Below, one piece after another: positions 1 to 64,000 of a DNA stretch of 64,000 nucleotides (positions are counted from its first letter, which is position 1; every line of letters begins with the position of its first letter). The DNA is from a virus. Position numbers and translations under genes: made by a program. The stretch is from IMG/VR virus record IMGVR_UViG_3300022902_001021, positions 1-64,000 of that record; one strand, written 5' to 3'. The notes beneath the pieces are model-generated. The model ran no database searches. It saw only the letters and a program-made list of their open reading frames with translations, and was not told the DNA's origin.

Positions 1-1
1 G

Positions 2-94
2 GCTGTCGGAGGTACAATGGATTCGGTTGATGAGCCCAGAGGTGGCAAAACAGGATTTGTTATGAATATAACGAAGACGTCAAAAGACATATGA
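2..94 (+). CDS. 3' end of an unidentified gene (partial)
   Basis: An open frame enters from the left edge and ends at a TGA at 92-94, leaving the last 30 residues of a protein. The TGA overlaps the ATG of the next gene in an ATGA arrangement, the usual junction in this window, which is the main support that the frame is real. Too little remains to assign a function. An alternative is that the frame is chance and the region is only a leader for the next gene. Confidence 0.5.
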   Translation, partial: AVGGTMDSVDEPRGGKTGFVMNITKTSKDI

Positions 95-792
95 AACTCC
101 TACTTGAAAATTGGCGAAAGTTTGTCAATGAAGAGATGGAAGAACCCATCACAACCCTTCGCATCTTCGACTTTGATGAAACAATAGCCCATACGAGGTC
201 AGAAACACGTGTTAAAGCGCCCGATGGCTCCGAAGCGACCCTGAGTGACCAGCAGGAGTTTGAAGCCTATATGAACGCAGCTGCAGTGAAAGAAGGAATA
301 GAAGCTTTTGACGCCGTGGATGCTTTGATGGAGTTGGGTTATCAAATTGATTTAAGCGACTTTTCGATTGTTAAAGATCCAGATGAAATCGTGATCATCA
401 CTGATATTATGCGTGAGTTCCCACCAGATTCTAAAACTTATATTATGACCGCAAGGCGGGGAAATTCAATCGGGCCAATTATCGATTATCTTGATGAGAT
501 TAATATTGATTCTTCACAAGTTAGAATAATGGCCACACAGGGAGAATCTAAAGGGGATGTGATGGCGCAGATGCTTAGACAAAAATTGATGTCTGACGGA
601 AAATCAAATATTAATCGCATCGAATATTATGAGGATTCTGAGAAGAATATCGATGATGTGTTAGCGAAGGTTTGCGAGAACCCAAAGTTAATTGATATTA
701 AACCAATAGATTTTGAGCTAATCATTAACAAAGTTATTAATAATGATGGCCAGTATAATATTCATCGGATTGAATGTAAGACTCCGGACTAA
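91..792 (+). CDS. HAD-superfamily phosphatase-like protein
   Basis: 233 residues with the HAD signature set. The nucleophile motif IFDFDETIAHT has D27 and D29, motif II is the Thr of YIMTAR (T120), and an acidic motif YYEDSEKN (E181, D182) could bind Mg. HAD enzymes of this size hydrolyse phosphate monoesters. Phage members include the 3'-phosphatase part of polynucleotide kinase and nucleotidases, and the substrate cannot be told here. No kinase P-loop is present, so it is not a full Pnk. The start overlaps the previous stop (ATGA). The nucleophile motif is preceded by about 20 residues, MKLLLENWRKFVNEE, that look like a short helical extension. Confidence 0.7.
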   Translation: MKLLLENWRKFVNEEMEEPITTLRIFDFDETIAHTRSETRVKAPDGSEATLSDQQEFEAYMNAAAVKEGIEAFDAVDALMELGYQIDLSDFSIVKDPDEIVIITDIMREFPPDSKTYIMTARRGNSIGPIIDYLDEINIDSSQVRIMATQGESKGDVMAQMLRQKLMSDGKSNINRIEYYEDSEKNIDDVLAKVCENPKLIDIKPIDFELIINKVINNDGQYNIHRIECKTPD

Positions 793-816
793 TTAAGAGA
801 AGTTGAGGATTAAAAT

Positions 817-1140
817 ATGGCAGAAACAAACGGGTGGGATACCTACTCAAAATTAGTGTTACAACAACTTGAATCTCTTTCTGGTGGTATTGATGGGTTG
901 CGGTCTGAGTTACAAGATGTTAAAGAACAGCTAACTGAACTTAAGGCAAAAGAGGATAGGGTTCAAGATTTAAAGTCCTGGAAAGAGAAGTTTGATGAAG
1001 TAGCTTCACCTACTCAACTGCAAATAAGATTTGAAGAAATCGAAGAGTTAAAAGAGTTTAAGACAAAAGCGGTTACCATGTTTATGGTTGTACAAGCGGC
1101 CATGGCCTTTGGTATGGCCATCGCTCTCGAAATATTCTAG
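817..1140 (+). CDS. Small coiled-coil protein with C-terminal membrane segment
   Basis: 107 residues, family not recognised. Residues about 25-75 are heptad-like and charged (LRSELQDVKEQLTELKAKEDR), predicting a coiled coil. The last 25 residues are hydrophobic (VTMFMVVQAAMAFGMAIALEIF), predicting one membrane-spanning helix at the C-terminus. This layout fits a tail-anchored membrane protein with its coiled coil in the cytoplasm. A GAGG-like ribosome site lies about 8 bases before the ATG. Confidence 0.6.
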   Translation: MAETNGWDTYSKLVLQQLESLSGGIDGLRSELQDVKEQLTELKAKEDRVQDLKSWKEKFDEVASPTQLQIRFEEIEELKEFKTKAVTMFMVVQAAMAFGMAIALEIF

Positions 1141-1175
1141 CTTGCTTAAGTTTAAAAACGTGTTATATTAATAAT

Positions 1176-1499
1176 ATGTTAAATTTTAAAACTGGTGATT
1201 TGATCGCATATCACTTCCATAATATTGTTAAACCATTGAAAGTCGGTATAGTGATAACAGATGATATAAAAACATTTACTGTAAAATGGATCCATTATAA
1301 TCAAAGTTTTTTTATGGAAAAAGACGCGGATATTTACGGAGAGTTAAGTAATACATACCTTTTAACGACTGTGCAGATTTATAGAGATTGCAAGGACACC
1401 GGTTTATCATTATTAAACTCTATGTACTTTGATGGGGAAAAAAACCAACAGAGAAGAACGTCTCAAACAAATAGTGAGACAATTATCCGGCAAAGTTAA
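1176..1499 (+). CDS. Small GDL/GDIV-type protein (SH3-like barrel suspected)
   Basis: 107 residues, no known family. It opens with FKTGDLIAYHF and continues with a KVGIVI...FTVKWIHY pattern. This GD(L/I)V-x(n)-GVI-x(n)-V.W layout recurs in the small proteins at 2077, 12053, 12302 and 12603. The layout suggests a small SH3-like beta barrel, which is inference from pattern only. The last 25 residues are polar and overlap the next gene by 68 bases, so the two ends need checking. The ATG sits only 6 bases after a TATATT hexamer (1164-1169), so the transcript may be nearly leaderless. Confidence 0.55.
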   Translation: MLNFKTGDLIAYHFHNIVKPLKVGIVITDDIKTFTVKWIHYNQSFFMEKDADIYGELSNTYLLTTVQIYRDCKDTGLSLLNSMYFDGEKNQQRRTSQTNSETIIRQS

Positions 1500-1719
1500 T
1501 ATTGACGATGAGCCGGTACCAGAAGTTGCAATTAAGGGTAAAGGACATATAATGTGTTTTAATTCTTCAAAAAGAATGTTTATACGAATAGCGCGGGGAA
1601 CAAAGGCTTATGTTATTGACCCAGAAATGAATAGTGAGGGAAGAGTGATGATATATACCTTCAGTGGTAGTATAGTAGAGATTAAGCCAGAAGAGCTAGT
1701 CAATACAGGATTTGACTAA
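1432..1719 (+). CDS. Small hypothetical protein
   Basis: 95 residues from the ATG at 1432; a TTG at 1429 is one codon earlier and less likely. Residues 1-20 are basic (GKKTNREERLKQIVRQL). The rest alternates hydrophobic and polar residues and ends IVEIKPEELV, again compatible with a small beta barrel. It overlaps the preceding gene by 68 bases, an unusually long overlap here. Either the upstream stop or this start may be wrong, or a frameshift may join two halves of one protein. No function is assigned. Confidence 0.5.
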   Translation: MGKKTNREERLKQIVRQLSGKVNIDDEPVPEVAIKGKGHIMCFNSSKRMFIRIARGTKAYVIDPEMNSEGRVMIYTFSGSIVEIKPEELVNTGFD

Positions 1720-1857
1720 ATGTTGTTTGAGTTTGGATATTTTTGGAAAACTATTTTTTCTCTTTTGGCAGCTTGGACGTTGTATGGTTTTGTTGGATTT
1801 GAATTCACAGTAGTAACTTTATTGGTGCTTTTGCTGTCGCATGAATTTCACAAATAA
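1720..1857 (+). CDS. Small two-helix membrane protein
   Basis: A 45-residue frame starts immediately after the previous stop (TAA then ATG, no gap). It is almost entirely hydrophobic: residues 8-26 (FWKTIFSLLAAWTLYGF) and 30-40 (VVTLLVLLLS) form one or two membrane helices, and the tail is HEFHK. The exact stop-start abutment matches the style of the neighbours and supports translation. The role is unknown. Holin or other membrane roles are possible but nothing specific supports them. Confidence 0.55.
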   Translation: MLFEFGYFWKTIFSLLAAWTLYGFVGFEFTVVTLLVLLLSHEFHK

Positions 1858-1883
1858 ACTATTTTGGCGCCCTATTTACGGCG

Positions 1884-2087
1884 ATGGCCAAGAATAGAAA
1901 ATTTTATAGTATCGGAACAACTGAACAGCCTGCTAGCCAAACAAACGGATATATACTTAGATGGATCGGTAAAGAAAATGAAGTTTTACAGGAAGGGCCA
2001 TTTATATCTATAGAAAAAGCGCTAACTGAACAAAATACCAAACTAATTAATGGTGTTTGTTCATGGTTGGTGTTTTATGGCGATTGA
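1884..2087 (+). CDS. Small hypothetical protein
   Basis: 67 residues with no recognised family. The stretch NGYILRWIGKENEVLQEGPFIS followed by IEKALTEQN resembles a short beta-hairpin-helix unit. Its TGA stop lies inside the first codons of the next gene, so the two are probably translationally coupled. No clear Shine-Dalgarno is visible. Confidence 0.5.
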   Translation: MAKNRKFYSIGTTEQPASQTNGYILRWIGKENEVLQEGPFISIEKALTEQNTKLINGVCSWLVFYGD

Positions 2088-2343
2088 AAAAAGCGTATTT
2101 GGTGATTTAACCTCTAAAGATTTTGCGATTGGTGATATAGTAGAGTGGTCTTCATGGGATTCTTCCATTGAAGAGTGGAAATTTCATTATGGGATACTTT
2201 TGACGATCGAAAATGAATTTCGTTCCAATAGGCTTGTTTCTATTTCTCGTGTAATTCCTTTAGAAGATTCAAATAGCGAATTAGAATTCTTTACTATGAG
2301 CCTTCGTGTTGTTTCACACAAAGAAGAAATAGAAACTATTTAA
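2077..2343 (+). CDS. Small GDIV-type protein (SH3-like barrel suspected)
   Basis: 88 residues from the ATG at 2077, which overlaps the previous stop. An upstream in-frame ATG at 2050 would add nine hydrophobic residues and a larger overlap, so I did not use it. The core FAIGDIVEWSSWD...FHYGILLTI...VSISRVI repeats the GDIV-x(n)-GIL-x(n)-V pattern of the proteins at 1176, 12053, 12302 and 12603. A small beta-barrel fold is inferred; the function is unknown. Confidence 0.55.
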   Translation: MAIEKSVFGDLTSKDFAIGDIVEWSSWDSSIEEWKFHYGILLTIENEFRSNRLVSISRVIPLEDSNSELEFFTMSLRVVSHKEEIETI

Positions 2344-2347
2344 TATT

Positions 2348-3187
2348 ATGACTGACGCTTTGCAACAATTAATAAAGCAATTTATGCCATTTGCGCAAGA
2401 AAGATTTGGCTTTGAGGAACCCCCAAAGCTCTTTTTTAAAGATGACGAAGCAAATGCTAAAGATCCATTAGGAAAAACTGCTTATTATGACCCTAATGAG
2501 AGAACGATAACATTATATATAACTGGCCGTCATCCGAAAGATATTCTTAGATCTTTGGGTCATGAGTTAGTTCATCATAAACAGAATTGTTGTGGTATGT
2601 TTGACGATGCTGGGCCCACAGAAGATGGATATGCACAGTCAAATCCTCACTTACGACAAATGGAAATTGAAGCAAATAGAGATGGTAGTATGTGTTTGCG
2701 TGATTTTGAAGATATGTTAAAGAAAGAAAACACTACTTATTATGAACATTTACAAAAAGGAGAAATGAGTAAAATGTCGACAAAAGATTGGAAAAACAAG
2801 GAAATATCTACACTTTTATCAGAAGCATGGGGATTTAAATTCAATTCTCTTCAAGAGTTTGATGAATTTAATGGTACTGGAGAATTACAAGAAGAGGCCG
2901 AAGAAGTAGCACAAGGAGAAGTGGAAGAAGAGCCTTTAGATGCACCTGCAGAAGAAACCGAAGCACCAGAAAGCCGCCGCGGCGGGAATGATATGGCCGA
3001 TAAAATTATTGATGGCACTGCTGGTGACAGTAGTAATGTTGCAGCCGGCGGGATTGAAGAGGCTTGTGAAGATGAAGATGAAGTTATTGAAGAAGAGTCA
3101 GATACCGAAGTTACTGAAGAAACTGTTGATGCAGCCGAGCTAAAAGAAGCTATTAAAGCGCTTTTAGGATTATATTTAAAAGGATAA
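2348..3187 (+). CDS. HExxH metallopeptidase-like protein with acidic tail
   Basis: 279 residues. A zinc-binding helix HELVHHKQ (H72, E73, H76) is followed about 30 residues later by MEIEAN, whose E106 or E108 could be the third ligand, as in gluzincin-type peptidases. The region before it (TITLYITGRHPKDIL) resembles the beta strand that usually precedes the HExxH helix. From about residue 175 the chain becomes a low-complexity Glu/Asp-rich tail ending in a short helix (LKEAIKALLGLYLKG). Acidic tails of this type occur in phage scaffold-associated proteins, so a head-assembly or processing role is possible but unproven. The small coiled-coil gene at 3299 and the nucleotidyltransferase fusion follow it. 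Confidence 0.6.
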   Translation: MTDALQQLIKQFMPFAQERFGFEEPPKLFFKDDEANAKDPLGKTAYYDPNERTITLYITGRHPKDILRSLGHELVHHKQNCCGMFDDAGPTEDGYAQSNPHLRQMEIEANRDGSMCLRDFEDMLKKENTTYYEHLQKGEMSKMSTKDWKNKEISTLLSEAWGFKFNSLQEFDEFNGTGELQEEAEEVAQGEVEEEPLDAPAEETEAPESRRGGNDMADKIIDGTAGDSSNVAAGGIEEACEDEDEVIEEESDTEVTEETVDAAELKEAIKALLGLYLKG

Positions 3188-3298
3188 ATGTTACCATGAC
3201 AGGTAAATCTAAAAATTGAGTTTCGAATCGAACTTAAAAAACTTAAGCATAAGTTTATATTCGATTTATTGTTACTCCAACACCTGGAGGGTGCAGAC

Positions 3299-3550
3299 GT
3301 GTCTTTAAATACAAATTGGCAAGACTTTTTATGTGAGAGTCTTGATGAAAAAACAATATTCACTTATATACAGGGTTTAGAAGAAGTTATATCTAATCTC
3401 AAACCTCGTTCTATGACTGAAAAGCGTAGAATGGCGCTAGCCAAGCAGCACTTACGTGAGGTTAAGCGACATGCTAGACGCATGATGAATGAAAACAATG
3501 TGTTACAAGAAAAACTTAATATATTGGAAGAAAGTGTAGGAGATAAGTAA
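3299..3550 (+). CDS. Small helical, basic protein (GTG start)
   Basis: 83 residues. I chose the GTG at 3299 because a good Shine-Dalgarno, GGAGG at 3287-3291, lies 7 bases before it. The longer reading from 3269 would place the SD inside the gene. The protein is predicted all-helical and basic in the middle (MTEKRRMALAKQHLREVKRHARR) with a C-terminal coiled-coil stretch (NVLQEKLNILEESVG). The stop overlaps the next ATG (TAATG). The family is not recognised; nucleic-acid or scaffold binding is conceivable from the charge. Confidence 0.6.
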   Translation: MSLNTNWQDFLCESLDEKTIFTYIQGLEEVISNLKPRSMTEKRRMALAKQHLREVKRHARRMMNENNVLQEKLNILEESVGDK

Positions 3551-5907
3551 TGGGTAGTGCTAACACACACTTAACCCACCTCGAAGAGTTAGTTCTTACT
3601 CAGGGCGCGCCAGGGTACGAGATGGCCAGGGCTTTTCTTTTAGAACTTCTCGAAACCCTTAAGGGAAATTCCAACTCTCATATTCAAACATCAGTTAAGT
3701 GGGATGGCGCGCCGGCGATATTCACAGGTATAAATCCAGAAAATGGCCGGTTTTTTGTAGGCACTAAATCGATCTTTAATAAAGTACCTAAGATTAATTA
3801 TACTGAAGAAGACATTTTAAACAACCATGGCCATGCGCCCGGGCTCGTTGATAAATTAACGAAAGCATTAAAATATCTGCCAGCACTGGGAATCAAAAAG
3901 ATTCTACAGGGTGATTTTATGTTTGATGATGGAATGCTTGAAATAGTTGATATTGATGGTGAGCCTCATTATCGTTTCAAACCAAATACAATTGTTTATG
4001 CTGTTCCAGTGAATTCAGACCTTGGCAGAGAGGTTGGACAATCAAAATTTGGTATTGTATTCCACACGACATATGATAGTTTAGATAGTGGTGCTAGCTT
4101 TGGTGCTGATGTCAGCGAACTCAGACGGGCACCCGGAATCTGGTTTGACGATGCTTTTTTTACAGATGACACTGGTACTGTGACTCTTACCGAAGATGAA
4201 GAACACAAAGTTATTAGTTTAGTTGAAGAAGCAGACTCAGTTAATGGAAAAATCGATTATAATAATTTACCATCTGATTTTTTAAATATTTACATTAACA
4301 GCGAAATTAAAACTGGACAGTTTTTAGAAAATCCTGAAGCATCATTCATTGGATTTAAGGAATGGTATTCTGCGCGTGGTGAAAAGAGAGTTAGTAAGCT
4401 AAAAAGTGAGAAGGGGCGAACACGGGCAATTGAAAAAGGACAGCAAGACTTACAATTATTTGATAGTAAAAGAGAAGATATCCTTAATCTTTTCCGAGTA
4501 TCGCGCCTTTTGTTTGAAGCCAAGAATATTTTCATTGAGAAATATAATAATGCTGTATATACTACTAAACATTTTGTTGATGACGGCTCAGGAGACCTGA
4601 CCGCCACCAATCCAGAAGGATACGTTGCAGTAGATCACGAGGGGAATGGTATTAAGTTTGTAGATCGCTTGGAGTTTAGTCGGGCCAATTTTATGATAGA
4701 CAAATCTGCAAAATTTACACAAGAGTCCATTGAGCATTTGCCACTTGATGAATCACAGATGTTTGTTATTCAGGTTTCTAAGGATAAGCAAATATCAAAA
4801 ACTTTGAAAGAGTGGATGAGCGAAATTAAAGCCACAAACCACAAATATCAGAAACTCCCTCAGTTGGTTTATGAGGACGTCTTAGCCGGTACCCCCATCG
4901 TAGATATAGTTCTACAGGAAAACGCGGAGAAGACCGTGTATAACACAGTTATTCGGTATATTAATGAATCACTCGCAGGCACAGGTCAAGAATACGATGA
5001 CGAGTGGGATGAATACCGACATTATGCAGATCAAGATTTAGGATTGCCATTAGAAGACGAAGATGAAGATCCAGTCGTAGATAATGATTTTGGTGATGAG
5101 CCTACAACCTGGGCTATTATTCCGGGCGCGTTCAAACCACCACATAAGGGGCATGCCGATATGGTACGTAGATATGCTACCGGCGACGGGGTTCCAAAGG
5201 CTGATAAAGTAATAGTTGTTATATCTGCGCCTATGAATGCACAACGACAACTAAGAGATGGTACTACTATCAATGAAGATCATGCGATCGAGTTTTGGAA
5301 AGAATTGTTTCCAGAGGTTGCCAGTCTTCCTAATGTAGAATTTGAGGTGGCGTCTAAAGATATGAAATCGCCCATCACTGTGGCATACAATTATATCAGT
5401 GAGAAATCACCATTGCCTTTTAAAGATGGTGACAGAGTTATTTTAGGTGCTAGTGACAAACCAGATTCAAACGAAAAACCAGATTGGATGCGGTGGAACA
5501 ATGTCAATGATGAAAAACATGTAAAACACGGTATCGAGTTATTGCGCGGTGAAGAATATGCTGTGCCGGCTTTACCTCGCGCCGGCGGCGGAAGCTTTAG
5601 TGCTTCAACTGCACGTGATTTAATTTCTGACTTAGTAGATAATCCCTCTGATAAAGAGGCGTATGTTGAACTGAGTGATTTTGTACCGGCTAATAGAATT
5701 GGATATCTTTTTGATACTCTCAAAAAACCTAGACCTATCTTTGTTGATAAAGATTTAGATGAGATGAACGCGATGGGGGCTGGAAGCGTGGCTGGAGGAG
5801 TGAATATGAGAGATGATGAAGATATAAATACTTGGAACGAAAATATAGATTTAAATACCATTGATGAGGTGATAAGACTAATTATGGAAAAGGGAATTAT
5901 GAGATGA
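3550..5907 (+). CDS. Fusion of KxDG ligase-like domain and HxGH nucleotidyltransferase
   Basis: 785 residues with two catalytic signatures. Near the N-terminus, SVKWDGAPAIF (K50, D52, G53) is the KxDG motif of covalent nucleotidyltransferases such as RNA and DNA ligases. Near residue 520, IPGAFKPPHKGHADMV carries H532-K-G-H535, the HxGH motif of cytidylyl/adenylyl and NMN adenylyltransferases. It is followed by a KPDSNEKPDWMRW segment and SFSASTARDLI, which sits where ISTTxxR is found in that superfamily. An acidic linker at about 490-515 separates the two halves. Known T4-like phages carry KWDG-containing ligase-like proteins; fusion to an HxGH domain suggests two coupled nucleotidyl transfers, for example RNA or NAD-related repair. 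The substrate is unknown. It starts at TAATG and ends in ATGA, so it is translationally coupled on both sides. Confidence 0.65.
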   Translation: MGSANTHLTHLEELVLTQGAPGYEMARAFLLELLETLKGNSNSHIQTSVKWDGAPAIFTGINPENGRFFVGTKSIFNKVPKINYTEEDILNNHGHAPGLVDKLTKALKYLPALGIKKILQGDFMFDDGMLEIVDIDGEPHYRFKPNTIVYAVPVNSDLGREVGQSKFGIVFHTTYDSLDSGASFGADVSELRRAPGIWFDDAFFTDDTGTVTLTEDEEHKVISLVEEADSVNGKIDYNNLPSDFLNIYINSEIKTGQFLENPEASFIGFKEWYSARGEKRVSKLKSEKGRTRAIEKGQQDLQLFDSKREDILNLFRVSRLLFEAKNIFIEKYNNAVYTTKHFVDDGSGDLTATNPEGYVAVDHEGNGIKFVDRLEFSRANFMIDKSAKFTQESIEHLPLDESQMFVIQVSKDKQISKTLKEWMSEIKATNHKYQKLPQLVYEDVLAGTPIVDIVLQENAEKTVYNTVIRYINESLAGTGQEYDDEWDEYRHYADQDLGLPLEDEDEDPVVDNDFGDEPTTWAIIPGAFKPPHKGHADMVRRYATGDGVPKADKVIVVISAPMNAQRQLRDGTTINEDHAIEFWKELFPEVASLPNVEFEVASKDMKSPITVAYNYISEKSPLPFKDGDRVILGASDKPDSNEKPDWMRWNNVNDEKHVKHGIELLRGEEYAVPALPRAGGGSFSASTARDLISDLVDNPSDKEAYVELSDFVPANRIGYLFDTLKKPRPIFVDKDLDEMNAMGAGSVAGGVNMRDDEDINTWNENIDLNTIDEVIRLIMEKGIMR

Positions 5908-6668
5908 ACGAACAAGAAAAGCTCCTTAGAGAGAATATAAGACATATGATCCGGATTGTCAAGCAGAAAAAGAACGACAATGAAGCTTCTCTGCGAGAGG
6001 TAATTCGAGGATTTATGGATTTTGAACTGAAAAATTTATTAGAAGGTGGAATTCCTGATGTTGATCCATCACCGAACAAATCTACCGGAATCAATGTTTT
6101 AGAAGAACTCCTTAAAAAGATAATACCAGTTTTGGAAACAGACTATAAGTCACTTACAACAGATGTATCTCAAAGAGAGTCATTTAGAGCGCACATTATT
6201 AACGCCGCTATTAATACTCTTACGCCGGCTAAAATCAATACAGATGCTATAGTTGATGTGGCTGAGCCATTACAAGAAACTGATATTGATGAAGAAATTG
6301 ATATCAGTGTTGGTGATGAAAACGACGATAAATTTATTGATATACGGACGGACGCTGAAAAATCTGCTGAAGATGAGAGTAACGAAGAAGATCCTAGAGA
6401 TACTTTTGGTTCGGGTGTTGAAGGAGACGAAACCGGTAGAAACATGGCGTTTCAGTCGTTTAAGAAAATTGAAACAAGTATTGTTGATGCATATGAATTG
6501 CTTAGTAATGATGAGGATCAAGAATTGTTTTATGATTATTTGGTAGCTAACCTTAAATTATATTTTGATAAATTTGAAAAGGAATTGGCTCCTTCTGTAG
6601 AAGAGCCCACAAACCAAGCTTATGATACAGCTAAGTCAGAACAAGAACCAGAAATGGCTGGAATATAA
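5904..6668 (+). CDS. Acidic hypothetical protein
   Basis: 254 residues, starting in an ATGA overlap with the fusion gene. The first 50 residues are helical and mixed-charge. The middle (about 125-180) is strongly acidic (ETDIDEEIDISVGDENDDKF, then EDESNEEDPRD). A C-terminal helical part contains FKKIETSIVDAYELLS and ends in a polar tail. It could be a scaffold-like or protein-binding factor judged on composition, but I see no family motif. Confidence 0.55.
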   Translation: MNEQEKLLRENIRHMIRIVKQKKNDNEASLREVIRGFMDFELKNLLEGGIPDVDPSPNKSTGINVLEELLKKIIPVLETDYKSLTTDVSQRESFRAHIINAAINTLTPAKINTDAIVDVAEPLQETDIDEEIDISVGDENDDKFIDIRTDAEKSAEDESNEEDPRDTFGSGVEGDETGRNMAFQSFKKIETSIVDAYELLSNDEDQELFYDYLVANLKLYFDKFEKELAPSVEEPTNQAYDTAKSEQEPEMAGI

Positions 6669-6899
6669 ATGAGTTTTAATGATTTTAAAGATGAATTGGC
6701 AGAGGCTTTGGGCGCTGAAGCAGCAGGGGCTGCAAAGCGAGAAATGGAGGAGAATCCGGACGTGGCCAGTGGCGTCGACGCAACGGATCCCGAGGAACAA
6801 GTCAGAGACCAAGCTACAGCCATTGCAGCTGCGATTAAAACTTACTTAATTAGCTTGGCTGGTTCAGACTCGTATGTTAAGAAGCCCGGCGGCAGTTGA
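6669..6899 (+). CDS. Small Ala/Glu-rich protein
   Basis: 76 residues, with the ATG directly abutting the previous TAA. The N-terminal half is an Ala/Glu-rich helix (FKDELAEALGAEAAGAAKREM). The C-terminal half is hydrophobic (QATAIAAAIKTYLISLAG) and ends KKPGGS. The length and the Ala-rich helix are reminiscent of small phage decoration or assembly proteins, but no family is recognised. It is the last gene before the promoter region at 6928. Confidence 0.5.
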   Translation: MSFNDFKDELAEALGAEAAGAAKREMEENPDVASGVDATDPEEQVRDQATAIAAAIKTYLISLAGSDSYVKKPGGS

Positions 6900-6927
6900 T
6901 ACTTAAAATAAAATTTCATCTTTTTAC

Positions 6928-6956
6928 TTGACAACTTTACGAATTCATATTACACT
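6928..6956 (+). promoter_or_regulatory. Sigma70-like promoter P1
   Basis: TTGACA at 6928-6933 and TACACT at 6951-6956 are separated by 17 bases. A second hexamer, TATAAT, begins at the last base of TACACT (6956-6961). The site lies in a 108-base gap upstream of the HTH-like gene at 7008. This is a match to the host vegetative promoter consensus, as expected for early phage transcription. It was read by eye with no mapped start. Confidence 0.55.
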
Positions 6957-6982
6957 ATAATTGTGTTCTGCTTGTGAAAGTC

Positions 6983-7002
6983 ATGATAGTCACTACCATC
7001 AT
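6983..7002 (+). promoter_or_regulatory. Possible operator (imperfect dyad)
   Basis: ATGATAG at 6983-6989 and CCATCAT at 6996-7002 form an inverted repeat, six of seven pairs matching, with a 6-base centre. It lies between promoter P1 and the ATG of the HTH-like protein at 7008, where an autoregulatory operator would be expected. The length and position suit a small dimeric HTH protein; binding is inferred only. Confidence 0.3.
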
Positions 7003-7007
7003 ATATT

Positions 7008-7352
7008 ATGAAGATCAATAAAACTAACTTGACAACCACAAATAAAAGTATTATACTAAAGTTGTGCTTGCAAGATGATCTACTAACACAGATTAATAAA
7101 CTATCATTAGAAGATCTTATAGCAGTCAAGTTAGAACTATCATCTAGAAATATAAATAACAGGTTATATGGCTTTGATATCTGGAGAAAGTCCAATTATA
7201 TTATTAAAGAAGCAATTCTCAAATTTGCTCTTTCAACTACTAGTTCTAAGAAGAGCGCAGCAAGGTTTCTAAATCTAACCTATATTGAGTTTAGAAGAGT
7301 AGTGAAAGACTATAAAGTAAAGGAGTGGTTCTCTCAACCATCAGATCTTTAA
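7008..7352 (+). CDS. Probable HTH (Fis-like) DNA-binding protein
   Basis: 114 residues. The C-terminal half reads IIKEAILKFALSTTSSKKSAARFLNLTYIEFRRVVKDY. It matches the layout of a Fis/HTH_8 helix-turn-helix, in which a long helix precedes K.AAR.L....F.R.... helices. The N-terminal 45 residues are helical and could dimerise. A perfect sigma70-like promoter (P2) lies within codons 8-17, so part of the transcripts would start inside the gene. A shorter product from TTG codons near 7062-7068 is therefore possible. A role as a transcription regulator of neighbouring early genes is inferred. Confidence 0.55.
   Translation: MKINKTNLTTTNKSIILKLCLQDDLLTQINKLSLEDLIAVKLELSSRNINNRLYGFDIWRKSNYIIKEAILKFALSTTSSKKSAARFLNLTYIEFRRVVKDYKVKEWFSQPSDL
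7029..7057 (+). promoter_or_regulatory. Sigma70-like promoter P2, inside the HTH gene start
   Basis: TTGACA at 7029-7034 and TATACT at 7052-7057 have an exact 17-base spacer, one mismatch from consensus overall. It sits 100 bases downstream of P1 and within the first 17 codons of the HTH-like gene. It would yield a transcript starting near 7064 that reads into the structured gap at 7353-7531 and the lipoprotein/tmRNA genes. It may be chance in AT-rich coding DNA, but the match is unusually good. Confidence 0.45.
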
Positions 7353-7531
7353 CATTTAAAAATCATTCGGTATGAACATATTAAGGTAACGGGGGCTCCA
7401 TATCTACTAAGAGCCTCCATAGCAAGGAAGTTTAAAACAAAAAAACTATAGATCAGGTGTGGTGACCAAAAGATCCACAACCGGATGAATATTTTGTAAA
7501 AAAGCCTATTTATTAACAAAGGAGCCAAAAA
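7353..7531 (+). other. Gene-free stretch with hairpins (possible leader or small RNA)
   Basis: This 179-base gap holds two foldable elements. GGGGGCTC at 7391-7398 pairs with GAGCCTCC at 7411-7418, an 8-bp stem with one G-U pair and a 12-base loop. GGTGTGG at 7456-7462 can partly pair with CCACAACC at 7475-7482. Neither is followed by a T-run, so they are not simple terminators. The gap ends in AAAGGAGCC, the Shine-Dalgarno for the gene at 7532. It could be a regulated 5' leader or a small RNA. I recognise no riboswitch class. Confidence 0.35.
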
Positions 7532-8143
7532 ATGCTATATTTTTTACTATCGATGTTAGTATGTTGCAAGCCGGCAAAAGTGATACTTGAGGATGGAATA
7601 GATTCTTCAAGTCAAATAGAGCCACAATTGGGAGAACCAGAAATACCCAGAGAACCAGTAGGGGTTATGGCAGCAGAAGATTGCCAGCAAATTAATATGG
7701 GCGATAAGGCATGTGACTTTAGACTTAGACACCAAAATGGTGAAGTGTGGAGTTTAAATGATTATGAGGGCGATATCGTATTATTAGATTTCTCCACAGT
7801 CTGGTGTCCGCCATGCCAGGCCGCAGGACACTCCACACAACCCCTACAAGACGCTTATGGTGCAGAGGGTGTCAGGATAGTGACTATACTCATCGACGGT
7901 GCCCAGAACGGTGTTGAGCCATCGGAAGAAGAAATAAATACGTGGGTCTCCGATCATAATATCACCACTGCACCGGTTCTACGAGGTTCTAGAGATAAGA
8001 TGATGGATCCGTCAGGTATTACAGGATATCCGCTCGGCAGCTGGCCAACATATCTTTATCTGGATAGAGAACTCAAATTTTATGCTGGACATTCAGGATT
8101 CAGCGAAGAATACGCAAGACAAACAATAGAGGAAAAACTGTAA
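7532..8143 (+). CDS. Thioredoxin-fold (TlpA/AhpC-like) lipoprotein
   Basis: 203 residues. A short hydrophobic N-terminus, MLYFLLSMLVCC, ends in a lipobox-like LVC, predicting export and lipidation at C11, although Val before Cys is atypical. After a spacer rich in Glu and Pro, the TlpA-type domain shows GDKACDFRLRHQNGEVWSL, then LLDFSTVWCPPCQAAG with the redox pair C92-P-P-C95. A cis-Pro region, GSWPTYLYLDRE, follows. Such proteins reduce or exchange disulfides on the outer face of the inner membrane or in the periplasm. A strong AAAGGAG ribosome site precedes the ATG. A phage copy could act on host envelope proteins or on exported phage proteins; the target is unknown. Confidence 0.75.
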   Translation: MLYFLLSMLVCCKPAKVILEDGIDSSSQIEPQLGEPEIPREPVGVMAAEDCQQINMGDKACDFRLRHQNGEVWSLNDYEGDIVLLDFSTVWCPPCQAAGHSTQPLQDAYGAEGVRIVTILIDGAQNGVEPSEEEINTWVSDHNITTAPVLRGSRDKMMDPSGITGYPLGSWPTYLYLDRELKFYAGHSGFSEEYARQTIEEKL

Positions 8144-8352
8144 TGTGGAAAATATATAAATGGAATGGAAAGTATATCAAGGGAGACTTGGTAAGTAAGC
8201 ATTCTAGCGAAGACGCTGCTATTAAGAAGGCTAAGAAAGAAATTGGCTTTACATATGCAGAAAAATCAAAAATAGGAAAAGAAACACTTATTTGGTTAGA
8301 TGATGAGCATCATACACCAATGGGTGTAATTATCAAAAAAACTCGGGGGTGA
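8143..8352 (+). CDS. Small basic hypothetical protein
   Basis: 69 residues, coupled to the lipoprotein gene by TAATG. It is basic and rich in Lys (AAIKKAKKEIGFTYAEKSK) with beta-like ends (MWKIYKWNGKYIKGDLV; LIWLDDEHHTPMGVII). The stop codon TGA at 8350-8352 lies inside the acceptor stem of the tmRNA, which starts at 8345, so this mRNA and the tmRNA overlap by eight bases. No family is recognised. Confidence 0.55.
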   Translation: MWKIYKWNGKYIKGDLVSKHSSEDAAIKKAKKEIGFTYAEKSKIGKETLIWLDDEHHTPMGVIIKKTRG

Positions 8353-8689
8353 TCTGGATTCGACAGAGTAAGAAAGAAGAAAAGTGCAAGTAGTCAAACG
8401 TAGCAGCAGACTTTAAATGCAGATACAAAAAATAATTGCTAATAACAATAACAACTTCGAATCTGTCCGCTTAGCGGCTTAATCGGGTGGCCGCTCAAAG
8501 CCATCTATTCAATTTGAGCAAAACAAGAGATAACTTGTAAAAATCAAACCATCTAATGCAACAGGGTAATAAGCGTTAGATTATAATTACCTACCCTATC
8601 AGTGAGGGGATACAAAAACTGATAAGCTTGTGAATGACTTGAATTTGGGCCTATTCTGGACGCGGGTTCGATCCCCGCCGCCTCCACCA
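8345..8689 (+). ncRNA. ssrA: Transfer-messenger RNA (tmRNA), one-piece
   Basis: A complete 345-base tmRNA. The 5' end GGGGGTGATCTGGATTCGAC matches the conserved tmRNA start, and the 3' end has GGACGCGGGTTCGATCCCCG then CCGCCTCCACCA with an encoded CCA. The acceptor arms GGGGGTG and CGCCTCC pair over seven positions, and the T arm is GCGGG-TTCGATC-CCCGC. The reading frame for the tag begins at GCT 8438 and runs to TAA 8480-8482: A-N-N-N-N-N-F-E-S-V-R-L-A-A. It ends in the LAA expected for ClpXP recognition. tmRNA with SmpB frees stalled ribosomes and tags the nascent chain. The gene is the standard uninterrupted form, unlike the permuted two-piece form of alphaproteobacteria and marine picocyanobacteria. 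No smpB is visible in the window, so host SmpB would be required. Confidence 0.95.
8438..8482 (+). other. tmRNA tag reading frame
   Basis: Resume codon GCT at 8438-8440, 14 sense codons and TAA at 8480-8482. The encoded tag has five consecutive Asn codons (AAT AAC AAT AAC AAC). The hairpin CCGCTTAGCGG overlaps its last codons, as the stem beside the tag end does in other tmRNAs. Confidence 0.85.
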
Positions 8690-8695
8690 TTTATT

Positions 8696-8908
8696 ATGTT
8701 TAATTTTAACTTCAATTGGTTTAAGAAAAAAGAGCCCATAGAAGAGCAATTAGCTCATGAGTATGTTGATGCAATTGAGCATGCTCTATGGGAAATTAAA
8801 GAAGAGTATGATTTTCCAACAGAAGAAATAGATGTTGTTGTAAAGTCAAAAAGAAAAAACTTTGACTTTTTACATAAAGAAAACCGAAAAAGAAACAAAC
8901 CAAAATAG
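8696..8908 (+). CDS. Small charged hypothetical protein
   Basis: 70 residues from the ATG at 8696, six bases after the tmRNA CCA. The in-frame GTG at 8630 lies inside the tmRNA and was rejected. The N-terminus is FNFNFNWFKKK, then a helical region (EEQLAHEYVDAIEHALWEIKEEYDF), then a very basic tail (KSKRKNFDFLHKENRKRNKPK). No Shine-Dalgarno is possible in the six-base gap, so translation would rely on a processed, nearly leaderless message or on readthrough from the tmRNA precursor. No function is recognised. Confidence 0.5.
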   Translation: MFNFNFNWFKKKEPIEEQLAHEYVDAIEHALWEIKEEYDFPTEEIDVVVKSKRKNFDFLHKENRKRNKPK

Positions 8909-8947
8909 ATACTAATAGAGATAAAAACGAATGGAATGGAGGTTTTT

Positions 8948-9322
8948 ATGCTAAAAAGAGTGTTTTTTATATTATCGCTGATCATAACTGGGTGTGTAAA
9001 ACATCCAAGCGCTCTAACTGGAGAAGGCCTTTCAGGGTTTTCTGGCTTTAATTTCGAGCCCTCTCATAGTACCTGTATTAATGGGGTTATGGTAGCAATC
9101 GACTATGCATGTGCAGTCCCAATGACAACAGAAGTTAATAGACAATACGCAGTTATTGGATGTACTGATGTTACAGATCGCCCGGAAGCATATGACTGGA
9201 GCAAGGTTAATGTAATTGCACTCTTTGACCCCAGGTTACCAGATCCTATACATTCTACAATAATATGTATCGATCCTATAACAAGACTTTATCTACAACA
9301 AACTCCAACTGAAAAACGGTGA
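8948..9322 (+). CDS. Predicted lipoprotein
   Basis: 124 residues from the ATG at 8948, chosen because GGAGG at 8938-8942 sits five bases before it. The signal peptide MLKRVFFILSLIITGC has the standard parts: KR at the N-terminus, a hydrophobic core and the lipobox ITGC with Cys16. The mature part has five further Cys residues (CINGV, ACAV, IGCTD and ICID among them) and no recognised domain. Lipoproteins of phages often act in superinfection exclusion or with the spanin pair at lysis; no specific evidence selects either. Its stop overlaps the next GTG (GTGA). Confidence 0.7.
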   Translation: MLKRVFFILSLIITGCVKHPSALTGEGLSGFSGFNFEPSHSTCINGVMVAIDYACAVPMTTEVNRQYAVIGCTDVTDRPEAYDWSKVNVIALFDPRLPDPIHSTIICIDPITRLYLQQTPTEKR

Positions 9323-9792
9323 AAATACAAGTAGCATTTTATAAAGGCGAAGGCAACTTTTTCAATAAAGTTGTAAGATGGTGGACGGATAGTATTTATA
9401 GTCACGCCGAAATAATATTACCTGATGGATACACATGGGTAGGAATAAGCCCATTTATAAAATCAAAGGTCGCGGAAAGAAAAAAGATAATGCTCGCCCA
9501 TAAAGAGTGGGATTTTATAGATTTAGACATAACAGAAAATCAATACAACATTATAATGGAGTTTTTCGAAGATACTAAGGGACAAGGATATGATTGGCTT
9601 GGAATGTTATTATCACAGTTTCTTCCATGTAAAATAAAACACAAGAAGCGATGGTATTGTAGTGAGTGGATTTCTTATGCATTGCGTATCGCCTGTATCA
9701 TAGACTGGAGAAAAATAAGAATATATGAAAGAAAAGATTTATCGCCAGAAGTTTTATATCAACTTCTAATTAAACCAAATAATGAAATATGA
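9319..9792 (+). CDS. Permuted papain-fold (YiiX/NlpC-P60-like) amidase
   Basis: 157 residues from a GTG overlapping the lipoprotein stop. The permuted papain-like arrangement is visible: an early His in IYSHAEIILPDG (H29) and a late Cys in RWYCSEWISYAL (C114). This is the reverse of the classical Cys-His order and is typical of YiiX/YaeF-type and LRAT-like hydrolases. Such enzymes cleave amide or ester bonds in peptidoglycan or lipids, and phage relatives are often lytic or envelope-associated. There is no signal peptide. Its position right after a lipoprotein suggests envelope work. It overlaps the next gene by 11 bases. Confidence 0.65.
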   Translation: MKIQVAFYKGEGNFFNKVVRWWTDSIYSHAEIILPDGYTWVGISPFIKSKVAERKKIMLAHKEWDFIDLDITENQYNIIMEFFEDTKGQGYDWLGMLLSQFLPCKIKHKKRWYCSEWISYALRIACIIDWRKIRIYERKDLSPEVLYQLLIKPNNEI

Positions 9793-9982
9793 AGTTGATG
9801 AATGGGTTCTTTATTGCCAATTTCCAGAAAGCGAAGTTTTAAAATACAATAAAATAGAATCCGTTATTCTAGAGGTTTTATCAAACGATTTATTTTACGA
9901 TTATAGAATCTATTTAAATGATGGTTCTGGTAAATATAAAAAAGTGAAAGAAGAAAATCTTCTTAAACATATCAAAAAATAA
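9782..9982 (+). CDS. Small hypothetical protein
   Basis: 66 residues overlapping the amidase gene. The pattern YEVDEWVLYCQF...SVILEVLS...YRIYLNDGSGKYKKVKEENLLKHIKK resembles the small GDIV-type proteins of this window, with VDEWVLY where they have GDIV. A small beta barrel is possible. The function is unknown. Confidence 0.5.
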   Translation: MKYEVDEWVLYCQFPESEVLKYNKIESVILEVLSNDLFYDYRIYLNDGSGKYKKVKEENLLKHIKK

Positions 9983-10008
9983 TAGTAGAATATTATAAAG
10001 GAGAAATT

Positions 10009-10500
10009 ATGAGTGAAGAAGAGCGACCAACTGTAATGGTGTCCGGCGGGTTTGATCCTGTTCATGTTGGGCATATAAGAATGATTAGAGAGGCTGCAGA
10101 ATATGGTGATGTTATCATTATCGCCAATTCTGATAATTGGCTATATAAAAAAAAGGGATTTCATTTTATGGATTTTAAAGCTCGATATGAGATTTTAGAT
10201 GCGATAAAGGGAGTGATTCTGGTAGATTCAGTTAATGATGATGATGGAACTGTGTGCGAGGCCATCCGCCGACTTAAACCAACATATTTTGCCAATGGCG
10301 GAGATCGAGGAAAATCAAATACTCCGGAGCAAGATATCTGTGAAGAGTTAGGAATTAAACTTTTGTGGGAAATCGGCGGTGATGAAAAATTAGCCAGCTC
10401 TTCAGATTTGGTTAAAAGATCCCGTGATTTTGAATCTGGGAGATCCCGTGATTTTAAAATACCCCCAAAGAGAACAATATCAAAACATTCTGACAGATAG
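10009..10500 (+). CDS. HxGH cytidylyl/adenylyltransferase
   Basis: 163 residues. VSGGFDPVHVGHIRMI has the HxGH motif (H19, H22) of the cytidylyltransferase-like superfamily, and the rest (EAAEYGDVIIIANSD, KARYEILDAIKGVI, YFANGGDR) follows the fold of glycerol-3-phosphate cytidylyltransferase and RfaE domain II proteins. It would couple a nucleotide to a sugar or alcohol phosphate. The last 25 residues carry a duplicated RSRDF and are basic. An AAGGAG ribosome site precedes the ATG. It is one of three HxGH domains in the window, at 5143 in the fusion and at 34872. The substrate is unknown. Confidence 0.75.
   Translation: MSEEERPTVMVSGGFDPVHVGHIRMIREAAEYGDVIIIANSDNWLYKKKGFHFMDFKARYEILDAIKGVILVDSVNDDDGTVCEAIRRLKPTYFANGGDRGKSNTPEQDICEELGIKLLWEIGGDEKLASSSDLVKRSRDFESGRSRDFKIPPKRTISKHSDR
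10417..10455 (+). repeat. 24-base tandem duplication inside a gene
   Basis: AGATCCCGTGATTTT occurs at 10417-10431 and again at 10441-10455, exactly 24 bases apart and in frame. It duplicates RSRDFESG and RSRDF near the C-terminus of the nucleotidyltransferase. The identical bases suggest a recent slippage event. Confidence 0.7.
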
Positions 10501-10532
10501 TGCTGGATGTAATTTAAGATTATAGTTACTGT

Positions 10533-11048
10533 ATGACGGAAATAATGCTAACATTAAAATTAGACTCTTCGTTTCGACCCATTGGAGTGATTGACGCGAC
10601 AGAAGCGCTAATCTTATGTATTGTTGGGAAGGCCGCCGCAATCGAAAATTATAAGAAAGAAATAAACTCAGTTACTAAAACATTTATTCTTCCGGCAGTT
10701 ATTGTACTTAAGCGATATGTTAAATTTCGTCTAAGTACAGTTGCTTGTAATAGAACAAATATTATCTGGAGAGACAATAATCAATGCCAATATTGCGCTA
10801 ATCATTTTGCTGATGAAAAATTAACTATGGATCATATACTACCTAGATCTCGCGGTGGTCGAAACACATGGTTAAATTTGGTTGCTGCTTGCAAAAAATG
10901 TAATCAGAGGAAAGGTAATAAAACCACAAAAGAATCTGGAATGACGCCAATTAGGGAACCTAAAAGACCAAAAGCAAATATTTTAAGAACCATCTCCAAG
11001 ACTCAAATAAACCCAAAGTGGAAGAACTACTTATGGGATTTTTCTTAA
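10533..11048 (+). CDS. HNH endonuclease
   Basis: 171 residues with the full HNH zinc-finger signature. CQYC (C85, C88) is followed by LTMDHILPRSRGG (D100, H101), then NTWLNLVAACKKCNQRKG (N115, C120, C123). The N-terminal 75 residues match the extension of the common free-standing HNH family of marine bacteria and phages (SSFRPIGVIDATEALIL; VIVLKRYVKFR). These enzymes nick or cut DNA; in T4-like phages they can be homing or packaging-associated nucleases. No intron or interrupted gene is visible around it, so it is probably free-standing. Confidence 0.8.
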   Translation: MTEIMLTLKLDSSFRPIGVIDATEALILCIVGKAAAIENYKKEINSVTKTFILPAVIVLKRYVKFRLSTVACNRTNIIWRDNNQCQYCANHFADEKLTMDHILPRSRGGRNTWLNLVAACKKCNQRKGNKTTKESGMTPIREPKRPKANILRTISKTQINPKWKNYLWDFS

Positions 11049-11054
11049 TATCAA

Positions 11055-11330
11055 ATGGTTATTAAAGAAGCACTAATATGCTATTTATCTGAATTTGGCT
11101 ATAATGGTTTCTATTATCCTTCTGGGGAGAGGGGAATAATAAAACAGAATTCTGAATATGAAGTATTACCGTGGATCTCGGGCAATCAGGACAGCTTATC
11201 CGCTATTAAAGTAGAAAAAAAGAACATTTTACCCTTGACATTAGGCGCCGAAGGGGTTAAAATAACACTATCCAAACAAGAAGAAATCGTTGTGTGGATA
11301 TTTAAAACAGACATGCCAAAGGATATATAA
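11055..11330 (+). CDS. Hypothetical protein
   Basis: 91 residues with no recognised motif. It alternates beta-like segments (GFYYPSGERGIIKQN, YEVLPWISG, GVKITLSKQEEIVVWIF). The stop overlaps the next ATG (TAATG), so it is coupled to the gene at 11330. Confidence 0.5.
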   Translation: MVIKEALICYLSEFGYNGFYYPSGERGIIKQNSEYEVLPWISGNQDSLSAIKVEKKNILPLTLGAEGVKITLSKQEEIVVWIFKTDMPKDI

Positions 11331-11809
11331 TGTCAAAGAACCTGAGAGAAAAATTAACCAACCTTAAAGTGCAAGAAAATGAGATGGTTACCCTATCATA
11401 TAGTGACGGAACAGATGTATTCGTTCATAACGAAACTGAAGTAGAAACTGCAATGGCAGAAACTGATGTTATTAGTGTCTTTTCAGAGTTAATAGCAACC
11501 CCGGGCCTTCATGTCTCAACACAATACGGAGGGAACGTTCTGGGGCGCCTTCGCGAAGATGACCTCCTCGAAGACTATGACCGCGGCGGTGATTTTGGAG
11601 CATATCTTAATGATGTTATCTCAGATAATTTTTATGATGTAGATATGATTGAATATTCCACCGAAAGATATGATCATAAGCGCGGCTTTTGTACCCTGAG
11701 TGCCCAAGTACAGGTCTCTGCCGGTGATTTAATCAAACTAAACCCATATCTCGGTGGTTGGACCGCTTCTGTTAAAACTGAAAACGGCACTCTAACATTT
11801 GACGCGTAG
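11330..11809 (+). CDS. Hypothetical protein
   Basis: 159 residues, coupled to the preceding gene. The sequence has an N-terminal helix followed by beta-like segments and an acidic centre (REDDLLEDYDRGGDFGAYL), and it ends in a beta-rich part (GWTASVKTENGTLTFDA). The family is not recognised. It is the last protein gene before the hairpin-rich non-coding stretch and the tRNA. Confidence 0.5.
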   Translation: MSKNLREKLTNLKVQENEMVTLSYSDGTDVFVHNETEVETAMAETDVISVFSELIATPGLHVSTQYGGNVLGRLREDDLLEDYDRGGDFGAYLNDVISDNFYDVDMIEYSTERYDHKRGFCTLSAQVQVSAGDLIKLNPYLGGWTASVKTENGTLTFDA

Positions 11810-11810
11810 C

Positions 11811-11943
11811 CGGCCCTGTTCTGCTCGCCCGTAAGCAGAAGGGGAGCACCCGACCCAAACGTAGGTGCGGTTGTAGGTAGGCCTTAAACCTTCAGTTCAT
11901 TCTCTGAGAACTATATAGTTAGAGAGAGCATGCTGGCGATGCT
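11811..11943 (+). ncRNA. Candidate structured RNA (hairpin cluster)
   Basis: The 160 bases before the tRNA hold four stems and no plausible coding frame. They are TCTGCT/AGCAGA (11820-11825 with 11834-11839), GCACC/GGTGC (11846-11850 with 11864-11868), TCTCT/AGAGA (11901-11905 with 11921-11925) enclosing the palindrome AACTATATAGTT (11909-11920), and AGCAT/ATGCT (11927-11931 with 11939-11943). The stretch is GC-richer than the flanking genes at its 5' end. It could be a phage small RNA or a processed leader of the tRNA. I do not recognise a family, and no terminator-type T-run follows. Confidence 0.35.
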
Positions 11944-11970
11944 CGAAGGCAATCAAAAACCAGCACTCAT

Positions 11971-12047
11971 TGGGGTGAGGCGACACAGGCAGTCGCACCG
12001 GGTTGTTACCCCGGCCGTTGTTGGTTCGAGTCCAACTGCCCCAGCCA
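11971..12047 (+). tRNA. tRNA-Asn (anticodon GUU)
   Basis: A 77-base cloverleaf with encoded CCA. The acceptor TGGGGTG pairs with TGCCCCA (two G-U pairs), with discriminator G. The D stem is GCGA/TCGC, the anticodon stem is CCGGG/CCCGG with loop TTGTTAC giving GTT at positions 34-36, and the T stem is GTTGG/CCAAC with loop TTCGAGT. It decodes AAC and AAU. All arms are intact, so it should be functional. It lies five bases upstream of the ATG at 12053. Confidence 0.95.
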
Positions 12048-12052
12048 TTAAT

Positions 12053-12289
12053 ATGAAATACAAAGTGGGCGATATCGTGCTCGTTGAATCATTCGCGGGA
12101 CCAAAGGTGCATGTGAAATTGAAAAAACGCGTACTTAAGCCGAAGAAAGGCTGGGGCGCCGATGGCTGGGATGCACAAATAATCTACAAAAAAGATGTTG
12201 AAAAATTGCGTAAATGTGGTGTTCCATATAAAAAAGGTGAAAAGCCAGTGGTGTGGGTATTCGATCACCATATAATAAGAAAATGCTAA
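12053..12289 (+). CDS. Small GDIV-type basic protein (SH3-like barrel suspected)
   Basis: 78 residues. I use the ATG at 12053; the frame extends upstream through the tRNA to 11930, but those codons cannot be protein. MKYKVGDIVLVESF opens the GDIV pattern shared with the proteins at 2077, 12302 and 12603. The chain is Lys-rich (KLKKRVLKPKKGWG) and ends VWVFDHHIIRKC. Only five bases separate it from the tRNA CCA, with no Shine-Dalgarno. A nucleic-acid-binding small barrel is a guess from charge and pattern. Confidence 0.5.
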   Translation: MKYKVGDIVLVESFAGPKVHVKLKKRVLKPKKGWGADGWDAQIIYKKDVEKLRKCGVPYKKGEKPVVWVFDHHIIRKC

Positions 12290-12301
12290 GCTATATATTA
12301 C

Positions 12302-12571
12302 ATGGATTCCGATGAGCACAACCAACGGTTTGATTATGAAATTGGTGATATCGTTACGGAAAGTGAATATATCATCCCCCCCGGCAGAAAACCATGGGTT
12401 GGGATGGTTGTAGGAATAGATGTCGACCATTATGAACTTCATTCTTTTATTGGTATATTCGAAGATCTAGTGATGATCCACTGGCTCAAACCAGATCTTG
12501 TAGAAGCGCTCCCGGCCAGCGTTCTAAAGATGGTTCAGAAAGTCGCCGAAAAAGAAGAAGATAAAATTTGA
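12302..12571 (+). CDS. Small GDIV-type protein (SH3-like barrel suspected)
   Basis: 89 residues. YEIGDIVTESEYI and WVGMVVGIDVDHYELHSF follow the same GDIV-x(n)-GxVVG pattern as its neighbours, then VMIHWLKPDLVEALPASV and an acidic helical end. Its TGA stop is part of a TTGACT hexamer (12568-12573). The function is unknown; the clustering of this gene type around the tRNA suggests repeated local duplication. Confidence 0.55.
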   Translation: MDSDEHNQRFDYEIGDIVTESEYIIPPGRKPWVGMVVGIDVDHYELHSFIGIFEDLVMIHWLKPDLVEALPASVLKMVQKVAEKEEDKI

Positions 12572-12602
12572 CTTTTAAACAAGAAATGTTATGGTATTAT
12601 AA

Positions 12603-12815
12603 ATGAAAGTTGGTGATTTAGTTTGCCGAAAATATGTAAGCAGCAAACAAAAGCAAAGAGTTTTAAAATTTAATCCCAACATAAAAAACATCGGTGTTAT
12701 AACAAAAATAGACGAAGAACACAATCTGTGCGCAGCATGGTTCAGGGACGATATAGAAGAAACTATATTTCCAATATCCGGCGATTATTTAAAAATTATA
12801 AGCGAAAGTAACTAA
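12603..12815 (+). CDS. Small GDLV-type protein (SH3-like barrel suspected)
   Basis: 70 residues. MKVGDLVCRKYV, NIGVITKIDEEH and LCAAWFRDD repeat the GDLV-x(n)-GVI-x(n)-W layout. The gene has no Shine-Dalgarno: TATTAT at 12595-12600 lies two bases before the ATG, and TTGACT (12568-12573) lies upstream. The message could therefore be leaderless, although the hexamer spacing is not ideal. The function is unknown. Confidence 0.5.
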   Translation: MKVGDLVCRKYVSSKQKQRVLKFNPNIKNIGVITKIDEEHNLCAAWFRDDIEETIFPISGDYLKIISESN

Positions 12816-12837
12816 TTATATTAGTTTAAAAAGCACG

Positions 12838-12851
12838 AACTATTTATAGTT
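12838..12851 (+). promoter_or_regulatory. Palindrome upstream of phoH
   Basis: AACTAT-TT-ATAGTT is a perfect 6-bp inverted repeat 14 bases before the phoH start codon. The same arms occur with no centre at 11909-11920. It could be an operator or a small hairpin. The Shine-Dalgarno AGAGGG follows it. Confidence 0.3.
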
Positions 12852-12864
12852 ATATAGAGGGTCT

Positions 12865-14205
12865 ATGTCAGAAAAAAAGAATTATGTGTTAGACACAAGC
12901 GTATATTTAACAGATGCAAATTCAATATTTAAGTTCGGTGAAAATGATGTTTATATTCCACTTAAAGTGTTAGAAGAAATAGATAAACACAAAACGCGCC
13001 AAGACTCAGTTGGTTCAAACGCCCGCCACCTTATCCGAACACTTGATAATCTTAGAGAAAGGGGAAATTTAGAAGAGGGCGTTCCGCTTAATGAAGAAAA
13101 GAATAGTGGAACACTGAGAGTTATATCATATGCATGCTTACAAAAAGTCGTTTTTCCGGCCGACTTAGATATGCGTATTCCAGATCATATTATTATAGCA
13201 ACCGCCATGGCAGTACGAGGGAAAAGCAAAAATAAAACGATCATTGTTAGTCGCGATATCAACATGCGCGTTATTTGTGATTCGATCGGTTTAAAAGCTC
13301 AAGACTATATTTCTGAAGAAGTGGTAAATTCATCTGATGAATTATATACTGGGTTCATCATACACGCTGTGGATGAACAAATTATTGATCAGTTTTATGA
13401 TGGTGAAGACATTTTTATCGATAAAGAAGAAATAGATGAAATATGGTTTCCTAACCAATATATAATGCTGGTCTCTAACTCAAATGAAAAGAAATCTGCG
13501 TTAGCCAAGTTCGAGAACCATCTCAAGCCACTTGGAAAAGTATTACACAAGCAAATACCGGATTGGAATATTAGTGCGCGCAACAAAGAACAAGCATTCG
13601 CTATCGATATGTTGATGGACCCCAATATAAAGATTGTATCTTTAATCGGCCGGGCTGGTAGCGGGAAGACGCTTATGGCTATAGCCAGTGGTTTGCAACA
13701 GACGATAGGTTTAAGAGCGGAGAACAACCACTATGACCGTCTTATCGTATCACGTCCCATCCAGCCGCTTGGAAAAGACATCGGGTTCCTACCAGGAACA
13801 ATGGAAGAGAAGATGCTTCCTTGGCTGATGCCTATTCAAGATAATCTTAAGTTCTTAATGGGTGATAAAACATCCTTAGAGATGTATATGGACAAAGGTA
13901 AAATTGAGATAGAAGCTTTAACATACATCCGCGGCCGTTCAATTGCTAATGCGTTTATTATCATCGATGAGGCCCAGAATCTTACCAAACATGAAATAAA
14001 AACAATCATCACTCGAATTGGTGAGGGAACTAAGATTATTTTGACGGGCGATGTAGAACAAATTGATAATGTATATGTTAATGAAACATCTAATGGGTTA
14101 GTACATGCTGTAGAAAAATTCAAAGAATACGCGATAGCTGGTCATATGACGTTCCGAAAGGGAGAACGTAGCGAATTAGCTACATTAGCATCAAAAATAT
14201 TATAG
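12865..14205 (+). CDS. phoH: PIN-PhoH protein (PhoH2-type ATPase)
   Basis: 446 residues in two domains. The N-terminal PIN RNase domain (about 1-150) starts with VLDTSVYL (D10) and has further acidic sites in DLDMRIPDHIIIATA and VSRDINM. The C-terminal PhoH ATPase (about 235-446) has Walker A GRAGSGKT near residue 261 and Walker B AFIIIDEAQNLTKHE near 364, followed by KIILTGDVEQID. In bacteria, PhoH2 proteins are ATP-dependent RNA helicase-nucleases. Many marine phages carry phoH, usually without the PIN domain. It probably acts on RNA in the host cytoplasm, and a role in RNA turnover during infection is inferred. Confidence 0.85.
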   Translation: MSEKKNYVLDTSVYLTDANSIFKFGENDVYIPLKVLEEIDKHKTRQDSVGSNARHLIRTLDNLRERGNLEEGVPLNEEKNSGTLRVISYACLQKVVFPADLDMRIPDHIIIATAMAVRGKSKNKTIIVSRDINMRVICDSIGLKAQDYISEEVVNSSDELYTGFIIHAVDEQIIDQFYDGEDIFIDKEEIDEIWFPNQYIMLVSNSNEKKSALAKFENHLKPLGKVLHKQIPDWNISARNKEQAFAIDMLMDPNIKIVSLIGRAGSGKTLMAIASGLQQTIGLRAENNHYDRLIVSRPIQPLGKDIGFLPGTMEEKMLPWLMPIQDNLKFLMGDKTSLEMYMDKGKIEIEALTYIRGRSIANAFIIIDEAQNLTKHEIKTIITRIGEGTKIILTGDVEQIDNVYVNETSNGLVHAVEKFKEYAIAGHMTFRKGERSELATLASKIL

Positions 14206-14208
14206 ACA

Positions 14209-14228
14209 TTAACATAAATATATGTTAA
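14209..14228 (+). promoter_or_regulatory. AT-rich inverted repeat overlapping a late-promoter-like octamer
   Basis: TTAACATA (14209-14216) and TATGTTAA (14221-14228) are perfect inverted repeats around AATA. Within it, CATAAATA at 14213-14220 is one base from the T4 late promoter TATAAATA, 30 bases before the ATG at 14251, a sensible distance. The window encodes a gp55-like late sigma factor, so a late promoter is plausible. Operator or weak hairpin roles are alternatives. Confidence 0.35.
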
Positions 14229-14250
14229 TATAAACAAACAAGGAGAAAAC

Positions 14251-14532
14251 ATGTCTGAAAATATAGAAAAAATAATGACCGAAGAAGAAATCCACACAAA
14301 CCCGCTTATTGGGATGACTGTAGAAAAGGACTCCGAGCTAAAAAGTTTTTTGGTTGAATATGTAGGAACAAAACTCGATAAGGATGAGGTTACAGTGCAT
14401 ATGATCTCGGAAGTATTAGCACACGACTTCCCAGAGTTTGCTTACGCCTTCGCCGAAGAAAACTTCATTAGAGGATATCAATTAGGACTTGATGATGCGT
14501 TTAAAAGACCTGAAACAGAAAAACCAAAATAA
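14251..14532 (+). CDS. Hypothetical acidic protein
   Basis: 93 residues with a clear AAGGAG ribosome site. It is acidic and mostly helical (KDEVTVHMISEVLAHDFPEF; FIRGYQLGLDDAFKR). No domain is recognised. The 3' end overlaps the metallopeptidase gene by about 40 bases. Confidence 0.6.
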   Translation: MSENIEKIMTEEEIHTNPLIGMTVEKDSELKSFLVEYVGTKLDKDEVTVHMISEVLAHDFPEFAYAFAEENFIRGYQLGLDDAFKRPETEKPK

Positions 14533-15184
14533 TAGAAATTTTTATACTAATGCCGGCCTCCGAGTATATGTAGAAAAATCACCAATAGAAGAAGATATTG
14601 ATTTAGAAAGAGTCATATCTAAGTATGAAAGCATTCTGGCGCCACATTTAAGGGCCGAGATAGAAATGGTTATAATTGGCTGGTTTAAAGAATTTGAAGA
14701 ACGCTCTATTAGTGCTTTTTATGATTCTGGTACATTATTTATATCACACGCCCAAAGCAGTGAAGAAGATATTATAACTGATATGATTCACGAAACCTCT
14801 CATTCTATAGAAGTCGCTCATGGATATCAAATTTATGGAGACAAAAAAATAGAAGAAGAGTTTCTTACAAAAAGAAAACATCTCCATGATTTATTGTGGT
14901 CTATGGGATATAAGGTACCGCTATCTGTTTTTATGGAAACTGAGTATAATGAAGAACTCGATATGTTCCTTCTTGAAGAAGTGGGATACGAAAAATTAAC
15001 GGGCATCGTGCAGGGTATGTTTATATCAGCCTACTCGCCAACATCATTAAGGGAATACTTTGCTACAGGATTTACTGATTTCTATTCAAACAGAAATCAT
15101 AAATATCTTCAAAAAATAAGTCCTGCCTTATATGAGAAGCTTATTTTGTTACATGACAAAGAAAAGCTTGACAATCAATACTAA
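14492..15184 (+). CDS. HExxH metallopeptidase-like protein
   Basis: 230 residues from the ATG at 14492; ATG 14495 is equally possible. The zinc helix is MIHETSHSIE (H100, E101, H104), and about 84 residues later SLREYFATGFTDFY supplies E188. This spacing and the EYFATGF helix resemble the anthrax-lethal-factor-like/ATLF peptidases, where an EFFAEAF-type helix gives the third ligand. The strand AFYDSGTLFIS before the zinc helix fits. It is unrelated in sequence to the HExxH protein at 2348. The target is unknown; cytoplasmic or virion-associated proteolysis is possible. Confidence 0.6.
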   Translation: MMRLKDLKQKNQNNRNFYTNAGLRVYVEKSPIEEDIDLERVISKYESILAPHLRAEIEMVIIGWFKEFEERSISAFYDSGTLFISHAQSSEEDIITDMIHETSHSIEVAHGYQIYGDKKIEEEFLTKRKHLHDLLWSMGYKVPLSVFMETEYNEELDMFLLEEVGYEKLTGIVQGMFISAYSPTSLREYFATGFTDFYSNRNHKYLQKISPALYEKLILLHDKEKLDNQY

Positions 15185-15196
15185 AATGGTTATATT
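15168..15196 (+). promoter_or_regulatory. Sigma70-like promoter P3
   Basis: TTGACA at 15168-15173 and TATATT at 15191-15196 have a 17-base spacer. The -35 lies in the last codons of the metallopeptidase gene. About 24 bases after the -10, GGAGGGAGG precedes the ATG at 15220. This is the best promoter match in the window. It would drive the Cas4-like gene and, since no terminator is visible, the whole glycan operon. Confidence 0.65.
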
Positions 15197-15219
15197 ATAG
15201 TAATATAACTGGAGGGAGG

Positions 15220-15987
15220 ATGTCACACATATCCTACTCGGAACTCAAGGACTGGGCATTCTGCCCTTTTTACCACAAGCTCACACGCCTCGATAAGATC
15301 GATGGATTCAAAGGTAATGCATACACAGCCTTTGGAAGTGCTATCCATTCTGTATGTGAAAAAAAGCTTCTCCACGAAGCGGTCGATGATGACTTCTTTG
15401 TACAAGAATTCGAAAAGAACATAGAATCTCTTGACGACGATATCGAGGTTAATGAGAAATTAGTAAATGATATGGTGGGTCAAGGAAAGGAAATCATCCC
15501 TGAAATTGAGGACGCGCTTGCTGACTATTTTGAAGAGTTTGAAGTAATGGCAGTTGAAATGCCCCTTATGGAAACTATCGAGAACGATGATAAACTTTTT
15601 AAGGGTTATATTGACGCCGTCGTTGCCACTCCTGACGGAAAAATTCATATATTTGATTGGAAGACATGTTCTTGGGGTTGGGACGCGAAGAAAAAGAGTG
15701 ACAAGCTTGTGACGTACCAGCTTACGTTGTACAAACACTTTTTTTGCCAAAAGATGGGGGTTGATCCAAAGGACGTCGAGACACATTTTGCACTACTTAA
15801 ACGTACAGCCAAGAAAAACAGAGTTGAGTTCTTCAGAGTAACAAGCGGAACGAAAAAAACTGAAAATGCTCTTAAACTTTTGAGAACTGCACTGTACAAT
15901 ATTAAAAATAAGCGAAGCATTAAAAATCGCTTATCCTGTACCGGTGGGTATGGCTGTAAATTTTATAAGACAGAACACTGTCCATGA
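15220..15987 (+). CDS. Cas4/RecB-like PD-(D/E)XK nuclease with Fe-S cysteines
   Basis: 255 residues. The nuclease core shows the motif chain of the family: H43 in GSAIHSVCE, D132 in GYIDAVV, and D146 with K148 in HIFDWKTC, followed by YQLTLYKHFF (motif QxxxY). One Cys near the start (C15 in WAFCPFYHK) and three at the end (C240, C246, C254) match the layout of the 4Fe-4S cluster in Cas4 and AddB. Such enzymes resect DNA ends; in phages they serve recombination or host DNA degradation. It is the first gene behind promoter P3, directly upstream of the sugar genes. Confidence 0.8.
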   Translation: MSHISYSELKDWAFCPFYHKLTRLDKIDGFKGNAYTAFGSAIHSVCEKKLLHEAVDDDFFVQEFEKNIESLDDDIEVNEKLVNDMVGQGKEIIPEIEDALADYFEEFEVMAVEMPLMETIENDDKLFKGYIDAVVATPDGKIHIFDWKTCSWGWDAKKKSDKLVTYQLTLYKHFFCQKMGVDPKDVETHFALLKRTAKKNRVEFFRVTSGTKKTENALKLLRTALYNIKNKRSIKNRLSCTGGYGCKFYKTEHCP

Positions 15988-15994
15988 GGAAAAA

Positions 15995-17278
15995 ATGAAA
16001 AAAAAGAAAATTCTGGTTCTAAGTGATCACCCGCTCTCTCCGTCCGGAGTTGGGACACAAACAAAATATATGATTGAGGCTCTGCTTAAAACAGGTAGAT
16101 ATAAAGTAGTGTGTCTCGGCGGCGCTATTAAACATCATGATTATTCTCCACAAAAGGTGAGTCCTTACGAAGATGATTGGGTTATATATCCTATCGATGG
16201 CTATGGCAATCATGAGACAATTAGATCTGTCTTACAAAAAGAAAAACCAGATGTATTATGGTTCATGACCGATCCTAGATTCTATGGTTGGTTATGGGAG
16301 ATAGAGAATGAAGTAAGAGCAAATATACCCATGGTATATTATCATGTTTGGGATAACTTCCCAGCGCCATTTTTTAATGCGCCGTTCTATCAATCAACTG
16401 ATGAAGTGGTATGTATATCAAAAGTAACCCATGAAATTTTAAAGGTTACAGCACCCGATGTTTCAAGCCAATACTTGCCCCATGCAGTTAATTATAGCAT
16501 GTTCCATCCGTATAAAACAGCAGAAGAAAAAGCGATAACACAGACTATAAAAGAAAGAATTTTCAATGCATCAGAAAATTTTAAAAACCCTAACAAAAAA
16601 ATCTTCTTCTGGAACAACAGAAACGCTAGAAGAAAACAACCAGGCACTCTAATTTGGTGGTTTAAAGAATTTTTAGACGAAGTCGGACACGACAAAGCAA
16701 CTCTTTTAATGCATACAGATGCAAGAGACCCACACGGTCAAGATTTACCGCATTTAATAGAACATTTAGGCATCAGTGATGGGCAAGTGCTGCTATCAAC
16801 TGAGAAAGTAAGTTCTGAAGAATTAGCAAACTTATACAATGTGTGTGATTATACAATTAATATTTCTGATGCGGAAGGGTTTGGTTTGGCGACGTTAGAG
16901 TCATTGTCTTGTGGAACTCCAATTATAGTTAATATGACTGGTGGATTACAAGAACAAGTAACAAATGGAAAGGATTGGTTTGGATGGGGCATCCAACCTT
17001 CTTCTAAATCTGTGATCGGATCTTTACAGGTTCCTTACATTTTTGAAGATAGAATCAGTAAAGAGGACTTTATTAATATTTTAAAGAAAGCAATAAATGT
17101 TAGCCCCAAGGCTTATAAAAGAATGTCAACCCAAGGCAATGCCCATGTTATGGAAAATTATAACTTTGAGGATTATGAAAAAAATTGGGTCAAAACTATA
17201 GACGATGTTATTAAGAAACACGGCTCATGGGAAACAAGAAAAAATTATAAACGTTGGCATCTGATGGAGGTTGCATGA
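15995..17278 (+). CDS. Glycosyltransferase, GT-B fold (GT4-like)
   Basis: 427 residues from the ATG at 15995, placed just after GAGGA; earlier in-frame codons overlap the nuclease gene. The N-terminus (LVLSDHPLSPSGVGTQTKYM) has the Gly-rich loop of GT-B enzymes. The C-terminal signature, NISDAEGFGLATLESLSCGT followed by PIIVNMTGGLQEQV, is the E-x7-E motif that binds the nucleotide sugar. It transfers a sugar from a nucleotide donor to an unknown acceptor. It opens the 20 kb glycan cluster and overlaps the next glycosyltransferase by ATGA. Confidence 0.85.
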   Translation: MKKKKILVLSDHPLSPSGVGTQTKYMIEALLKTGRYKVVCLGGAIKHHDYSPQKVSPYEDDWVIYPIDGYGNHETIRSVLQKEKPDVLWFMTDPRFYGWLWEIENEVRANIPMVYYHVWDNFPAPFFNAPFYQSTDEVVCISKVTHEILKVTAPDVSSQYLPHAVNYSMFHPYKTAEEKAITQTIKERIFNASENFKNPNKKIFFWNNRNARRKQPGTLIWWFKEFLDEVGHDKATLLMHTDARDPHGQDLPHLIEHLGISDGQVLLSTEKVSSEELANLYNVCDYTINISDAEGFGLATLESLSCGTPIIVNMTGGLQEQVTNGKDWFGWGIQPSSKSVIGSLQVPYIFEDRISKEDFINILKKAINVSPKAYKRMSTQGNAHVMENYNFEDYEKNWVKTIDDVIKKHGSWETRKNYKRWHLMEVA

Positions 17279-18537
17279 AAAAGAAGATTTTATTTAAGGC
17301 GCCAGTTTTAACTCGCTCCGGATACGGAGAACAATCACGGTTTGCACTAAGATCTCTTAGAAGCAGGGAAGATATATTCGATATTTATATACAACCTTTA
17401 CAGTGGGGAGCCACATCGTGGATTAATACGATGGACGAGGAGCGATTATGGATTGATCAAATAATCGAGAAAACAATCGCGTTTATACAGCAGGGAGGAA
17501 AATTTGATATGTCCTTTCAAGTTACAATCCCTAATGAATGGGAGAAAATCGCCCCGATCAATATTGGATACACTGCCGGTATAGAAACAACTAAAGTAGC
17601 ACATCAGTGGATTGATCGTGGAAATATAATGGATAAAATTATAGTTGTTTCAAACCACTCGAAAAATACATTTAAGGATACAGTATATCAGGCCGTCAAT
17701 GAAGAAACAAAAGAACAAATAGAGTTTCAACTGAAAACTGAAATAGATGTTGTAAATTATCCGGCTAAACAATATAATAATCTGCCAGAAATTGAATTAG
17801 AATTAAAACATGACATAAATTTTGTTTCAATAGCTCAATTAGGCCCAAGAAAAAATCTTCCAAATACAGTAAAATGGTTTGTAGAAGAATTTAAAGATGA
17901 TGAAATTGGTTTAATTTTAAAAACTAATTTAGCAAAAAATTGTCACATGGATCGATTAAATGTTTTCAATCAATTAACGGGGATGCTGTCAAATTACAAA
18001 GATAGAAAGTGTAGTGTTTATCTGCTCCATGGTGACATGGAAGATGATGAAGTTCATTCCATTTACAGCCACGATAAAATAAAGGCACTTGTTAGTCTAG
18101 CTCATGGAGAAGGATTTGGATTGCCAATATTTGAAGCAACTTATTCTGGAATGCCAGTAATCTGTAACGGTTGGTCCGGACAGTGCGATTTCATATATGA
18201 TGAAGAGGGAACAGCAGGATTTTACAGTGTGTCGTATGACATGAACCAAGTACAGCCAGAAGTTGTGTGGGATGGAGTTCTAATTAAAGAATCTATGTGG
18301 GCATATTCTAGAGAACACTCAGCAAAGAAACAGATGAGAGAGTGTTATAATGATATAAAAGATCAAAAAGAAGGAAGTATCGCTTTAAACTCAAAATCAT
18401 TTGGAGCCTATACACAAGAGAGATTCTCGAAAGATAAACAATATGAAAAGATGGTTAATGCACTACTACCATTTATAGACTCTGAGGAAGACAAAAAGTG
18501 GCGTGATGTATTAGATCAAGTAGTGGAGTATGAGTAA
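17275..18537 (+). CDS. Glycosyltransferase, GT-B fold (GT4-like)
   Basis: 420 residues from the ATG at 17275, in an ATGA overlap. The N-terminus reads ILFKAPVLTRSGYGEQSRFA, and the donor site is LVSLAHGEGFGLPIFEATYS followed by GMPVICN, the E-x7-E signature. It is only distantly similar to the preceding GT, so this is not a recent tandem copy. It probably acts in the same pathway on an acceptor built by its neighbours. Confidence 0.85.
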   Translation: MKKKILFKAPVLTRSGYGEQSRFALRSLRSREDIFDIYIQPLQWGATSWINTMDEERLWIDQIIEKTIAFIQQGGKFDMSFQVTIPNEWEKIAPINIGYTAGIETTKVAHQWIDRGNIMDKIIVVSNHSKNTFKDTVYQAVNEETKEQIEFQLKTEIDVVNYPAKQYNNLPEIELELKHDINFVSIAQLGPRKNLPNTVKWFVEEFKDDEIGLILKTNLAKNCHMDRLNVFNQLTGMLSNYKDRKCSVYLLHGDMEDDEVHSIYSHDKIKALVSLAHGEGFGLPIFEATYSGMPVICNGWSGQCDFIYDEEGTAGFYSVSYDMNQVQPEVVWDGVLIKESMWAYSREHSAKKQMRECYNDIKDQKEGSIALNSKSFGAYTQERFSKDKQYEKMVNALLPFIDSEEDKKWRDVLDQVVEYE

Positions 18538-20188
18538 GAAAGTAATATTTATCTCTGATTTCTTTATCAATGAAATCTGTGGTGGTGCCGAATTCTGTAA
18601 TGATGCTTTAATTAATTCTTTAAAGCATCGTTTTACAATTAAACAACATAAATCGAAATCGATAACACCGGAGTTTATTCGTACCAATAACGATTGCTTT
18701 TTTATAATTGCTAATTTCTTTATGCTAACTGAACAATGTAAAGAAGAATTAGCTAATGTAACATATGTTATATTTGAACATGATCACAAATATATTAGGT
18801 CAAATAACCCAGCGCTGTATAAGAATTTTTTAGCACCAGAAAGTCAATTACAAAACAAACAGTTTTTTAAAAATGCATTAGCGGTGATATGTCAAAGCAA
18901 GAAGCACGCAGAAGTAGTACAGAAAAACTTATTATTAACTAATGTAGTTAATTCAGCTGGGAATATCTGGACCGACGAACAAATTAGTATATTAGAAGCT
19001 AATATCGATAATGAAAAAGATATAGAATACGCGGTTTTAAACTCACAAAACAGAAACAAAGGCATGCCAGCCGCAATTGAATACTGTAAAAGAAAATCAA
19101 TTGAGTTTCAGTTCCTTAACCCAGCACCATTCGACGAATATATAAGAAGTATATCTAAGATAAAACATTTAGTATTTCTTCCACAATGGTTAGAATCATA
19201 TAGTAGGCTAGCCATAGAGGCACGAATATTAGGGTGCAAGCTAATAACCAACGGCCTCCTCGGCGCTGCTAGCGAAGATTATTTTCAATTATCCGGCCGG
19301 GAACTATTGGAATATATCGTAGGAAATAATAATAGAATTATTAAAAACTGGACAAAACTAATTGAATCTGAGACAGCGATTTTTATAGAGCAAATAGAGC
19401 TTCCAAAAATAACGGTGTTTTGCCCCATTTATAATGCAGAAAAATATATTGTTAATTTCTTAGATGATATGAAAAGACAAACAATATTTGATAACTGCGA
19501 ACTAATAATAATAAATGCGAATTCACCACAAAACGAAGATGAGCCTATCAATGCGTTTAAAAAGCAAAACAAAAATGTAGTATATAAGAAATTAAATTAT
19601 AGAGCTACTGTTATGGAAACAGAAAATATGGCCATCAAAATGGCCAAGGGAGAGTTCTTTGCACAGTGCTGTGTCGACGACGCACACTCTATAGATTATC
19701 TAGAGACATTGGCCAAACATCTACACTTCGCGGAAGATATTGATTTGGTGTATGCTGACTGCTTACAAACTACACGCCCTCTTGAATCGTTTGAGAACAA
19801 CTCTTCAAACGGAAAACTATATGAGCATTCTATCAATACGTTCTCCCGAGAAAACATGATTAAGTGTCTGCCCGGCCCCATGCCTATGTGGAAAAAAGAA
19901 GTTCATGCCAAGAGTGGATATTTTAATGAGGCCATGGCCCACGCCGGAGATTGGGATATGTTCTTAAGGATGGTCCTCGCGGGATCAAAATTTAAAAAGA
20001 TTGATAGGCCTCTAGGACTTTATTATTATAACTCAGAAGGCTTATCAACTAGCCCAGAGTATTCTATGAAAAGAGGCCGCGAAGAGGCAAAGGTTTTTTT
20101 TGATAATAAAGAAATCTTTGGAGAACAAAATTATAAAAGATACGAAGAGTATTTTAAACAATTCTTAAAGGAAGAGACAAATGAGTGA
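18530..20188 (+). CDS. Two-domain glycosyltransferase (GT-B-like plus GT2)
   Basis: 552 residues. The N-terminal part (about 1-285) resembles a GT-B enzyme (SDFFINEICGGAEFCNDALI at the start; LPQWLESYSRLAIEARILGC as the donor helix). The C-terminal part (about 290-552) is a GT-A/GT2 domain: ITVFCPIYNAEKYIVNFLDD, then NMAIKMAKGEFFAQCCVDDA in the DxD region, and HAGDWDMFLRM in the ED/WD position. Fusions of two GTs often add consecutive sugars. The stop overlaps the next gene by 8 bases. Confidence 0.75.
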   Translation: MSKKVIFISDFFINEICGGAEFCNDALINSLKHRFTIKQHKSKSITPEFIRTNNDCFFIIANFFMLTEQCKEELANVTYVIFEHDHKYIRSNNPALYKNFLAPESQLQNKQFFKNALAVICQSKKHAEVVQKNLLLTNVVNSAGNIWTDEQISILEANIDNEKDIEYAVLNSQNRNKGMPAAIEYCKRKSIEFQFLNPAPFDEYIRSISKIKHLVFLPQWLESYSRLAIEARILGCKLITNGLLGAASEDYFQLSGRELLEYIVGNNNRIIKNWTKLIESETAIFIEQIELPKITVFCPIYNAEKYIVNFLDDMKRQTIFDNCELIIINANSPQNEDEPINAFKKQNKNVVYKKLNYRATVMETENMAIKMAKGEFFAQCCVDDAHSIDYLETLAKHLHFAEDIDLVYADCLQTTRPLESFENNSSNGKLYEHSINTFSRENMIKCLPGPMPMWKKEVHAKSGYFNEAMAHAGDWDMFLRMVLAGSKFKKIDRPLGLYYYNSEGLSTSPEYSMKRGREEAKVFFDNKEIFGEQNYKRYEEYFKQFLKEETNE

Positions 20189-20591
20189 GAGAAAATACCT
20201 ACCCACACTATCAGAATTGATAGACCGATTATCGATCGCGCAACTTAAGGAGGTCTTTATACCAGACCATAAAGAAGAGTATGCGAGTGAAATATCAGAC
20301 ATTTTACATGATATAGACTTGACGCTTAAGGAAAAGGATGTTATAATAGATGGTAGAGCAATTAGAGCCCTCGTAGTATTATCACAAATGAACTTACACA
20401 TTTGGCACAATGAGACAAACTATCGCAAGGGAATAAGTGAAGGAAACGACCTGGAGCTAACCCATGGTCTAAATGGTATTAGAAACATAGCAAAGAATAG
20501 GATTCAAGAGTTATCCGGCGGCAGAAAAGACTATAAGATTGATTGTTTAGCAGCCGATTTTAAGGATTGGGAGATTAGTTGGGATGAATAA
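20181..20591 (+). CDS. Conserved-looking hypothetical protein of glycan clusters
   Basis: 136 residues, all-helical. It begins LPTLSELIDRLSIAQLKEVF, a motif I associate with small proteins found beside glycosyltransferases in phages and bacteria, though I cannot name a function. Histidines and acids cluster in the middle (MNLHIWHNETNYRKG). It overlaps the genes on both sides, so it is translated with the sugar genes. Confidence 0.55.
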   Translation: MSERKYLPTLSELIDRLSIAQLKEVFIPDHKEEYASEISDILHDIDLTLKEKDVIIDGRAIRALVVLSQMNLHIWHNETNYRKGISEGNDLELTHGLNGIRNIAKNRIQELSGGRKDYKIDCLAADFKDWEISWDE

Positions 20592-20886
20592 AAATTTAAC
20601 ATTCAAAGAATATTATGAATATTATCTGACACTTCATAAAGATCCGCGAACCCGACGCTTACATATACTTGGCCAGGCCGCTACAATCGTATATGTCGCT
20701 GGTATTATTTATACAAGTCTCTGGCCCCTACTATTAGCTGCCCCTTTCGTTGTTTATCCATTTGCGTGGTCAGGCCACTTCTTTTTCGAAAAGAATACAC
20801 CAGCCGCCTTTACACGCCCAATTTGGGCAAAAGCATGCGATTGGGTTATGCTTAAAGATATAATTACAGGAAAAATAGAACTATGA
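20584..20886 (+). CDS. DUF962/Mpo1-like membrane protein
   Basis: 100 residues with the DUF962 (YGL010w/Mpo1) signature. It starts FKEYYEYYLTLHKDPRTRRLHILG, continues with a hydrophobic hairpin (ATIVYVAGIIYTSLWPLLLA, then PFVVYPFAW), and has SGHFFFEKNTPAAF. The His residues in LHKDP, LHILG and GHFF would bind iron. Yeast Mpo1 is an Fe(II) dioxygenase that oxidises 2-hydroxy fatty acids; bacterial members are poorly studied. It lies in a run of sugar genes, which suggests a lipid-linked step of glycan synthesis. That link is inference. Confidence 0.75.
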   Translation: MNKNLTFKEYYEYYLTLHKDPRTRRLHILGQAATIVYVAGIIYTSLWPLLLAAPFVVYPFAWSGHFFFEKNTPAAFTRPIWAKACDWVMLKDIITGKIEL

Positions 20887-21812
20887 ACATTTTAATTACC
20901 GGTGGCGCCGGATACATCGGCAGTGAATTGACACAATATCTCTTAGACGATGGGCACAAGGTCATTGCATATGATAATTTAATGTACGATCCCACATCGT
21001 TACTGAGATATACAAACAACCCTAATTTCTCTTTTGTAAAAGGAGATGTTAGGAACCTTGAGTTACTAAAGAAATATACCGAGAAAGCTGATATTATAAT
21101 CCCCTTAGCTGCTTTAGTTGGGTTTCCTTTATGTGACAAAGATGTCCGTGGGGCGCACGAAATTAACCATGAGGTAAATGCTTGGATTGCAAAAAACAAA
21201 TCCGTGGATCAATTAGTTATCTATCCGTGTACCAACTCTGGATATGGAACGAGTGCTGATGGCTCCGTGGTCACTGAAGAGTCACCCTTAAATCCTGTGT
21301 CTTTATACGGCAGAACAAAAGTAGCAGGTGAGCGTGAATATAGGAACGTTGAAAATCATGTTACCTTTAGATTAGCTACAGTATTCGGCCCCGGATCTAG
21401 AATGAGAACCGACCTGCTGGTTAATAACTTTGTTCTTAAAGCGCTTAGAGAGCGCGTGTTGGTTCTCTACGAATGTGAATTTATGAGAAACTACGGACAT
21501 CTCCAAGATGTGTGCCGCGCTTTTAGGTGGGCTATTAACAATTGGGAAGTTGTCAAGAATGACACATATAATATGGGTAACGACTCGCTCAATATGAACA
21601 AACTTCAATTAGCACAAAAGATTCAAGAGCATCTTCCGCTAGAAATTATTAAAGCAGAATTCAACACCGATCCAGACACCCGCGATTATACAGTTAGCAG
21701 TCAAAAGTTTTATGACACAGGTTTTGAGTGTAAATATGATTTAGACGATGGAATTAAACAGCTTATCACGGCATATAGTATTATTGAATCTCCGTGGTAC
21801 GCAAATTACTAG
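20883..21812 (+). CDS. NAD(P)-dependent sugar epimerase/dehydratase (extended SDR)
   Basis: 309 residues. ILITGGAGYIGSEL is the Rossmann GxxGxxG motif. The catalytic triad is represented by PCTNSGYG (Ser/Thr) and YGRTK (Tyr-x3-Lys). Members interconvert nucleotide sugars; the exact reaction cannot be read. It differs from the Gmd and Fcl homologues downstream. The start is in an ATGA overlap. Confidence 0.8.
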   Translation: MNILITGGAGYIGSELTQYLLDDGHKVIAYDNLMYDPTSLLRYTNNPNFSFVKGDVRNLELLKKYTEKADIIIPLAALVGFPLCDKDVRGAHEINHEVNAWIAKNKSVDQLVIYPCTNSGYGTSADGSVVTEESPLNPVSLYGRTKVAGEREYRNVENHVTFRLATVFGPGSRMRTDLLVNNFVLKALRERVLVLYECEFMRNYGHLQDVCRAFRWAINNWEVVKNDTYNMGNDSLNMNKLQLAQKIQEHLPLEIIKAEFNTDPDTRDYTVSSQKFYDTGFECKYDLDDGIKQLITAYSIIESPWYANY

Positions 21813-21819
21813 GAAAATT

Positions 21820-23331
21820 ATGAGTAAAAAATTAGACGTCTTGTTCGTACATCCAAATGGTGCTCCTATCATTTATCAAGAATTGTCAAAGACATACTCC
21901 GCGATAGAACCCCCCATTTGGGCAGCTTTATTAGCTAACAATGCCCGGGCCAACGGGTGGAATACCCAGCTAATTGATTGTGAAGCAGAACAACTGAATG
22001 CTTCAGAATCAGCAGAAGTAATAGGATCCTACAACCCAAAATTAGTTGCAATTGTAATCTATGGCCAACAACCATCAGCCTCCACACAAAATATGGCCGG
22101 CACCCGAGCGCTCTTGGCAGAGATTCGGGCGTCACATGGCCATCTTAAAACTGTATTAATAGGTTTGCACCCATCAGCTGTATCTCGTCAAACATTATCA
22201 GAGGAACAAACTGACTTTGTATGCCAGGGGGAAGGTGTGCACACGGTTAATGCTTTGTTGAGTATCAATATGAATGATACCTCTCAATTGGCAACTGTGC
22301 CGGGTCTATGGTATCGAGAAGACGGCAAAATTAGATGTACTAAACCCGCCCCAATTATTGCTCAAGAGGCTTTAGAAAAAGAACTTCCAGGTATGGCGTG
22401 GGACTTGTTGCCTATGGACAAATATCGAACTTCTAACTGGCATGCAATGACGAATGGGAATGATAGAACGCCGTTTGCTTCTTTATATACTAGTTTGGGT
22501 TGTCCATTTCGTTGTAGCTTCTGCTGTATCAACGCCCCATTCGGAAACAATAATTTAGAGAATTGGGACACCGCCCGCAATAAGTTCAGATATTGGGATC
22601 CGGAATACATTATAAAGGAATTCGATCAGTTTCACAAGATGGGGATCCGCAATATAAAAATAGCAGATGAAATGTTCGTCTTATATAAAGATCACTTTAT
22701 GAGGCTATGTGAATTAATACATGAGAGGGGATACGACTTCAACATCTGGGCCTACTCTAGAATAGATACAGTTAAAGAAGAATATTTAGAGACACTCAAA
22801 AAAGCAGGGGTTAATTGGTTAGCTCTAGGAATAGAATCAGGAAACACGGCAGTTAGAAAAGATGTAACAAAGGGAAAATTTACGGATGTAAATATACGTG
22901 ATTTAGTTGATAGAGTACAAAACGCTGGTATTAGTGTAATAGGAAATTATATATTTGGGCTACCCGAAGATACGATCGAAACAATGGAAGACACCTTATC
23001 TCTATCAATGGAATTAAATTGTGAATTTTCAAATTATTATTCGGCCATGGCATACCCTGGATCAAAATTATATTTAGAAGCTTTAAAAGAAGGGTGGGAA
23101 TTACCTGACACCTATGTGGGTTATTCACAACATTCGTATGAAACTCAGCCACTCCCAACTAATCATATCTCAGCAGCCGAAGTATTAAAATTTAGAGATG
23201 AATCTTTCTTAAAATACTATAAAAATCCAAAGTATCTTGATATGATAGAAGAAAGATTTGGAAACAATACTCGTAGTGGTATCGAAGAGATGACTAAAAT
23301 TAAACTAAAAAGAAAAATCTTAGGAGATTAA
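21820..23331 (+). CDS. B12-binding-domain radical SAM protein
   Basis: 503 residues from the ATG at 21820, after AGGA; the earlier in-frame codons overlap the SDR gene. The N-terminal 200 residues form a cobalamin-binding-type Rossmann domain (LDVLFVHPNGAP; NPKLVAIVIYG). The radical SAM motif is SLGCPFRCSFCCINAP (C228, C232, C235), followed by IKIADEMFV and a SPASM-free end. There is no DxHxxG, as is usual for this BchE-like group. These enzymes do methylations, ring rearrangements or cyclisations. Here a modification of a sugar or lipid precursor is likely, but the substrate is unknown. Confidence 0.8.
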   Translation: MSKKLDVLFVHPNGAPIIYQELSKTYSAIEPPIWAALLANNARANGWNTQLIDCEAEQLNASESAEVIGSYNPKLVAIVIYGQQPSASTQNMAGTRALLAEIRASHGHLKTVLIGLHPSAVSRQTLSEEQTDFVCQGEGVHTVNALLSINMNDTSQLATVPGLWYREDGKIRCTKPAPIIAQEALEKELPGMAWDLLPMDKYRTSNWHAMTNGNDRTPFASLYTSLGCPFRCSFCCINAPFGNNNLENWDTARNKFRYWDPEYIIKEFDQFHKMGIRNIKIADEMFVLYKDHFMRLCELIHERGYDFNIWAYSRIDTVKEEYLETLKKAGVNWLALGIESGNTAVRKDVTKGKFTDVNIRDLVDRVQNAGISVIGNYIFGLPEDTIETMEDTLSLSMELNCEFSNYYSAMAYPGSKLYLEALKEGWELPDTYVGYSQHSYETQPLPTNHISAAEVLKFRDESFLKYYKNPKYLDMIEERFGNNTRSGIEEMTKIKLKRKILGD

Positions 23332-23943
23332 GTGCTAACAAAAAAGGAATTAATACAATTTGAGACCAAAATGGCGACATGCTTTGACGACGCCATGATT
23401 CGCGCCCCCGTCCATCTTTACAACGGGAACGAAGATCAAATAATAAAAGTATTCAAGGATAACAATATTGGGCCAGAGGATTGGGTTTTATGTTCTTGGA
23501 GAAGCCACTATCAATGCTTGCTTAAGGGAGTACCGCAAGATGAGCTTAAGGCGGCAATTTTGCAAGGGCGCTCTATTTCACTTTGTTTTGCAAAATATCG
23601 CGTCTTTTCATCTGGCATTGTAACTGGGGTTCTCCCAATTGCAACGGGGATTGCTCTAGACATCAAGCGAAAGGCTGGTAAGAATAAGGTTTATTGTTTT
23701 ATGGGGGAAATGACTTCCGAGACGGGTGTTGCTCACGAATGTATTAAATATGCCCGCAATCATGAACTTCCAATTCATTTTATTATTGAAGATAATGGCA
23801 AGTCAGTATGTACTGACACCCGGGCTACATGGAACCAACAGAAACTTACTTATGAAGATGTTAATGATGAATATATTACATACTACAAATACAAACTAGA
23901 CAAATATCCACATGCTGGAGCAGGGAAGAGGGTCCAATTCTAA
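23332..23943 (+). CDS. TPP-dependent enzyme, E1-alpha-like subunit
   Basis: 203 residues, GTG start right after the radical SAM stop, with AGGAG upstream. VYCFMGEMTSETGVAHECIKYARNHELPIHF then IIEDNGKSV aligns with the TPP/Mg motif of E1-alpha proteins (GDGxxxEG...NN). The usual GDG is GEM and the closing Asn pair is DN. It is shorter than PDH E1-alpha (about 330). It pairs with the E1-beta-like gene that overlaps its stop (TAATG). Together they could transfer a two-carbon ketol or acyl unit, as in branched-sugar synthesis. Confidence 0.7.
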   Translation: MLTKKELIQFETKMATCFDDAMIRAPVHLYNGNEDQIIKVFKDNNIGPEDWVLCSWRSHYQCLLKGVPQDELKAAILQGRSISLCFAKYRVFSSGIVTGVLPIATGIALDIKRKAGKNKVYCFMGEMTSETGVAHECIKYARNHELPIHFIIEDNGKSVCTDTRATWNQQKLTYEDVNDEYITYYKYKLDKYPHAGAGKRVQF

Positions 23944-24482
23944 TGGGAAAATATTTTGATGAACTAAAGAGAGCGATGGATTATCTTGGAGAACAAGAAG
24001 ATACAATGTTTTTAGGACAAGCAGTTGCCTACAAGGGCACAGCGATGACTAACACCCTATCGGGAGTGCCAAAAGATAAATTATTAGAAATGCCGGTTGA
24101 TGAAGAGATGCAGATGGGTATGACCAATGGTTTAGCTATCAACGGAACAATCCCAATTAGTATATATCCACGATGGAATTTCCTTCTGCTAGCGGTTAAT
24201 CAGTTGGTTAATCATCTTGATAGGATGAAAGAGTTTTCTCACGGAGAATACATCCCGAAAGCAATCATCCGCGTCGGCATCGGTTCTGTGCGACCTCTGA
24301 ATCCCCAAGTTCAACATACGGGGGATTTCACTCAGATCTTCCGCGGAATGCTGAGGAACACAGAAGTTATCAAATGCGAAGAGCCAGAAGATGTCTTTCC
24401 AGCTTACCACAAAGCATACAATCGAAGAGATGGGAAAAGTACTATAGTCGTAGAATATGGAGACTATTATGGAGAAAAGTAA
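23943..24482 (+). CDS. TPP-dependent enzyme, E1-beta/transketolase pyrimidine domain
   Basis: 179 residues. LLEMPVDEEMQMGMTNGLAINGTIPI contains the conserved Glu that activates the thiamine ring in E1-beta and transketolase pyrimidine domains. The rest (IYPRWNFLLLAVNQLVNHLD; RVGIGSVRPLNPQ) follows that fold. The C-terminal transketolase domain is missing, so this is a minimal subunit. It must combine with the alpha-like protein at 23332 to form the active site. It overlaps the next gene. Confidence 0.7.
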   Translation: MGKYFDELKRAMDYLGEQEDTMFLGQAVAYKGTAMTNTLSGVPKDKLLEMPVDEEMQMGMTNGLAINGTIPISIYPRWNFLLLAVNQLVNHLDRMKEFSHGEYIPKAIIRVGIGSVRPLNPQVQHTGDFTQIFRGMLRNTEVIKCEEPEDVFPAYHKAYNRRDGKSTIVVEYGDYYGEK

Positions 24483-25428
24483 TCTTAAGGTCTTGTTCAT
24501 AACAGAGAAATATTGTGATGCGGATCCACAAAAAGGTTTGACTAATAATTATCACAACTTGTTTAGAACTTTTAAGAATGCACTCCCAGAAGCAAATTTT
24601 AGTATCATTCATATAGATGAATATTCTATAGTCAAGAAAAAACACATCGATAGTTTTATACCAACTGCTGTAGATAAGGTTTCACCGGATGTAGTTATTT
24701 TTTCGCTACTTGGAAAGTCACACCTGAATCCGACTGATGACAGCTATGAATATATTAAGAGTAAGGGCTGCAAAACAGTCTTCATGTGGCCGGATGTGTT
24801 TGCAGGATGGGGAATCCCAGAAATTGAGGAGATGAATGAGAAGGGTTTCGCTGATTTACATGTGTGTTGGGGATCTGAAAGAAATACTAATAAACAATAC
24901 GATAATTTAATTTGGCTCTGGGCTCCTCAAGACGAAACTCTTTACCACCCAATCGATTCATCCGAAAAAAGTATAAATACTAGTTTCTTGGGCAGCCCAA
25001 GATATGAAGAAAGACAAAGATATTTAACTCATTTGATAACTAATAAAATTCAAGTACATATAGGCGGAGGACAGAGAGAAGAAGGATTGTCAGCATCCCG
25101 GTATGCTGAATTAATGAGACATAGCAAAATTAGTTTGAACTTTCCAGGAGGTCCAGAGGGTAATGACCAATGCAAAGGAAGGGTCTGGGAAGTTTTGGCA
25201 ACAAAGTCTCTTTTATTGGAAAGAACAAACGATGCAATAAAAAACTATCTAATACCAAATGTACATTACGTCGAATTTGACAACGAGCAAGACCTAATAG
25301 AGAAAATTAAGTACTACTTGGAAAACGAAAAAGAAAGAGAGTATATCGCTCAAAAGGGCTATGAGATTTATAAGGACAAATATAATGCAGAAGTATTCTG
25401 GAACACAATTATGGAGAAGTTAGGATGA
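24469..25428 (+). CDS. Glycosyltransferase, CgeB-like GT-B
   Basis: 319 residues from the ATG at 24469; a second candidate, 24457, lies 12 bases earlier. The C-terminal half (FLGSPRYEERQRYL; SKISLNFPGGP; GRVWEVLATKSLLLERTND; YVEFDNEQDLIEKIKYYL) is the CgeB-type glycosyltransferase end, which often adds sugars to surface glycans. The N-terminal half is less conserved. It is in tandem with the GT2 paralogues that follow. Confidence 0.7.
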   Translation: MEKSNLKVLFITEKYCDADPQKGLTNNYHNLFRTFKNALPEANFSIIHIDEYSIVKKKHIDSFIPTAVDKVSPDVVIFSLLGKSHLNPTDDSYEYIKSKGCKTVFMWPDVFAGWGIPEIEEMNEKGFADLHVCWGSERNTNKQYDNLIWLWAPQDETLYHPIDSSEKSINTSFLGSPRYEERQRYLTHLITNKIQVHIGGGQREEGLSASRYAELMRHSKISLNFPGGPEGNDQCKGRVWEVLATKSLLLERTNDAIKNYLIPNVHYVEFDNEQDLIEKIKYYLENEKEREYIAQKGYEIYKDKYNAEVFWNTIMEKLG

Positions 25429-26264
25429 GTTATAAATATGATGTATCCATTCTCATGCCAGCAATCAGAACACACCAATGGTTGATGTTATATGGAAGCT
25501 TATACAACGCATGTAGAGAGCATTCATGGGAGTTGGTTTTGGTGAGTCCGTTTGACTTACCACCGGAGATGACACATTTTGATAATGTTAAGTTAATTAA
25601 AGACTATGGCGCCCCCACCCGAGCGGCACAAATTGGTGCTATACAGTGTGAAGGCGAATTTATGTATCACTGTGTTGATGACGCAATCTTTTTACCGGAT
25701 GTGATCGATGGCGCTATAAAATTCCTAAGAGAACAAAACAATAAAAAACTTGTTGTCAATATGAGATATAGAGAAGGCGCCCAATACGGCGGTGGCACTT
25801 TACCAGGACAATTTTGGCTAGCCCACTATCACGAAGAATTAAGGTTAGCCGGCATTCCAAAAGATTACAAGATTTCGTGCCACCACTTTATGAGAATGGA
25901 TTATTTTAAAGAGTTAGGCGGTTGGGACTGCAAATATGAATATATTAATCACCCACTGCATGATCTTATGTTTAGAGTCCAAGCTGATGGGGGCAAGTTA
26001 GTCGATTCACCCATGGACGCCACAACTTGTAATCATTATGTTAATAAGACCGGCGACCACGCTCCGATTTATGATGCACAAACTTTTAGTGACAAACCAA
26101 TATTTGATGCAATATACTCTCAACCCGGCAATGCCGCCGCCAGTAGAATACATATTGATTTAAATAATTGGCAACAGTCCTCTCCTATATGGAAACGTAG
26201 ATTCAAATATGATGAAGAAGGTAACTTGCCTGAAAGTTATGATGACTTAGGATATAACAAATGA
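25425..26264 (+). CDS. GT2-type glycosyltransferase (paralogue A)
   Basis: 279 residues. VSILMPAIRTHQW is the GT2 start, YHCVDDAIFL has the DxD-like site and FKELGGWDCKYEYINHPLHD the acceptor helix. It shares the RT(H/E) start, the KDYG(A/S/T)P segment, GGWDC and the ending WKRRF with the proteins at 28954 and 29742. The three form a local paralogue family. It has a 15-residue polar tail that the other two lack. Confidence 0.8.
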   Translation: MSYKYDVSILMPAIRTHQWLMLYGSLYNACREHSWELVLVSPFDLPPEMTHFDNVKLIKDYGAPTRAAQIGAIQCEGEFMYHCVDDAIFLPDVIDGAIKFLREQNNKKLVVNMRYREGAQYGGGTLPGQFWLAHYHEELRLAGIPKDYKISCHHFMRMDYFKELGGWDCKYEYINHPLHDLMFRVQADGGKLVDSPMDATTCNHYVNKTGDHAPIYDAQTFSDKPIFDAIYSQPGNAAASRIHIDLNNWQQSSPIWKRRFKYDEEGNLPESYDDLGYNK

Positions 26265-27046
26265 AAGTAGGAATTGTTGGAGTAGGCGTAGTCGGCGCCG
26301 CCTGCAAATTTGGATTTGAATTGGTGGGACATAACGTTTCAATCCACGATATAATTTATGATACGACACTAACAGATGTGCTAGACACAGAAATCGTCTA
26401 TATATGCGTTCCTACCCCTCAAGCAGAGGATGGAGCATGTGACGTCAGTATAGTCCGCGAAGTCGTTCTAGAGCTAAAAGAACGCGGCTATAATGGTATT
26501 GTAGCCCTCAAGTCGACGGTTGTGCCTGGAACCACTCAATCGCTGCGAGAAGAAACGGGCCTGAATGTCTGTTTCGTACCAGAGTTTTTGCGAGAGCGCT
26601 GCGCCATCACTGACTTCACAGAGAACCATGATGTTTGTATAATAGGCTGCAGCGACGATAAAACATATGAGCTTATTAAAAGCTGTCATGAGCCGCTACC
26701 AGAAAAGTTTGTTAAACTGACACATGCGGAAGCAGAATTTTGTAAGTATTTCAACAATGTATACAATGCGATGTTGATTATTTTTGCTAATAGTTTTTAT
26801 GAGGCCTGTAAGAATAATGGTGTTAATTATACGAATGTTAAAAACGCTGTGTCAAATAGAAAGCATATCCACGGCCATTACCTTGAGTGTAACGACAACT
26901 TCCGCGGTTTTGGCGGTATGTGTTTACCAAAAGATGTGTCAGCAATGGCAAAACTAATGGAAAGCACCACTGTTGATTTCTTTGAAGATCTTTTAGACGA
27001 AAATAGCAAATATAACATTACAGTGTTTGAAGGAATGAGAAAATGA
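26261..27046 (+). CDS. Truncated UDP-glucose/GDP-mannose dehydrogenase family protein
   Basis: 261 residues. MKVGIVGVGVVGAACKFGFE is the NAD-binding start; VYICVPTPQ and LKSTVVPGTT are the family motifs, and GFGGMCLPKD carries the catalytic Cys221. Normal members (about 430 residues) have a third, sugar-binding domain after this point, and it is absent here. The enzyme may use a different substrate, need a partner, or be a lineage-specific short form. No frameshift is seen; the stop overlaps the next start. Confidence 0.75.
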   Translation: MKVGIVGVGVVGAACKFGFELVGHNVSIHDIIYDTTLTDVLDTEIVYICVPTPQAEDGACDVSIVREVVLELKERGYNGIVALKSTVVPGTTQSLREETGLNVCFVPEFLRERCAITDFTENHDVCIIGCSDDKTYELIKSCHEPLPEKFVKLTHAEAEFCKYFNNVYNAMLIIFANSFYEACKNNGVNYTNVKNAVSNRKHIHGHYLECNDNFRGFGGMCLPKDVSAMAKLMESTTVDFFEDLLDENSKYNITVFEGMRK

Positions 27047-27942
27047 TCTCTAATCGTTATGGGTTTATTTTTATTCACACCCCCAAGACCGGTGGTACAT
27101 CTGTGCTAACAGCCCTTCACGAAGATACAGACAGAGAATTCCACATTCATATGGAACAGGAAGTTTCCGGCGGCATTGCGGCCGTGCTCCCAGGAAAAAA
27201 AGATTTTCCTTGGTGGGGAGCTTGGACTCAACAACAAAGACAGATAGAAGAATTCTTAATGCGTAATGGTGTAACTAAACTTTTTCTTGATCCTGCTACA
27301 GCAGTTTTTAGTCACTCTGCCACGACGTCCAACGTAGGTAGAGGAAACATCAAACACTTGCCTCTTCAATATTGGGTTATGTTATTAGCAGATCAAAGAT
27401 TACAATCCTATGGTAGTTTTTTAGAAAATTACGGAATTGTAGCCACATGTCGTAACCCTTACAATCGTGAATTTTCAAAGTTTATTTACACGCAGCGACC
27501 GGATATCTTAACTATGATTTCTTATTGTAAACAAAGAGGCTTCTCCAATGAACAAGTTTCGAAAAAACTACAAAGTAATTGGCGCCAGTGGGCTTCTATA
27601 AATTTAAGATCCACCCCTGATAGCAATAAAACGAATCTGCTCAACACCCAATGTGATTTTTATAGTAGTATAGATAATTCTCCCAATTTGCAATACTTCG
27701 GTACTGACAAACCTTTTTTTATTCGGCTTGAACACATGGAAGAAGATTATAATAAATTTTGTAAGATGGTAGGAATAAAAAGAAAAACTACTAAAATGCC
27801 ACATAATCTGAATACCTCTGGTGAATTTAAAGAATATTTGCCTGACAATATATTAGAGTGGTATGTGGGAGAACCATTCAACTTAATTCACGAGTCTCGA
27901 AAAGAAGATTTTGAGTTGTTACCATATGAAAAGGAGGTTTAA
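27043..27942 (+). CDS. Sulfotransferase-family protein
   Basis: 299 residues. FIFIHTPKTGGTSVLTAL is the PAPS 5'-phosphosulfate loop of the Sulfotransfer_2 type, and TCRNPYNREFSKFIY matches the 3'-phosphate region (R..S). It would transfer sulfate from PAPS to a carbohydrate or lipid. No PAPS synthesis genes are visible, so the host must supply PAPS. Position within the sugar cluster suggests that the glycan is sulfated. Confidence 0.75.
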   Translation: MISNRYGFIFIHTPKTGGTSVLTALHEDTDREFHIHMEQEVSGGIAAVLPGKKDFPWWGAWTQQQRQIEEFLMRNGVTKLFLDPATAVFSHSATTSNVGRGNIKHLPLQYWVMLLADQRLQSYGSFLENYGIVATCRNPYNREFSKFIYTQRPDILTMISYCKQRGFSNEQVSKKLQSNWRQWASINLRSTPDSNKTNLLNTQCDFYSSIDNSPNLQYFGTDKPFFIRLEHMEEDYNKFCKMVGIKRKTTKMPHNLNTSGEFKEYLPDNILEWYVGEPFNLIHESRKEDFELLPYEKEV

Positions 27943-27943
27943 A

Positions 27944-28957
27944 ATGAAAAAGGTTTTAATTACAGGTAGCCAAGGTTTTATTGGCTCATATCTATGTACC
28001 GAATATTTGGACAAGGGGTATCAAGTTGTCGGCATTGATAACTTTTCAAAATACGGCCCAATCTCCCGCCCCCATGATAACCATGTAAATTTCGAACTAA
28101 TTGAGATGGACATAATCGATGTAAAAACATCAGAGATTCCACCGACTCTAAAAGATGTAGATTACATTATTGCGGGTGCTGCTATGATCGGTGGTATTAC
28201 ATACTTTCACAAATATGCTTATGATCTGTTGGCAACAAATGAAAGAATTTTAGCCTCTACATTTGATCTAGCGATAAAGCTCAACAAATTTCATAGTTTG
28301 AGACGAATCGTAGTATTGTCTAGTAGCATGGTTTTTGAGAATACAACTGTATATCCAACTCCAGAGAGTGAAATTAAGACATGTGCCCCACCGCTAAGTA
28401 CATACGGGTTTCAAAAATTAGCCGTTGAATATTTTTGTAAAGGAGCCTACGAACAGTATAAACTACCTTATACAATAATACGTCCTTTTAATTGTGTTGG
28501 TGTTGGAGAGGAAGACGCCATTGGAGAACATGAAGTTAAATCTGGAAACATTAAACTCATGATGAGTCATGTCCTGCCGGATATCGTTAATAAAATTATG
28601 AAGGGACAAGACCCTTTACATATCCTTGGTTCAGGCGAACAGATACGCTGTTACACAAATGGAAAAGACATCGCCCGAGGAATACGGATGTGCATGGAAA
28701 GTTCAGCCGCGATAAACGAGGATTTCAATATCTCAATATCTCAGCCAACATCAGTAATAGAGTTAGCTAAGGTAGTATGGGGTATTTTAAACCCAGGAAA
28801 AGAATTCACGTTTGTTTCTGATAAAGCATATGAATATGATGTGCAAAGGCGTATTCCAAATACTAATAAGGCAAAAGAAATGTTAGGGTTCGAGGCACAG
28901 ATTGGTCTGATAGAATCTGTGCGAGAGGTTATAGAATATATGAGAGGTAAAACGTGA
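27944..28957 (+). CDS. NAD-dependent epimerase/dehydratase (extended SDR)
   Basis: 337 residues from the ATG at 27944, just after AAGGAGG. VLITGSQGFIGSYL is GxxGxxG; VLSSSMVFEN and YGFQK supply Ser and the Tyr-x3-Lys pair. It resembles UDP-glucuronate decarboxylase/NDP-sugar epimerases, but the exact sugar is not decidable. Its GTGA end couples to the second GT2 gene. Confidence 0.8.
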   Translation: MKKVLITGSQGFIGSYLCTEYLDKGYQVVGIDNFSKYGPISRPHDNHVNFELIEMDIIDVKTSEIPPTLKDVDYIIAGAAMIGGITYFHKYAYDLLATNERILASTFDLAIKLNKFHSLRRIVVLSSSMVFENTTVYPTPESEIKTCAPPLSTYGFQKLAVEYFCKGAYEQYKLPYTIIRPFNCVGVGEEDAIGEHEVKSGNIKLMMSHVLPDIVNKIMKGQDPLHILGSGEQIRCYTNGKDIARGIRMCMESSAAINEDFNISISQPTSVIELAKVVWGILNPGKEFTFVSDKAYEYDVQRRIPNTNKAKEMLGFEAQIGLIESVREVIEYMRGKT

Positions 28958-29742
28958 AAAAACCAGAGATATCACTTATATTACCGAGCATCAGAACAGA
29001 ACGATTACCAAAATTATATGAATCAATCCTTAGTTCAACCAGTCGCGACTTCGAGTTAATAGTATGCGGCCCTAATCCATTACCAGAGGAGTTAAAAGAA
29101 GAAAAAAATGTCAAATACGTAAAGGATTATGGCTCACCAGTCCGTGCATCTAATATAGCTGCTTCTCTATGCGAAGGAGAAATATATACTTGGTTGGCAG
29201 ATGACTGTCTATTTTTTGAAAATTCACTTGACACATGTATAGAAGCATATTATAATATGGGTGCGGCTAAAAACAACGTCCTCGTTGCAAAGTATTTCGA
29301 AGGACAAAACGGCTCCCTCGAACGGAGTACGTTACAGCCAGATAGCTATTTTAGAATTAATGGAACCCCCGCAGCTTCAGAACACATTCCAAATGACTGG
29401 TGGTTATTTAATATAGCTTTTATGAGATCTAATTTTTTTAATGAACTGGGTGGATGGGATTGTTCGTACGAGGGAACATGGGCCTCCCATGCTGACATGG
29501 CCATTAGAGCCCAATATCTTGGCGCCAACGTCAAGATGGCAGATATCCCATTATTTGAGTGTGACCACATGCCTGGTGGCACCGGAGACCACATGCCAAT
29601 CTTTATTTGCCAACATGAACATGACGAGCCATTACTACAACAAAGATACAGAGATCCAAACTGGACTGTTAATATAAATCCAAAACTTAAACTAGAAAAC
29701 TGGAAAAACGCACCTGCAGTGTGGAAGAGGAGATTCAAATAA
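28954..29742 (+). CDS. GT2-type glycosyltransferase (paralogue B)
   Basis: 262 residues with a GTG start in a GTGA overlap. ISLILPSIRTERLPKLY, KDYGSPVRASNIAAS, WLADDCLFF and ELGGWDCSYEG match paralogues A and C; it ends AVWKRRFK. It probably uses a different donor or acceptor from its sister copies, since the middle (about residues 95-150) is divergent. Confidence 0.8.
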   Translation: MKKPEISLILPSIRTERLPKLYESILSSTSRDFELIVCGPNPLPEELKEEKNVKYVKDYGSPVRASNIAASLCEGEIYTWLADDCLFFENSLDTCIEAYYNMGAAKNNVLVAKYFEGQNGSLERSTLQPDSYFRINGTPAASEHIPNDWWLFNIAFMRSNFFNELGGWDCSYEGTWASHADMAIRAQYLGANVKMADIPLFECDHMPGGTGDHMPIFICQHEHDEPLLQQRYRDPNWTVNINPKLKLENWKNAPAVWKRRFK

Positions 29743-30518
29743 TGCATTACGACCTATCAATTTGCTTACCTGCCCACAGAACACATCTATGGAAAAGGTT
29801 ATATGATACTGCAGCTGAAGCTGTTGGCCCAAATCATACTTGGGAAATGATCTTAGTTGGCCCCAATGAACCACCAGAAGAGCTAGCTAAGAAGAATAAC
29901 TTTAAATTTTTTAAAGATTACGGTACTCCATCTCGTTGCGCTCAAATAGCAACAACTTTAGCTGAAGGAGAACTAATGATGTGGGGCTCGGATGATGGAT
30001 ATTTTCTTAAGGATTCAATTGGTGAATGTATTGAAATACATAAAAATCTACCATTTAAGGATGCAATAATTATAAAATATGCAGAAGGTCGTGATATTAG
30101 CGGAAAATGTCCCGAAGATAGCTATTGGACTGCTTGGACTCACCCGGACTTACGTTTGCCAGGAGTTCCAAAAGACTATAAAATAACTCTTTTAGCAATG
30201 TATAAATTAGAATATTTTAGAGAATTAGGTGGCTGGGATTGTAGGTTTGAACATTTAAATATGAATACACATGATTTATCCTTTAGGGCTCAGCGAAATG
30301 GAAGTAAAATACACTTCTCTCCAAACCTCGTCCTAACATGTGATTGGAACCCAAATGAGGGCGACCATATACCAGTACAACAAGCTTATCATGCCAATGA
30401 CGCACCCCTGTTTAGGAATATGTATATGCAAGATCAATCGGAAAGAATCAAAATTGATTACTTTAATTGGGCTAAAAGCCCACCGGTTTGGAAAAGAAGA
30501 TTCGGAGAAGAAAAATGA
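29742..30518 (+). CDS. GT2-type glycosyltransferase (paralogue C)
   Basis: 258 residues; the ATG at 29742 overlaps the previous stop (TAATG). LSICLPAHRTHLWKRLY, KDYGTPSRCAQIATT, GSDDGYFL and ELGGWDCRFEHLN match the other two copies, and it ends PVWKRRFGEEK. It is closer to paralogue A (the HPDLRLPGVPKDYKI segment) than to B. An ATGA overlap leads into the GDP-fucose-synthase-like gene. Confidence 0.8.
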   Translation: MHYDLSICLPAHRTHLWKRLYDTAAEAVGPNHTWEMILVGPNEPPEELAKKNNFKFFKDYGTPSRCAQIATTLAEGELMMWGSDDGYFLKDSIGECIEIHKNLPFKDAIIIKYAEGRDISGKCPEDSYWTAWTHPDLRLPGVPKDYKITLLAMYKLEYFRELGGWDCRFEHLNMNTHDLSFRAQRNGSKIHFSPNLVLTCDWNPNEGDHIPVQQAYHANDAPLFRNMYMQDQSERIKIDYFNWAKSPPVWKRRFGEEK

Positions 30519-31444
30519 AAACCATCTTAGTAACAGGTGGCCGCGGCCTAGTAGGATCTGCTATCCGCAGCATCAGCACCTTATATCCACAATATAACTT
30601 TGTCTTTTCAGGACACAAAGAACACGATCTGACTGTTGAAGAAGACGTAAAGAGATTATTTGAAGAGGTTAAACCAGCTTTCGTAATCCATGCGGCGGCG
30701 CGCGTTGGAGGAATAGGGAGAAACTTAAACTCCCCAGCGCAACAATATTACAGCAACATTTTAATGAATGCGTTTGTAATACACCACGCTCAGTTAAATG
30801 GAGTAGAGAAATTATTAGCATTCTCATCAGTGTGTGCTTTCCCAGCCGGCTCCAAAAACATTCACGAAGACATCCTACACGATGGAGAGCCATATCCTGC
30901 TCATTACTCTTACGCGTATTCCAAGAGAATGGTAGATGTCCAGATCCAGGCATATAAACAACAACACAAAGTTAATTATTGTTCTGTGATCCCGGGAAAC
31001 ATCTTTGGTGAGAATGATAACTTTAATTTAGAAGATGGCCACGTAGTTCCATCATTGGTGCGAAAGTGTTTTCACGCAAAACAGACAAATACTCCACTGC
31101 AAGTATGGGGTGATGGAACACCATATCGCGAGTTCTTATATGCTAAAGATGTTGCAAAAGCTTGTATAGAATTAATAGAAAAACCAGGCGAACTTCCGCT
31201 GAGAGTCATTGTCTCCGGACAAGAAGAAACACAGATTAAAGACCTAGTGAAATTAGTTTGCGATGCCACAGGTTATCACGATGTTGAATGGCTAACAGAT
31301 AAGCCTAACGGACAGATGCGCCGACCAACAAACAAAGATGTTTTTAATAAAGCACTTCCAGATTTCGAATATACAGATTTAGAGACCGCTATGAAAAACA
31401 CCGTAAATTGGTTCGAGGAGAACTACCCAAACGTGAGACTATGA
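30515..31444 (+). CDS. fcl: GDP-L-fucose synthase / GDP-L-colitose synthase-like
   Basis: 309 residues from the ATG at 30515 (ATGA). ILVTGGRGLVGSAI, VIHAAARVGGIGRN, AFSSVCAFP and HYSYAYSKRM (Tyr-x3-Lys) are diagnostic of the Fcl/WcaG family, which does a C3/C5 epimerisation and C4 reduction of GDP-4-keto-6-deoxymannose. ColC, the colitose enzyme, belongs to the same family. The neighbouring ColD-type gene at 32975 makes the colitose variant possible. The acceptor is the product of Gmd at 31441. Confidence 0.85.
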   Translation: MKTILVTGGRGLVGSAIRSISTLYPQYNFVFSGHKEHDLTVEEDVKRLFEEVKPAFVIHAAARVGGIGRNLNSPAQQYYSNILMNAFVIHHAQLNGVEKLLAFSSVCAFPAGSKNIHEDILHDGEPYPAHYSYAYSKRMVDVQIQAYKQQHKVNYCSVIPGNIFGENDNFNLEDGHVVPSLVRKCFHAKQTNTPLQVWGDGTPYREFLYAKDVAKACIELIEKPGELPLRVIVSGQEETQIKDLVKLVCDATGYHDVEWLTDKPNGQMRRPTNKDVFNKALPDFEYTDLETAMKNTVNWFEENYPNVRL

Positions 31445-32412
31445 AAAAAGCTTTAATTACAGGAATAAATGGCCAAGATGGCTCATACCTAGCAGAGCTT
31501 CTTTTAGAGAAGGGATATGATGTGCATGGGATCGTTAGAAGGAACTCAATACCAGAGAATCAAACAGCCAGGATCCAACACATATATGAAGATATCAAAA
31601 ATAATTTATATCATGCTGATGTATGCGATATGTCTTCATTATTATCTATAATTAATAAAACAAAGCCTGATGAAATTTATAACTTAGCAGCCCAAAGCCA
31701 TGTTAGAATTAGTTTTGATCAACCAAGCTATACACTCGATACAATTGGTACCGGAACACTTAATTTATTAGAGGTTATACGCTTGGTCAGTCCGGATACT
31801 AAACTATATCAGGCCTCAAGCTCAGAGATGTTCGGAAATTCCATAGATCCGGACGGATTTCAACGTGAATCAACACCAATGAATCCGGTAAGTCCATATG
31901 CTTGCGCCAAACAGTTGGCCTATAACCTCGTAAGGTGCTATAGAAATTCATATAATTTATATGCATCAAACGGCATTTTATTTAATCATGAATCACCCCG
32001 CCGCGGCGGCAACTTTGTAACCAACAAAATAGTGATTGGGGCTGTAAAGATAAAAAAGGGATTGCAAGATAAATTGGCGTTAGGAAATTTAGACTCCACA
32101 AGAGATTGGGGACATGCGAAAGATTACGTTAAAATAATGTGGCAGATTATGCAGCTGGAGCATCCCAGTGATTATGTGTGTGCAACAGGAAAGTCTCATT
32201 CAGTCAGAGAATTTGTAGATCTTACTTTTAGTAAGTTAGATCTGGATTATAAGGACTATGTTATCCAAGATCCTCGATTTTTCCGCCCTAACGAATTGCA
32301 TGACCTGAAAGGAGACACCGCTAAACTAAAAGAAGCAATAGACTTAAAATTTACATATACATTTGATATAATGATAGATGAAATGATTGATTATTGGATG
32401 GAGAAACTATAA
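31441..32412 (+). CDS. gmd: GDP-mannose 4,6-dehydratase
   Basis: 323 residues from the ATG at 31441 (ATGA). ALITGINGQDGSYLAELLLE, GIVRRNS, YNLAAQSHVRISFDQP, ASSSEMFG and SPYACAK (Tyr-x3-Lys) are classical Gmd motifs; NHESPRRGGNFVT is also conserved. It converts GDP-mannose to GDP-4-keto-6-deoxymannose, the common precursor of fucose, colitose and perosamine. It has the size of bacterial Gmd, slightly short (usually 345-375). The GDP-mannose must come from the host. Confidence 0.9.
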   Translation: MKKALITGINGQDGSYLAELLLEKGYDVHGIVRRNSIPENQTARIQHIYEDIKNNLYHADVCDMSSLLSIINKTKPDEIYNLAAQSHVRISFDQPSYTLDTIGTGTLNLLEVIRLVSPDTKLYQASSSEMFGNSIDPDGFQRESTPMNPVSPYACAKQLAYNLVRCYRNSYNLYASNGILFNHESPRRGGNFVTNKIVIGAVKIKKGLQDKLALGNLDSTRDWGHAKDYVKIMWQIMQLEHPSDYVCATGKSHSVREFVDLTFSKLDLDYKDYVIQDPRFFRPNELHDLKGDTAKLKEAIDLKFTYTFDIMIDEMIDYWMEKL

Positions 32413-32964
32413 ATGGTTAAATTAAACCTAGGTTGTGGAGATAGAAAAATCCATGGGTTTATAAATGTTGATGCGCGCGAAGATGTTTCACCTGATGTAA
32501 TATGCGATGTGACTAAAATACATGAAAAATTCAGAGATGCAGACATTATATATGCATGCCACGTATTAGAACACTTCCCAACAAAACCATTTACATTCCA
32601 AAAAATCACATGGGAAGAAGTGCTGCTTAGTTGGTTTCTGGCTTTGAAGCCTGGTGGAAAACTCAGGGTTTCAGTCCCTGATATTCGGGCTGCTTGTGAA
32701 TATTATTTACGAACTAATGATTTTGAGAGCGTAAGAGCGTTTTTTTATGGAGGACAAAAATATGATTTTGATTTTCATTATCATGGGTGGTCTGAAGAAA
32801 CACTTACAAAGGCACTCAAGAAAATTGGTTTTACGAAAGTAGAAATATATGATTGGAAGACAACTGAGCACTTTTATATTGATGATTATAGCCAAGCATA
32901 TTTGCCACATATGGATAAAACAAATGGCAAGCTGATGAGCTTAAACATAGAAGCAACAAAATAA
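32413..32964 (+). CDS. SAM-dependent methyltransferase
   Basis: 183 residues, ATG abutting the gmd stop. KLNLGCGDRKIHGFINVD is motif I of class I methyltransferases; YACHVLEHFP and LKPGGKLRVSVPDIR are the family motifs after it. It may methylate a sugar of the glycan made by the neighbours. The substrate is unknown. Confidence 0.8.
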   Translation: MVKLNLGCGDRKIHGFINVDAREDVSPDVICDVTKIHEKFRDADIIYACHVLEHFPTKPFTFQKITWEEVLLSWFLALKPGGKLRVSVPDIRAACEYYLRTNDFESVRAFFYGGQKYDFDFHYHGWSEETLTKALKKIGFTKVEIYDWKTTEHFYIDDYSQAYLPHMDKTNGKLMSLNIEATK

Positions 32965-32974
32965 GGAAATTAAA

Positions 32975-34138
32975 ATGGACATTACTTACCCGCTAGCAAA
33001 AGAGACTATCAATGATGAAGATATCAATGCACTTTGTGATTGGTTGAAGGGTTACCCTCGCCTGACCAAAGGTGATCTTACATGGAAAGTAGAAGAGGAC
33101 TGGGCGAAATACATAGGAACCTCCTATTCTGTTTTTAATAATTCAGGATCGTCCGCCAATCTACTCATGGTCGCGGCAGCAGTACAATGCGGCCGCATCG
33201 CGAACAAGAAGATCGTAATCCCTTCAGTCGGCTGGGTTACCACGGTAGCCCCGGCGATGCAACTCGGTTTAGAGCCAATAATGTGCGGCGCCGATCCAGA
33301 GACGTTTGGTATGGATTTAGACCAACTTGAGGCAATATGTGAAGAACATAACCCTGACGCCGTGATGTTCGTCCAGGTATTGGGAGTACCCCACCATAAA
33401 GAGCGTCTGCTGGCTCTTAAAGAGAGATATGGATTCACCCTCTTAGAAGACGCCTGCGCCGCCCTGGGAGCATCCTACAGCGATGGAACAATGGTGGGAA
33501 CTATTGGAGAAATGTCGACATTCTCATTCTATTTTGGCCACCAGTTATCAACCATTGAAGGTGGAATGGTTAATACTGATGATAAAGAACTATATGATAT
33601 GCTATTAATGCTCCGGAGCCATGGCTGGGCAAAAGATTTAGACGAAGAAACACGCAATAAAATGATGACTGACCATGGTATTGATGACTTCCACTCCCCA
33701 TTTACCTTTTTTATCCCAGGATATAATCTGAGATCCACCGATCTTCAAGCATTTTTAGGAATAAGACAAGTTGAAAAGGCCGAATGGGCAGCAACAAACC
33801 GAAATACCAACCATAAACTATATGCAGAAAAACTAGAAGGGGTGGTAGAATTTCAAAGATGGGGTGAGAATAATCCTGTTTCTATCTCTTTCGGAGCCCT
33901 CGCAAGGAGCACAACACAAAGGAAAGAAATAGTAGATAGATTGGTAGAGAATGGTATAGAGACAAGGATCTTCAGCGCTGGAAACCTTGGCCGCCACCCA
34001 TTTTGGACTGATAAATACCCAGTTTTTAAAGATAGGGTGAGTGATAAAATACACGCGTGTGGATTCTTTTTGCCTAACTATCCTGAACTAACTGAAAAAG
34101 AAATTGACTTTATTTGTAATGTTGTTAAAGGAGTTTAG
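32975..34138 (+). CDS. ColD/E1-type PLP dehydratase of the DegT family
   Basis: 387 residues. The DegT/AHBA fold is clear: NNSGSSANLL, VTTVAPAMQLGLEPI, LLEDACAALGASY. The catalytic Lys that normally reads SF..xKN...EGG is replaced by His189 in TFSFYFGHQLSTIEGGMV. This substitution is the hallmark of the sugar 3-dehydratases ColD (GDP-4-keto-6-deoxymannose 3-dehydratase, His188 in E. coli) and E1, not of aminotransferases. Next to gmd and an fcl-like gene, it completes a set for GDP-colitose (3,6-dideoxy) synthesis. A weaker ColD-like reading is still possible, since some phage relatives are called aminotransferases. The stop abuts the next GTG (TAGTG). Confidence 0.8.
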   Translation: MDITYPLAKETINDEDINALCDWLKGYPRLTKGDLTWKVEEDWAKYIGTSYSVFNNSGSSANLLMVAAAVQCGRIANKKIVIPSVGWVTTVAPAMQLGLEPIMCGADPETFGMDLDQLEAICEEHNPDAVMFVQVLGVPHHKERLLALKERYGFTLLEDACAALGASYSDGTMVGTIGEMSTFSFYFGHQLSTIEGGMVNTDDKELYDMLLMLRSHGWAKDLDEETRNKMMTDHGIDDFHSPFTFFIPGYNLRSTDLQAFLGIRQVEKAEWAATNRNTNHKLYAEKLEGVVEFQRWGENNPVSISFGALARSTTQRKEIVDRLVENGIETRIFSAGNLGRHPFWTDKYPVFKDRVSDKIHACGFFLPNYPELTEKEIDFICNVVKGV

Positions 34139-34875
34139 TGCGTATCTTGGTCATAGGAGAGAGTTGTAAAGACATTTACCAATATGGTGATTGTGTAAGA
34201 CTGTGCCCCGAGGCGCCAGTCCCTGTTTTTAGAAGCGGAAATCTAAAGACTGAGAACCCAGGAATGGCGAAAAATGTTTGGCGGAACATAAAATCTTTAG
34301 TAGATTTTGATGTCGATATAGAGACTAATAAAAACTGGCTTAGTATCACTAAGACTAGATGCGTCGATAATAGAACAAATTATATCATAGTCCGCATCGA
34401 TGAAGGAGATGATGGCTACTCTCGGTGTGATGTAAAAAGTATCGAGTACCATAAATACGATGTCATAGTTATATCGGATTACAATAAAGGATTTTTAACA
34501 GAGTCAGATATCGAATATGTTTCCAATCAACACTCGACTACTTTTTTAGATACGAAAAAGATACTCGGAGAATGGTGTAAAAAAATCAAGTTCATTAAAA
34601 TAAATGAATTTGAATACGAGAGAACAAAGCACAAATTGACACCAGAACTAATCGAAAAGATGATAATAACTCTCGGCCCCAACGGAGCAAGACACCAAGG
34701 CATCGGATTCCCAGTACCAAAGGTAGAGATAAAAGACACTTCAGGCGCCGGCGATACGTTTGTTGCAGCATTAGCCTCGTCTTATGCGACAACAAAAGAC
34801 ATTTTTAAAGCAATTGAATTTGCAAATGAAAATGCTACTAAAGTTGTCCAGCGAAAGGGCGTAAGTACTATATGA
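34138..34875 (+). CDS. HldE/RfaE-type heptose kinase (PfkB family)
   Basis: 245 residues from a GTG overlapping the previous stop. ILVIGESCKDIYQYGDC and CPEAPVPVFRSG are RfaE domain I motifs; KDTSGAGDTFVAAL is the PfkB catalytic site with the GAGD base. It is about 70 residues shorter than HldE domain I (about 318), mainly in the middle. The family phosphorylates D-glycero-manno-heptose-7-phosphate at C1. It forms a split HldE with the next gene. Confidence 0.75.
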   Translation: MRILVIGESCKDIYQYGDCVRLCPEAPVPVFRSGNLKTENPGMAKNVWRNIKSLVDFDVDIETNKNWLSITKTRCVDNRTNYIIVRIDEGDDGYSRCDVKSIEYHKYDVIVISDYNKGFLTESDIEYVSNQHSTTFLDTKKILGEWCKKIKFIKINEFEYERTKHKLTPELIEKMIITLGPNGARHQGIGFPVPKVEIKDTSGAGDTFVAALASSYATTKDIFKAIEFANENATKVVQRKGVSTI

Positions 34876-35267
34876 CTAAAGCTGTCTGGACCAATGGATG
34901 TTTTGACATATTACACCGCGGCCACATTGAAATGCTTCAATATGCTAAATCTTTGGGCGACTGTTTAATAGTTGGAATTGATTCAGATGCAAAAGTAAAG
35001 TCAGACAAGGGCGTAGAAAGGCCATATAACAATGAAATAGATAGAAAATTTATGTTGAAAGCAATAAAATTCGTTGATGAGGTGGTTATATTTGATTCGG
35101 CTATTAAGTTAGAAAACTTGATAGAAAACATAGCACCATATTACATGGTTATAGGATCTGATTGGAAAGGAAAAAAAGTTGTAGGACAACAACATTGCAA
35201 AGAGCTTAAATTTTTTGATAGAATCAGTAGCTATTCAACAACAAATATACTGGAGAATAATAGATGA
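34872..35267 (+). CDS. HldE domain II-type adenylyltransferase
   Basis: 131 residues in an ATGA overlap with the kinase. WTNGCFDILHRGHIEML (H15, H18) is the HxGH nucleotide-binding motif; GIDSDAKVKSDKG and the EIDRKFMLKAI region fit RfaE domain II. HldE domain II adenylates heptose-1-phosphate to ADP-heptose. Domains I and II are normally fused in E. coli; here they are two overlapping genes in the same order. Confidence 0.8.
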   Translation: MTKAVWTNGCFDILHRGHIEMLQYAKSLGDCLIVGIDSDAKVKSDKGVERPYNNEIDRKFMLKAIKFVDEVVIFDSAIKLENLIENIAPYYMVIGSDWKGKKVVGQQHCKELKFFDRISSYSTTNILENNR

Positions 35268-35599
35268 CATATGTATTTGATATTGATGGCACCTTATGTA
35301 TAAAAGATGCGTCAGCGCCTTATAACGACGCTTCGCCTCTACCTCAGAGAATTAACATGGTGAATAATTTATATGATGCCGGCCATACTATAATAATGCA
35401 AACCGCCCGCGGAATGGGAAGACATAATAATAACCAACAACTTGCAGTACAACAATTTTACGCGCTAACGGCGGAACAACTTAAGGATTGGGGAGTTAAA
35501 TATCACCTTTTATTTTTAGGAAAGCCGGCAGGAGATATTTATATAGATGATAAGGGGATTAAAGATGAAGACTTCTTTACCGATGATACACGTCAATAA
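35264..35599 (+). CDS. HAD-superfamily phosphatase
   Basis: 111 residues. YVFDIDGTLC is motif I; QTARGM is motif II; GKPAGDIYIDDKGI has the Lys and acidic motif III/IV. Its short, capless shape resembles capsule- or LPS-linked HAD phosphatases. Beside a split HldE, it could serve as the GmhB step (heptose-bisphosphate phosphatase), although the GmhB zinc site is not seen. It ends overlapping the cupin gene. Confidence 0.75.
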   Translation: MTYVFDIDGTLCIKDASAPYNDASPLPQRINMVNNLYDAGHTIIMQTARGMGRHNNNQQLAVQQFYALTAEQLKDWGVKYHLLFLGKPAGDIYIDDKGIKDEDFFTDDTRQ

Positions 35600-35924
35600 A
35601 GGCTGGGGCTGGGAACGATGGGTTGTTAACAATGAGGAATATTGCGGAAAATTATTATTCTTTAATAGTGGGAAAAAGTGCTCATGGCATTACCACAAAT
35701 TAAAAGACGAAGTATTCTATCTACAATCTGGGAAAATGATGATATACTATTCAGATGAAGATGATTTATCTGAAGCGATACAACTGGAATTAAACCCAGG
35801 AGATAACTTTCATGTATATCGAGGGCTTAGGCATCAAATGCTAGCCATAGAAGATTCAGAATTATTTGAATTTTCAACACAACACTTTGATTCAGACAGC
35901 TATAGAATTTTAAAAGGAGATTAA
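35565..35924 (+). CDS. Cupin-domain protein (sugar-cluster type)
   Basis: 119 residues from the ATG at 35565, overlapping the HAD gene by 35 bases; ATG 35583 is possible. SWHYHKLKDEVFYLQSGKM is a metal-binding cupin motif 1 (two His, Glu) and HVYRGLRHQMLAIED is motif 2. Cupins in sugar operons are often isomerases or epimerases, for example the mannose-6-phosphate isomerase type. The reaction here is not decidable. It is the last sugar gene of the cluster. Confidence 0.7.
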   Translation: MKTSLPMIHVNKGWGWERWVVNNEEYCGKLLFFNSGKKCSWHYHKLKDEVFYLQSGKMMIYYSDEDDLSEAIQLELNPGDNFHVYRGLRHQMLAIEDSELFEFSTQHFDSDSYRILKGD

Positions 35925-35925
35925 A

Positions 35926-36129
35926 ATGCAATTATCAAATCAAGCACTGGGAGCAGTAATGATGGCCTTACAGGAGTCATTATTAAACCAATTAGACATA
36001 GTACCAATTCTTAGAGGATTCGAACTTGAAGAAACAACGGAAGGCCTAATTGTTAAAAATCCACCAACCGTCAGAGTTACAGATCAGAGCGAGATCACAA
36101 AAGAAGACTTATTGAATAGAGTAAAGTAA
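35926..36129 (+). CDS. Small conserved phage protein
   Basis: 67 residues, starting two bases after the cupin stop with AAGGAG upstream. NQALGAVMMALQESLLNQLDIVPILRG is a helical stretch that recalls small proteins in T4-like marine phages, usually near the late sigma gene. The function is unknown. It marks the return from the sugar cluster to core phage genes. Confidence 0.55.
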   Translation: MQLSNQALGAVMMALQESLLNQLDIVPILRGFELEETTEGLIVKNPPTVRVTDQSEITKEDLLNRVK

Positions 36130-36131
36130 GC

Positions 36132-36386
36132 ATGCCTAGATATCACTATAAGTGTAATCTGTGTGAAAGTGAAGTAAGTGTGATCCATTGTTTTGATGAT
36201 GTATATACTGAATGTGAAAAATGTGAAAGTACAGGTTCAATGCACAAGATGATAACTCGTCCTAATATAAAAGTTAATAATAATGATTATTATTCTAACA
36301 AGGTTGGCAATTTAACAAAAGAATATATTGAAATTAATAGAGAAATATTAAAGCAACAAAAGAGCGAGACAAATGAGTCGACTTGA
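36132..36386 (+). CDS. FmdB-type zinc-ribbon protein
   Basis: 84 residues. PRYHYKCNLCESE and TECEKCESTGSMHKMITRPN show two CxxC pairs (C8/C11 and C28/C31) and the FmdB ending. FmdB-like ribbons bind zinc and are often regulators; the phage role is unknown. It overlaps the membrane protein gene by 14 bases. Confidence 0.7.
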   Translation: MPRYHYKCNLCESEVSVIHCFDDVYTECEKCESTGSMHKMITRPNIKVNNNDYYSNKVGNLTKEYIEINREILKQQKSETNEST

Positions 36387-36714
36387 AATAATAACATCTA
36401 TACTTTTAGTTATATCAACAATATTTAGTGTCGGTATGCTTGTTTATACAAGGACAGTAATAGTAAAACTGTTGTCTGTATCAGAAGAATTAGGAGACTT
36501 GCAGGAGATGATTAATATTTTCACCAACCACACTAGAGATGTTTATGAAATGGATATGTTTTACGGTGACGAAACACTTAAAGGGTTGCTTGAACATGCA
36601 ATATCCCTGAACGAACATATGGCTACATTTGAATATATCTATAATTTAACAGAAGAAGCAGAAGAAAAGGAGACAGATGAAGCAGACAACAGAGCCGCTC
36701 AAGAAGAAGCGTAA
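36373..36714 (+). CDS. Small membrane protein with acidic tail
   Basis: 113 residues. EIITSILLVISTIFSVGMLVY at the start is one membrane helix, followed by a helical cytoplasmic part (VSEELGDLQEMINIFTNHTRD) and a Glu-rich tail. Similar small membrane proteins occur beside gp55-type genes in marine T4-like phages. The function is unknown. It overlaps the sigma gene by 38 bases. Confidence 0.6.
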   Translation: MSRLEIITSILLVISTIFSVGMLVYTRTVIVKLLSVSEELGDLQEMINIFTNHTRDVYEMDMFYGDETLKGLLEHAISLNEHMATFEYIYNLTEEAEEKETDEADNRAAQEEA

Positions 36715-37381
36715 GAAAAATTATTATTTCACCAAAGATCATGAAGACGCAATAGTACGATACTCAATTACTAATTGCAAAAAAGAAAGGACAGATTTAT
36801 ATGTAAATTGGATCCAGCCGGCATTCAACGAAATGGTTGATAAAATTGTTTTTACGTATAAATTTACTAATTTGCCAAATATAGATTATCTTAGAGATGA
36901 ATGCAAAATTTGGTTAATGACAATTCTTGATAAATATGACCAATCAAAAGGCTCCAAGGCCTTTTCATATTTTAGTGTTATCACGAAGAATTGGTTTATT
37001 CATAAGGTTAAAAAACAACAAAAGCGCAACAGAAGAGAAATTGATTTTGGAACAATATCAAAGTCATATGAAGAACAATACTTATCTACCAACGAATCAT
37101 ATGTAACCGAGAGAGAAGAACAAGAATTTTGGGATCTCTTCTATAATGAGTTAAAATCATGGGATGCAGCCCAGATGAAAGATAATGATTTGAGGGTGTA
37201 TAAAGCTATAACCATACTTTTTGAGTCAAAAGAAGATATTGAAATTTTTAATAAGAAAGCTATTTATCTGTACCTGCGAGAAATTACTGGATTAAACACC
37301 AAGCAAGTGGTAAATTCACTAAAGAAATTTAGAAAGAAGTACTCTAATTTCAAGCAAGACTGGGAGAGCGGCGACTTATGA
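36677..37381 (+). CDS. 55: Late-transcription sigma factor (T4 gp55-like)
   Basis: 234 residues. The part from RDECKIWLMTILDKYDQSKG through SKAFSYFSVITKNWFIHKVK is the sigma region 2 core shared with T4 gp55, the sigma that reads TATAAATA late promoters. The C-terminal stretch (LREITGLNTKQVVNSLKKFRKKYS) is an HTH-like end. It is longer than T4 gp55 (185). It would direct host RNA polymerase to structural genes, which follow immediately downstream. Confidence 0.8.
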   Translation: MKQTTEPLKKKRKKNYYFTKDHEDAIVRYSITNCKKERTDLYVNWIQPAFNEMVDKIVFTYKFTNLPNIDYLRDECKIWLMTILDKYDQSKGSKAFSYFSVITKNWFIHKVKKQQKRNRREIDFGTISKSYEEQYLSTNESYVTEREEQEFWDLFYNELKSWDAAQMKDNDLRVYKAITILFESKEDIEIFNKKAIYLYLREITGLNTKQVVNSLKKFRKKYSNFKQDWESGDL

Positions 37382-37686
37382 AAAATAAAAGTATTGAGGA
37401 CTTAGTGGATGAAGCACTTACAAACATCCGTAGTGATAGAAAAATTACTAGGGAATTCCTTAATGATATTGCAAACACTTTGGCTAATGACACGGAACAA
37501 TTAAAATACCTAAGTCCGGTAGCAGCTAAACATATAGAAACGCTTCAAAGATCCAATGAGCAATTAGTTAAGATTATTAATATAAGACAGAAAAAGTCCG
37601 ACGAAAGCATAAGGTTTTCAGACGAAGACACAGCTAACTTGTTCGATATAATACAGGGTGGAGTAGATGAGCGAAACCCAGAATGA
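37378..37686 (+). CDS. Hypothetical helical protein
   Basis: 102 residues between the late sigma and the M15-like gene, with ATGA overlaps on both sides. It is all-helical (SIEDLVDEALTNIRSDRKIT; VAAKHIETLQRSNEQLVKII). In several T4-like phages a small protein of this type follows gp55. No family is recognised. Confidence 0.55.
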   Translation: MKNKSIEDLVDEALTNIRSDRKITREFLNDIANTLANDTEQLKYLSPVAAKHIETLQRSNEQLVKIINIRQKKSDESIRFSDEDTANLFDIIQGGVDERNPE

Positions 37687-38756
37687 GTAAGACCTTTATT
37701 GATCCAGAGAGTGTATTAGCAGATCCTAAAGGTGCGTTCGATATGTTCTGTCAAGCAGCCAAATCGGTGGCCCCCTTTGATCTGCTAAAGAACCCCGGTT
37801 ATCGCAGCGCCGTCGTGATTCGGGGCGCCCAAACTCTCAATCATGCCGAGGCCTCTGGACTGGGGTTGGTTCCCGTGTCTGGTTCATCTAGAATCGCTGC
37901 TTTTTCATATATAGCAAGGTTAGAATCAGAGTGGTGCGAACATTGGCTCCTGCCAAACCCTTGCAGCCCGGGATCATCAAATTCGATTTTTACAGATCTC
38001 GAAGCCTCCCACATAGTGGTTGTAGGCCACACAGATACACAATACGGAGCTTCAATTAACATAAACACCGGCGATTTTGTTGATATAAATTTAGAAAAGG
38101 GAGTTCATTTAAATAATCTTCAAAAAGCACGCCACGCTGGCATGTCAAAACGAGGTAAAAATATATCAAGAAGTTATAGTTGCCCGGATGCATCAGGCGG
38201 AATCGCGGGGGCATTCAATGGCCTCCCCCCAGCAACAGTCCCTCCCTCCCCATCTCAACTCGCCTTCCTAGCAAAATTGACTGCTATACTACTCACGGAT
38301 TATAACTGGCCTCCCGCAATAGTTACAGGATGGACCAGATCAATAGAAAAACAAATATCTCTTATGGTGGGTAAACCCCAGTCGGAGGTTATAAGTACAT
38401 ATGGCCCGACCGCCGCTGGTCTAGTACAAAAAGCCCGCCATGGCAACAACACCCCCCTCGCGGAATATATAAAATCCCACCCCACGAGCTTTAACCACAC
38501 TACCGGCCTCGCTTTAGATCTCCGGACTAACGATCACATAACAGACGACGAGTTAAATAAGTTAATAGATGCGGTGATCAAAGCCGGCGGAAGACCGGTC
38601 TTAGAGCCCACGTCCACCGGATGTTTTAGCAAATCCGGCCGCATGAGCAGGGGGGATACAACTCGACTTGGCAACCCCGGCCAAGGCATATGCGGCAAGC
38701 CTAACCCAGAACACCTACATGTGACAGTGCCTAAAGTTACTCCACCAGTTACATAA
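37683..38756 (+). CDS. M15-like peptidase (virion or lysis)
   Basis: 357 residues in an ATGA overlap. The C-terminal part has an M15/VanY-type zinc site: SFNHTTGLALDLRT (His and Asp ligands) and, at the end, PEHLHVTVP (second His motif). M15 peptidases cut peptidoglycan cross-bridges. The N-terminal 250 residues carry HIVVVGHTDTQYG and beta-rich repeats and could be a virion-attachment part. Its location at the head of the baseplate genes suggests a tail-associated lysin; endolysin is the alternative. There is no signal peptide. Confidence 0.65.
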   Translation: MSKTFIDPESVLADPKGAFDMFCQAAKSVAPFDLLKNPGYRSAVVIRGAQTLNHAEASGLGLVPVSGSSRIAAFSYIARLESEWCEHWLLPNPCSPGSSNSIFTDLEASHIVVVGHTDTQYGASININTGDFVDINLEKGVHLNNLQKARHAGMSKRGKNISRSYSCPDASGGIAGAFNGLPPATVPPSPSQLAFLAKLTAILLTDYNWPPAIVTGWTRSIEKQISLMVGKPQSEVISTYGPTAAGLVQKARHGNNTPLAEYIKSHPTSFNHTTGLALDLRTNDHITDDELNKLIDAVIKAGGRPVLEPTSTGCFSKSGRMSRGDTTRLGNPGQGICGKPNPEHLHVTVPKVTPPVT

Positions 38757-38773
38757 AACACCCTAAGTAAATT

Positions 38774-39937
38774 ATGCCAAAAAAGAAAAAAGCGTTCGTT
38801 AAACCAAAATACACTGAATCTGAGCAACTACTGTACGACAGGCTGAAAGCAGTTCGTGATAAGTCCGCAGCCACATATGCTTCGGAAAATTCGGTCTTCG
38901 AACCACTCGGTGAGAGTGACCCAGGAGGAAACCCAGAATTTTCGGATTGGTTAGGCGATGACTCATCACAATCAGATGAAGAAAGGGCAGATGCAAACTC
39001 AGCATATTTAAACGAAACCTCACCGACCGGCGAAAATATACAAGCGATACCAAGCAATTCCGGAATCTATCACACTGTGGTTCCGATGAAGGATTTGAGC
39101 TTCAAAATCGCACAAAATGAATCTGTTATGAAACATGGGGGATGCTATATTACGATGGGCACTGATCGCCCAACCACAGTAATGAGTGGGTATGGTGCAA
39201 AGGGATTTCAAAACGCTAGCACAATTGACTTGGTTGTAGGTAGGGCCGCCGGCTCTAGGGGAACAGACGGCCCCAAAGAAGGAGCGGTGGTAGATAACAA
39301 CCCAGTAGCGGATGCTGCAAGAATTTATATAAGCCAATTAACTGACATCGATGTCAATTTTGGCCTCGCTGAATCGGTGTCTGGAGTAGCAACCGGCGGT
39401 TCCGGAATAGCAGTAAAGGCAGACGATGTTCGAATAATAGGAAGAAGAAGTATTAAAATTGTGACTGGAAAGACGCAGGGCGCCCGCGGGTCCGGCCCCC
39501 ACGGCGAATGGACATCATTAGGCTTTTCGATGCACCAGCCAGCGCCCTCAATTGAGCTTCTAGCAGGAAATACATCACAAGAAAGAGTAGTATGGGGCGG
39601 CCTTTATAATCCGATAGAGAAGATCTCTACTGTCCAGAGAGCTTGTTTGGGCTCTAACACCCGCGATGCCCTAGCAGAATTAAATAACACTGTAGGAGAA
39701 TTATGGAGTGCTGTATTTAACTTAGCTCTTATTCAGTCTGGCTTTAACTCTATTGTAGGTGTTGACCCTGTGAGGCCATGGGTGGCCGCGGCAGCCCCAA
39801 CAGTTGGAATCGCAGCCCTACAATATGTGTTAGACAGTTTATGGCATACCAAAGTTAATGCAATATTGTGGGATTTGAATTATCTAACGCCCTATGGATA
39901 TAAATTTATTTGTAGCACAAATGTTAAACTGTCGTGA
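38774..39937 (+). CDS. Probable virion (baseplate) protein
   Basis: 387 residues. The first 90 residues are polar and low in structure (ESDPGGNPEF; DSSQSDEERADA). The middle is beta-rich with Gly-rich turns (GVATGGSGIAVKADDVRIIG, then RRSIKIVTGK), and the C-terminus has a hydrophobic part (PWVAAAAPTVGIAALQYVL). The position before the giant gene and the beta-rich composition fit a baseplate or tail protein. No family is recognised. Confidence 0.55.
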   Translation: MPKKKKAFVKPKYTESEQLLYDRLKAVRDKSAATYASENSVFEPLGESDPGGNPEFSDWLGDDSSQSDEERADANSAYLNETSPTGENIQAIPSNSGIYHTVVPMKDLSFKIAQNESVMKHGGCYITMGTDRPTTVMSGYGAKGFQNASTIDLVVGRAAGSRGTDGPKEGAVVDNNPVADAARIYISQLTDIDVNFGLAESVSGVATGGSGIAVKADDVRIIGRRSIKIVTGKTQGARGSGPHGEWTSLGFSMHQPAPSIELLAGNTSQERVVWGGLYNPIEKISTVQRACLGSNTRDALAELNNTVGELWSAVFNLALIQSGFNSIVGVDPVRPWVAAAAPTVGIAALQYVLDSLWHTKVNAILWDLNYLTPYGYKFICSTNVKLS

Positions 39938-39962
39938 GCATATTAGTTAGTGAGAAAAAGTA

Positions 39963-42900
39963 ATGGCGAATGAATCAAAATTTTTAAAATGGCAAGACGA
40001 AGATCATGATGGTCTTATAGATGTATGTGATGATGTAATTGATGTTGAGGCAAATAAATGCTTAAATTGCTCTCCCAATCCGACAGCCATCAAAGTAGAT
40101 TGGAAAAAGAAAACAGTAGAAGAGCCGTTCTTAAATGAGAGAACATGTGAATATCAAGTAACAGTTGTCACACCCTATACAACCGTAGTTGATGAATCAT
40201 TGATAGGTTCTGAAGATGAAAGCTCTCAAGAGGTGATAGACTCTTTGAGAGACAGATATGAAGAATTTGTAGATGATGTTATTGAGTCTTTAATCGTTTT
40301 TTACGATAAAGAAGATAGTGGAGCATCAAGAACAAAGATAAAAGAAGCAATAAAGTATAGTAAGTATTGGCTGGATCCCCGTCCCAACTCACGACTTAAA
40401 CTACTCTTTTCGGTTCCGTTCGACACACTGTTTGATATAGGCCCATATAACTCAGAAGATGAATATGAAGAGCCAAAGCCAGGAGATATCACAGTCTCCT
40501 ACAACGCCGGAGATTTATCCACAAAAATGATTAGAATCCGGAAGGGATTGAATCTTTACGGACGATACCTAAAAGTATATCGAGCTATTGATGGGGGTAA
40601 TTTATTCTTCAAGGAAGACAACAGGATCTTCAACCTCGAAGACTATGGAGACTCCACACTTTTTACAAGCTCTATCATGTCAAGCTTGATAGATTACTTA
40701 AACTCGTACTTAGAATCAAAAGGTCTTAATCTACCGGGCGTCGGCGGCATAATGTTTTTTGCCGACAAGGTCACAAAATTAGAATTTAAATTTAATAATT
40801 ACCAGCCACAGTCGTTAAAAGTGTGGACTGAATCTTGTGGAGAAAAACCGAAGTTTTATAATAAGAAAAGATTAAGAGGATTTATAAAATCACCGCCATG
40901 GAAAGATAAAACAGCAGTCGCATATTTCGTACAATTATACCAGATGGAAGCCTCACTGTCCGCGAGATCCCAAATACCATGGGAAGAATTTGTAATACAA
41001 TACACATATCCAACAATTTATTCTTCACTTAAAACAGAAGAGGAAGAAGAATCCAGACAGGTGATGGGTTGTATAGGCGAAGCGCTAGAACAAGAAGCAA
41101 AAGAACTTGGTCAGGATATCTTAGATGAAGTGTTTGACCTCGGAGACGCAATTGCCTATAAATTCAGAAAGAGTATTTGCCAATCAGAAAATTCAGAATC
41201 GAGACAAGATAAAATAAATGTTGGTTTAGTATATGATCCAGACACCAACACCAGACAAAATATCTTTGCCATGGCCCAAATGCAAGCACTTAAGGAGTTA
41301 GACGAAAGCGATCAGATATTTACTCAAATGTGCGCTAAAATCCTGGCATCCATGACTCCCTTTGGTTCAGTACAGAAGAAGATGGATCAACTGTGGGAGT
41401 TTGGGTTCGAAAGAATAAAGGCATGCGGACTTCTTGATTTGTTACTGGATGCTATCAAATGTTTGATGGGGGGTCTTACGTTTGAAGAAGCCATGGCTAG
41501 CATGATCAAGAGCGCCCTTAAATCAATGTCGATCGAAAACTTCGGAGATTTATTTGTAGGAATCCCTCCCGAAAAACAAGATGAACTCGACGCGTTAGTT
41601 AAAAAGAAATTAGAGTCCGGTGATATTTTCCCAGAAGGTAGCACAAATCAACAAATTTCAAATATAATGGCCTCCGGCACCTCATACTCTAAGCCATGGG
41701 AAATCCAATCTGTAATAGACCAAGAGAGAAACAGTAAAAAGGAGGGCGCGTATGAGGGTTCAGTAGCTCCGCCGGCCTCTTATTCAAAAGAAGCAGCGGA
41801 GTCATCAACCGCGACCAGAAGGACACTGGCTCAACAGTTTGATGTAGCCGGCAACGCCCAAGATGAATTATCGCCTGATATTGTTATGGAAGCATATGTA
41901 ATGGCGTTGATAGAGGTGTATTCTGACAATCTGTTAGCATTGGTGGATGAACTTAACAAGTTCCCGGGCGCACAAATAATAGCCGGCATAATAGCAATGT
42001 TAGATTGTCCGATGCCGCCTCTGTTTAATCCCGATCTGCTTAGTTTTATTAAGGATATCGAGCTACCGTTTTGTCGTGACATGTCAGAGATTAGAACAAT
42101 TAGAATGGAAAATCCATTTACTTGGATCCCAAAATTAAAAGATATAATGAGCGCGCTGTGGGAAGCAATAAAATTTGCTGTTCAGCAGCTTATTATGGCA
42201 ATTGTTTTAAAATTGATGGTTAAAATATGTCAGATAATTGGAGACGCAATCTGTAAGGCGCTAGAAACAACAGGCAAATTAGCCGCCGCCGTACCGGCGG
42301 TGTTACAAGGGAGCACCACTTTTAAGGAAGTTGTAGGAGACGCTATCTGCGGACCATTAGCAGATGACGCACAAGTAGAAGATACTATGGTTGAAATGAT
42401 GGCTTCTATGGGGGCCGGCTCAGCCGCCTTAGCCAATCGCGATCAAGTATTAAGATTCACAGAAGATTTATCTTCCTCTACCACAAGGGCAGAGCTGATA
42501 GAAGGTTTTCTCGGAAATCCATCACAGGATTTGATAGATATCGGGACGCAACTTCTGGAGTTTGAATATCCAGAATTGGGCGAAGCTATGCCCACCCCAC
42601 AATCATTTGGAAGATTTATCACCAACGTTGGTAATGTAATGCCGGGCGATTTTAAAAAACAACTAAGAGAAATGTTAGATGAATCCCCGGAACTTGAAGG
42701 CCTTCCAGCAAACCCCACATTATGTGCAACTCAAGAGCAGATAGACAACTTTAATGAGTTACGTTGTACTCTATTAGACGGCCGCGCCACAAAAGAACAG
42801 TGTGAGCAAATGTTGGCTGATAATAAAAGTGATCTATTGGACGATCTATCATCTCTTGGAGATGTACTTCAAGGAGGCATACCAAATTATATCAGTAGTA

Positions 42901-45900
42901 ATATGCCACCGATAATCTCGCAGCCTGGATGTGATGACGGATTATTCCCACACATGCCAGAAGCAATAAAATCTGCCGGCAGTCAAGTTCTTAAGAATGA
43001 TTTGGAGATGCTTAAAATAGACTTTGCCAAGGACATGTTGGGGAATGGTGGTCTTTTTGCCGGCGATGACGATTGGGGATTTATGAATATGGTATTATCG
43101 GATACTGAAGGAAACCCCTTGACCGCTCATTGGAGGAAAGCACATAATAATAATGATTATGTAAACTTTGCAACAAATGCGCCCAACGGTGGTTCTGCCT
43201 CTCAAGGATTTTGGGCATCATTTCAAAAAAATAAATCATTTCCACAACAACACGGACAGTTCCCAACGTACGTGGGTTCATGGTTAATGCGCCAATTCTT
43301 GGTCGCCGGCGAAAGTGATAATATGCCTCCAGCCGACTGCGGGGAAGGGCCAGACTCTGCAATGACAATGGCCTATGCGACCGATCTGTCAAGCGGTTTA
43401 GAATTTAATTCCAAAAATGATATTTCAACTGCGCGAATATTTAAAAAGAGCTTTTCAGACTTAGGGTTTGATATGTTTTTTGGTGGTGGTATAGATCTCT
43501 TCATGCTTCCTGATTTTGGTTATAACACAACATACGATACAAATTTAGTAACTGAACAGGTGATCATAACACGCGAACCACGCAAAGCAAACCCTGACAT
43601 TTCTTTAAAATATAGAGACAATGCGGCAGGGTACCGCTCTTCGCCCAGATCTGATGATCGTACCTCTAACCCTAACTATAGTTATGGGTTTAACGTTAAT
43701 TTATACATATCTGATATAGCTGAGGTTCAAGAAGAATACGAATACCGCGTACGAGAATTAACACCGGAGGAAATGGAAGAGCTTAGTGTGGGGGATCCAT
43801 CGGATCTAGGAGTAACTGCAATTGCAACCCGCGGCACCGGGGTCTATGCAAGCCGACCAGATGATAGCGCGCGAATAAAAATAACCGAGTATATCAACCA
43901 AAGGGCCGCGGTACAATCGCCAGAATCAGAATTAATTACACAGGAACCATGGATCCAGGAAGTCATCCCAGTACCAGACTGGTTAGGTAATATACCGGTT
44001 GTAGGCTGGGCCATGGCCGGCCTACTATCACTTATTAACGTTAGTTTTTCGTTATTATCAGTGATGGTCGGGGCGGTCTTACCAAGCTTCGAAGAAAAAC
44101 AAATTATTAAAAATAGAAGATATGAATTTTTATCTGTTGATGATGGGTTAGAAGACATCGACATGTCGCTATATCCAAATTTTGGTGCGTGCTTCGAACA
44201 AACCCGCGAATATATCCCACAAGTATCATTATTATCAGAGATGGTATCTAGTAGCCCATCATCTGGCACTCTCTATGAATCAGACGCAAAAAACGAGCAT
44301 GATTTATGGATGACCAAATTTTTTAAAATGTTTTCCAAAGAAATCGGCGAGAACCTATCCGGATGGAAATACGGCGCCCAATACGACTCTCTTACAGCGG
44401 CCGATGCTGAGTACTTAATTCCAGAAGGCCAGAAAGATCAAGGAAGCTTATATTCAGAAGGCGAACCAATTTGGGATGATGAACTTAATCCCCCCGGTTA
44501 CCGCGAAGCAGAAAACGATGATATGTTAATGGGGGTCAGCCGAGATCAATATAGAAGAGGAGAAGATGCAAGAGTAATGTATCTTGATCCAAATAAATAC
44601 GGTGGATCACATACTCGCCCACCAATATATGTTAAACCACTTAAATATGATGGCTGGTTAGGATTAGTAAATGCGCTGTTTCCTGAATATACTCCGTGTA
44701 AGCCACACAACACCGATATAATTGATTTTGGAGAAATACAAGACAGGATAACGGACTTATACTCTAAAATACCTGATGACCCAAGATTAAAATCAGATCC
44801 AGAATGCGCTGTTGAAGTACCATACAATAGAATTCTAGACCGTCCAGCCCGGGCAGGCATGGCAGGTATTATTGAAACTGCGATTCGAATATACGCGACT
44901 GTACATTTTTTCAAATCGATCGCAACCTTCTCTAAAATAATGCCTAAGTTCCCTGATAACTTTAGTTCATTATACTCTTCCTATATTGTAGAGGTAATGG
45001 AAGAGTCCTTTAAAGACGCCCAATCGGGATTTTGGGAGTTCTTTACACCGTTCAAAGACGAAGAGTTTTGGTATGCATTCTTGGAACAATCAGTCCAATA
45101 CTATGCTTGGCGCGTTGATCAAGATGAGATTGTGGCGCCCAATAGTGTTTTGGCAGCATTGGGTAGATTAAATAATGTTCAAGAGCACTACAACTTTCCA
45201 TGGCTAGCCGACCTAAGGCACGCCAAAGAAGTTGATGAAGCAGGAGAACTACAAACACTTAAAGGCTACAGACAAGATAAGAATCTAGAAACGGTCAAGG
45301 TATCAGAAGAGGATGCAAAGTTAGTACTAAAAGAATTAGTAAATGAACAGCTAACAATGATGGGACAGAGGCTAATAAAGAATCTTGAATCACAAGGATT
45401 TACTCCGGAGATTTTTGATCTAGACCTCTGGCTATTCTCTAATATGTGCTCTGGTGGAGAGAATTTAGTATTCTATAGTCCAGATTTTATTGAACAAAAC
45501 GTAGGATTACCAACAGAAGGCTCAGAACACTATACACCCGGAGGCCAATTTAGAATTGCAATTGCAAATGATCCAGATAGTTTAGGGCTAGGCTCCGAAT
45601 ATGTTGGGTATTTCCATGTTCGCGAAAATGAATCTGGCGAGACAGAATATATGGCAGGCGAACACCATACTGGAGAGCCACACGATGTCTTGAGGCCAAT
45701 AGCAAACTTGATTGAGGTCGGCACAAATAAAAGAGAAGAGGTAACTGAGTCTGATGAATCGGGTGATTACTCTAAAACAACAGAGGAGTGGGTAGGTTTC
45801 GGTGACGTGGCAGAATATGGAACAGCACCCTACGACGCCGAAAACCCATTCACGATAGAGAAATACATTAGTATTGACGGTAGTAAATCTGACACCGCGA

Positions 45901-46913
45901 CCGCGATTGCAGCAATAACTGCAAACCCTCCGGGCCTATTGCTGTCAGAGGTGTATCCTGGAAGCCTTAAAGAAGTAATGAGTGAGCCAACCGAACCAGG
46001 CCACGTGCCAGAAGTAGTTGGTATAGAAGGAGCCTTGGGAGTTAGATATGGAATTCAATTTAGTTATAATTCCCCATCGGCCGGAAGAGTTCCAATAACT
46101 AGTGTAGAGGTAGATGCCTTAGACTTGCCGGTAGAGGCGGTTGCGCCACTGACAGCAAACAGTCATAATTTATTATGTCTTCTTAAGAAACTAAAAGAGG
46201 ACCAAAAATATAAATTGATGGTTAAATACATATTCCCGATTCCAAAAGTGATATCGACCTTAGCTATTTATAATGATATGGGTTTCATATCATCTATTGG
46301 AGAAGTAACAGTCGGTGCCGGAGATCATCACAAACAAGTTAAATTATCTGATCCCAATGATCCCATGGCTGCAAATATACCCGGGTTCTCGGGCAACAAT
46401 GTACCTTCGAATGGAGGACTCGCCGAGGCAAATTCTTTCTTTGCAAACGATGTTATTCAACAAAAACCAGGCGCCGTCGGGTTTGTAAAAACAGGGATGG
46501 AGGCCGGCCCAGACATAAGCAGTCCATGGAACAGTGAAAAAATGATCGAAGGCCCGCCATTGAAGACATTTGAAGGATTAGAAGCGAGAGGCAATGAAGG
46601 TTGGCAATCTTGGATGGATCGGCAGCCCGGCCTCTTATCAGGAATGTTTGTGTTAGAATTTGATAGTTGGGATCGAGTGCTGTTACGAAATTCAAAGTCT
46701 AGAATTAAAAAGATCTTTAGGTCATATTACAATTCAAGACACTTCACCCCAGGCGATGATTTAGGTGGCAACGCAGCCAACCTATTCATTAAAAATCTTA
46801 AAGCCCGTATAATACCATCTCCAGGTAAGGGTATCTTATCTTGGTTCCAGCGCGGCCGCTTGCGTCCAAATCCATATAATGCCGAAGGTAAATTGTGTGA
46901 TAAAAGTGACTAA
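39963..46913 (+). CDS. Giant virion structural protein, 2316 residues
   Basis: It begins with WQDEDHDGLIDVCDDVID, a DxDxDGxxD calcium loop like those of thrombospondin type-3 repeats (D12-D20). The body is mixed-fold and acidic, with many Pro- and Gly-rich turns. Hydrophobic stretches lie near residues 735-765 (QQLIMAIVLKLMVKICQIIG) and 1340-1375 (GWAMAGLLSLINVSFSLLSV). It is far larger than any T4 baseplate protein. With gp25 and gp6 genes directly downstream, a baseplate or tail-hub scaffold is likely. No sub-domain could be named with confidence. Confidence 0.65.
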   Translation: MANESKFLKWQDEDHDGLIDVCDDVIDVEANKCLNCSPNPTAIKVDWKKKTVEEPFLNERTCEYQVTVVTPYTTVVDESLIGSEDESSQEVIDSLRDRYEEFVDDVIESLIVFYDKEDSGASRTKIKEAIKYSKYWLDPRPNSRLKLLFSVPFDTLFDIGPYNSEDEYEEPKPGDITVSYNAGDLSTKMIRIRKGLNLYGRYLKVYRAIDGGNLFFKEDNRIFNLEDYGDSTLFTSSIMSSLIDYLNSYLESKGLNLPGVGGIMFFADKVTKLEFKFNNYQPQSLKVWTESCGEKPKFYNKKRLRGFIKSPPWKDKTAVAYFVQLYQMEASLSARSQIPWEEFVIQYTYPTIYSSLKTEEEEESRQVMGCIGEALEQEAKELGQDILDEVFDLGDAIAYKFRKSICQSENSESRQDKINVGLVYDPDTNTRQNIFAMAQMQALKELDESDQIFTQMCAKILASMTPFGSVQKKMDQLWEFGFERIKACGLLDLLLDAIKCLMGGLTFEEAMASMIKSALKSMSIENFGDLFVGIPPEKQDELDALVKKKLESGDIFPEGSTNQQISNIMASGTSYSKPWEIQSVIDQERNSKKEGAYEGSVAPPASYSKEAAESSTATRRTLAQQFDVAGNAQDELSPDIVMEAYVMALIEVYSDNLLALVDELNKFPGAQIIAGIIAMLDCPMPPLFNPDLLSFIKDIELPFCRDMSEIRTIRMENPFTWIPKLKDIMSALWEAIKFAVQQLIMAIVLKLMVKICQIIGDAICKALETTGKLAAAVPAVLQGSTTFKEVVGDAICGPLADDAQVEDTMVEMMASMGAGSAALANRDQVLRFTEDLSSSTTRAELIEGFLGNPSQDLIDIGTQLLEFEYPELGEAMPTPQSFGRFITNVGNVMPGDFKKQLREMLDESPELEGLPANPTLCATQEQIDNFNELRCTLLDGRATKEQCEQMLADNKSDLLDDLSSLGDVLQGGIPNYISSNMPPIISQPGCDDGLFPHMPEAIKSAGSQVLKNDLEMLKIDFAKDMLGNGGLFAGDDDWGFMNMVLSDTEGNPLTAHWRKAHNNNDYVNFATNAPNGGSASQGFWASFQKNKSFPQQHGQFPTYVGSWLMRQFLVAGESDNMPPADCGEGPDSAMTMAYATDLSSGLEFNSKNDISTARIFKKSFSDLGFDMFFGGGIDLFMLPDFGYNTTYDTNLVTEQVIITREPRKANPDISLKYRDNAAGYRSSPRSDDRTSNPNYSYGFNVNLYISDIAEVQEEYEYRVRELTPEEMEELSVGDPSDLGVTAIATRGTGVYASRPDDSARIKITEYINQRAAVQSPESELITQEPWIQEVIPVPDWLGNIPVVGWAMAGLLSLINVSFSLLSVMVGAVLPSFEEKQIIKNRRYEFLSVDDGLEDIDMSLYPNFGACFEQTREYIPQVSLLSEMVSSSPSSGTLYESDAKNEHDLWMTKFFKMFSKEIGENLSGWKYGAQYDSLTAADAEYLIPEGQKDQGSLYSEGEPIWDDELNPPGYREAENDDMLMGVSRDQYRRGEDARVMYLDPNKYGGSHTRPPIYVKPLKYDGWLGLVNALFPEYTPCKPHNTDIIDFGEIQDRITDLYSKIPDDPRLKSDPECAVEVPYNRILDRPARAGMAGIIETAIRIYATVHFFKSIATFSKIMPKFPDNFSSLYSSYIVEVMEESFKDAQSGFWEFFTPFKDEEFWYAFLEQSVQYYAWRVDQDEIVAPNSVLAALGRLNNVQEHYNFPWLADLRHAKEVDEAGELQTLKGYRQDKNLETVKVSEEDAKLVLKELVNEQLTMMGQRLIKNLESQGFTPEIFDLDLWLFSNMCSGGENLVFYSPDFIEQNVGLPTEGSEHYTPGGQFRIAIANDPDSLGLGSEYVGYFHVRENESGETEYMAGEHHTGEPHDVLRPIANLIEVGTNKREEVTESDESGDYSKTTEEWVGFGDVAEYGTAPYDAENPFTIEKYISIDGSKSDTATAIAAITANPPGLLLSEVYPGSLKEVMSEPTEPGHVPEVVGIEGALGVRYGIQFSYNSPSAGRVPITSVEVDALDLPVEAVAPLTANSHNLLCLLKKLKEDQKYKLMVKYIFPIPKVISTLAIYNDMGFISSIGEVTVGAGDHHKQVKLSDPNDPMAANIPGFSGNNVPSNGGLAEANSFFANDVIQQKPGAVGFVKTGMEAGPDISSPWNSEKMIEGPPLKTFEGLEARGNEGWQSWMDRQPGLLSGMFVLEFDSWDRVLLRNSKSRIKKIFRSYYNSRHFTPGDDLGGNAANLFIKNLKARIIPSPGKGILSWFQRGRLRPNPYNAEGKLCDKSD

Positions 46914-46944
46914 TAGAATAATTATATAATAGGAGGGATATAAA

Positions 46945-47313
46945 ATGGCTTCAATCGGGGTAGCTTTACCGATAACAAAGGATTCTTCAGATGGATTTAC
47001 AATGCTTAAAAGCTTCAGAAAAACTATTAAGCAAAACTTCAAGATGTTAATTTTAACATCACCTGGGGAACGTGTCATGGAACCAGAATTCGGAGTAGGA
47101 ATAAGAAGATTTTTGTTCGAGAACTATGATGACTCCCTCCCTTACAAGATGGAAAGCAGAATTAGAGAACAAGTAAAAATGTTTATGCCAGTTATAAGCA
47201 TATCACAAGTTAATTTTGATTTTGAGCAATCTGGCCAAAACGTACTTGGATTAACTATAGTTTATAGTATTCCAACAGTTGGACCCGCTGAAATACTACA
47301 TATTACTATTTAA
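46945..47313 (+). CDS. 25: Baseplate wedge protein gp25-like
   Basis: 122 residues (T4 gp25: 132). IGVALPITKDSSDGFTMLKS leads into ILTSPGERVMEPEFGVGIRR and FLFENYDD, the gp25/lysozyme-like family motif of contractile baseplates and phage P2 W. It links the baseplate wedge to the sheath. AGGAGG precedes the ATG after an AT-rich gap. The gp6-like gene follows within 16 bases. Confidence 0.9.
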   Translation: MASIGVALPITKDSSDGFTMLKSFRKTIKQNFKMLILTSPGERVMEPEFGVGIRRFLFENYDDSLPYKMESRIREQVKMFMPVISISQVNFDFEQSGQNVLGLTIVYSIPTVGPAEILHITI

Positions 47314-47328
47314 AAAAGGAGGATTTTT

Positions 47329-49125
47329 ATGAGTTCGGATCAAAAAAAGATAGTTCCTATCAACTATACAAATAGAGAATTTGAAGGGATAAGGCAAGAT
47401 TTATTAGAATTGGCCGAGCGCCTATATCCCGATTCTTTTCAAGATTTTAGTGAAGCTTCCTTTGGATCGCTAATGATAGATTCCGTAGCGTATGTCGGTG
47501 ATCAGCTATCATTTTACATGGATTACAATATTAATGAATCCTTTTTGGATACGGCATATCAATATAACAATGTATTAAGAATGGGCCGTACAATGGGGTA
47601 CAAGCATACTGGACGCCCATCAACCTATGGTACCGCCGCCATCTTTGTGATAGTCCCAGCTAGCCCAACCGGTATTGGTCCAGATACAAATTATATTCCG
47701 GTCCTAAAAAGAGGCACCAGATTTTCATCTGATAATAATCTTAACTTTGTATTATTAGAGAATATAGATTTTTCTGATCCTAAAAATCCAGTAGTGGTGG
47801 CCAAAGTTAATACCACAACCGGCGCCCCAACATCCTTCGCAATAAAATCATATGGTAATGTGGTATCAGGATATTTTAGTCGCACTGATGTAGTTGTTGG
47901 CGCCTACGAAAGATTTAAGAGAATTAAACTTCCTATTCCTGAATTGGCAGAAATAATATCTGTCTTTGACTCCCAAGGAAATGAGTTTTACGAAGTAGAT
48001 TATCTATCCCAAGACATGATATTTAAGGAAGTAACAAATAAAAATTATAAAAACGACAACGTTCCATCAATTTTAAAGCCATTTTTGGTTTCTAGAAAGT
48101 TTATAGTAGAGAGAGACAGAAATAATGCTTATTTACAATTTGGCTCAGGGCAAATAGGTGACAGTGAGATAGTCGCTGACCCACAAACTGTCGTTATGGA
48201 GATCTTCGGAAAAAACTATACATCTGATACAACTTTTGATCCTACAAGGTTATCAAAAAATAAAAGTTTAGGAATAGTTCCTTCAAATACAACGCTATCA
48301 ATCTCTTATCGTGTTACTAACCCTTCAAATTCAAATGTAGCTGTCGGATCATTAAACAGGGTTGGAAATGCTTTGTTCGATTTTGAAGATCGCTCGATTC
48401 TCAATAGCACCGAGATGGGAAATGTAATAGCCTCTCTTGAAATATCGAACGAAGAGCCAATTACAGGAGACGTTACAAACGCAAATACTTCTGAGATAAA
48501 AAGAAGAATATTTGATACCTTCCCAACACAAAACAGAGCGGTCACCCAAGCTGATTATGAAAATTTGAGTTATAGAATGCCAGCGAAGTTTGGGTCTATA
48601 AAAAGAGTATCAGCGCAGAGAGATCCAGATTCCAAGAAAAGGAATCTCAATATGTATGTGATTTCAGAGGATAGCTTTGGAAAATTGGTCAGCACCAACA
48701 AAACAATTAAAAATAATTTAAAAACTTGGCTAAATCAGCATAGAATGATAAACGATACTTTAGATATAATCGATCCCTATATTATTAATTATGGAATTGA
48801 GTTTATAATTAAACCATCCTCCGGCGCAGATAAATATATAACTTTAAATTCAGCGGTAGAAGCTTTAAAAGAAAGATTTAAGGCTCCAATGTATATTGGG
48901 GAACCAATCTATATAAGTGATATATATTCAACGCTTAAAGAGTCTCCGGGAGTATTAGACGTTATAAAAGTCAGGCTCATAAATAAAACGGGCACGAACT
49001 ATTCAAACGCTAATATAGATATAAATAAAAATCTTTCTCCCAACGGAGATTACTTGATAATACCAAAGAACGCAATCGCCGAAATGAAGTATCCAGAGAG
49101 TGATATCCAAGGAAAAATTAGATAA
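47329..49125 (+). CDS. 6: Baseplate wedge protein gp6/J-like
   Basis: 598 residues (T4 gp6: 660). The N-terminal PINYTNREFEGIRQDLLELA, the MIDSVAYVGDQLSFYMDYNINE stretch and the end FGSIKRVSAQRDPDSKKRNL and IYISDIYSTLKESPGVLDV are typical of the gp6/baseplate J family. gp6 forms the wedge ring of contractile baseplates. GGAGG lies before the ATG. The stop overlaps the next ATG (TAATG). Confidence 0.88.
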   Translation: MSSDQKKIVPINYTNREFEGIRQDLLELAERLYPDSFQDFSEASFGSLMIDSVAYVGDQLSFYMDYNINESFLDTAYQYNNVLRMGRTMGYKHTGRPSTYGTAAIFVIVPASPTGIGPDTNYIPVLKRGTRFSSDNNLNFVLLENIDFSDPKNPVVVAKVNTTTGAPTSFAIKSYGNVVSGYFSRTDVVVGAYERFKRIKLPIPELAEIISVFDSQGNEFYEVDYLSQDMIFKEVTNKNYKNDNVPSILKPFLVSRKFIVERDRNNAYLQFGSGQIGDSEIVADPQTVVMEIFGKNYTSDTTFDPTRLSKNKSLGIVPSNTTLSISYRVTNPSNSNVAVGSLNRVGNALFDFEDRSILNSTEMGNVIASLEISNEEPITGDVTNANTSEIKRRIFDTFPTQNRAVTQADYENLSYRMPAKFGSIKRVSAQRDPDSKKRNLNMYVISEDSFGKLVSTNKTIKNNLKTWLNQHRMINDTLDIIDPYIINYGIEFIIKPSSGADKYITLNSAVEALKERFKAPMYIGEPIYISDIYSTLKESPGVLDVIKVRLINKTGTNYSNANIDINKNLSPNGDYLIIPKNAIAEMKYPESDIQGKIR

Positions 49126-51179
49126 TGGCTATTAAAAAATACTATGCGATTGCTGATAACACAATTACAAACGCTTACAAACTAAATTTATCTACGAGAG
49201 CAACCGGCGCCAACGCCGGCGCCGCAGATATTATGGAGATCTATTCAATTTATGGCCGCCAATCTACATCTTCGGCTGAGATCTCCAGAGCACTGATTAA
49301 GTTCCCCGTATCCGAGATAACATCAGATCGAAGCAATTCAAAGATTCCAGCATCCGGAAGTGTAAAATTCTATTTAAAGCTCCATAATGCAGAACACTCT
49401 AAGACTGTACCAACGGGCAGTTTTACAATTGTGGCAGAACCAATCTCAGCGGATTGGGAAGAGGGCTACGGCCTGGATCTTGAGGCATACAAAGATATTA
49501 CCAATGGGAATAAGGGCTCAAACTGGATCGCCAGAAAGGGCGAAGGCTTACAAGAAATCACTAAGGTGACTTTCACATCGACGAACAAGGCACATTACGC
49601 TGCCGGCGCCGGCGCAAACTACATAATAGCATATAATGGTAATAGGGCTTATAATCTGTGGTTCAACAACGGATCTGATTCCGCACCATCAGCCGACGGC
49701 GCAGAAGTAGAAGTTGATATAAGTTCTGCTGGATCGAGCACTGCTGCAGTCGCTTCAGAATTTCAATCGACAACTAATGCTTTGGCCGCGTTTGATTCAA
49801 ATGTTGACCCGACAAATTCTGCAATAGTATATCTATCATCAAGCCTCGAAGGCGGTCACACAGACACATCAGTTGAGGGAACTATATCCGGTATAACTTT
49901 GGCAGTTCAGCAAGATGGAAACAACGAGATACCATGGACAAAAGTTGGTGGAGATTATATCACAGCTGCAAACGCTGCATATCCTTATCGCTGGTTTAGT
50001 CAAAGCTTCACTTCTGGGCTGGAAGACATAGAAATTGATATTACTCAAATGGTGGAGTTGTGGTCCGCTGGTACGGTTGATAATTATGGACTTGGAGTGC
50101 ATCTTTCTGGAGCCTTCGAGCCATATTTCTCAACCGATTTTGATCCAACATACAGTGGATATATACAGAATACAACCGGTTCAACGGTTTCATATTACAC
50201 AAAGAGACTCTTTGCAAGGGGCTCACAATACTTTTATAAGCGCCCAGCAATCGAAGCTAGGTGGGATTCTAGCAAGAAAGACGATCGCGGCAATATATTT
50301 TACAGCAGTTCTCTAGCTGGCGTTAATGATAACCTGAATACTTTGTTTTTATACAATTACGTCCGCGGCCAACTGGCTAATATCCCCTCAATTGGCACAG
50401 ATGCAATATACGTGAGCTTTTATTCTGGGTCCGCGGATAACTCGGTACCTACTGGTAGCCTACAGACGTCTTCATACACCCCAAACCCCCCGGGCGCCCA
50501 CTCACGCGCAGCCATAGAACTTCCAACTACTCTCCCTTATCAATGGGTTGTCGACGATGATAGTCCAGACCCACCAATCAGTACAAACCCGTATGTTGTG
50601 ACCGGCGCTTGGGTATCAACCGGCATTTATAGTGCTTCTTTCGCCATAACAGGCGCCACAAACCCTCTTACGAAGATATTCGATGTCTGGCACGATGGAA
50701 CAGGCAAGAACCACCCATGGGCAAGTGTGGAGTTCGCAACCTCCTCGTTCGAGCCACTCAACATGAGTGCTTCTTACTCTATGGCTGAGCCCACGTATCA
50801 TCTTAAAATAACTAACCTTAAAGACAGTTATAGTTCAAGTGAAAATGCACGTTTTAACTTATTTATTAGAGAAAAGAATTGGAAACCAACAATTTATACA
50901 ACTTCCAAAACAACCATAAAAAGTAAATCGATGTTGAGTGCTTCGTATAGAGTATTTAGAACGATCGATGCCCACGAAGCTATCCCATATGGAACAGGAA
51001 GCAATCTACACACCATGATGTCTTATGATAATATGGGAAATTACTTCGATGTAGATATGAGTTTATTAGAGCCTGGGTATGCATATGCCTTTAAGTTCTC
51101 ATTCTATGATAGTTCGTTGAGTAGCTGGATAGAACAACCACAGACCTTTAAATTTAGAGTAGAGAATTATGAGCATTAA
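49125..51179 (+). CDS. Virion structural protein with a shared 95-residue module
   Basis: 684 residues. The N-terminal part (ADIMEIYSIYGRQSTSSAEI, SRALIKFPVSEI) recalls DNRLRE-type beta domains. Residues about 142-235 (QEITKVTFTS, YIIAYNGNRAYNLWF, then VDISS and TDTSVEGT) match a module in the protein at 61644. The C-terminal part (FNLFIREKNWKPTIYTTSKT) is beta-rich. A tail or baseplate fibre-like role is likely from context. The stop overlaps the next start by 11 bases. Confidence 0.65.
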   Translation: MAIKKYYAIADNTITNAYKLNLSTRATGANAGAADIMEIYSIYGRQSTSSAEISRALIKFPVSEITSDRSNSKIPASGSVKFYLKLHNAEHSKTVPTGSFTIVAEPISADWEEGYGLDLEAYKDITNGNKGSNWIARKGEGLQEITKVTFTSTNKAHYAAGAGANYIIAYNGNRAYNLWFNNGSDSAPSADGAEVEVDISSAGSSTAAVASEFQSTTNALAAFDSNVDPTNSAIVYLSSSLEGGHTDTSVEGTISGITLAVQQDGNNEIPWTKVGGDYITAANAAYPYRWFSQSFTSGLEDIEIDITQMVELWSAGTVDNYGLGVHLSGAFEPYFSTDFDPTYSGYIQNTTGSTVSYYTKRLFARGSQYFYKRPAIEARWDSSKKDDRGNIFYSSSLAGVNDNLNTLFLYNYVRGQLANIPSIGTDAIYVSFYSGSADNSVPTGSLQTSSYTPNPPGAHSRAAIELPTTLPYQWVVDDDSPDPPISTNPYVVTGAWVSTGIYSASFAITGATNPLTKIFDVWHDGTGKNHPWASVEFATSSFEPLNMSASYSMAEPTYHLKITNLKDSYSSSENARFNLFIREKNWKPTIYTTSKTTIKSKSMLSASYRVFRTIDAHEAIPYGTGSNLHTMMSYDNMGNYFDVDMSLLEPGYAYAFKFSFYDSSLSSWIEQPQTFKFRVENYEH

Positions 51180-54100
51180 AAAGCTTTTTGGATCCACCGA
51201 CAAAGCAAACAATTACCTAAGCGATACAGACCAGAAAGATGCCTTCGCAAGTGTAGAATCCAGCAGAAATTTAAAAGAAATTGAGGAAATCCAGGCTCAT
51301 CATATACCTCATATAGACTATTCAAAGCCAGCTAATTTTGTGAAATACGGCTCGGCAAGGTTATACTATAAAACCGCATTGAAAAGAATTTCCGACTATT
51401 ATCCTTATGACGGTTCTAGTGCTGAGATTAACTCATTCTATAATAAATCTTTAGACATAGAGAAGTATATTCTCAATAATTTATATCCAAGAACAAATGG
51501 TTATGCTATATTTAGTGCCGATGGCTGGGGCAGTAAGGCTAGCAATTGGTCAGTTCATCGCCAAGACGGCTATGGCATACCAGCAACCCCCGAAGCTATT
51601 ATAGTTCAAGGTGGTCCAAATGCTGCGACCGGCGAACTAAAAGATCTGATACCCACATCAAAGAATAATAAGTATCAATATTCTAACGTATATGACGAAG
51701 ATATCTATCGAACTGCTGGTCTTCCAAGTGATTATGGTAAGGGAACTCGCGAATCGAACATGCGCGCCAACTTCGATGATGGTGTCACAGTAGAATTTTG
51801 GATGAAGACTGGTTCCTTTACAGATGGGACCGGCACAGAAACCTTGAAGCAAGTTATATTCGACTTATGGAATCGAGAAGATCCCAATGCTGACATAGTT
51901 AACGAGGGCGACCCGCACGCATATGGAAGAATCACTGTAGAATTGACCGGCGTTGTACAGAACGATATAGACTACTCGGACCCCAATAGTTATTGGTCGG
52001 ACTCGCCATTCTTGGTCACAGTACAATCTGGCTCTGTAACCGGCTCCTACCAACAAACCATTGGTAAAAACATAACAACCAGCTCAATGGGTGAGTGGAA
52101 CCACTATGCGATAACGCTGTTTAACTCCGGATCTGGATTCATGGCAGATTTCCACGTCAATGGGCATCTCAGTGAAAGAAAGACATTAAACGCCAGTCAA
52201 ACATTGAACGAAATTGCCCCGAAGAATATGGTAGCGCGTATAGGATCACTGCTTACCGCCAGTTGTGGCGCCCTCGAAAATCCCGGACCCATAGCAAGAT
52301 TTGGTTCCATTGATGGCGGCAAGCTAAACGGCTCGATAGATGAATTCAGATACTGGAAATCTGCAAGAACTCACGAAGAAATTGGAAAGAATTGGTTTGC
52401 TCAAGTCGCCGGCGGCGCTAATACTGATATATCTAATGCAGAACTTGGAATATATTTCAAATTCAACGAAGGTATTACCGGGGATGCTTCTCTCGACAAC
52501 ACTGTTTTGGATTATGCCGGTAGAATAAGCAACGGAACGTGGTATGGATATACATCAAATTCAAGAAACACCGGTTCTGCGATTATTGAAGCCGCGGCCT
52601 CAACAAAAGAATATGAGGATCCCATCATCCGGCCCGAACACCCGGATTATATTGCACTTGAATCAGAGTTATCAATAAGTGGTGAAAACTTTGATATAAA
52701 CAACAATAACTCAATGTTGAGCTTGCTTCCCGGGTGGATTATTGAAGAAGAAGAAAATAACAAGGATTCTGACTTACAAAACATATGTCATATTGTTGGT
52801 GCTTACTTTGATAAGTTGCATATGCAAATCTCTGAAATTCCCAAGTTTCATTATGCGACATACCCAAGTGCTTCCCAGAAGCCAGCACCATTCGCAGAAC
52901 ATTTTGCACAGTCTTTCGGACTATACACGCCCGAATTGTTTATTGATTCAACAGTTCTGGAGAAATTCGCCGATAGGGATGAAGAACAGCTATTCGAAGC
53001 GAGCCTACAAGACACAAAAAATCTAATTTACACCAATCTCTATAATAATATAGCTAATATCTTTAAAAGCAAGGGTACCGAAAAGGCTATAAAAAACGTG
53101 TTTAGGTGCATGGGTATAGATGAAAAGCTGATAAAACTAGTAGTTAATTCTAATAATCAAGACATCTCTCTTAGAGACAACTATCAGCAGTCCTTAATTA
53201 ATAAAAATTGTTTAAACTTCAACAACAGTTTAAACTCAACAGCGGTTGTATATCAAGCAATTGATTCAAATAATGCAAACAGTTTAGGATACTTAACAAA
53301 TCCAACAGAGAGTTCAGCGCCATCCTATGGTTGCACGGTAGAGAGTAACATAGTCCTTCCATACTACACACGCGGTATTGGGGACATGGATAGAGATTAC
53401 GATACTGTATCTTTGTTCGGAATGTATACAGTTGATACTACAAGCGCTGATTCTAAAACAGGAGCAGACCCATCCTTCATTGGAGGTTATGGTATAGATT
53501 CTACTGGCGGCGACGATGCAAACTTTCAAGTCTATGCAATTAAGGAATCAAAGGATTCCAGAAATGTATATTTTAAACTTTCATCATCGAATAAGCCAAT
53601 ACCGTTTCCAATCGATGTCGATAATGTCCTAACAAGTTCGCTGTTTTTGAATGCATATGATAATCAAGAGTGGAACATTTCTGTAAGGCTTAAGCCCCTC
53701 AAAGGTCAGCTAACAAACTTAGTTTATGGAGCCGGCGGTACCGGGTATGAAGTAATATTTTCCGGATATCAAACTCAACTCGGGGAAGTTATAAACAGCT
53801 TTAGTGTATCATCGTCAGTTTCACAGACCACCGGTTCGTTGTTTATGGTAGCAGGCAAAAGAATATATGCCGGCGCTAATAGAGAAAACCTAACCGGCCG
53901 TGTCATCGACAAAAGTGATATACTTGTCAATAATATTAGGTATTGGTCAAAATATTTAGAAGACAGTGATCTCATACAACATACACACGATATTGAAAAC
54001 AGAGGCATTTCAGGTTCTTATAGACCACTATCTCCCATAGACACGGGAAGTGTCGATATTATTAACTCCGAGACATTAGCCCTAGAGTGGAACTTTACTG

Positions 54101-57100
54101 ATCTAACCTCAAGCCGCGCAGATGGAACTATAGGGTATATCAAAGATTATAGCTCTGGTTCAACTGATGTTCGTAACCCACATGGCAACAAAGCCTCATG
54201 GCTATCAAATCTCGCTGGCTATCAACATACGGGATATGGATATGGGTTTGCAGCAGAATCTACAAATATTGTTGATAAACGAAACTTCAACTCATATAAA
54301 CTGGTAGATCCGGAGCGCGCCGTTTCATCAGACATGATAAACATTTATAATGATGAATACGATTCATTTTACAGAGATGACAACGTACCGAATTATGTAT
54401 ATACGATTGAGAAGAGCTTTTATAATATAGTGTCAGAACAAATGATGGAGTTCTTCGCTGGAATTGTCGACTTCAATAGTCTGATTGGCGCACCAGTCAA
54501 TAGGTATAGAGATAGATACAAAGATATCGAAAAGCTCAGACAAACATTCTTTAAAAGAGTGAAGAGTGTTTCAGATGTTGAAAAGTTTGTAAAATATTAT
54601 AAATGGTTTGACGACTCAATATCTAGCATAATTTCTCAACTTGTCCCAGAATCATCAGTATTCATCAATAACTCTATGAATGTGATAGAGAGTCATGTTT
54701 TAGAAAGGAACAAATATAGGTCTAAATTTCCAACGTTAAACTTTGAAGATCCGGATGTAGAGGCATATATGAAGGGCTTCGCTGAATTGCGATACCCATG
54801 GTATGACGGCTCCTCAACATTGCCATCCTCGCCGCGGAACACCGATACACACAAGACATATTGGCTTTATAGAGCAGAAAGAGATTCTATAGAGATAACG
54901 TCGGGTGATTCCACAATAGATACCCAAAGAAATAAATATAAGGACATTATCAACCGCGCCCCACACATGACGGGAGCATATCCCACTTTGTCTGATGCCT
55001 CCGGCACCCTTTACTCATCTCACAAATACTCCTTAAATAAATTCGCCCGCACAAGTAAATTTAATATGGATGTGCCGGTTGTTAGAAACCTAACTCGACC
55101 AATTAAAGGTGGAACTAACTTTGAGCCCGAGAAAGACCTGAGTTTTGCACCGATAGCACTACATCCAGCCGGCCCAGTAAATAGAGAAAATGGTATTTTT
55201 GTTCCTAGAAACGTTTTGCTTGGAATGACTAAAGAGATGGTAGAAACTCAAAATATTGTTGATCCTACAAGACCACCGGAATTTATTTCGAAGGAAAAGA
55301 GAGTATTTAAGGTTCAACATGGTAGAGATTGGGAAGATGGGATAGGATATAAAAATGTTAAATCAAGTATCGGATTTCCTTTTAATGTATTAAGTTCCTC
55401 AGTTAAGACTGGCTACAATAAAAGTGTAATAGACAATGTTACCGGAGGTATTGAGATTACAAACCTTCATAATGATACCTATGGCGATGATAAAGAAGTG
55501 CCAATGCAAGGTACATTTACTGAGAGGGTTGTTGGTGGCCACCAATCTAGACATATAGCAATCAACACCGGTACCGATAATTGGAAATCACGCCCTGAAG
55601 CTTGGAAAATTCTACTTGGAACCTGTAAAGCTAACCCATCTGGTGCTATTGGAATGGTGGGGCCAGATTATCCATGGCCAGAAGCCAACGAAGAAGGTAT
55701 GGTGCCATACCCTTTAACATGCTCGCAAAAGGCGGTGTATTACAGAGACTTTGTCACCAAGCGCCCAGTTAATATTAGAAATATAAATACGATGGATGTC
55801 CCGCGTTCAACGACTGTTCCTGGAAATTACGAGAACAATTATGAAGTAGTAAATTCCTTCGGCGCCCACGCAAACCCCCGCCGCTTCATAGATAATCAGC
55901 CGACCCCGCCAGAAAGAGCATTCAGAAATAATGTGACCGGCGCCACTCAAATAAGAACGTTCTTAGATACTCGTAGGACAGATGAGAGCCATTCGGAATT
56001 GATGCCTGAATATTCAACAGAATATTTGCAGATCACAAGCTCTGAGAATAAAACTGTAATAGCTACTAGATTTTCTAATCCTGGTGGCCCCGAAACAATG
56101 ACTAGAGGTTACTTGGACTTTAGATCAGCAGAGATGTCAGTTTATAACGCCTTTAATTATCGAAATCTAGGCATCATAAAACATTCACAAGGTCCAAGTG
56201 GAACACTCCCAGAACCCCCGGGCGCTGGCCCGACTACAACCAGGGTATATGATATACATGCGAAAGACTATGGACTGAGAAGTCACAGAGCAAGACACAC
56301 CGCAAGATTTGGCCGTGACTCATTGTTTGTTACTTCATCCGATAATCTCCCCGGCGCCCAATATGATCAATTACCGGGCTTTCACAAAATTCACAGAAAC
56401 AATGTCTCGCGACTGAAGATTGTCGATCAATTAAACGCGGAGCTTAGCGGTATTTACTTAAATAATACTGACAGTATATTATGGCCAGATCCATCCCAGA
56501 ACGCTGGAAATTGTTTAGTAGTACAAGCAACTAGTTCAGACGGCCAGAACGCCGCCAATGCCCTCATCTTTGATAACAATCTTGTTGGCGCCGCAAACGA
56601 GTTCCCAGTTTGGACGTTCTCGGCATGGGTCAATCCATCTGCCTCCAATGCAGCGAGGACAATATGGGACGCCGGTAAAACCAGCGTCGGGAATGGTTCA
56701 GCCCACACAATCACGATTGAGGGTGATGAGACTCTGAGATATCAAGCTAAAACATCACTTGCCGCCGGCGGAGGTAATGAGAGATTTACATATTGGGAAA
56801 CCAATACGAATACAATATCAAATGGTTCATGGAATCACATTGTCGTAAGTGTATCCGGCACCATTGGAGGTCTCTCAAATTCCCTCAAGCCTACCCTGTA
56901 TATTAATGGAGTTAGTATGTCTTGGGACGGCGCTACTAGTCCATCCTTGACTCCGTATGATAATCTGCCAAACGCGCGCACTGCACATTCAAATTTCCGG
57001 AGTCATACTGGTTGGAGCCAAACACCACCGGTAGTAATTGGAGGTGATTGGCAAAGTGCGAACTATAAAGAATACTATGGTGCCCTCGATGAAATATCAA

Positions 57101-60100
57101 TCTGGAACACTCAACTCACCGATCAAGAAGTTACTCAAGTATATAACTCTGGCGCCCCCTGTAACCTAACACATAGCACATCACCACAATCAGAATCTCT
57201 GAAAGCATGGTGGCGTCTAGGAGAAGGAGATGCAGCAGTCTCCGGAGTTCCTTCCGGAAAAATAATGGACTCTAATAATATCATAAGAGATATAGTTGGT
57301 TCTGCTTCTCTGTGTCCAACCGCGCTATCTGGTTCAAATATGAATCTATATATAGTTCCAAGTTCTTTGGCCGGCTGCGATGAGCGGGTTACAATATATT
57401 CAGAAACCGTAACACATGTTTCGTCGTCATTATACGACAATGATCATATACAACACCCCATACCCAGGACCGACATACAATATAAATGGATAAGAGATTC
57501 AATTTCAGATCCAGATAATACAAGATACTATGAATTTCAGAAGACAACCAATAGCAGTAGAATGCCATATTTTTCAAATTCTGCGGGATACACGCCTTAT
57601 TACAACTTTATCACAGAGAGTCAGGCCGCCCATAACCAGAATATATCACCCGGCGGCTGGAAGCAACCAATTTTAAGGCTAAATACATTAATACTTGATC
57701 CATTAACAGAAAACTCTAACACTATAGGCTTCGCCGCCGATACTGATGTTTCAGATTATATAAACACCGAACTTAATCCGGGAATCGGCTCTACCAACTA
57801 TCTGAACATGTTGTTGGCACATCGTTCAGTGCCGTACGGCTGGACCTGGCAGAAAACTAGAAATTATAATAATCCGATAATTATTGATGAAAGAAAAAAA
57901 TCAGCATTATCAGCAATTACAAGTTCTAACAAAAGGTTACAACACTTTAGAATGTCTGCAGTCTCCACGCGCGCCCGCACAGCACTGATAAATTTTGATG
58001 CTCCAATGCGGATCGGTAAGAAGGGAAACACTGCAATAGGCGCCAAAAATAACATCACTCTTAAAGTGACTGATAACAATGAAAGGATCATGTTTAACGA
58101 GGCAGCTTTTAACAGCTATATAAATAATAATGTTATCACTGAACCCACCCCACTAACACAAATCATTAGGCTTGGAAACAACTCGAAAAACAAGTTCAAA
58201 CTTAAATGGATCCTATACAGCCAAAACTTGTTCCCATCCGAAAGAAATGAATATATGTCTGGAACATACAAGAGAAATGGATATGATAATGGATATTGGA
58301 GAGTAACAGGAAGCGAAAGAATATCTCTGGGAGCAACACAGAGTGGCTCCTTCTCATATAATATATTTTCAAGTTCAATCGGCCGCTCCTCTTGGCCCCT
58401 AGATGAGCCGGAAAACTTCTTAACAAGAACTAGGATACTGGGCCCAGATCTTGATGGCGGGTTGTCAATGCAGAAAAATGGCAATGCCGGCGAGCTTCAA
58501 AACGTACACTTCTCTTACGTGTCATGTTCCTTGGTTGGGGGAAACCTACAATTATCAAAGGTATCAGAACTGTGGCCGGCCGCCTTGTATGCTAGAAAAC
58601 ACATGTTAGCTGCACCTCGTTCTGTGGTTAGCCCATCTGGGATTGAAAACAATATTGGAATGCCTGGAAGTGATGGTGTTAATTTCTCTAAGAGATACAG
58701 CGTTGAAATTTATGCCGGCGAAGCTGCCTGGGACGCACCAAGAAACGCCGGCGTAGTCCGTATGGGATACTCATCCGAAAATAGCAACAAGGGAACTAAA
58801 ATATCGTCTTATCAAGTCACGTCTTCCGAACCATGGTTTGCCACATACGACGACTTTAGTTATGAAATGGGTCTGATAGCTAAAGATTATTCTGTGGTGC
58901 CAGAATTTAGAATCAGCGAACATATCGAAGATTATATGAAGCACGGCCCCTTTGACGCTACAAAAAATGATATTTTTGAAGTTCCTGGTGTATCTGGGTC
59001 AGCCAATAGTTCTACTGGATCATTCTATAAGGATTACTCAAATTCCGAGTTTATGAAAGATTTTCTAAGAGTAAAATCTGAATCTTTCCTCGAAGCGAAA
59101 GAAATAAGATTAGTTTGTAGTGCAGCAATCAGGCTAAATCCATACAAGGGCTTTTATCCAGCCCAACGAACTCTCGACTTGGTTGGACAATTTTCTAGTT
59201 CTTATGCTAACAGCATAACAGCTGTGTGGGAACTCAACGGCGCTAAAAAGCCACTCAATGTTGATAGAGCCCTTCAAGCAAGAGGTAGCACAATAAGACC
59301 ACTAATGCAAGCTCTTTACTCACCTGGCCTAATGTATAATACGATTAAGTCCGGAATAGCGGTCGACTATCCAATTGTAAATGATAAGTCTAAAATCGAA
59401 CGGTCACAGTATGGGAGACCATCAGCTGGCCCTATGCAGTCACTTAAACAATCCGATGACAACTATGCTATTTTACCGGCAAATATAAATTCTAATAGTC
59501 CAGTTTCTGGATATAATGGCGGCTCATGGTTTGATGTTAGATTGCCGTTTGAAACGCTTTTGCAGCCAAAAAATCATATTAATGGTCTTAAATTTCTAGA
59601 TATAGAACCACACCCATCGGCTAGCTTATCACCAGCAAACGTTACAACGTCATTTAATTCTCAAGGTGGAGATGAAATGTATGAGATGATGGCATCAAAC
59701 TTTTTTGGAGAGGTGCCTAACTTCTTTCTGAAAGATTCTAGTTTCACCAGGATAGAATCTGGCATTATACCAGACGATCTTAGTTTCAAAGACGGCGAAG
59801 TTTATGGTGCTAGATTAAAGATAAGGAGATCAACCACGGGCACAAGAACATACTCATATGATTCTGGATCCACTGGTGACGGTACAAACTTCGCACCTTT
59901 TGGAGCAAAAGCATTTTATGATCAGAAAGCCGCCGGCGGCGGAGACACTAATGCCTGGTACCCCGTACCCCAAGATCCACAAAATGCCAGAATGGATCCT
60001 ATCGCGCCCTTTAGAGAAACTTTTACGATGTACAGTCGCCCCTCGGCATTCGGCCCACCGATTTCTGGACGTCCCCCGTCTGGTTCAAGCGGAAACCGCC

Positions 60101-61641
60101 CAACGTGGTTTTTAAGTGCCAGCCTGTCTGGTACCATGGATTGCTTTAATGGGTATAACTGGGCCTACACACCACCTTATTACCATGGCGAATCATGGGT
60201 TGATTTTATCTTCAGACCCACCCCCGGAACAACATATAACTTACAATCTATATTAGCCAATATTAAAACAAGATATTGGAGAGTCGATCCAGGGATGGAA
60301 TCCACCGCGGTTAATGCCAGCCAAAACAGATCCCCGGCCCTAGTCTTTGGAGGGAACTATCTTTCAGGCGACGACTGGGCCCAGTTCCAACCAATTTACG
60401 CCGGCGCAAACATCAATGATAACGCAATGCAACTAAGTGCAAGCTTCAACTTGTTCGGCATCGAGCGCGCTGCAAAAGAGACGTCTGATAGATTTGGTAA
60501 AAAACTAACAGAAGAAAACACCACTACCGGAATGAAATGGGTTATTCAACCAAAATTTGAGACACCAATGCTAAACTTTAATGATACTGGAGTTAATGCA
60601 ATTAGCGCCAGTTTAGGAAACAAGAGCATCCCATTATATGGATCTGGGTCGGTACCAAACGGAATGTGGCACCAATTTGGAAACATTCCAGACAAGCCAA
60701 ATGTAGGGGTCTTTATGGAAATGGGTGATATCCCCACACAATGGTTAAAATATCATTATGATGTTAATAGCACTGGCTCGATTTATAATAATTTTGATGC
60801 ACCCAATAGTGGATCTCAAGCTGCTAGACAAATAAAATCTCTTTCTAATTTACTTGGTTTTGAACAGCGTGCCAATACTCGTCGTCTTGGGGAAATAGCT
60901 GAACAAAGAACAATCCGAGAAGCGATTGTTGCCATTCCATATGTTATTGAAGAACTAGAAAATTTTGAGCCTCCATTCGGTGATCGCAAAGATCCAGAGT
61001 GTGGTTCTCGCGATGTGAGTCAGATGTCACGAAAAAGATTAATCTCTATTCCAAAGAAGAGATTTAAAGCTGCACTACAAGAAACTGATGGAACGCTAAC
61101 CGGCGACTCCCTATCCACCGCCGGCGAATCGATCAGAAAATTGATGCAAAAGATGGAAAGGTATATTCTACCTCCGCAGTTTGATTTTATACAACACTCT
61201 AACATTGATCCTTTTGTGATGTATATGTTTGAATTCGAATATAAATTTGATAAAGACGATTTATCATATATATGGCAAAATCTCGCTCCACGTAATTATA
61301 AGAAGCTGACATTTGAGGCACAGTCTATATCACATGAATTGATGGATATGGAACTTCTTAATGAAAATAGTTTGTTCGACAACGAACATATGAGGTGGAT
61401 GGTATTTAAAGTTAAACAAAAAAGTCAAAGTGGATACTATGATCATGTTGTAGGCCAAATTGGAGATGTTAATATGTCTAAAAATGGAAAGATATCAAAA
61501 AATCAGAATACCACAAATTCGTCCTTACAGTATAACTGGCCGTACGATTACTTATCTTTCGTAGAACTAATTAAGTTTGATGTTGATGTATTGTTTAAGG
61601 AGCCAAAAGATAATAATGACAACGGCAAAGGGTCAAAATAA
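51169..61641 (+). CDS. Giant virion protein with two LamG-like domains, 3490 residues
   Basis: Two concanavalin/LamG-type jelly rolls are readable: residues about 200-430 (VTVEFWMKTGSFTDGTG; WNHYAITLFN; LNGSIDEFRYWKSARTHEE) and about 1800-2020 (FPVWTFSAWVNPSAS; SWNHIVVSV; YYGALDEISIWNTQLTDQE; LKAWWRLGEGD). Such domains bind sugars, which fits a receptor-contact or glycan-binding role. The rest is beta-rich with many Ser/Thr/Asn/Gly-rich linkers. At 10.5 kb it is one of the longest phage genes I would expect to meet; no stop or frameshift interrupts it. It lies between the baseplate genes and another beta-rich virion gene. Confidence 0.75.
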   Translation: MSIKKLFGSTDKANNYLSDTDQKDAFASVESSRNLKEIEEIQAHHIPHIDYSKPANFVKYGSARLYYKTALKRISDYYPYDGSSAEINSFYNKSLDIEKYILNNLYPRTNGYAIFSADGWGSKASNWSVHRQDGYGIPATPEAIIVQGGPNAATGELKDLIPTSKNNKYQYSNVYDEDIYRTAGLPSDYGKGTRESNMRANFDDGVTVEFWMKTGSFTDGTGTETLKQVIFDLWNREDPNADIVNEGDPHAYGRITVELTGVVQNDIDYSDPNSYWSDSPFLVTVQSGSVTGSYQQTIGKNITTSSMGEWNHYAITLFNSGSGFMADFHVNGHLSERKTLNASQTLNEIAPKNMVARIGSLLTASCGALENPGPIARFGSIDGGKLNGSIDEFRYWKSARTHEEIGKNWFAQVAGGANTDISNAELGIYFKFNEGITGDASLDNTVLDYAGRISNGTWYGYTSNSRNTGSAIIEAAASTKEYEDPIIRPEHPDYIALESELSISGENFDINNNNSMLSLLPGWIIEEEENNKDSDLQNICHIVGAYFDKLHMQISEIPKFHYATYPSASQKPAPFAEHFAQSFGLYTPELFIDSTVLEKFADRDEEQLFEASLQDTKNLIYTNLYNNIANIFKSKGTEKAIKNVFRCMGIDEKLIKLVVNSNNQDISLRDNYQQSLINKNCLNFNNSLNSTAVVYQAIDSNNANSLGYLTNPTESSAPSYGCTVESNIVLPYYTRGIGDMDRDYDTVSLFGMYTVDTTSADSKTGADPSFIGGYGIDSTGGDDANFQVYAIKESKDSRNVYFKLSSSNKPIPFPIDVDNVLTSSLFLNAYDNQEWNISVRLKPLKGQLTNLVYGAGGTGYEVIFSGYQTQLGEVINSFSVSSSVSQTTGSLFMVAGKRIYAGANRENLTGRVIDKSDILVNNIRYWSKYLEDSDLIQHTHDIENRGISGSYRPLSPIDTGSVDIINSETLALEWNFTDLTSSRADGTIGYIKDYSSGSTDVRNPHGNKASWLSNLAGYQHTGYGYGFAAESTNIVDKRNFNSYKLVDPERAVSSDMINIYNDEYDSFYRDDNVPNYVYTIEKSFYNIVSEQMMEFFAGIVDFNSLIGAPVNRYRDRYKDIEKLRQTFFKRVKSVSDVEKFVKYYKWFDDSISSIISQLVPESSVFINNSMNVIESHVLERNKYRSKFPTLNFEDPDVEAYMKGFAELRYPWYDGSSTLPSSPRNTDTHKTYWLYRAERDSIEITSGDSTIDTQRNKYKDIINRAPHMTGAYPTLSDASGTLYSSHKYSLNKFARTSKFNMDVPVVRNLTRPIKGGTNFEPEKDLSFAPIALHPAGPVNRENGIFVPRNVLLGMTKEMVETQNIVDPTRPPEFISKEKRVFKVQHGRDWEDGIGYKNVKSSIGFPFNVLSSSVKTGYNKSVIDNVTGGIEITNLHNDTYGDDKEVPMQGTFTERVVGGHQSRHIAINTGTDNWKSRPEAWKILLGTCKANPSGAIGMVGPDYPWPEANEEGMVPYPLTCSQKAVYYRDFVTKRPVNIRNINTMDVPRSTTVPGNYENNYEVVNSFGAHANPRRFIDNQPTPPERAFRNNVTGATQIRTFLDTRRTDESHSELMPEYSTEYLQITSSENKTVIATRFSNPGGPETMTRGYLDFRSAEMSVYNAFNYRNLGIIKHSQGPSGTLPEPPGAGPTTTRVYDIHAKDYGLRSHRARHTARFGRDSLFVTSSDNLPGAQYDQLPGFHKIHRNNVSRLKIVDQLNAELSGIYLNNTDSILWPDPSQNAGNCLVVQATSSDGQNAANALIFDNNLVGAANEFPVWTFSAWVNPSASNAARTIWDAGKTSVGNGSAHTITIEGDETLRYQAKTSLAAGGGNERFTYWETNTNTISNGSWNHIVVSVSGTIGGLSNSLKPTLYINGVSMSWDGATSPSLTPYDNLPNARTAHSNFRSHTGWSQTPPVVIGGDWQSANYKEYYGALDEISIWNTQLTDQEVTQVYNSGAPCNLTHSTSPQSESLKAWWRLGEGDAAVSGVPSGKIMDSNNIIRDIVGSASLCPTALSGSNMNLYIVPSSLAGCDERVTIYSETVTHVSSSLYDNDHIQHPIPRTDIQYKWIRDSISDPDNTRYYEFQKTTNSSRMPYFSNSAGYTPYYNFITESQAAHNQNISPGGWKQPILRLNTLILDPLTENSNTIGFAADTDVSDYINTELNPGIGSTNYLNMLLAHRSVPYGWTWQKTRNYNNPIIIDERKKSALSAITSSNKRLQHFRMSAVSTRARTALINFDAPMRIGKKGNTAIGAKNNITLKVTDNNERIMFNEAAFNSYINNNVITEPTPLTQIIRLGNNSKNKFKLKWILYSQNLFPSERNEYMSGTYKRNGYDNGYWRVTGSERISLGATQSGSFSYNIFSSSIGRSSWPLDEPENFLTRTRILGPDLDGGLSMQKNGNAGELQNVHFSYVSCSLVGGNLQLSKVSELWPAALYARKHMLAAPRSVVSPSGIENNIGMPGSDGVNFSKRYSVEIYAGEAAWDAPRNAGVVRMGYSSENSNKGTKISSYQVTSSEPWFATYDDFSYEMGLIAKDYSVVPEFRISEHIEDYMKHGPFDATKNDIFEVPGVSGSANSSTGSFYKDYSNSEFMKDFLRVKSESFLEAKEIRLVCSAAIRLNPYKGFYPAQRTLDLVGQFSSSYANSITAVWELNGAKKPLNVDRALQARGSTIRPLMQALYSPGLMYNTIKSGIAVDYPIVNDKSKIERSQYGRPSAGPMQSLKQSDDNYAILPANINSNSPVSGYNGGSWFDVRLPFETLLQPKNHINGLKFLDIEPHPSASLSPANVTTSFNSQGGDEMYEMMASNFFGEVPNFFLKDSSFTRIESGIIPDDLSFKDGEVYGARLKIRRSTTGTRTYSYDSGSTGDGTNFAPFGAKAFYDQKAAGGGDTNAWYPVPQDPQNARMDPIAPFRETFTMYSRPSAFGPPISGRPPSGSSGNRPTWFLSASLSGTMDCFNGYNWAYTPPYYHGESWVDFIFRPTPGTTYNLQSILANIKTRYWRVDPGMESTAVNASQNRSPALVFGGNYLSGDDWAQFQPIYAGANINDNAMQLSASFNLFGIERAAKETSDRFGKKLTEENTTTGMKWVIQPKFETPMLNFNDTGVNAISASLGNKSIPLYGSGSVPNGMWHQFGNIPDKPNVGVFMEMGDIPTQWLKYHYDVNSTGSIYNNFDAPNSGSQAARQIKSLSNLLGFEQRANTRRLGEIAEQRTIREAIVAIPYVIEELENFEPPFGDRKDPECGSRDVSQMSRKRLISIPKKRFKAALQETDGTLTGDSLSTAGESIRKLMQKMERYILPPQFDFIQHSNIDPFVMYMFEFEYKFDKDDLSYIWQNLAPRNYKKLTFEAQSISHELMDMELLNENSLFDNEHMRWMVFKVKQKSQSGYYDHVVGQIGDVNMSKNGKISKNQNTTNSSLQYNWPYDYLSFVELIKFDVDVLFKEPKDNNDNGKGSK

Positions 61642-61643
61642 CA

Positions 61644-63179
61644 ATGGCTAAATTTCTTAATAAAAAAGAACAAGTAATAGATTTCCAATTAACCCCATAC
61701 GGAAACTATCTGTTATCTACCGGTGTGTTCAAACCAGCTTATTATGCTTTCTATGATTCAAACATCTTGTATGATAAAAGATACGCGCGCGGAACATATT
61801 GTAAATCCGCATCATGTGGCGCGCAGGAGATCACAGAGGTAAAATTTATTAACGATACAAAAGCATACTATTCGCCGATGACGACAGATGCGTTCGGAAA
61901 CAAAGTGCCTACTGAATATCTAACCATATACAACGGGACAACTCCATATAATTTTTGGTTCAAAACAATCAACACCGACCGAGAACCCGGTACCGGTGTA
62001 GTGGGCACAAAACCTATGATCGATCTAATGTTAGGAACTTTTCCAGACAAAGAGGCTATAGCAAAAGCGTTCTGGCGCCAGATTCACAACGGACCTTGGC
62101 CATTTACTGCGACATATGCTGCTGGTCAAGAAGATGTATATGTTACCGCTATAGCCAAAGGTCCATCAACTGATGTATCTCAGACAATGTCGGCAAACTT
62201 CCTCACGGGATCGGTGTATCTCCAGGGAACTGCTCTAGAATCATTTCGGGCCATTTCAGATGTCCCAGTGGAAAATCAAAATGATATACATGAACGAATA
62301 AAGAGCGGCACTCAATATTTTGAGGGACTCACAACATTCTCAGATTTAGAGAGCAACTCTATGAGAAAAAAAGACGGCCTCCCTTTGACAGCCACACCCG
62401 CCGAGGCAACAGAATTACAGTTCGAATATGACTTGACAGCCACCAGAGAACGACCAGAAAAAGATATTTTTAAGTTTGATTCGGCCATCGGAGACGCGAT
62501 GTTCGATAGTAATAAAAAACAACATGCACCAGCGTGGAAAATAGTAACTCTATCGGGGCACATATCTGGTTCATCCATTAAAGATATAAAAAACCAACAA
62601 CTTATTCCACAAATCGATATGGATATGATATACTCTAAGGAAATAAAGAACTCTACGTTTATGTTTCAAAGCGATACCATAGCGGATACTATCGATAGTA
62701 CTTCGATAACAAAAGAATTTTCGGATGGATATAAAATCATGTTAAACTCGGAAGACATAGTAATATACACGGAAGAACAAAACACTTCATTACTAACAGA
62801 AAATTTTGATATAGAAGTATATGAAATTCTTGCGGGAGCACACGACTCCCATGGAGACTTAGAAAGAGGCTCAGAAAGACTTATAAGAAGGTTTTTTCAA
62901 GGACAAAGCCCACAAATTATTGATGGCATGATGGTGAGAGAAACTATTAATGATTCTCTCACATCTAATCGAGGCTACGCTACTTCGAGTGTAGAATACT
63001 ATTTTGACTTATATACTGATACTAACGTCAATAAGAAAATAGCATGCCAGGGAGCAGACATTTTCAACAAAGAATCATATTATGTTGATATTGATTTTGA
63101 TTGTGAAAACAGACAATCAGAAGATATATATTTTGATATATATGGTCGCGCAACGGATCCAGAAATATGTCAGACCTAA
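61644..63179 (+). CDS. Virion structural protein with the shared module
   Basis: 511 residues, with the ATG 2 bases after the giant gene. The N-terminus (KEQVIDFQLTPYGNYLLSTG) is followed at about 59-165 by the module found at 49125 (QEITEVKFINDTKAYY; LTIYNGTTPYNFWF; IDLMLGT; STDVSQTMSANF). The C-terminus is acidic (NRQSEDIYFDIYGRATDPE). A tail or baseplate function is inferred from position. It overlaps the next gene by 13 bases. Confidence 0.65.
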   Translation: MAKFLNKKEQVIDFQLTPYGNYLLSTGVFKPAYYAFYDSNILYDKRYARGTYCKSASCGAQEITEVKFINDTKAYYSPMTTDAFGNKVPTEYLTIYNGTTPYNFWFKTINTDREPGTGVVGTKPMIDLMLGTFPDKEAIAKAFWRQIHNGPWPFTATYAAGQEDVYVTAIAKGPSTDVSQTMSANFLTGSVYLQGTALESFRAISDVPVENQNDIHERIKSGTQYFEGLTTFSDLESNSMRKKDGLPLTATPAEATELQFEYDLTATRERPEKDIFKFDSAIGDAMFDSNKKQHAPAWKIVTLSGHISGSSIKDIKNQQLIPQIDMDMIYSKEIKNSTFMFQSDTIADTIDSTSITKEFSDGYKIMLNSEDIVIYTEEQNTSLLTENFDIEVYEILAGAHDSHGDLERGSERLIRRFFQGQSPQIIDGMMVRETINDSLTSNRGYATSSVEYYFDLYTDTNVNKKIACQGADIFNKESYYVDIDFDCENRQSEDIYFDIYGRATDPEICQT

Positions 63180-64000
63180 CTGTTGATACAAAAAGAACTT
63201 TTGGCAAATACTTGCCGACGGCCACTATTAATGGCGTCGTTATCGATGAACATATAAACGATAAAATGTCAACGGTAGAGATATCGGTAGATGTTAATCT
63301 TACAATAGACAAAGATATAAAAAACTATCAAAAAGCGGTGGCTGCTAATTATGATGACCTGTACCTTTATATTATATTTTGTAAAAGCCATAGCATAAAT
63401 TCTATGATTTATTCAAGTAACTTAGATCTAAGAGATATTTTTAAATTTAACCGGACAATAGCTACTACTATATCTGTAGAAGGATTAATAGAGGCAATTC
63501 TACTGGGCACCGGGTATTCTGCCACCGAAGAAGAAGCCCTAGAAACTTTCCAGATAAATATTAAAAAAGTAAGCCTTAAAGATTTAAAAAACAAAATAGT
63601 AGAAGAGGGCTTGTATGATATAAATGGGGATCGTATATTAAAAATTTCAAATATTAAAATGAAGACAAATTTTATAGATGAGATCATGACCAGCGTCCAA
63701 TCTGCCATGGCCATCGCGTTTGTTGGCCGAGACGAAAAACAACTAAGGAGATTACCAGAACCAATATATAAGAGAAACTTTGGAGATCTATCCTATGAGT
63801 TATCTCTATCTTATAATAAGGTACCAGACACCACAGAAAATATATATGTTGATATTAATAACAATCAATATAGTGGCACTCCAATACAAACGGTCGGTGG
63901 AATGTATCATGTCCCAGAGCCGATATCACATGCCGAGATAGTTGATATGACTAATCAATTAATGTCTTCATATGCTAGTATCGGAGAAACAAGCGCTGTG
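63167..64000 (+). CDS. Virion or baseplate protein, 5' part (partial)
   Basis: The frame opens at ATG 63167 within the end of the previous gene and stays open to the window edge (278 codons, no stop). It begins SDLTVDTKRTFGKYLPTATI and has a mixed alpha/beta composition with IEAILLGTGYSATEEEALET and AFVGRDEKQLRRLPEPIYKR. The gene order and overlap support a structural protein. No family is recognised. Confidence 0.65.
   Translation, partial: MSDLTVDTKRTFGKYLPTATINGVVIDEHINDKMSTVEISVDVNLTIDKDIKNYQKAVAANYDDLYLYIIFCKSHSINSMIYSSNLDLRDIFKFNRTIATTISVEGLIEAILLGTGYSATEEEALETFQINIKKVSLKDLKNKIVEEGLYDINGDRILKISNIKMKTNFIDEIMTSVQSAMAIAFVGRDEKQLRRLPEPIYKRNFGDLSYELSLSYNKVPDTTENIYVDINNNQYSGTPIQTVGGMYHVPEPISHAEIVDMTNQLMSSYASIGETSAV

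Follow-up and report, generated by a model that had tools for sequence, protein, structure and literature searches.

The locus analysed here raises the question of whether an uncultured virus encodes a complete and working tmRNA, and of what such an RNA would do for the phage that carries it. It lies in IMG/VR virus record IMGVR_UViG_3300022902_001021, a 68-kb fragment (68,194 bases), of which positions 1 to 64,000 constitute the stretch analysed (64,000 nucleotides, hereafter referred to as the window). An earlier note, made from the letters alone, had proposed a phage-encoded tmRNA of the uninterrupted type with its own degradation-type tag, and had regarded such genes as known in a few phage groups but uncommon. 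The latter is in agreement with a 2022 survey in which 402 of 18,146 phage genomes (2.3%) carried a tmRNA and only 2.5% of the one-piece phage tmRNAs were marine (PMC9004378). Mycobacteriophages and Bacillus phage G are among the carriers already described (PMC4131195), and both tmRNAs and SmpB have been reported in huge phages (PMC7162821).

ARAGORN and Rfam independently assigned identical bounds to the gene (Table 1), the Rfam match to RF00023 scoring 119.4 bits against a gathering threshold of 47 (E 4.7e-46) and covering the complete model (1-374). It is the sole tmRNA within the 68,194-base record. The 5' and 3' acceptor strands lie at opposite ends of one gene, the standard model is matched over its full length and the permuted tmRNA family has no Rfam match in the window, all of which bears out the one-piece, non-permuted form claimed earlier. 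Permuted-model matches in two related loci (L012 and L052) were not accepted as two-piece genes; the model covers the tRNA-like domain only (PMC11915505) and the L012 match overlaps a standard tmRNA. The acceptor strands GGGGGUG and CGCCUCC pair at all seven positions, the third pair being G·U, and are followed by A-CCA; with the T arm (8662-8678), the encoded CCA and a tag frame running to LAA also seen, the gene is complete, as had been stated. The G3·U70 pair is the alanine-identity pair, and it occurs with all seven acceptor pairs in each of the 73 phage tmRNAs of the window type that have an encoded ACCA.

Table 1. Positions of the tmRNA gene, its structural elements and the neighbouring genes in the window.
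Feature	Position	Strand	Basis
114-aa conserved ORF, head of apparent operon	7008..7352	+	homologues adjoin other phage tmRNAs
AhpC/TSA-redoxin-like protein, same apparent operon	7532..8143	+	Pfam PF00578, E 1.5e-12
69-aa ORF (MWKxYK family), UGA stop 8350-8352 at tmRNA positions 6-8	8143..8352	+	sequence
Complete standard (one-piece) tmRNA gene	8345..8689	+	ARAGORN; Rfam RF00023
Acceptor stem, 5' strand GGGGGUG	8345..8351	+	7/7 pairs with 8679-8685
Pseudoknot 1, stem 1 (8392-8395 AGUC / 8409-8412 GACU)	8392..8412	+	complementarity across relatives
Tag reading frame, resume codon GCU, ANNNNNFESVRLAA, stop UAA	8438..8482	+	ARAGORN
Pseudoknot 2 (8485-8491/8500-8506 and 8493-8499/8513-8519)	8485..8519	+	covariation
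Extra hairpin ACAAG-AGAUAA-CUUGU, between pseudoknots 2 and 3	8523..8538	+	covariation
Pseudoknot 3 (8551-8559/8573-8581 and 8564-8570/8586-8592)	8551..8592	+	covariation
Pseudoknot 3-4 block exchanged between phages	8551..8624	+	identity to L009 vs L012
Pseudoknot 4 (stem 1 ~8594-8596/8607-8609; stem 2 8598-8603/8618-8623)	8594..8623	+	complementarity in window
T arm, acceptor 3' strand, discriminator A, encoded CCA	8662..8689	+	sequence; Rfam alignment
tRNA-Asn (GUU), encoded CCA, only tRNA gene in window	11971..12047	+	ARAGORN; Rfam 41.7 bits

A degenerate pattern built from the window tmRNA retrieved 102 viral stretches, and 79 distinct complete tmRNAs of the window type, the window's included, were analysed for structure and tag. 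Stem 1 of pseudoknot 1 is complementary in 78 of the 79, in six versions (AGUC/GACU, AGGU/ACCU, AGGA/UCCU, AGGC/GCCU, AGGG/CCCU and AGCC/GGCU), while the second stem is weaker and was judged by eye only. Across 51 distinct sequences, the two stems of pseudoknot 2 are paired in 100% and 99% of the cells, with both sides changed in 2 and 7 pairs, the extra hairpin in 86%, where 4 of 5 pairs show such double changes, and the stems of pseudoknot 3 in 79% and 84%, where 8 of 9 and 6 of 7 pairs do. Controls with slid stems gave 12-70% overall and 25-52% for pseudoknot 3. Pseudoknot 4 is complementary in the window, its stem 1 by eye, and covariation is blurred by a slip of one column in the alignment of the relatives. 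The low Rfam posterior values in the pseudoknot region more likely reflect divergence than absence. A poor covariance score and a missing pseudoknot set, which the earlier note had named as grounds for doubting the gene, were not encountered: the scan gave a high score, and, as far as the sequence shows, pseudoknots 1 to 3 are present with covariation and a fourth, more weakly supported, can be formed in the window. A chance origin of the match is excluded by the E-value and by the conserved relatives with compensatory base changes.

Variants of the RNA were also observed. Eight relatives (L036, L038, L049, L050, L099, L104, L117 and L137) have longer tmRNAs of 371-422 bases, with extra segments, some of them pseudoknot-like, between pseudoknot 2 and the 3' end. 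The most distant PhoH relative (L017:6740-6800) has a tmRNA with no CCA directly after the acceptor strand, and a second CUCCACCA occurs a few bases beyond that strand.

The gene is phage-encoded, as first proposed, as judged from the virus record, the baseplate wedge proteins and PhoH encoded in the window, and the syntenic relatives. Glycosyltransferases, a B12-radical-SAM protein, a redoxin and a DUF6267 protein are also encoded. The PhoH protein is less than 40% identical to its matches in isolates, and this together with the gene content points to a distant T4-like, contractile-tailed phage. A marine setting is suggested by the relatives of the DUF6267 protein, which are found in cyanophages, Pelagibacter phage HTVC008M and methylophage Melnitz. 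A search of 50,697 isolate phage records at E 1e-5 found no match to the tmRNA DNA; phage G is part of the collection and its own tmRNA was recovered there (67.6 bits). Likewise, neither a 684-aa window protein encoded downstream of the baseplate gene nor the consensus of the small upstream ORF matched isolate phage records. An ORF of 3490 aa (51169-61641) was also noted downstream of the baseplate genes.

The tmRNA is present at the corresponding site in all seven PhoH relatives whose contigs span it, and tmRNAs of one large and apparently undescribed clade occur in about 100 uncultured viral contigs. In trees with 64 bacterial tmRNAs the phage sequences form a single clade, and the window tmRNA has no close relative among those 64. 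These results bear on the reading that the gene is a functionless host tmRNA gained at an integration site or through recombination, a notion that draws on the frequent use of tmRNA genes as integration sites and on the tmRNA fragments found in prophages (PMC9004378). Such an origin is highly improbable and is already contradicted by the full length of the gene, its compensatory changes, a tag conserved across a broad clade and the separate clade formed by the phage sequences.

Two tree methods disagree on the deeper position of the phage clade. A cyanobacterial origin was considered, FastTree having placed the clade beside Cyanobacteriia (support 0.92-0.999) and the tags being alike in appearance (ANNIVxF and ANNNxHF), and was not adopted; the placement was not reproduced by IQ-TREE (trimmed columns, 1000 ultrafast bootstraps) and may have arisen from long branches. 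Assignment of a host through metagenome-assembled genomes (MAGs) was also rejected. Phage contigs bearing the tmRNA were binned in three different phyla, with Neomarinimicrobiota (L146), WOR-3 (L137) and Methylococcaceae (L247), and only one of 245 genomes of Neomarinimicrobiota has a phage tmRNA, so that the binning was not trusted. In the WOR-3 'chromosome' MAG (L137, near 3355-3450), the phage-type tmRNA and a phage-like ORF adjoin a stretch of N, so that the locus could represent a provirus or two scaffolds falsely joined. The Methylococcaceae contig (L247; G405 contig 5, 305,838 bases) carries a phage-type tmRNA with the tag ANNNYHYESARLAA along with thymidine kinase and adenylosuccinate synthase-like genes, and resembles a jumbo phage that was sorted into a bacterial bin.

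The tag of the window tmRNA has 14 aa and belongs to a family of phage tags following ANNNx(H/N)F...(R/A)LAA, other examples being ANNNLHFEQRLAA, ANNNNHFESVRLAA and ANNNTHFEAARLAA. In the 79 tmRNAs, a set picked by the pattern and by tags starting ANNN and hence favouring the first residues, residues 2-4 are Asn in every tag with codons alternating between AAU and AAC, and residues 1-4 show synonymous variation only; 73 of the 79 tags end in LAA. A peptide kept constant despite codon variation, together with the LAA end, establishes that the tag peptide is selected, and this support stands, since neither feature is a product of how the set was chosen. The mRNA-like domain has been kept in full, as has a tag under selection, and this also bears on whether the RNA acts as a decoy, titrating SmpB and thereby blocking host trans-translation, as proposed for the tmRNA of phage DS6A, which consists of the tRNA-like domain only (PMC4131195); a decoy needs neither and this role is very unlikely here.

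The bacterial tags seen in the comparison (ADYGYMAAA, GENNYALAA, ANDENYALAA, ANNIVxF...) differ from the phage tag, and its fate in the host is therefore uncertain. The tag is unlike that of E. coli and ends in LAA, as the earlier note had it; its description as the phage's own tag holds insofar as the tag is phage-encoded, and is an understatement in that the tag is common to the whole phage clade. Among genomes drawn from Neomarinimicrobiota, three (L200, L201 and L202) have tmRNA tags of 21 aa that share VPTHL and end in AYAFA or AYAMA, unlike most other tags of the phylum, which have 8-12 aa.

It is conceivable, though unlikely, that the selected role of the RNA is to displace the host tmRNA and to add a tag that host proteases would treat differently, so that phage products are spared or host proteins are fed to degradation. 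A tag that is common to the phage clade, unlike every bacterial tag seen here and under coding selection is in line with such rerouting; against it, the ordinary LAA end of 73 of the 79 tags predicts ordinary degradation. The earlier note's suggestion that the RNA could replace or outcompete host ssrA, for example where cleavage of host mRNA strands ribosomes, likewise gains no support from the present results.

The tRNA-Asn gene of the window was considered as a possible supplier for the Asn-rich tag. Among the 38 tmRNA-bearing loci that have any tRNA, tRNA-Asn is the most frequent kind (29 loci, which are not independent), and the tags of these tmRNAs hold 3-5 consecutive Asn. The idea was not adopted, the non-independent 29 of 38 being an association only.

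Comparison of related phages indicates that parts of the gene have separate histories. The window and L009 (5455-5800) are 96.8% and 99.7% identical in their 1-kb flanks and 99% alike over tmRNA positions 1-175, but only about 48% alike over positions 207-280. The L009 block closely matches the one in L010 (97-98% identity), a locus with flanks just 54% and 27% alike, and the window block is 94-95% identical to that of L012, the 5' part of which is 63-71% alike. When 63 tmRNAs were compared, 18 pairs were nearly alike in the 5' part (difference below about 10%) but diverged by more than 35% in the pseudoknot 3-4 block, and the reverse was seen in two pairs. The mismatch between block and flank identities makes recombination inside the tmRNA gene a well supported reading of these alignments. 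No earlier report of such an exchange was found in a non-exhaustive search of the literature.

A second feature of the locus is the small ORF of the MWKxYK family, the stop codon of which lies within the tmRNA gene. The family (MWKxYK...IWLD) comprises 47 distinct proteins of 66-86 aa with invariant residues I12, G14, H20, A26, A30, I50, W51, G61 and I63. Nothing convincing was found in Pfam, and among viral proteins a single strong match was obtained, to an unnamed relative. An AlphaFold model (pLDDT 92.9) predicts a beta-beta-alpha-beta-beta-beta fold, to which no solved structure matches at E 0.001. Of 51 loci found via the tmRNA, 37 have the stop within that gene. A protein-first search, whose seed alignment was drawn from tmRNA neighbours and which tests close relatives only, yielded 80 loci, 68 of them with an intact downstream tmRNA by ARAGORN (67 within 70 bases). 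Of the other 12, eight are truncated at the contig end, where the start of a tmRNA-like sequence can still be seen, and in one (L354) the contig ends at the ORF; L311 has a tmRNA by Rfam starting 8 bases before the end of the ORF's stop (L072), and L328 and L358 have a tmRNA elsewhere in the same contigs (L092 and L065). The stop falls within the tmRNA in 50 of the 68 loci holding both, at offsets of +8, +10, +12, +13, +27 and +37 to +41 and in all three frames, and just before it (0 to -61) in a minority. An earlier report of a stop codon overlapping a tmRNA was not found in the literature searched.

If RNase P cuts a shared transcript at 8344/8345, the stop at 8350-8352 would be lost and the upstream message would become nonstop; maturation of the tmRNA would thus generate a nonstop message. 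Such a transcript might yield either the small protein or a tmRNA and a nonstop message to be cleared by that same tmRNA, with tmRNA production shutting off the small protein. This switch, an added function compatible with plain rescue, is at present a speculative proposal. It is favoured by the frequent overlap in all three frames, the near-obligate pairing of the ORF with the tmRNA and a scan that found no terminator-like site between the two, and is weakened by the loci in which the stop precedes the tmRNA, by the frequency of few-base overlaps among phage genes for compactness, and by the fact that the two products would no longer be coupled if the ORF contained a promoter; compact packing is the plain alternative reading of the overlap. 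A broader proposal, in which the tmRNA and the small protein form one overlapping unit with a nonstop by-product of maturation, the products regulate each other and the pseudoknot 3-4 blocks are traded as interchangeable cassettes, is likewise doubtful.

The preferred reading is that the gene encodes a working standard-form tmRNA of a distant T4-like phage, which would perform ordinary trans-translation with the SmpB of its host; a probability of about 0.82 is given to this reading, and the four alternatives discussed above all rank below it. The tmRNA would be transcribed together with the upstream redoxin and small ORF genes, and a promoter scan gives a promoter-like site at 7029-7057 (consensus match only). 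Host tRNA-processing enzymes would excise it, RNase P acting at the 5' end, and host AlaRS would charge it with alanine through G3·U70. SmpB (PF01668) was found in none of ten related records, all of them fragments, in a search whose control was positive in 10 of 14 genomes; host SmpB is therefore the presumed partner that would bind the phage tmRNA. The charged tmRNA would rescue ribosomes stalled on broken mRNA during infection, which is its likely benefit, and the nascent protein would gain the tag of the phage clade, (A)ANNNNNFESVRLAA. LAA is an established degradation signal of SsrA tags, and at the C-terminus it should direct the tagged protein to host ClpXP-type proteases.

The gene shares with bacterial ssrA (RF00023) the tRNA-like domain, G3·U70, an LAA-ended tag frame and pseudoknots 1 to 3, with a probable fourth in the window, and differs in being phage-borne and in having a 14-aa tag and an extra hairpin between pseudoknots 2 and 3. 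Mycobacteriophages Bxz1, Catera and Wildcat, Bacillus phage G and others likewise have standard phage tmRNAs (PMC4131195, PMC9004378), whereas the window gene has no DNA match in the phage collection at E 1e-5. Melnitz and the pelagimyophages are T4-like and have the DUF6267 protein in common with the window phage, but their tmRNA is two-piece (PMC9004378); in Melnitz it has the permuted form and is associated with a glutamine riboswitch, while that of the window is standard and no riboswitch was found in the window at Rfam's threshold. Huge phages likewise encode a rescue RNA, and SmpB is reported from them as well, whereas none was found in the ten records related to the window phage. Thus, phage tmRNA as such is already known, and what is new is the clade with its family of tags, the exchange of the pseudoknot block and the overlap with the stop codon.

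Among uncultured T4-like phages, a broad group widely retains a one-piece tmRNA, which is an argument for ribosome rescue being of use to lytic phages. Both the exchange of pseudoknots and the overlapping stop codon are concrete features open to test, and a fixed phage tag replacing that of the host would make the fate of tagged proteins in infection directly testable.
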